The notes below the pieces were generated by a model. The model made no database searches. It had not been told where the DNA came from and saw only the letters and a program-made list of their open reading frames with translations. The translations under genes and the position numbers were made by a program. Source: a virus. Taken from it: a stretch of 23,118 nucleotides of DNA. The DNA is taken from positions 1-23,118 of IMG/VR virus record IMGVR_UViG_3300031951_001251; one strand, 5' to 3'. Shown here piece after piece: positions 1 through 23,118 of this stretch (within the stretch, counting starts at the first letter, position 1; every line of letters begins with the position of its first letter).

Positions 1-96
1 GCGAAAGCAGCTGAAGCGCAATCTGCTCCAGTAGCAGATACTCCTGCTTCAGATGAAGATGATGATTTGGATTTCTTCCGAAAATTAGCTGGTTAA
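1..96 (+). CDS. C-terminal end of a protein with an acidic tail (possible gp32-like ssDNA-binding protein); partial
   Basis: The window opens inside a reading frame that runs from base 1 to a TAA at 94-96, giving 31 residues. The stretch is Ala/Pro/Ser-rich, then strongly acidic (SDEDDDLDFF), and ends in RKLAG. An acidic, aromatic-tipped C-terminal tail is typical of single-stranded DNA-binding proteins, including gp32 of T4-like phages, where the tail contacts replication and recombination partners. Only the tail is visible: the OB fold and zinc site that would prove gp32 lie upstream, outside the window. Other acidic-tailed phage proteins are possible. The gene converges on the leftward structural operon and shares a terminator with it. 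Confidence 0.4.
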   Translation, partial: AKAAEAQSAPVADTPASDEDDDLDFFRKLAG

Positions 97-97
97 A

Positions 98-128
98 AAA
101 GAAAGGGAGCTCCGGCTCCCTTTTCTTT
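98..128. terminator. Bidirectional rho-independent terminator between converging operons
   Basis: A perfect 9-bp stem, AAAGGGAGC (102-110) with GCTCCCTTT (115-123), closes a TCCG tetraloop. It is flanked by A-rich sequence on the left and TTTTCTTT on the right, so it has a U-tract in both transcripts. The rightward stop codon (94-96) and the leftward stop codon (127-129) lie directly at its two edges. It should therefore end transcription from both sides. Confidence 0.9.
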
Positions 129-1560
129 ATCTTACTTTCTTTGCTATTCCCATATCAGTCCCAGCATTCGGCGGTGGCTGAATGACTTCCACACGAGAGG
201 GGTGGACAGTAGTAGATCCACCAACAACAACATTACTAACATCTCCGCCCTTTGGCTGTTGTGTTCTTTGCCTGACTTCTTCTGTGCTCTGTCTGGCCAT
301 ATCTAAATTACTTTTTAGTTGAGCAGCAGAAGGAGTCGCCCCGAAATTATTTCTGTCTTGTACCATCGCAGGACCAGTTATCCCTGCCATGTCAGTTCCA
401 AACAGTGCCGCGTCTGCTGCGAAACCTAATCCCGTACCGATGAAAGGAACTGACCCAGCGATACCACTGCCTAGCTCTAGTGCCGCACCAGCATAATCAC
501 CTTCTAAAGCACGTTGCCCAGCAAATACAGCGCCAAATCCCGCTCCGAGTAATGGAATCTTTTTGAGTACGCTCTTTAATCCAAACTTTTTTGCTGCTTT
601 CTCTGCGGCTTCGCGCTCTGCTGGAGTCTTTGTTGCGAGGTCATAGGCTTTATTACCAGCCAAAGCAGCACCACCAACCATACTAGTACCTTTTATTAAT
701 CCTTTAGCAAGTCCTCTTTCTGTGAGGGTAGATCCGATTTGATCTGTTCCCGTAGTATTTTCGCCAGCAGCTCTAGCCTTTTCCTCTGTCGTCATAAGAG
801 GTTCAATATCGACTCCAGGTATTTTATTTAATACTGAGATAATTGGGTTTATTACGAATCCTATGAACGCGTCTTTTATGGCTGTGAATAAACTGTTGAA
901 AAGATTTGTTATGGCATTTGATATTATTTCGACCAGTTTATCAAACATAAGTGAAGCCAACTCAGACAAACTTCCTCCAGCAGCGAAGAAGCCAATAAAG
1001 AATCCTAATAAAGGTGTAATCAATTTCATTAAGCCATCTTTAATAGTTCCAATTATGCCGCCAGAAGCTGCTGCCAATAAATTACTAGCTCCAGGTTTTT
1101 TGAAAGATGATTCTATATCTTTTTCTTTCAGAGATAGAGCATCTTTTTTGCTGAATTTTTCTTCTGCTTTCTGATCTTTTTCTACTGTTTTTCCAAAACT
1201 ATCTGGTAAAGCTCTTATTGCTTCCAAAGTAAGAAAACTGACTGCTACCAAAGTTTCCAGTGTGGTAAACAGTTTATCTTTATCACTAGTATCAGATTGT
1301 TCTGGTTTTATTTCTTCGGCAACAAGAACATTGTCAAACATCTGAGTAAATCGTGAACTCATTTCAGATAATCCTATGCTAATCTCATTTAGACTATTTG
1401 ATATACTTTGCATAGTATTCATGAATTCTTCAAAGCCAGGAACCATTTGTTGGTTGTCAGCAATAGCGTCCACGATTTCGCCTACTAGCACATTGTTGTC
1501 TAGTACCATCATTTCGTTTCTACCATATTCTGGTTTTGGTAATGCTGGCAACTCTGCCAT
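127..1560 (-). CDS. Probable tail tape-measure protein (T4 gp29 position)
   Basis: This 477-residue protein starts at ATG 1560 behind an AGGAG site (1567-1571) and ends at the shared terminator. Residues 40-75 look helical, 120-150 are highly charged, and about 160-245 hold several hydrophobic helices rich in Phe, Ile and Leu. A second Gly/Ala-rich hydrophobic part lies at about 330-400. Alternating helical and membrane-active segments are common in tape measures. The strongest argument is position: it directly follows a gp26 gene with a -1 frameshift extension, the slot held by the tape measure in lambda (G, GT, H) and P2 (E, E', T). At 477 residues it is shorter than T4 gp29 (about 590), which would imply a shorter tail. 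No diagnostic motif was recognised, so a hub or membrane-penetrating role remains possible. Confidence 0.55.
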   Translation of the reverse strand: MAELPALPKPEYGRNEMMVLDNNVLVGEIVDAIADNQQMVPGFEEFMNTMQSISNSLNEISIGLSEMSSRFTQMFDNVLVAEEIKPEQSDTSDKDKLFTTLETLVAVSFLTLEAIRALPDSFGKTVEKDQKAEEKFSKKDALSLKEKDIESSFKKPGASNLLAAASGGIIGTIKDGLMKLITPLLGFFIGFFAAGGSLSELASLMFDKLVEIISNAITNLFNSLFTAIKDAFIGFVINPIISVLNKIPGVDIEPLMTTEEKARAAGENTTGTDQIGSTLTERGLAKGLIKGTSMVGGAALAGNKAYDLATKTPAEREAAEKAAKKFGLKSVLKKIPLLGAGFGAVFAGQRALEGDYAGAALELGSGIAGSVPFIGTGLGFAADAALFGTDMAGITGPAMVQDRNNFGATPSAAQLKSNLDMARQSTEEVRQRTQQPKGGDVSNVVVGGSTTVHPSRVEVIQPPPNAGTDMGIAKKVR

Positions 1561-1562
1561 GT

Positions 1563-1766
1563 TTATCTCCTAGCTTTTCTTTGTTGTTCTTCCATTTTTT
1601 CTTTTTCTTCTTTTAGGTGTTCTATTAGCATATGCACATAGATATCTCTTTCGAATGGTATCCAACCTTCAATATCTGACATCGCATAATTATGGTGTTG
1701 CATCAAAGCAAAATTTGTTCTGTACCAGTTCGACAGACTATTGTAGCCTGTCGTTACCCGAAAAAA
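1563..1766 (-). CDS. -1 frame extension of gp26 (gp51-like / tape-measure chaperone C-terminal part), read by programmed frameshifting
   Basis: The gap between gp26 and the tape-measure gene is an open -1 frame that begins at the slippery site and ends at TAA 1563-1565. After the slip it adds 65 residues to 233 residues of gp26, giving a product of about 298. The extension contains MSDIEGWIPFERDIYVHM and a charged helical tail (EHLKEEKEKMEEQQRKARR). This resembles the short second product of tail assembly chaperones, where a W/F-P-F-E-R type motif is followed by a Lys/Glu helix, and from memory it resembles the gp51-like ORFs after gp26 in T4-like phages. An internal ATG exists (MQHHNY) but has no Shine-Dalgarno sequence. 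The stop overlaps the ribosome binding site of the downstream gene, which suggests coupling. Confidence 0.8.
   Translation of the reverse strand, partial: FFRVTTGYNSLSNWYRTNFALMQHHNYAMSDIEGWIPFERDIYVHMLIEHLKEEKEKMEEQQRKARR
1731..1766 (-). promoter_or_regulatory. -1 programmed ribosomal frameshift signal: slippery heptamer, spacer and hairpin
   Basis: On the minus strand the heptamer T TTT TTC lies at 1766-1760, exactly in phase with the gp26 frame (AGT TTT TTC GGG TAA). Six bases later (spacer 1759-1754, which includes the zero-frame stop) comes a 10-bp hairpin: CGACAGGCTA (1753-1744), loop CAA, TAGTCTGTCG (1740-1731). One pair is G-U in the minus-strand RNA, and the same site is an A-C mismatch on the plus strand, so the structure suits the transcribed strand. 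Slippery site, 6-nt spacer and strong stem match the standard architecture of -1 frameshifting. Confidence 0.85.
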
Positions 1767-2458
1767 CTTTGAATACCCTCTAGGGTCAATTCCCTAATGC
1801 TTCCATCTTTTCTCTTGTACGAAATGCTTGCTGTTATTTTTGGCAATCCTACGAAGAACTCCTGCATTTTTGCTAAGTCTTTTGTTCCTAAACTCATCAA
1901 CCAATCATCTAATTCCATTTTTGAGTATTCGGCAACGTCATATGCAGTTTCACCATCAAAGATTTGATCAATACTATCACGAATCATCATTAGAACAGTT
2001 TCTGCGCCGTTCATTTTGTTTTCGGCAATCAAAGAAAGAACTTCGTACGAAGGATATTTTAATACAACAGAAATAGGATCTGTCAATTTAATAAAACTAC
2101 CGACTTTTGGTTCAGACACAGATATATCTTTTTCCAAATCTAATTTTATTTTATATGTTTGATTATCTTGATCGTCTTCAACTGTTAGTTCCAGTACATT
2201 AGATACAGACTTAGCTCTTAACATCAGAAAAATATACTCTAAGTCAAAGTATGCTAGTTTATCAACATCTTTAATATCCAGAACACAGTTATTGATAATT
2301 TGTTTGTAGACATTGATAATGTCTTTCACTTCATTACTTTCTCTGGCTATTAAAACCAGTTTCTCTTCAGAAACGGTATATGGTCTGTAGCGGACAACTT
2401 CTTTAGTAGAAGGAATAGTCAGTTCGAAAATAGGTTGTTTAATTTTAGGTAAAGCCAT
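1754..2458 (-). CDS. 26: gp26-like baseplate hub / tail assembly protein (T4_baseplate family)
   Basis: The zero-frame product is 234 residues. It resembles the gp26 family (Pfam T4 bacteriophage base plate protein): a short N-terminal FELTIPST strand, the RYRPYTVSEEKLVLIA segment, a helical middle with YFDLEYIFLMLRAKSV, a beta middle part, and a C-terminal helix pair ending QSFFG. T4 gp26 is 208 residues and takes part in assembling the central hub. The start is placed at ATG 2456-2458 because GGAG lies 7 bases upstream; an in-frame TTG four codons earlier overlaps that GGAG and cannot be the start. Translation ends at TAA 1754-1756, two codons after a slippery heptamer, so some ribosomes should continue in the -1 frame. 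Confidence 0.85.
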   Translation of the reverse strand: MALPKIKQPIFELTIPSTKEVVRYRPYTVSEEKLVLIARESNEVKDIINVYKQIINNCVLDIKDVDKLAYFDLEYIFLMLRAKSVSNVLELTVEDDQDNQTYKIKLDLEKDISVSEPKVGSFIKLTDPISVVLKYPSYEVLSLIAENKMNGAETVLMMIRDSIDQIFDGETAYDVAEYSKMELDDWLMSLGTKDLAKMQEFFVGLPKITASISYKRKDGSIRELTLEGIQSFFG

Positions 2459-2482
2459 TTTAATCTCCAATCATTAATCATT

Positions 2483-3604
2483 TTATGGGAAAGTTTTGGT
2501 AATACTCTTAATTAGATTCTTACCGTTGATAATAGTAGTATTTAGATTTCTTAGGGAAGATACTGCTGCTGAGTTGTTTCTGTCTGCTCCAACTATTCCT
2601 AGCAGAGCATCTAGTCTTCCTTGAGTTGAACCAGCATTTCTTAATAATCTAAAATTCGTTTGGAATTGCTTAATTCCTCTTAGTGTAGAATATGCGCTAT
2701 CGAGACCAGTTGTTACAGAGTTTACTAGATCTGATAATGTTCTACCAAAAGAAGCTTCTGTTTCCTGTGATGCGGTTTCATATGCAGATTTAGCATAATA
2801 ATGTTTTCCAAATTCATATTGATAGTCACCAAATGTATATTCGGCAGTTCTAAATGCCATTCTAACAGTGCATTTTGCAATCTGATCATCGTCTGCCCAA
2901 TCTAATTGAATCTGCCCGACCTCTATTGGAAATGCACCAAATAATTCACACTGAACAAGCGCATAACTATTTCCTGAAATGTTACGATCTGGTGCTGTTG
3001 GCGCGCCGATTGCTTTGGTTAATTCTCCACCTATACCACTTTCTTGTTGAATGTCCGCTTCATTTATAGAAGCAAATTGTGTGTATGGATCAGCCATGCC
3101 TGGATATTTTGATATCATAAAAATATTAAAGCTCGTTGCAATATAACTATTTTTGTATCTAGATACAGACGCGATATCTGGAAACCTATTACTATTAACA
3201 AAAATATAGTTTATCCACCTGTGAAATAATTCTAAAGAACTAGCGCGATCAGCATCAACATAAAATGTTAATTCTATATCATCAAATACTGAATCATATG
3301 GAGTTTTTATAGTTGGTCCATAACCGTGTGGTTTTGATTCTAGTGTGGTTAATCTTCTTCCTGGCATTTGTGCAGCACTACAGAGATATGCAACTTCTTG
3401 ATATCTCTCAATTGATAAATCACCAGGAGGAGTTAAAGACACAACAAAATTAGAAGTTCTTGCTAAATCGACTGATAAGAACTTTTGAGAAAAGAAATCT
3501 ACACTAAATCTATTAGTCGGAGCTGGAATTGTATCTCGCGTAACTTGTCCTCGTACTTTCACTTCATCGAGTACTTTGGGGGTTTGTGTTGCATCAGTAG
3601 CCAT
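2483..3604 (-). CDS. 54: Baseplate tail-tube initiator, gp54-like
   Basis: This 373-residue protein has the features of the tube-like fold of T4 gp54, which sits on the hub and gp48 and starts tail-tube polymerisation. Visible are an N-terminal strand (RTSNFVVSLTPPGDL), a loop with MPGRRL near residue 80, then YGPTIKTPYDSVFDDIELTFYV (split strands, about 95-116) and a helix (SSLELFHRWINYI, about 122-134). A second strand block follows (CELFGAFPIEVGQI and CTVRMAFR, about 215-255). The pattern of preferred loop, DxxV-type strands and a helix matches tail-tube proteins. The C-terminal 110 residues look helical and extend it beyond T4 gp54 (320 residues). Its ATG overlaps the previous stop (TAATG), so translation is coupled. 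A tail-tube paralogue is the alternative. Confidence 0.75.
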   Translation of the reverse strand: MATDATQTPKVLDEVKVRGQVTRDTIPAPTNRFSVDFFSQKFLSVDLARTSNFVVSLTPPGDLSIERYQEVAYLCSAAQMPGRRLTTLESKPHGYGPTIKTPYDSVFDDIELTFYVDADRASSLELFHRWINYIFVNSNRFPDIASVSRYKNSYIATSFNIFMISKYPGMADPYTQFASINEADIQQESGIGGELTKAIGAPTAPDRNISGNSYALVQCELFGAFPIEVGQIQLDWADDDQIAKCTVRMAFRTAEYTFGDYQYEFGKHYYAKSAYETASQETEASFGRTLSDLVNSVTTGLDSAYSTLRGIKQFQTNFRLLRNAGSTQGRLDALLGIVGADRNNSAAVSSLRNLNTTIINGKNLIKSITKTFP

Positions 3605-4203
3605 TAGATTTTGCTCCTACTGTCTTTCCAGACTGTATCTTTGCTTGCTTTCTTAAATTGTTCTGTCGGTAGAAATACTGTCATATCCCATTCTTCTGGC
3701 GGAACATAGATAAACTTAGATCTCATATGCTTAAACAAATAATGTTTGAAGCAAGGTTTGAAGAAGCGAAACCTAGCTGCAGAACTTAACAACTGATATG
3801 TAATTTTCATTCTGGTGGTTTCGTTTCCAACTACACCGTTTACTTGAGTATCATATAGAGAATCCAATAATTTAGCGCGCAGGGTTGGAGGCAAATAATG
3901 CAAGTTAAGACCATAGAATCCGCCCTCTGCTGGCTGTACATAAAATACTAGAGGAAATCTATCATAGAATGGTAGAGTCTCTTTTCCTTTCGGATCGTAC
4001 ACAAACATATACATACGACCAATTTTGCCAATATTTCTTTTTCTTTCGGCTTCATTGATAAAGAGATTAGTTCTTACACTAGCTTTTGATATTTCGTTGT
4101 ATCTTGCTCTCAACCAATCAATAGATTTTTTAGATCTGTTGATTACGTCGATGCTAGCTTTAGAAGCATCTTTGACTAGTCTATTGTAAATTGATGCAGG
4201 CAT
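3604..4203 (-). CDS. Conserved T4-like virion assembly protein, possibly gp2-like (DNA end protector)
   Basis: This 199-residue basic protein has a Lys/Arg-rich helical N-terminus and a conserved-looking core: YMFVYDPKGKETLPFYDRFP (about 64-83), GGFYGLNLHYLPPTLRAKLLD and a C-terminal VFLPTEQFKKASKDTVWKDS. Proteins with this YDPKxKxTLPxYDxFPL core are familiar from T4-like and other large myoviruses, but I cannot name the family with certainty. In T4 gene 2 (DNA end protector) lies next to gene 4, and this gene also lies next to gp4, joined by a TAATG overlap. That makes gp2 the leading guess on context. No enzyme motif is visible. Confidence 0.5.
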   Translation of the reverse strand: MPASIYNRLVKDASKASIDVINRSKKSIDWLRARYNEISKASVRTNLFINEAERKRNIGKIGRMYMFVYDPKGKETLPFYDRFPLVFYVQPAEGGFYGLNLHYLPPTLRAKLLDSLYDTQVNGVVGNETTRMKITYQLLSSAARFRFFKPCFKHYLFKHMRSKFIYVPPEEWDMTVFLPTEQFKKASKDTVWKDSRSKI

Positions 4204-4637
4204 TAGCCGTTTAATTCCTTCTCTGTTATAATTTGAAACTTCCAGCCACGATCTTTACAATATTCTTCGGCAGCTTTCCATTTCGATTGATTCTTACCCC
4301 AAGTCATCACTTCGTTGATATAGCGTCTAGTTCTTCGTTGCTGTTTCTTAGGTTCGCGAGTTTGAGCTAGTGGCTTAATCTCAACGAGGATACTTTCTAT
4401 TTTACCATCTGGTGTTCTTTTCTTAAACCAGAAGTCTACGAAGTATCGGTGTAGCTTGTTATCTGTGACACAACGATATGGCACTACAACTTCTTCGGAG
4501 TTCCATTCAAGAACATCAGAATGCGTGTCAAGAAAGTTCATAAACTTCAGTTCCAAACTTGACCTATAAATAACCTTGGTCGGGTCACCCTTATATTTAG
4601 CTGGGTTCTTGACCGCGTATCTTCCTTTCCATGCCAT
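4203..4637 (-). CDS. 4: Head completion nuclease gp4 (T4 gp4/gp50)
   Basis: At 144 residues this matches T4 gp4 (150) throughout: NPAKYKGDP near the N-terminus, YRSSLELKFMNFLDTH, a VDFW strand and LVEIKP. The C-terminal block is nearly the same as in T4: NEVMTWGKNQSKWKAAEEYC followed by KFQIITEKEL. Asp68, Glu86 and Lys88 form a PD-(D/E)xK-type nuclease site of the TnsA-like kind, with Glu29 as a possible further ligand. gp4 acts after DNA packaging, when the filled head is finished and joined to the tail. It is the first gene of the leftward operon, 28 bases after the predicted transcription start, with AGGCG (4643-4647) as ribosome binding site. Confidence 0.93.
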   Translation of the reverse strand: MAWKGRYAVKNPAKYKGDPTKVIYRSSLELKFMNFLDTHSDVLEWNSEEVVVPYRCVTDNKLHRYFVDFWFKKRTPDGKIESILVEIKPLAQTREPKKQQRRTRRYINEVMTWGKNQSKWKAAEEYCKDRGWKFQIITEKELNG

Positions 4638-4645
4638 TTTATCGC

Positions 4646-4652
4646 CTAAATA
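4646..4652 (+). promoter_or_regulatory. Late promoter motif CTAAATA for the rightward hub operon
   Basis: CTAAATA lies in the 40-bp divergent intergenic space. It equals the core of the T4 late -10 element (TATAAATA) in the form reported for cyanophage S-PM2. With T4 spacing, transcription would begin near 4658. That leaves a 20-base leader carrying AAGG (4667-4670) before the ATG at 4678. Confidence 0.6.
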
Positions 4653-4670
4653 AAGATATAATCAACAAGG

Positions 4671-4678
4671 TATTTATA
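4671..4678 (-). promoter_or_regulatory. Late promoter TATAAATA for the leftward operon
   Basis: The minus strand reads TATAAATA at 4678-4671, a perfect match to the T4 late promoter element recognised by sigma-gp55. T4 spacing puts the start near 4665, 28 bases before the gp4 ATG. The motif overlaps the first base of the oppositely oriented gp48 start codon. Confidence 0.75.
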
Positions 4679-6234
4679 TGTCAGAAACAACTCCATCGCC
4701 TGAATCTAGTTTAGCTGAACGTGCTGCGGCGGTCGCTCCATTAAACAAAAAACCTGCAGCCACAATATTAAATATGGTTGGAAAATCGAGCGGCGACGAA
4801 CCCATTGGTTTTGCTCTTCTTATGAGTCCATATAAAGCTAAGTTATTAGATTTAGAAGCTGTAACTGCTAGTTTTCTAAAAAGAACAGAGGAAATAACAC
4901 AGGGACAAAGTACATCACAAAGTACTGAACAATTCATAGAAAAATTGTCTAAAGGTTTGTCTGCTGAAGATCTTAAATTTCAAGGGACTTTATATTCAAC
5001 TCAAGAAATACTTGAGAAAGATGCACCGAGAATTATATTTCCTCTGCCCATAGACATTAGAGATCAGCTGATGGTCAACTATCAAACTTCTGATATGGCA
5101 TCTGCTGGCGCGTTTGCTTCTTTCGGTTCTGACTTAGCGAGAAATATAAAGCAAGGTAAAGGTTTAGATATGGGAGCTGACAGTTATAATTCTGCTTTAG
5201 CTGCTGGTTTATTGAGTCTCGCCCCAACACCTGTAAGTGTCCTCGCTGGCCAATATCTGGGCGCAGTAGTAAATCCATTTACTGTTACAGCGTTTAGAAA
5301 CGTAGAGCCACGTGCGTTTAATTTTGAATTTAGAATAACTCCTGAAAGCATAGAACAATCTGAGACTCTTCAAGAGTGTATCAATACGTTGAGATATTGT
5401 GCACTGCCAGAACCAACTTCTGCTGGATTGACTTTGGCGTTTCCTTACAGATTTAAGTTAGCTTGGCTAGGGGCTTTGAAAATGTTTGATTTTTCTGAAG
5501 CAGTTTTAACACAAATACAAGTCAATTATTCTGCAGGAGGTTCGCCTGCATTTTTTGAGTATACAGCAGAGCCAAGGGTTGGTGGTTCAAGTCCAGGATT
5601 TCATCCTGTTACTGTAACTATAATTTTAGAGTTCAAAGAGTTATTTCCTCTTACGAAAGAAACCATTATGCCAACGGGCAAATCAACTTCAAATTATAAA
5701 GGTGAAATGACACCAAGATTGTTAAATGCATTTGATATTGAAGATAACCTACCGCCATCTTCTCCTGAGACAAAAGGCGGTGCTACCACAACTGATCCAG
5801 CTGAGAACCAGACAGGCGCAGGAGACGACGCTCTTAATACGCCAGACGCAGATGATAGAGCAATAGTAGAACAAGCACAATCTGGGTTTAATGATTCGGT
5901 AAATAAAATGGAATCGTCTAGTAGAGAATTAAAAAATGAAGGCGAAGGTGGATTTGATGCATTTAGAGCACAACAAGGGTTGATTCCTGCATCAGAAGTA
6001 TATCTTGCGGTGAACCGTCATGATGCTGCAGTAGACTCATTCAACAATGCACGTGATGTATTGCAAGCCAATCCGCTTTCCAGCAAATATGTACAAGATA
6101 TTCCTCAAGCATCTACTTGGTTTCAAAAAGTACAAGCTGGCACGAGCGGAAGTAGAAGCGGAATTAGTGTTTGGCAGACCCAGTACGATAAAGGTAAAGC
6201 TGACTGGAATAAAACATCAGGTGGAGGAGGTTAA
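4678..6234 (+). CDS. 48: Baseplate tail-tube cap gp48
   Basis: This 518-residue protein carries the conserved gp48 core at about residues 198-330: NPFTVTAFRNVEPRAFNFEF, a helix with ETLQECINTLRYCALPEP, LAFPYRFKLAW, FSEAVLTQIQVNYSAGG, and a final strand VTVTIILEFKELFPLTKETI. T4 gp48 (364 residues) caps the hub and, with gp54, templates the tail tube. Here about 185 hydrophilic, Gly/Asp/Asn-rich residues follow the core, with helical parts around 400-500 and a Gly-rich end, so the protein is clearly longer than in T4. It opens the rightward operon behind AAGG. Its terminal codons contain GGAGG, which serves gp53. Confidence 0.88.
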   Translation: MSETTPSPESSLAERAAAVAPLNKKPAATILNMVGKSSGDEPIGFALLMSPYKAKLLDLEAVTASFLKRTEEITQGQSTSQSTEQFIEKLSKGLSAEDLKFQGTLYSTQEILEKDAPRIIFPLPIDIRDQLMVNYQTSDMASAGAFASFGSDLARNIKQGKGLDMGADSYNSALAAGLLSLAPTPVSVLAGQYLGAVVNPFTVTAFRNVEPRAFNFEFRITPESIEQSETLQECINTLRYCALPEPTSAGLTLAFPYRFKLAWLGALKMFDFSEAVLTQIQVNYSAGGSPAFFEYTAEPRVGGSSPGFHPVTVTIILEFKELFPLTKETIMPTGKSTSNYKGEMTPRLLNAFDIEDNLPPSSPETKGGATTTDPAENQTGAGDDALNTPDADDRAIVEQAQSGFNDSVNKMESSSRELKNEGEGGFDAFRAQQGLIPASEVYLAVNRHDAAVDSFNNARDVLQANPLSSKYVQDIPQASTWFQKVQAGTSGSRSGISVWQTQYDKGKADWNKTSGGGG

Positions 6235-6240
6235 TAACTA

Positions 6241-6765
6241 ATGGCTGTTCAATATTTCAAAAACTTTCCGTTGGTAAATTACAATGATGTTTCTATGAGA
6301 AACATCATGTTAAAGGCTTCAATAGATATTAATCTATTCTTAAACAATACCAAACTATACACATATCAAATAAAAGATGGTGATAAACCAACAATTGTTG
6401 CTGACCAATATTACGGCGACATTAACTATGCTTGGTTAGTTTTATTGTCTAATAGAATTATAGATCCTTATTTTGAGTGGCCACTAACCAACCAAGAATT
6501 AGACGCGCACATAATTAAAAAATATGGATCATTGGTAACAGCACAATCTACTATTTACGAATACAAAAGCATAATCAATGAAGAAGAAAGAATTACTGTT
6601 GAAACATACACTTATGCGTACAACAATAATAATCCTATATTCGTGCCTGTTTATGCGTATGATAAAGAATTTGAATTAAACGAACAAAAAAGAAATATTC
6701 AATTAATCGATAGAACATATGCTAAACAAATTGCTAATGGTTTAGAAACTCTTTTTGAGAAATAA
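6241..6765 (+). CDS. 53: Baseplate wedge protein gp53
   Basis: At 174 residues (T4 gp53 is 196) the protein shows the family signature. There is an N-terminal YFKNFPLVNYN stretch, a LysM-like segment with YQIKDGDKPTIVADQYYGD (about 42-60), then NYAWLVLLSNRIIDPYFEWP (62-81) and the NQELDAHIIKKYG helix. gp53 is the last wedge component added, and it triggers joining of six wedges around the hub. A strong GGAGG (6223-6230 region) lies at the end of gp48. Only two bases separate its stop from the next start. Confidence 0.9.
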   Translation: MAVQYFKNFPLVNYNDVSMRNIMLKASIDINLFLNNTKLYTYQIKDGDKPTIVADQYYGDINYAWLVLLSNRIIDPYFEWPLTNQELDAHIIKKYGSLVTAQSTIYEYKSIINEEERITVETYTYAYNNNNPIFVPVYAYDKEFELNEQKRNIQLIDRTYAKQIANGLETLFEK

Positions 6766-6767
6766 AA

Positions 6768-8180
6768 ATGGCTGCTGCTCCTAATTGGGTTACATATAAC
6801 GAAGGATTACTGGATAAATTCAGTTATCGTATTTTTCTACAACAATTCGCTGGCAATTCTTTGTCTGGTTCTCAGTTTGTTGGTATTGAATCTATTGTTT
6901 CTACGTTATCAATTAAACAAGAATTAATAAGAAATAGTATGATTCTTGAAATGAAAGTTTCTGATTCTGCTGGTATTTTAGAAAATGGTATGATTCAAGT
7001 TGGATCAATAATCAATATTGAAATCTGCAGAGATCCAAACAGTAAAAACGAGGAAGATGCAAAAGTTGCTAAAAAATTATTTGTTGTCACCAGAATTGAT
7101 GACAACATTCAGAGCGCGCAGCTAAAACAAAGAGTATTTAACATTACTGCTCATTCATTTGCTGGTGTTTCAAATGTCTGGCCACTTTTATATTCAGAAT
7201 ATTCTGGACCTACCAAACCAACAGACATTATCAAACAGATTGTAACAAAGAGATTTATACAAAATGGGGCTGGTGAGATTGTGGACAATCTGTCCAAGAA
7301 ATGGATAAATTGCACAAATGAAATTAAGAATGGTATATTATTGCATCAAGTAAAACCATTTGACGCGATTTCTCACTTAGTATCAAAATCAGTCTCACCA
7401 GATAATAGTGAGTATTTTTTCTATGAAGATTTTAATGGATTTAATTTGAGAACTTTGAAGTCAATGAAAAATGACTCAAGTGGTAAAGAAAAAACTTTTA
7501 TCTACTATCAAGATAAAACTCGTAGATTTGGGAATAAAGAAAACGAACAAGTTTCAGACTACTTTAGAATTTTGTATTTAACTCAACACAAACAACAAGA
7601 TTATTTTGAGTTGGTACAAGATGGCGCTGTAATAAATCAAGTTTCTGTTTTTGATATTATTAACAAAGAAGTCATAACAAAAGATTTTAGATATAATACA
7701 TCAGCCAATAGTGCATTTGTTTTAGGAAATAAAACAGCATTCCCATCTAATACAGTTTCATTTATAGCATTTACAAATAGTCCTCCGTATAACGAAAAAA
7801 AATATCCTTATGACATAGCGCCACATTCTAAGATTGCTATCTCAGAAAAGGCTTGGAATAGAGATGACTATTTGTTAGATAACTATAACATTCCAGTTGC
7901 ACAAAGAACCTTGATGGAACAAAATAAAATAACCGTTGAGATTTATGGTAATCCAAATGTATTTCCTGGTGATATTATAAACATGAAAGTTCCAAGCAAA
8001 TCTGGTATTGATTCTGATCTTGAATCTTTAATTCGTAGACAAAGCGGTAAGTTTCTGGTCGGCGCGGTCAAACATAATATCTTTGGAACAAAATTTCAAA
8101 CATTTTTAGATTTATATGTGGATTCGTACGATCAAGAAGTAACAGAACGAAGTCCAGAAAAATCTAATGAAACCACATAA
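6768..8180 (+). CDS. 27: Baseplate hub protein, gp27-like
   Basis: The 470-residue protein is built of beta-rich domains typical of gp27/gpD hub proteins. Its first half has KLFVVTRIDDN and RVFNITAHSF strands, as in the tube-like hub domain. A middle part has PTDIIKQIVTKRF and VKPFDAISHLVSKS helices. The C-terminus has VEIYGNPNVFPGDIINMKVP and GKFLVGAVKHNI, the usual final hub domain of myovirus, T6SS and pyocin hubs. gp27 forms a trimer that holds the gp5 spike and continues the tail tube. It precedes two gp5 OB-fold genes, as expected for its partner. T4 gp27 is 391 residues. Similarity is by fold pattern, not strong identity. Confidence 0.75.
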   Translation: MAAAPNWVTYNEGLLDKFSYRIFLQQFAGNSLSGSQFVGIESIVSTLSIKQELIRNSMILEMKVSDSAGILENGMIQVGSIINIEICRDPNSKNEEDAKVAKKLFVVTRIDDNIQSAQLKQRVFNITAHSFAGVSNVWPLLYSEYSGPTKPTDIIKQIVTKRFIQNGAGEIVDNLSKKWINCTNEIKNGILLHQVKPFDAISHLVSKSVSPDNSEYFFYEDFNGFNLRTLKSMKNDSSGKEKTFIYYQDKTRRFGNKENEQVSDYFRILYLTQHKQQDYFELVQDGAVINQVSVFDIINKEVITKDFRYNTSANSAFVLGNKTAFPSNTVSFIAFTNSPPYNEKKYPYDIAPHSKIAISEKAWNRDDYLLDNYNIPVAQRTLMEQNKITVEIYGNPNVFPGDIINMKVPSKSGIDSDLESLIRRQSGKFLVGAVKHNIFGTKFQTFLDLYVDSYDQEVTERSPEKSNETT

Positions 8181-8182
8181 AC

Positions 8183-9121
8183 ATGAGAGATTTGACAAAT
8201 ACACCATATAATGAATTCGTCTGGTTCGTCGGAAGCATAGAAAGCATAGAAGATCCAGATAAACTCGGAAGAGTTAGAGTTCGTGCTTTTGGTTTTCACG
8301 ATGAGTTGACGCCAATTGATAAACTTCCATTAGCATTTATACTAGACGGAGCGACTCCGCCTGTTACTGGTGTTCAAACTGCAGTTGGCTTTTTCATGGA
8401 TGGAAAGTTAGCACAACAACCATTCATTCTTGGTCTAATGAATAGTACAGTATCATATCCAGGAAGAGTAGATTCTACTCCGACAGGAACAAAACCATCA
8501 ACGGCTTCTGGAAGAACTAGCCCAAGACCACAAACTGTTCCAAGTGATTCACCGCAACCAAACATACCAGAAGGACCAATTATCGTAGAAGATAATAAAG
8601 AGTTCTGGACATTGGTTGCCATTTGCGGAACAGAAGACGGAGATAGACAATCATGGGCAGACGTAGCACAAAGTATTTACAACAGAATGAATGCTGGAGT
8701 ATTTGGTGGGTCAACTGCTACTGGTGTGATATTAGCTAGAAACCAATATCAGCCAACATGGCTTCTTCCACAACTTAGATCCCCGAACACTAAGACTCAA
8801 GGATCTCCTAATAGAGAATGGACTAACATAAACAACATAGCTGATGCAGCACGAGCGACTAATCAATCACAACAATATTTACTTGGTGTGGCTAGAGCGA
8901 TTAAAGATCAAGGATTACAAAATAATGCTAAAGCGTTTGTTAAAACCTATACAGATTTTCTTGGAAAATCTCAGGTATCAATATGGTGGAAAACAGATTT
9001 TGGTTTTGCACGAAGAAGCCCCAACAATAATAGATTCGCATTTCGCAAAGATAGTAGTTATACAGGTGCTGCTGGCCAAGGACCAATTCCTGGTTTTGTA
9101 ATCGCTGCAGTAATAGAATAA
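8183..9121 (+). CDS. gp5-type spike OB-fold protein fused to a SleB-like cell-wall hydrolase
   Basis: Residues 1-95 form the gp5/gpV OB domain: MRDLTNTPYNEFVWFVG, then DPDKLGRVRVRAFGFH, and AQQPFILG at the end. A Pro/Ser/Thr linker follows (about 95-135). The C-terminal 175 residues resemble cell-wall hydrolases of the SleB type (Hydrolase_2): an acidic GTEDGD with Glu151 in the catalytic position, WADVAQSIYNRM, TGVILARNQYQPTW, and a late WWKTDFGFARR segment. The likely role is cutting peptidoglycan during tail penetration. T4 gp5 has a lysozyme in the equivalent place. The N-terminus is nearly the same as in the next gene, so the two arose by duplication. The start sits 2 bases after the hub stop with no clear Shine-Dalgarno. 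Confidence 0.7.
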   Translation: MRDLTNTPYNEFVWFVGSIESIEDPDKLGRVRVRAFGFHDELTPIDKLPLAFILDGATPPVTGVQTAVGFFMDGKLAQQPFILGLMNSTVSYPGRVDSTPTGTKPSTASGRTSPRPQTVPSDSPQPNIPEGPIIVEDNKEFWTLVAICGTEDGDRQSWADVAQSIYNRMNAGVFGGSTATGVILARNQYQPTWLLPQLRSPNTKTQGSPNREWTNINNIADAARATNQSQQYLLGVARAIKDQGLQNNAKAFVKTYTDFLGKSQVSIWWKTDFGFARRSPNNNRFAFRKDSSYTGAAGQGPIPGFVIAAVIE

Positions 9122-9129
9122 ATATACTT

Positions 9130-10068
9130 ATGAGAGACTTAACAAACACACCATACAAACAATTTATCTGGTTTATTGCAGAGATTGTTGAAACTAATAC
9201 GGATCCAAATAAACTTGGTCGTGTCCGAATTCGCGTACTCGGGTTTCATTCAGAAGATACTCCCAGAGATAAATTACCTTTGGCTTTAGTAATGAATGGT
9301 GGCGCAGCAAGACTAGTAGAAAAACAATGGGTTGTCGGTTTCTTTTTAGATGGAGCAATGGCACAGCAGCCATTTGTCTTAGGCACTGTCGGTTCTGCTA
9401 TCGGTAATTCTGCTAAAGTAAACTCGCAAGAAAATCCAGGTCCAAATGAAGATAGAACAAAAGGAACTCCGAAGTCTTTGTTGCAGCAGGTTGAAGATGC
9501 TAAAGAAAAATTAAGAAGAGCAATAGTTGCAGGCGGTGATGTCGTAGGTGCTAAGGAAGATCTGGATAAACTGGAAGCTAAACTTAAAGCTGCGGAGGCA
9601 GCTGAAGCTGCCAAACAAAGATTAAAAAAAGTCACGCCAACAACGCCACCCGCAGCTTTTGGGAACATTGATCCTCGACTAGAGGGTACCAATGGTTACC
9701 TTGACGAATCTAAATTAGTTAAAGTATCAAGCAATCAGAAATTAGATGCACCTGCTGCTGCAGCTTATCAGAGCATGGTAGCAGCTGCTGAAGCAGATGG
9801 AATAAGATGGTCGATAACTGACTCATACCGAAATTATGCGCAACAGGTTGATGTTGCTAACAGAAAAGGCTTATATGAAGACGGCGGATTGGCAGCAAGA
9901 CCTGGCACATCAAGGCACGGATGGGGTAGAGCACTGGATCTTGGCGGAGGTGCAGAGAACTTCGGCACACCGCAAAATAACTGGCTTCAACAAAATGCAG
10001 GGAAGTTTGGTTTCAAAACGATTGCAGGAGAACCTTGGCACTGGCAGTGGGAACCGCCTAAGAACTGA
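9130..10068 (+). CDS. gp5-type spike OB-fold protein fused to a VanY-like D-Ala-D-Ala carboxypeptidase/endopeptidase
   Basis: Residues 1-90 repeat the OB domain of the preceding gene (MRDLTNTPYKQFIWFIAE, DPNKLGRVRIRVLGFH, AQQPFVLG). Residues about 115-165 are an Ala/Lys/Glu coiled coil. Residues about 200-312 are a peptidase M15 (VanY) domain: SITDSYRNYAQQ, then SRHGWGRALDLG with zinc ligands His263 and Asp270, and GEPWHWQWE with Glu301 as general base and His304 as third ligand. It should cleave the peptide stems of peptidoglycan. Length equals that of its neighbour (312), but the enzyme is unrelated. No Shine-Dalgarno is seen before the ATG, which lies 9 bases after the previous stop. Confidence 0.88.
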   Translation: MRDLTNTPYKQFIWFIAEIVETNTDPNKLGRVRIRVLGFHSEDTPRDKLPLALVMNGGAARLVEKQWVVGFFLDGAMAQQPFVLGTVGSAIGNSAKVNSQENPGPNEDRTKGTPKSLLQQVEDAKEKLRRAIVAGGDVVGAKEDLDKLEAKLKAAEAAEAAKQRLKKVTPTTPPAAFGNIDPRLEGTNGYLDESKLVKVSSNQKLDAPAAAAYQSMVAAAEADGIRWSITDSYRNYAQQVDVANRKGLYEDGGLAARPGTSRHGWGRALDLGGGAENFGTPQNNWLQQNAGKFGFKTIAGEPWHWQWEPPKN

Positions 10069-10089
10069 GTATATAGGATAATTTAATAA

Positions 10090-11157
10090 ATGACAAAGAC
10101 ACCATCACAAATTCTTGACGATATTAAAAATACTGCATTAGATTCTACTTCTAAGGTATTTTTAGACACGGGCATTTTTAATGATAAGGAATTATTAAAA
10201 GATCCAACCGCAGCGATCGGTATTGTACAATCTCAAGTAAATGGGCTTTTGAGTAAAGGTGTCTCTATAGAAAATATAGGAATTGTCGGGCTAAACGAAG
10301 CATTTCCTGATTTGAATGCAGAACTTGAAGGATTATGTGAAACTCTCGGTTGCGCATTCGGTGGTGAATTATCTGGTATTATTCCGGATAATTCATATTT
10401 TGCTTCGTTAAATAGAACAATTGATAATGTTGGTGCAATTAAAAACTCATTAGAATCAGCAGAATTGCCGTCAGATATATTGACAAAGTTATCTGTTCTA
10501 AACAAATATACAGCCCCAGTTGATGGCAAAGAGACTGAAGATGGTGAACCTCTAATTAAATTTCCTGATACGTTTATTCCGGAAGAAAGACCACAAGGTT
10601 CTGGTCGAGGAAAAACACCAATTTCTGATTGGCGCGATAGAAGCCGTGTGGTTACAGAAACAGCTGGCTCTTCTGGTGCGCAATCCTGGGCTGAGAGCAA
10701 TAGTCAGTTCGGAGCAATCTATGGTAAGAACATTGTTTATAAATCTAACTTTGGTCATTTTATTGAGCTGGATGATTCGGAAGGAGCCGAGCGAGTAAAC
10801 ATATATCACAAAAATGGTACGTTTATTACGTTGATGCCAGACCAATCAATTGTTATGCGCGCTCAGGGTGGATTACAACAAGTAACATATGCAAATAATG
10901 ACATATTTGTAAAAGGAAACATTAACATTACAGTAATGGGTGACACTAACATTTCTACAAATGGTGACACAAATATTGATACTGTTGGTGATGTAAATTG
11001 GAGAGTTGGTGGCGATTTTAATTTAGATGTGACTGGCGATACGTTTATGGCTAATCGCGGTGATATTAAAATGACTGCAAGGCAGATTCGTCAGAACGCT
11101 GGAGATCCGCGTGTTCTTGATGATGTAAAAGAAAAAACATACAAATTTGATTCTTAA
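10090..11157 (+). CDS. 5: Baseplate spike needle, gp5 C-terminal beta-helix as a separate protein
   Basis: This 355-residue protein has a helical N-terminal part (1-140), a Pro/Gly/Arg linker (about 165-195), and a C-terminal part from about 210 like the gp5 triple-stranded beta-helix. From about residue 273 there are six to seven octads with Gly at every eighth place (KGNINITV, MGDTNIST, NGDTNIDT, VGDVNWRV, GGDFNLDV, TGDTFMAN). This matches the VxGxxxxx octad of the T4 gp5 needle. No lysozyme or OB domain is present; these lie in the two genes upstream. In T4 a single gp5 is cleaved between lysozyme and needle, whereas here the parts are separate genes. The upstream AGGA probably serves as ribosome binding site. 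Confidence 0.8.
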   Translation: MTKTPSQILDDIKNTALDSTSKVFLDTGIFNDKELLKDPTAAIGIVQSQVNGLLSKGVSIENIGIVGLNEAFPDLNAELEGLCETLGCAFGGELSGIIPDNSYFASLNRTIDNVGAIKNSLESAELPSDILTKLSVLNKYTAPVDGKETEDGEPLIKFPDTFIPEERPQGSGRGKTPISDWRDRSRVVTETAGSSGAQSWAESNSQFGAIYGKNIVYKSNFGHFIELDDSEGAERVNIYHKNGTFITLMPDQSIVMRAQGGLQQVTYANNDIFVKGNINITVMGDTNISTNGDTNIDTVGDVNWRVGGDFNLDVTGDTFMANRGDIKMTARQIRQNAGDPRVLDDVKEKTYKFDS

Positions 11158-11163
11158 GCACTA

Positions 11164-11170
11164 CTAAATA
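11164..11170 (+). promoter_or_regulatory. Late promoter motif CTAAATA for the wedge operon
   Basis: CTAAATA lies in the 35-base gap between the needle gene and the 69-codon gene, one of the few intergenic spaces in the window. T4 spacing puts the start near 11176, followed by a short leader with CGGAG (11181-11185) and the ATG at 11193. The same heptamer heads the hub operon at 4646. Confidence 0.6.
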
Positions 11171-11192
11171 CACTATACAGCGGAGAATTTAC

Positions 11193-11402
11193 ATGAAAAC
11201 TCTTAAAGACTTTATGGTTGAATTTACAGTTCCTGGATTTGAAGGAAAGAGAATCAAAGTCACCAAAAAACCAATTCGCATGATTAATGGAAAGATGGCC
11301 AAAGCATTTCCTGGAAGAGGAACTGAGGGCGATGGTCCAGATGGTTCAGCCGAAGGCAATGATGGCGGAGATGGTGGAGACGGCGGAGATGGTGGCGAAT
11401 AA
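11193..11402 (+). CDS. Small protein of unknown function with an Asp/Gly-Gly repeat tail
   Basis: The 69-residue product starts with MKTLKDFMVEF and a basic segment (GFEGKRIKVTKKPIRMINGK), and ends in a DGG tripeptide repeat (NDGGDGGDGGDGGE) encoded by GGA/GGC/GAT triplets. It has a good ribosome binding site (CGGAG), its own upstream late promoter, and a TAATG overlap with gp25, so it is very likely translated. No family was recognised. It is not a PAAR tip: the expected metal-binding residues and length are absent. A small adaptor or assembly factor for the baseplate is possible from context only. Confidence 0.6.
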   Translation: MKTLKDFMVEFTVPGFEGKRIKVTKKPIRMINGKMAKAFPGRGTEGDGPDGSAEGNDGGDGGDGGDGGE

Positions 11403-11815
11403 TGGCATTTAGAAAACCAAAACCACTTGGACCAACAGTCACATATAGCGACTTTACTACTTCTTTTGCTAGAAACGCTGTATCTAACGATGTCATTCGT
11501 TTAACAGATATAAACGCAGTAAAACGTTCTATTAAAAACTTGGTAGTAACTAATAAAAACGAAAGGTTGCTAAATCCAAGAATTGGCGCTGGTTTACTTT
11601 CATTGTTGTTCGAACCAATGGGTCCAATCGTCACTTTAGATATTAAAGAATCTATTGCAGATACACTACGAGAATTCGAACCAAGAATAGAAAAGTTAAG
11701 CATTGATGTTACTCCTGATTATGATAACAACCAGTACTATGTAACTATCGTATTTACTATGGCAGCAGTGCCAGACACAGGAACAGTAGAGTTTACTCTA
11801 AACAGGATTAGATAA
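11402..11815 (+). CDS. 25: Baseplate wedge protein gp25
   Basis: At 137 residues (T4 132) it shows the GPW/gp25 family features: a DxxAVKRSIKNLVVTNKNERL block, NPRIGAGLLSLLFEPM (59-73) and the conserved EPR core motif at 93-95 followed by a LSIDV strand. gp25 is the sheath-initiator of the wedge and the counterpart of TssE in type VI secretion. It binds the gp6-gp7 core bundle and offers the first docking strand for sheath protein. The gene overlaps the preceding stop by one base and abuts gp6. Confidence 0.93.
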   Translation: MAFRKPKPLGPTVTYSDFTTSFARNAVSNDVIRLTDINAVKRSIKNLVVTNKNERLLNPRIGAGLLSLLFEPMGPIVTLDIKESIADTLREFEPRIEKLSIDVTPDYDNNQYYVTIVFTMAAVPDTGTVEFTLNRIR

Positions 11816-13609
11816 ATGGCGACCAACGGATTCTTAAACAATACTCAATTAGATTTTGCATCATATAAACAAAGTCTAAAAACATATTTAAGTCAACAAA
11901 CTCAATTTAGAGATTATGACTTTGAAGGTTCTAACTTGTCAGTCTTGCTAGACTTACTTGCATATAACACATATCACAACGCCATGTATCTAAACATGAT
12001 TGGCAGTGAGATGTTCTTAGATACCGCGCAGCTTCGCGAATCAATTATCTCGCATGCGAAAGAATTAAACTATACTCCACGTTCAAGATCTGCTTCTAGA
12101 ATAGAAGTAGACATTGTTGCTTCCGTAAATAATAGCGTGTCGCCAGATACAATAACACTTCCGAATAATTATAGAATTAGTGGTACTGCGAACAACGGGT
12201 TAGTCTATAATTTTTATACTAAAGAACCTGTAATATTGGAATCATCTAACAGTTATAGTGTTTCTAATGTTTTCTTTTACGAAGGTTCTTTGAAAACAGA
12301 AGCATTCTTAGTATCTTCTGCCAACGCACAATTTGTAATTAATTCTAGCAATGTTGATACTAGCACAGTTTCTGTAACAGTTCAAAAATCATCAACAGAA
12401 GCAGTATTTACAACATGGAATAGAAGCGAAGAACTATTTAATCTAAATGCAAATAGCGAAGTATTCTTTGTTCAGGGATACAGAGATTTTCAGTATTCGA
12501 TTACATTTGGCAATGGTGTCGTTGGTAAACAGCTAACACCAGGAAACATATTGCTTGTAAGCTACATAGAAACTAATGGCGTGGATGCTAATTACACCTC
12601 GACATTTTCTACTGTAGAATCTGTAGATATTTTCCCAGCTAATACATTTTCGCTAGTGTATTCTGGTTCTTCTTATGGCGGAGCATATGCTGAAGATAAT
12701 GATTCTATTCGTTATAATGCGATTCGTGGATTTACTAATCAAAATCGCGCTATTACTGCAGAAGATACAATATCATTGCTTAAAGCTAATTTCCCGTCTA
12801 TTGAAACTGTAGTCGCGTATGGCGGAGAAGAAGCCACACCAAAACGCTATGGTAAAATTGTTATCTCGGCGAAACCAGTTGGATCAGAATTATTATCAGA
12901 ATCTCTAAAGAACGAGATAGTCGATTTTCTATCTGATAAAACATCATTATCCGTAGAACCACTAATTGTAAATCCAGAGTATTTTTATCTTGATATTGCC
13001 TCTCGCGTCAAATACAACATAAATCAAACCACAAAAACTTATTCTCAGTTAGTATCAAATGTTGTGACTGCAATTACAGCGTTTAATACCAGTTATCTTT
13101 CTGATTTCGGTTCGGATTTAAGATTTTCTAAACTTTCTGCTGCAATCGATGCCGCTGATGTTTCGATCATTTCTAATGATACACAAGTTAGAATTAGCAA
13201 AAGAATTACACCATCTCCTGGCGTAAGTTATTCAGAAACATGGAGTTTTGAAAATCAACTACATAGTGAAAATGTCAGATATGTTTTACCAATTGGTCAC
13301 GAACCAATCGTATCTTCGAGCGCGTTCGTTTATGATGGTTATACTGCGTATCTACAAGATAATGGTAATGGAGTTTTGCAAGTTTATACTACGATAAATG
13401 GTTTGTCAACGATTCTTGCAACAGTTGGATCAGTAAACTATGATACAGGTGTTATTTCTATAACAGGATTAAACGTAGATTCTTATTCAACAGATAGCAT
13501 TAAGATTTATGCAAGAACAGAAAATGCTGATATAGATACTTTGACTAATAAAATTCTTCTTATTGATGCAGAAGATATTAGCGTTACAATGACTGGAATT
13601 AGAATCTAA
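11816..13609 (+). CDS. 6: Baseplate wedge protein gp6 (baseplate J family)
   Basis: This 597-residue protein (T4 gp6 660) opens with the characteristic block FRDYDFEGSNLSVLLDLLAY, NTYHNAMYLNMIGSEMFLD and QLRESIISHAKELNYTPRSR. A baseplate-J-like middle follows (FGNGVVGKQLTPGNILLVSY; then DNDSIRYNAIRGFTNQNRAI, VVAYGGEEATPKRYGKIVIS). The last ~120 residues form a beta-rich end domain. gp6 dimers link neighbouring wedges and form the inner baseplate ring. AGGA lies 12 bases before the ATG, inside the gp25 end. Its stop overlaps the gp7 start (TAATG). Confidence 0.95.
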   Translation: MATNGFLNNTQLDFASYKQSLKTYLSQQTQFRDYDFEGSNLSVLLDLLAYNTYHNAMYLNMIGSEMFLDTAQLRESIISHAKELNYTPRSRSASRIEVDIVASVNNSVSPDTITLPNNYRISGTANNGLVYNFYTKEPVILESSNSYSVSNVFFYEGSLKTEAFLVSSANAQFVINSSNVDTSTVSVTVQKSSTEAVFTTWNRSEELFNLNANSEVFFVQGYRDFQYSITFGNGVVGKQLTPGNILLVSYIETNGVDANYTSTFSTVESVDIFPANTFSLVYSGSSYGGAYAEDNDSIRYNAIRGFTNQNRAITAEDTISLLKANFPSIETVVAYGGEEATPKRYGKIVISAKPVGSELLSESLKNEIVDFLSDKTSLSVEPLIVNPEYFYLDIASRVKYNINQTTKTYSQLVSNVVTAITAFNTSYLSDFGSDLRFSKLSAAIDAADVSIISNDTQVRISKRITPSPGVSYSETWSFENQLHSENVRYVLPIGHEPIVSSSAFVYDGYTAYLQDNGNGVLQVYTTINGLSTILATVGSVNYDTGVISITGLNVDSYSTDSIKIYARTENADIDTLTNKILLIDAEDISVTMTGIRI

Positions 13610-16600
13610 TGAAAGATATTGAGAAATTAATTTCTCCCTTAATCGAAAGTCAATTTCCTTCAGTTTATCGTGATGAGGGAGCGACGTTTGTTGCTTTCGT
13701 AAAAGCATATTTTGAATGGTTAGAACAAACTAATGGAGTTGCATATGATTCTCGCCGACTCCCAGAATATCGCGATATCGATACTACCTTAGATAAATTT
13801 GTAGACGAATTTAGAAAAAAATATATGCACGGTATCCCAAAAGATATTGCTGCAGATAAACGTCTACTACAAAAACACATTAAAGAATTATATTCTTCCA
13901 AAGGAACAGAGCGTGGTTTAGAACTGTTGTTCCGCATATTGTTTAATGAAGATATTAATGTTTATATTCCTGGAGCTGACGTACTTCGCGCTTCTGACGC
14001 GCAGTGGTTAGTTCCAAGATACTTAGAATTAGAATACAATGTAAATATCGGTTCGTATGTTGGTAAAACAATCACTGGTCGCATATCTGGTGCGACAGCA
14101 TTCGTAGACGAATATAAAACATTTGTAACTGGTAACAAGCGCCACGATATTCTTTATATTACTGATATCGTAGGAACATTTGCTGCAAACGAAGAAATCA
14201 TAAACACAGACGTTATAGATGATCTGGGTATTGAAGTCACATCTAGCCCAAGAGTACGTGGTTCTTTAATTGGCATTGATGTGCGCGGTAGTTCTACTGG
14301 ATTTTCTCTTGGCGAAGTTGTTGATGTTTCTGGTGTCGGTGAAGATGGTCAAGCGATTGTAACGAGCCTTGAAAGTTTGCAGGGTGTTGTTAGTTTTGAT
14401 ATTATAAATGGCGGAACTGGTTTTACTTTGACAGCATCTGAAACAATTACACCATCAGGTAATGCGCCATCTATCGCTGCTTCTTTTAATATCGGTTCTC
14501 TAAGCAATACAAGTACAATTGATCTAACTTCTACACCAATTACTAATGCGCTTAGTATTCAAATTAATGCTCCAGCGCCAGCATATACTGCATTTTCAGC
14601 GAACGCAGCTGCCGATTGGCTGACTCCGTTTAATGGTATTTTTGTTCTAAACACCTATACATATGGCACAATTGCTACATTGACAGACATTAATCCTGGT
14701 AAAGGATATAATGCCAATGTTGCAGTATCTGTTGTTGATAATTTAATTTATCCACTTCGAATCTCTGATGGCGCTGGTGGATTTCTTGGCTATAACGCAA
14801 ACATTGCTGGCTTTGCTGGTATCGGAGATGGCGCAGCCAAAACAGTTGCAATTTATAATTCTGGTTTTGGTTATACTAATAATACGACAGTTTCTTTAAC
14901 TAGCGTTTCTAATTCTTCTCACGTTGCTACAGGAACAATTAATGCTGTCGGTCAAGGTAAAGGCGAAGGATACTTCAAATCTACTCGCGGTTTCCTAAAC
15001 TCTGACAAGTATATTCACGACAATTATTATTACCAAGAATATTCCTACGAAGTTCAAGCTGTTACCGCATTTAACAAGTATTCTAGCATTCTTCGTGACT
15101 TGTGGCACCCAGCTGGTATGGAGAAATTTGGTAGAACATTAATTCAATCTGTTCCCGTTTCTCGCGGAACCACCCTAGAAGCTTTAATTGAATACCTAGA
15201 CACTCAGTATCTAACCTCTACTTCTACAACTCTTACAACTTCTACTGGTATTACAACAAGCAGATTTACAGAAACTGTTGGCGCGACCACAATTGCGACA
15301 GAGTATCTCACCACATCTGCATACGGAACTTCGTTCATAACTAAGCGCGAAACTGCTATTGATACTACGTTTGAGACAGCCATATCGACCTCGACACTTA
15401 CTGCGTTCTCAACGTTAATTACTACTGCAACTGCAATTGACACTGCTGTTGGAACAATCTTTTATACAAATACAACGTATACTGGCCAAGAAACCAGAGC
15501 AACTGCTACGACTAAGAGTACAGCTACAGTATATGATACCAATAGAACAACTACGTTTGCTACTGCGTATGCGACTGGCACATCTAAAACAACTACAACC
15601 AGCTATGCTACTTTAGCAGGTGTTTCTGCTACTAACTTCCAAACATCTGTTGTAACTAACTTTTTTACAACAACTGTATTTGATACAAGTATAACTGCAG
15701 ATACAACATATGAAACATTTGCCAGCGCCAGCGGTTTTGTAAATCAGATTAGAGCCATAGAAGATGCTGAGTCAAAAGGATTTACGATAGAAGATTGTGA
15801 ATTTCTTAACGACGCTCCTCCTGGTGTATGGACTTACTATTGTTCTAAAGAAATTACGATTTCTGAAATTACCAAAGTTGCAACATCTAAAAGCACAGGT
15901 ATCAACTCAAGTTATTCTACCACATATGATACCGTTTTCAATACAAGTGGTGGAACTCTGGTCAATACAACAATTGACACGACCACGAAATACAATACTG
16001 ATACTACAATTGATACAACTCGTACTACGAAGTTTAATACCAGTCTGTCCACAACAACAACGTACGACACAAATACGTTAGTAGATACAGCCATAACAAT
16101 TGATACTCTACCAGTAACTGCTATTGTTACCAGCTACTTTACGAATACGACTACCACGTTCAATACGACGACAGTATTCCAAACATCTTCTGTGTTTAAC
16201 ACAACAACTTCATATCAGACAGACTCTGGAGCAGGTACACTAATTAATACCTCTAAGACCACAGCGACTGATATTTTAACGAATACTAGTAAAGCAACAT
16301 CAACGGACAGATCCACTAGAACTTCTGGCGTAACAACAACTGTATTCTTAACAGCATACGCGACTGCTGTTGCTACTACAACTGCGTATGTAACTTCAAC
16401 GACCACCAAATATGATACAACCTACAGTACCATATCTGGAACTGGTATTGGTTCAACAACATTCGAAACCAGCAAAGTAACAGCAACTGCTCCTGATACA
16501 ACTAAAAATACTGAAAAGTTTACTGCTACTGTTTACATGACAAATAGATTAACTACTATTGACACTATAAAAATGTCAGGCGGTACATATTATGAAACCA

Positions 16601-19600
16601 GTATATTGACGGAATTCGCGACGTATTACAATACCAAGTTTAAGGATACTACCCGCGATACAACGTTGAATACGGATGTTACTACAGATGTTACTACCTT
16701 AACAAATAAACAAACAAATATTACGACCAAATATGTAACTTCTAAAACACGTAATATTCAAACATATTTTACAACTGGCGAAGTACTAACCACAGTTGTA
16801 ACTTCTTATGCAACTGATAAAGATACTTCTAAGTCGACGGATACATTTAAACAAACTGCGCTTAGTACAAAATATTCAACTGCAGTTGCAACGGAAACAG
16901 GTACTTCGAAGTCTACAGACGCTACAACTGAATACTTGGTTGATACAAATTATAGAACTGCCAAGTACACCGATTCAGCATTCGCCACTAATTTCTTAAC
17001 AGCGACTGCGTTGTATACTTCTACAACGATTGACACTAACAAAGCAACTCAAACGTCAAAATCTACTGCATATGGTACTGGTAAAACGACCACGACTGCA
17101 TACGATACAACAACGACATTTGTCACTGCAACAAGTAAATCTACGTCATCAGTTTTTGACACTATAACTGCATACGCTACATCGACTAATAGATCTACAA
17201 CAAGTACATTTAATACGACGACAGCATATGCAACAGCTACCAGTAAATCTACGACTTCGGTATTTAACACTACTACCGTATTTGATACAGCAATCGCGAC
17301 TTCAACAGTGTTTAATACTGACACAGTAATTAACACCGATACGCTTTTATTTACTGATACAAATCGTTCTACTAAGCGTCTAACTAACTCGGTTTACGAT
17401 ACCTCGACAGCGTATGCCACGACAACTTCTTATACTACGAAATATGACACGTTGTTTGATACATTTTTTAGCACCGATACTTCAAAGATCACCGAACGCG
17501 ATACCTCTACAAGTAGAGAAACTTCTGGTTCGACAGCAACTAGCAGGATAACTGTCACTGGTTCTGGATTCTTAACATCAACAACATTTAACACGACTTT
17601 TGATACTGCTTATCAGACTATTTTCTCAACACAAACTTCTGCGTTGACAGCAACTAGTAAGTCAACTGACACTGTCGGTGCGACTTCTAAAGCAACAGCA
17701 ACTTCAAAATCAACGACCACGTTGTTTAATACATCTACAATATACGGAACAACTGTAGGAACTGATACTACTGTTAATACGACAAAAGCTACAAGCACAA
17801 ATATTCTAACAAGCAAAGCAACCGACACATCTAAAGAAACTTCAAAATCTACTGATACTACGATCTCTACTGTATTTGATACAACAACGACGTATTTGAC
17901 TCAGATCGGTACTAACAGATTTACTAGTACGTCAAAAAGCACAACGACTGCATTTAATACAGCTTATGCGACTACAACTGCATATGATACAACTACGACT
18001 TTCATAACTGTGTTTGACACTACTACAACGTTTAATACTACAACAACGTTTAACACTGCGTATGCTACAACGACGGCATTTAATACAACGTATGCGACAT
18101 CAACCGTGTTTAACACGACTGGCGCTACAAGCAAAACCACAGATACCAGCAGATCGACCGTGTTTGGTACAACTACGGTATTTAATACATTGTATGCGAC
18201 ATCAACTGTGTTTAACACGACTGGCGCTACAAGCAAAACCACAGATACGAGTAGATCTACAATATTCGGTACAACCACAACGTTTAATACGTTGTATGCT
18301 ACAACCACAACTTTTATTACAGCATTTGCTACGACGTCGATATTCAATACTTCGTATGCTACGACAACTAATTTTGATACCACACAAGGTACATCAAAAG
18401 CAACAGATACATCTAGAACTACTACGTTTGATACAACTGGTTCTACAAGTAAATCCACTGACACCAGCCAATCGACAGTATTTAATACCAATAATAGCAC
18501 GTCTAGAGCAACAGGAACTTCTGGAGGCACAACGACTGCGTTTAATACCACGACAGCGTTTGTAACAACATTTGATACTTCTCAAGGAACTTCAAGAGTA
18601 ACCGAGACTTCGCGTGGAACAACTACTGTGTTTGCTACAAGTACTGCGTTTGTTACAATATTTGCGACAACAGGTTCAACTTCTGCAGCAACAGCTACGT
18701 CAAAATCAACTTCGACTGTGTATGCAACATTTTATCTTACAGAATTTTTAGATGGTAAACAATCAGTTTTTGAAGAAACAAGTAGAGACACATCTGCATC
18801 TACATCAACTGTGTATAATACAACCACGATATTTAATACCTCGGGTGATACTTCACAAGGTACATCACGGAACACTGATACTTCTCGTGGAACTACAACT
18901 GGATTTGGCACCACGACCGCATTTAATACAGTGTTCGCAACTAGTGCGACGACTTCCAGAGCAACAGGAACTTCTGGAGGCACAACGACTGCGTTTGATA
19001 CCACGACTACTTTTATAACTACATTTGATACTTCTAAAACAACTACGTTTAGTACAACAACAACATTCAGCACAGTATTTGGTACTTCTAGACCTACCAC
19101 CTTTAGTACAACTACCGCTTATACGACTGCATTTAACACAAGCAAAGCTACTGATACAACTGTCAGCACTAGTAGGTCAACCGATACAACACAATCGACT
19201 TCTAAAGCTACTGATACAACTGTCAGCACTAGTAAGTCGACGGACACTAACAGAACTACGACATTCGGCACGACCACAGCGTTCAACACAACGTTTGACA
19301 CTAACAAAGCAACAGATACAACCGTGTCAACTAGTAAGTCGACGGATACTTCAAGAGCTACAACGTTTGGTACAACAACTGCGTTTAATACAACGTTTGA
19401 CACTAACAAAGCAACAGATACCATATTATTGACTTTGAAAGCTACTGATACAATAATTTCTACTTCTAAAGCTACGTCAACTTCTAAGGCGACAGAAACA
19501 GCAGCGTTTACTTCAAAAGCAACAGGTACCTCTAAGTCTACAGATACAGTAATTGGTACTTCTAAATCAACTACCAGCGTATTTGATACATCTACTGCGT

Positions 19601-20808
19601 TTGAAACAGCTTATGATACTAACAAAGCCACCGCGACCTCGCGCGCGACCGCATACGCAACGACAACTGGATTTGCCACAATATATGCAACGCTAACGAC
19701 ATATGTTAGTGTGTTTGACACAACGACTGCATTTAATACAGTTTATGCGACAGGTTCAACTTTTGATACTTCGGCTCTAACTGGAACAAGTAAATCAACT
19801 ACTTCAGTGTTCGATACCACGACTGCGTTTAACACAACGTTTGCGACATCGACTGTGTTTGATACCACTACTGCGTTCCAAACGAATACTTCAAAAGATA
19901 CAGCTATCTCGACAACTGGTTCTACTAGCAAATCGACTTTGACAGTCTTATCAACAAGTACTCAATTTAATACTTTGACTACATTTGCCACAGTCTATAA
20001 CACTCAGTCACTTTTCTCTACTACTTTCTTGACAACGACGAGCAGAGGCACTACTTTTGAGACCACGAAGGGAACATCAAAAACTACGGACACAACAATA
20101 AACACTGCTACTATTGTTCAGACTGATTCTGTTTTCTCGACCGTTTATGCGACCGCTACTGTTTATGGAACAAGCACTGCATTTGCTACAGCGACCAGTA
20201 TACTAACCGATACTAAGATTGCTACGAATATAGCGACTGCAACTTCTAAGTCGACCTCGACTGTATTCAATACAGATACTGCTATTGATACCGCTACAAC
20301 CAAGTCCACCAGTACGGTGTTTGATACTGATACTACCAAAGTTACTGCAACTTCTACATCTACTTCTACAGTATTTAATACCGATACGACTAATTCTACT
20401 GCCACAAGTAAATCTACTTCATCAGTATTTGATACCACAGTTACAACTGCATTTAATACCGACACAAGTATTTCAACAACTTATGCTACGCAGACTAAGA
20501 GCCTAACCACCATCATAACAACATATGATACTGCTCTAAATACTACAGTTTCTACTAAAGTTGATACTTTAACAAGTAAAAATACAACGAAGAATACATC
20601 GTTCTATACAGATACGCTGTTTAATTTGACTGGAACTGTGTTGAACGCTACACAATATACAACGGCTCGTTCTACTGACCTTAGCACTCAGAAGTCTACA
20701 TCAACCGCTATAAATACTTCGTCAGCCACTGCTTATGTAACAGTTGTTGACACCGATACGATTTTTGACACCGTCTATGACACGGTGGTAAATACCGAAC
20801 CAACATAA
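13609..20808 (+). CDS. 7: Giant gp7-like baseplate wedge protein with a ~1,865-residue Thr-rich repeat fibre
   Basis: 2399 residues. The N-terminal ~530 residues correspond to the conserved C-terminal core of T4 gp7 (1032 residues): LYSSKGTERGLELLFRILFN matches T4 YSTKGIEASYKFLFKVLYNE, YVGKTITGRISGATAFVDEY matches its LVGQTIYTATGRCNVTYIER segment, and ILRDLWHPAGMEKFG matches VIRFVHPVGFGF. The order gp6-this-gp8 is that of T4. Residues about 220-460 are an inserted beta-rich part with Gly-x-Gly-aromatic motifs. From about 533 to the end the protein is roughly 40% Thr (hand-sampled), in a two-residue alternation with hexads. One non-repetitive island lies at 705-756 with Cys730 and Cys745, and a smaller one at about 1708-1724. 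In T4, gp7 lies at the wedge rim, so the repeat may project as a fibre. Confidence 0.88.
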   Translation: MKDIEKLISPLIESQFPSVYRDEGATFVAFVKAYFEWLEQTNGVAYDSRRLPEYRDIDTTLDKFVDEFRKKYMHGIPKDIAADKRLLQKHIKELYSSKGTERGLELLFRILFNEDINVYIPGADVLRASDAQWLVPRYLELEYNVNIGSYVGKTITGRISGATAFVDEYKTFVTGNKRHDILYITDIVGTFAANEEIINTDVIDDLGIEVTSSPRVRGSLIGIDVRGSSTGFSLGEVVDVSGVGEDGQAIVTSLESLQGVVSFDIINGGTGFTLTASETITPSGNAPSIAASFNIGSLSNTSTIDLTSTPITNALSIQINAPAPAYTAFSANAAADWLTPFNGIFVLNTYTYGTIATLTDINPGKGYNANVAVSVVDNLIYPLRISDGAGGFLGYNANIAGFAGIGDGAAKTVAIYNSGFGYTNNTTVSLTSVSNSSHVATGTINAVGQGKGEGYFKSTRGFLNSDKYIHDNYYYQEYSYEVQAVTAFNKYSSILRDLWHPAGMEKFGRTLIQSVPVSRGTTLEALIEYLDTQYLTSTSTTLTTSTGITTSRFTETVGATTIATEYLTTSAYGTSFITKRETAIDTTFETAISTSTLTAFSTLITTATAIDTAVGTIFYTNTTYTGQETRATATTKSTATVYDTNRTTTFATAYATGTSKTTTTSYATLAGVSATNFQTSVVTNFFTTTVFDTSITADTTYETFASASGFVNQIRAIEDAESKGFTIEDCEFLNDAPPGVWTYYCSKEITISEITKVATSKSTGINSSYSTTYDTVFNTSGGTLVNTTIDTTTKYNTDTTIDTTRTTKFNTSLSTTTTYDTNTLVDTAITIDTLPVTAIVTSYFTNTTTTFNTTTVFQTSSVFNTTTSYQTDSGAGTLINTSKTTATDILTNTSKATSTDRSTRTSGVTTTVFLTAYATAVATTTAYVTSTTTKYDTTYSTISGTGIGSTTFETSKVTATAPDTTKNTEKFTATVYMTNRLTTIDTIKMSGGTYYETSILTEFATYYNTKFKDTTRDTTLNTDVTTDVTTLTNKQTNITTKYVTSKTRNIQTYFTTGEVLTTVVTSYATDKDTSKSTDTFKQTALSTKYSTAVATETGTSKSTDATTEYLVDTNYRTAKYTDSAFATNFLTATALYTSTTIDTNKATQTSKSTAYGTGKTTTTAYDTTTTFVTATSKSTSSVFDTITAYATSTNRSTTSTFNTTTAYATATSKSTTSVFNTTTVFDTAIATSTVFNTDTVINTDTLLFTDTNRSTKRLTNSVYDTSTAYATTTSYTTKYDTLFDTFFSTDTSKITERDTSTSRETSGSTATSRITVTGSGFLTSTTFNTTFDTAYQTIFSTQTSALTATSKSTDTVGATSKATATSKSTTTLFNTSTIYGTTVGTDTTVNTTKATSTNILTSKATDTSKETSKSTDTTISTVFDTTTTYLTQIGTNRFTSTSKSTTTAFNTAYATTTAYDTTTTFITVFDTTTTFNTTTTFNTAYATTTAFNTTYATSTVFNTTGATSKTTDTSRSTVFGTTTVFNTLYATSTVFNTTGATSKTTDTSRSTIFGTTTTFNTLYATTTTFITAFATTSIFNTSYATTTNFDTTQGTSKATDTSRTTTFDTTGSTSKSTDTSQSTVFNTNNSTSRATGTSGGTTTAFNTTTAFVTTFDTSQGTSRVTETSRGTTTVFATSTAFVTIFATTGSTSAATATSKSTSTVYATFYLTEFLDGKQSVFEETSRDTSASTSTVYNTTTIFNTSGDTSQGTSRNTDTSRGTTTGFGTTTAFNTVFATSATTSRATGTSGGTTTAFDTTTTFITTFDTSKTTTFSTTTTFSTVFGTSRPTTFSTTTAYTTAFNTSKATDTTVSTSRSTDTTQSTSKATDTTVSTSKSTDTNRTTTFGTTTAFNTTFDTNKATDTTVSTSKSTDTSRATTFGTTTAFNTTFDTNKATDTILLTLKATDTIISTSKATSTSKATETAAFTSKATGTSKSTDTVIGTSKSTTSVFDTSTAFETAYDTNKATATSRATAYATTTGFATIYATLTTYVSVFDTTTAFNTVYATGSTFDTSALTGTSKSTTSVFDTTTAFNTTFATSTVFDTTTAFQTNTSKDTAISTTGSTSKSTLTVLSTSTQFNTLTTFATVYNTQSLFSTTFLTTTSRGTTFETTKGTSKTTDTTINTATIVQTDSVFSTVYATATVYGTSTAFATATSILTDTKIATNIATATSKSTSTVFNTDTAIDTATTKSTSTVFDTDTTKVTATSTSTSTVFNTDTTNSTATSKSTSSVFDTTVTTAFNTDTSISTTYATQTKSLTTIITTYDTALNTTVSTKVDTLTSKNTTKNTSFYTDTLFNLTGTVLNATQYTTARSTDLSTQKSTSTAINTSSATAYVTVVDTDTIFDTVYDTVVNTEPT
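15721..15876 (+). other. Non-repetitive 52-residue island with two cysteines inside the Thr-rich array
   Basis: Residues 705-756 of the gp7-like protein break the Thr pattern completely. They contain FVNQIRAIEDAESKGFTIED, then CEFLNDAPPGVWTYYC and SKEITISEITK. Cys730 and Cys745 are 15 apart, with PPGVW between them. It may be a small folded domain between two repeat segments. No family was recognised. Confidence 0.75.
18091..18294 (+). repeat. Tandem 102-bp direct repeat within the Thr-rich array
   Basis: Two units (18091-18192 and 18193-18294) encode nearly the same 34 residues, YATSTVFNTTGATSKTTD onwards to FNTL. The first ~55 bases are almost identical in DNA, including synonymous positions, while the rest has drifted. 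Confidence 0.9.
18505..18996 (+). repeat. Dispersed 39-bp exact direct repeat in the Thr-rich array
   Basis: The same 39 bases occur at 18505-18543 and 18958-18996, in frame and 453 bp (151 codons) apart. They encode RATGTSGGTTTAF, and the match continues after one mismatch (TACCACGAC). Confidence 0.9.
19144..19421 (+). repeat. Nested 60-bp and 102-bp direct repeats in the Thr-rich array
   Basis: A 31-base exact match links 19144-19174 and 19204-19234 (60 bp apart). A 29-base exact match links 19291-19319 and 19393-19421 (102 bp apart). Both encode the KATDTTVSTSKSTDT / FGTTTAFNTTFDTNKATDT type unit. Confidence 0.88.
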
Positions 20809-20817
20809 GGTACATAA

Positions 20818-22533
20818 ATGAGTAAGCTATTATCTAAATTCAAAAGGAATACCATAGACGAGTTTATCAATTCTGTTGATAATCAAAAAGTTTCTGCACT
20901 TACAATTAGTGCTGCTGGTACAGGTTATGTTAATACCGAAACTGTGAGTTTATTTGGCGGAACAACTTTTACAGTGACAACCGCTACTGGACCTGTAACA
21001 GATGTTACTTTAGTCACAAAAGGTGTTTATAACAATAATGTTCCTAATTCTGCTATCTACGCGTCTGGCGGAACTGGTACTGGTCTGCGAGTAAATGTAT
21101 CTTTTGAAAATGAAAATAATTTTTACGTTTTTGTTGGTAAACAATCTGAATATCCAACGAGCGATGTTGCGGCTGAAGTAGAGTCAGAAACTGATTCCTT
21201 CTATAATGTTTGGAATGAAATGATGTTTGGTAAAAAACCAACATTTAAGCGCATGGTCCCAAAATACACATGGACCACTGCAACAGTCTATACTCAATAT
21301 GATGACCAAGTTGAATTAAAAGATACTGACTTCTTTGTTATTACTGATACACGTGATGTGTTTAAATGTATTTCAAACAATGGTGGCGCGAATTCTACTG
21401 TAAAACCAACAAAGAGCGCGACTTATATTGGAACGCCATTTCAAACTGGTGACAATTATAAATGGTTGTACATGTATACTGTCGCTCAATCTGACAAACT
21501 AAAGTTTACAACAAACGAATATATTCCTGTAACACAGGACGCACTTGTTGCCAACGCTGCAGTAAATGGTGGAATATTTCACATAAATGTTGAAGATTCT
21601 GGCGTAGATTATCCAAACCATACTGGCACAATTACAACGACTGGCAGCGACAGCACAATAATTATTGCAAATACAGCTAACACAACATCAAATTATTATA
21701 AAGATAGCGCAATTGCTGTTACAAATACTAGCGGAAACACATTTGTTCGTAAGATCGGTACATCCAATACAGCATACGGTATTACCATTACTAGCTCATT
21801 CCCAGCTGGATTCTTATCAAATACTTGTACCTATTCTATTGGTCCATTGTTAACAATTACTTCTAGAACTGGTAGTAATGCTTCTGCATATGCTGTAATG
21901 AATTCCACGACTGGTGCGATCACTCGTGTTAATATGGCACAATATGGTACTGGTTACAAAGACGCTACTGTTACTGCAACTGCTGGAACCAATCTTGGAA
22001 TTGGTGCTGAGTTGAGAGCAATTATCTCTCCAGATGGCGGTCACGGCAGTAATGTGTATGACGAATTATACTGCGATGCGCTTGGTGTGCATTGTTTGTT
22101 TGACGAATATAACTCAACAACGTTTAATACCGATGTGACTTATAGAACTGTTGGATTGTTAAAAAATCCAACATACGTAAACGGAACTTTATATGCTGCA
22201 AACACATTTAATCAATTATGCACTATAAATATAACAGGTTCTGGAACAGGAACTTATGCGAATGGTGAAGTAGTAACAGGTAGTATTTCTACCGCTTCTG
22301 GTCGTTATGCGTTTGCCAATTCTTCTGTGTTGGTATTAACTGGAGTTAATGGTACATTCCAGTCTGGCGAAGTTTTACAGGGCGCGAATGGCGCACAGAG
22401 AATCGCTTCTAGCGGAAACACTGCAGCAAACCTAGCTATCTATTCTGGTGACATATTATATGTCCAAAACATTCAAGAAGTTTCTCGTTCTACTTCAAAT
22501 AAAGAACAAGTTAAATTAGTAATAAGATTCTAA
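20818..22533 (+). CDS. 8: Baseplate wedge protein gp8, enlarged
   Basis: The 571-residue protein carries gp8 features: FYVFVGKQSEYPTSDVAAEV, FYNVWNEMMFGKKPTFKRMV, WTTATVYTQYDDQ, FFVITDTRDVFKCISNNGG, and the hallmark YKWLYMYTVAQSDKLKFTTN followed by EYIPV. In T4 gp8 (334 residues) forms a dimer that connects gp6, gp7 and gp10. Here a beta-rich module (about 25-95) is inserted after the first helix, and further such modules at about 255-400 enlarge the protein. AAGG (20806-20813 region) at the end of gp7 serves as ribosome binding site. Confidence 0.92.
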   Translation: MSKLLSKFKRNTIDEFINSVDNQKVSALTISAAGTGYVNTETVSLFGGTTFTVTTATGPVTDVTLVTKGVYNNNVPNSAIYASGGTGTGLRVNVSFENENNFYVFVGKQSEYPTSDVAAEVESETDSFYNVWNEMMFGKKPTFKRMVPKYTWTTATVYTQYDDQVELKDTDFFVITDTRDVFKCISNNGGANSTVKPTKSATYIGTPFQTGDNYKWLYMYTVAQSDKLKFTTNEYIPVTQDALVANAAVNGGIFHINVEDSGVDYPNHTGTITTTGSDSTIIIANTANTTSNYYKDSAIAVTNTSGNTFVRKIGTSNTAYGITITSSFPAGFLSNTCTYSIGPLLTITSRTGSNASAYAVMNSTTGAITRVNMAQYGTGYKDATVTATAGTNLGIGAELRAIISPDGGHGSNVYDELYCDALGVHCLFDEYNSTTFNTDVTYRTVGLLKNPTYVNGTLYAANTFNQLCTINITGSGTGTYANGEVVTGSISTASGRYAFANSSVLVLTGVNGTFQSGEVLQGANGAQRIASSGNTAANLAIYSGDILYVQNIQEVSRSTSNKEQVKLVIRF

Positions 22534-22545
22534 CGGAGCAAATTA

Positions 22546-23118
22546 ATGTCAGCTGATATTGCAAATACAACACTAGCGTCGGCACCATACTATGACGACT
22601 TTGATGAAACAAAGAAGTTTCATAGAGTACTGTTTAGACCATCATTCCCAGTTCAGGCTAGAGAATTAACTCAGCTACAGAGTATTCTGCAGAATCAGAT
22701 CGAACGATTCGGAGATGGTGTATTCAAGCAAGGTAGTATTATCAAAGGTTGTGCTCCAACCATAATTCCTGACGCTGTGTATGTTGCTGTTCCTGATGCC
22801 AATTCTACATTTACTGCTGCGAACACCTCTTATGTTGGCGCTATTTTGTATGGCGCTAATTCTGGCGTTCAAGCTAGAATTCTAAAAGGACAAGACGGAT
22901 TCTCTGCTTCTCCTTCGACGAATCCATCCAAATTTTTTGTAAAATATACTTCAACTGGTAAGAATGGTGTTACTGGTTTCCAAGAAGGCGAAACAATAAC
23001 TGTTTACGGCGAAGATAAATCTTTTCTTGCAACATCAATTGTAACAGTTGCCAATGCCACTAATTTTACTGTTAATAGTCGCGTTAGAGGTGAAACATCA
23101 GACGCTCGTGGTCTAATT
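22546..23118 (+). CDS. DUF4815-type baseplate/tail-fibre protein; 3' truncated by the window end
   Basis: The frame is open from ATG 22546 to the last base, 191 codons. CGGAG (22534-22538) precedes it, 12 bases after the gp8 stop. The N-terminus carries YYDDFDETKKFHRVLFRPSF, then VQARELTQLQSILQNQIERF and GDGVFKQGSIIKGC. This is the typical opening of DUF4815 proteins found next to gp8 in T4-like marine phages. Behind it lies a beta-rich domain (YVGAILYGANSGVQARIL; GFQEGETITVYGED). Its place corresponds to T4 gp9/gp10, which link the baseplate to long and short tail fibres, so a fibre-attachment or pin role is inferred. The C-terminal part is not visible. Confidence 0.85.
   Translation, partial: MSADIANTTLASAPYYDDFDETKKFHRVLFRPSFPVQARELTQLQSILQNQIERFGDGVFKQGSIIKGCAPTIIPDAVYVAVPDANSTFTAANTSYVGAILYGANSGVQARILKGQDGFSASPSTNPSKFFVKYTSTGKNGVTGFQEGETITVYGEDKSFLATSIVTVANATNFTVNSRVRGETSDARGLI

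Follow-up and report, generated by a model that had tools for sequence, protein, structure and literature searches.

The question raised by this locus is whether gene 26 of a T4-like phage ends only at its own stop codon, or whether the gap that follows it encodes the end of a second, longer form of the same protein. The window analyzed here is the whole of a 23,118-base virus fragment (IMGVR_UViG_3300031951_001251, positions 1 to 23,118), which carries a T4-like tail and baseplate module with genes for head closure, DNA end protector, tail tube, baseplate tail-tube cap and wedge proteins. From sequence comparison we infer slippage, fusion and a chaperone role: gene 26 and the adjoining gap very probably form a tail assembly chaperone pair expressed by -1 frameshifting.

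Gene 26 and the reading frame beyond its stop

The features of the locus, in the order in which they are read, are as follows.

2483..3604, minus strand: tail tube protein gene, upstream of gene 26 (PHROG 45 tail tube, E=9e-32)
1754..2458, minus strand: gene 26 (0 frame), 234 aa, predicted chaperone short form (TAC-N), from ATG 2458 to TAA 1756-1754
1563..2458, minus strand: inferred 298-aa gp26-gp51 fusion (TAC-NC) via -1 frameshifting, based on conservation; aligns with the single-ORF gp51 of SW69-9 and T4
1776..1780, minus strand: Shine-Dalgarno-like GAGGG, proposed 5' stimulator (codon bias); its GAGG ends 10 nt upstream of the heptamer
1760..1766, minus strand: slippery heptamer T TTT TTC in X XXY YYZ phase, found in 129 of 132 distinct junctions as T TTT TTC or T TTT TTT
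1754..1756, minus strand: 0-frame stop TAA, one codon past the heptamer, read directly from the sequence
1731..1753, minus strand: RNA hairpin of 10 bp (one G-U) with a CAA loop, proposed 3' stimulator (folding z-scores; compensatory changes)
1563..1760, minus strand: -1 frame ORF of 65 codons plus stop, C-terminal gp51 domain (TAC-C) (PHROG 634, E=2.9e-26; dN/dS 0.096; all-helical AlphaFold2 model)
127..1560, minus strand: next gene, 477 aa, tape-measure candidate and putative chaperone client (weak match to PHROG 1068, E=6e-5; position as lambda H)

Gene 26 has a Shine-Dalgarno sequence, GGAG, upstream of its ATG at 2458, and its product belongs to PF12322 (T4_baseplate, E=2.3e-50) and also matches PHROG 150 (E=9e-65). 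The 3' end of the gene reads GAG GGT ATT CAA AGT TTT TTC GGG TAA. An earlier note on this DNA described a T TTT TTC heptamer in exact phase, a 6-base spacer and a 10-bp hairpin with a CAA loop, and each of these is present: the heptamer at 1766-1760, the spacer as GGGUAA, and the hairpin at 1753-1731, where 1753-1744 pairs with 1740-1731 and includes one G-U pair. The open -1 frame claimed for the gap is likewise there, extending from 1793 to TAA 1565-1563 and leaving 65 codons after the slip, with the next ATG at 1560. The Shine-Dalgarno-like element upstream of the heptamer was absent from that note and was found in this analysis. Dinucleotide shuffling produced an equally long open frame in 22 of 5000 trials. 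In-phase X XXY YYZ heptamers number 15 in the window's genes, and in no internal case does the open -1 stretch exceed 31 codons; at the one other T TTT TTC among them it is 3 codons long.

The -1 frame peptide matches PHROG 634 (gp51, 'baseplate hub assembly catalyst') with E=2.9e-26 and aligns with the C-terminus of T4 gp51. Calling it a "gp51-like" domain was thus too cautious, as this is a genuine gp51 domain. A Pfam search with the C domain gave nothing above the cut-off, and the PHROG 150 match of the fused 298-aa product spans nearly its whole length.

Structures of gp26 and the C domain were predicted with AlphaFold2 as separate chains. The gp26 model (pLDDT 92.6) matches many predicted phage gp26 proteins. 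Chaperones with solved structures include HK97 gp13, YqbN and Rbstp2171; in Foldseek the similarity of the gp26 model to Rbstp2171 (3FGX), identified as a chaperone (PMC9603447), is weak (probability 0.54, E=1.5, 53 columns). The C domain is modeled as all-helical (pLDDT 86), and Foldseek comparison of this model with the PDB returned nothing significant. No meaningful relative emerged when solved structures were searched with profiles from the alignments of gp26 and of the fusion.

Conservation of the register, the frame and the proposed stimulators

Searching with the fusion by tblastn recovered most of its length in ~500 phage records, usually in two pieces and mostly in cyanophages. The relatives gathered comprise 42 viral contigs found by protein, 80 found by alignment, 32 assembly contigs and ~20 annotated phages; L027 and L043, in which the gp26 frame is disrupted, were excluded as probable assembly or indel errors. 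The earlier note had proposed looking among relatives for stops in the second frame or departures from the -1 register, and its expectation held: the two parts lie in the -1 register in 162 of the 164 loci having both, and 160 related loci in this register supply 132 distinct junctions. Of the other two, L043 has a gp26 frame broken upstream, and in Aeromonas phage SW69-9 the gp51 gene is a natural fusion within one ORF.

At the 132 distinct junctions the heptamer is T TTT TTC in 67, T TTT TTT in 62, and T TTT TTA or TTG in 3, nearly always no more than 3 codons from the gp26 stop. Phe-Phe is invariant at the junction, so the control chosen was Phe-Phe elsewhere in these genes: of 134 such pairs, 7 are encoded by the heptamer. 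This slip site is shared by T4-like phages of Synechococcus, Prochlorococcus, Methylophilales, Stenotrophomonas, Caulobacter, Sinorhizobium, Agrobacterium, Vibrio, Aeromonas and Nitratidesulfovibrio. Because of relatedness among the sequences, the counts overstate independence; their direction is consistent throughout all the same.

Vibrio phage K362 (L060, 3070-3280) has an open -1 frame after gp26, but its junction, TCA CTT TTC AAG TAA, lacks a canonical heptamer, and another slip site may serve there. A contig in a Robiginitomaculum assembly (L143) carries G TTT TTT A in place of T TTT TTY, similar to the GTTTTT motif reported for Vandenendeviridae.

Within the window clade the -1 frame has a dN/dS of 0.096, compared with 0.87 for the continued gp26 frame and 2.04 for the third frame, and differences in the -1 frame concentrate at third positions (905/347/1503). 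Across the family the frames are open and the C domain retains a P-x-E-R-x-x-Y core together with other residues. These substitution patterns indicate that the -1 frame is protein-coding and under purifying selection.

The Glu codon at the Shine-Dalgarno-like site is GAG in 61 of 79 (77%) distinct junctions, versus 27% elsewhere in the genes (Fisher p=1e-19), and matches of at least 4 nt to a Shine-Dalgarno sequence are found in 72% at the site versus 20% in the background. Judged by this codon bias, the GAGG upstream of the slip site is maintained through codon choice. For the hairpin, the 67-nt stretch that contains it has a minimum free energy of -17.3 kcal/mol (z -2.5 versus dinucleotide shuffles), and z is -4.2 against synonymous recodings that preserve the -1 protein. 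In the window clade (13 distinct junctions), both sides have changed at 4 of 10 pairs; covariation is 0.474 versus 0.260 in shuffled alignments, was as high in 0 of 500 shuffles and is lost when the pairing partner is slid, with the alternation mostly between two groups and thus not representing many independent events. Covariation in the window clade and codon bias together indicate that both stimulatory elements, hairpin and GAGG, are under selection.

The hairpin is not universal. Folding falls in the best 5% relative to synonymous recodings at 44 of the 132 junctions, many distant relatives being without a hairpin, and such best-5% hairpins accompany 33 of 67 T TTT TTC sites versus 10 of 62 T TTT TTT sites (Fisher p=8e-5). 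A search of 1500-2600 against Rfam at E up to 1 gave no match.

Could the gap instead hold a small gene of its own, with gp51 initiated separately by reinitiation or coupling after gene 26? This is how gp51 is annotated in S-CAM3, S-PM2, P-HM2, Melnitz and DLP_6, and some relatives have an ATG directly after the gp26 stop. In the window, however, no ATG, GTG or TTG lies ahead of the conserved C-domain block or would keep the domain whole; the first ATG in the -1 frame (1703) is 19 codons in and, unlike the true starts at 2458 and 1560, is without a Shine-Dalgarno sequence. Likewise, at 72 of the 132 junctions no ATG, GTG or TTG precedes or coincides with the beginning of the C domain. A separate start would also give no reason for the heptamer to be in phase and nearly invariant, for the register to be constantly -1, or for T4 to have a full-length N+C protein, and we regard it as very unlikely.

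The frame could also be shifted by RNA polymerase slipping on the T run, rather than by the ribosome, given that every site has such a run and that some bacterial genes slip on runs of about nine A or T (PMC5009743). The runs at these junctions are nevertheless short and capped, with exactly 6 T in 67 of 67 T TTT TTC sites and 7-8 T in 62 of 62 T TTT TTT sites; because they stay below the approximately nine described for bacteria (PMC5009743), transcriptional slippage is less likely still. The Shine-Dalgarno-like and hairpin elements, at fixed distances, are moreover stimulators of ribosomes. Least likely of all is a reading in which gp26 is the sole product and the -1 ORF a remnant, decayed or incidental; it is at odds with the dN/dS of 0.096, the excess of third-position differences and the open frames with a P-x-E-R-x-x-Y core in relatives.

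A predicted chaperone pair and its counterparts

Under ribosomal frameshifting, gene 26 together with the gap that follows would constitute one tail assembly chaperone gene with two decodings. The majority of ribosomes would terminate at TAA 1756 to give gp26, of 234 aa. A fraction would slip by -1 on U UUU UUC, where both tRNA-Phe could re-pair with UUU UUU, aided by the GAGG 10 nt upstream and the hairpin 6 nt downstream; these ribosomes would read 65 more codons to give the 298-aa gp26-gp51 protein. If the roles are as in lambda gpG/gpGT, the numerous short copies could coat the tape-measure protein, and the rarer long copies could recruit tail-tube or baseplate subunits via the C-terminal helical domain. 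A short/long tail assembly chaperone pair is, on this analogy, the most likely function.

Lambda gpG/gpGT and its P2-like counterpart (PMC5009743) likewise combine a short chaperone with a rare -1 extension, and their coding region lies between the genes for tail tube and tape measure. The order on the minus strand of the window is tail tube, then gp26/51, then the tape-measure candidate (the last by a weak match, E=6e-5). The link to lambda G/GT drawn in the earlier note gains support from this gene order and from T4 gp51, which is the N+C form in one frame. The lambda heptamer is different, and sequence similarity between the two systems was not detected here. The elements of the signal (a 5' Shine-Dalgarno sequence, an X XXY YYZ heptamer and a 3' stem-loop) are the same as in E. 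coli dnaX (PMC5009743), but the two are not homologous. The dnaX heptamer is A AAA AAG and the shift there gives a shorter protein, whereas in the window the heptamer is U UUU UUC and the shift would give a longer one. In E. coli, U UUU UUU and U UUU UUA are less shift-prone than A AAA AAG (PMC5009743).

T4 gp51 and SW69-9 gp51 are the same N+C protein as the predicted fusion, with PF12322 and the same C-terminal extension. Both phages encode gp51 in a single frame and have next to it a distinct gp26 gene that is transcribed divergently; no frameshift is needed. The whole N part is thus common to the long and the short form, via the -1 frame in the predicted product of the window and in one frame in T4 and SW69-9. 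Since T4 gp51 is N+C in a single frame and gp26 is separate, the window would obtain by frameshifting the outcome that T4 reaches with two genes.

T4 gp26 and gp51 were long listed as hub assembly chaperones, with the function of gp51 unknown (PMC3004832), and a 2016 review described the lambda-type frameshift as a widespread, conserved feature of long-tailed phages 'except T4' (PMC5009743). The earlier note presented the chaperone pair as new, which it is not. According to the papers that cite Vladimirov, Gautam and Davidson (2022, Virology 566:9-15), gp26/gp51 of T4-like phages are tail assembly chaperones (PMC10885494, PMC12846349), separate short and long genes replace the frameshift in some T4-like phages (PMC10885494), and poly-T -1 signals in the chaperone genes are known (PMC12846349). 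These chaperones are of the same family as those of the window (PF12322 N part, gp51 C part), with a frameshift in the window and two genes in T4 itself. In the Vandenendeviridae phage Adele, a conserved poly-T -1 site with the motif GTTTTT links a chaperone with an ORF, unannotated or hypothetical, that precedes the tape measure (PMC12846349), a paper that does not assign the chaperone to the gp26/gp51 family. As both the chaperone concept and the poly-T -1 signals are published, our finding therefore falls within the known T4-like chaperone frameshifts. We found no report of the Shine-Dalgarno-like element, the hairpin covariation or the link between hairpin and heptamer type in the literature examined, which includes Vladimirov 2022 as represented by citing papers.

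We lean slightly towards a broader reading, in which a dnaX-type arrangement at gene 26 (Shine-Dalgarno-like GAGG, U UUU UUY and hairpin) would be the ancestral state of the T4 superfamily, and T4 gene 26 with its single-frame gene 51 would be derived by duplication and fusion. The stimulators would then be tuned to the heptamer, U UUU UUC tending to have a hairpin and U UUU UUU mostly not. If the site works as predicted, T4 gp26 and gp51 represent one chaperone in a short and a long form, and most T4-superfamily phages obey the general tail-chaperone frameshift rule, of which T4 was long the stated exception (PMC5009743).

Annotation is affected as well. The fusion had been called unannotated, which describes some relatives, such as the ACG-2014j gap, but not others, which carry gp51 as a separate, usually N-terminally truncated gene. 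With gp51 truncated, separate or missing in many T4-like and cyanophage records, a joined CDS with a -1 shift would be the remedy. In the cyanophage record ACG-2014j (L176, 2215-2398), the gp51 domain lies in a 184-nt unannotated gap, despite the presence of T TTT TTC and the -1 ORF.

Two other regions of the window, both on the plus strand, also drew attention. At 8183-11157 a gp5-type hub lysozyme is represented by three ORFs. Two of these gp5-type ORFs share one N-terminal domain, both beginning MRDLTNTPY; the C part of the second matches a tape-measure PHROG, and the third ORF carries the C-terminal part of gp5. At 13609-20808 there is a 2,399-aa ORF with an N-terminus that resembles a baseplate protein by eye, after which short degenerate repeats of the type TTTAFNTTTVFDT form a very long, Thr/Ser-rich array.
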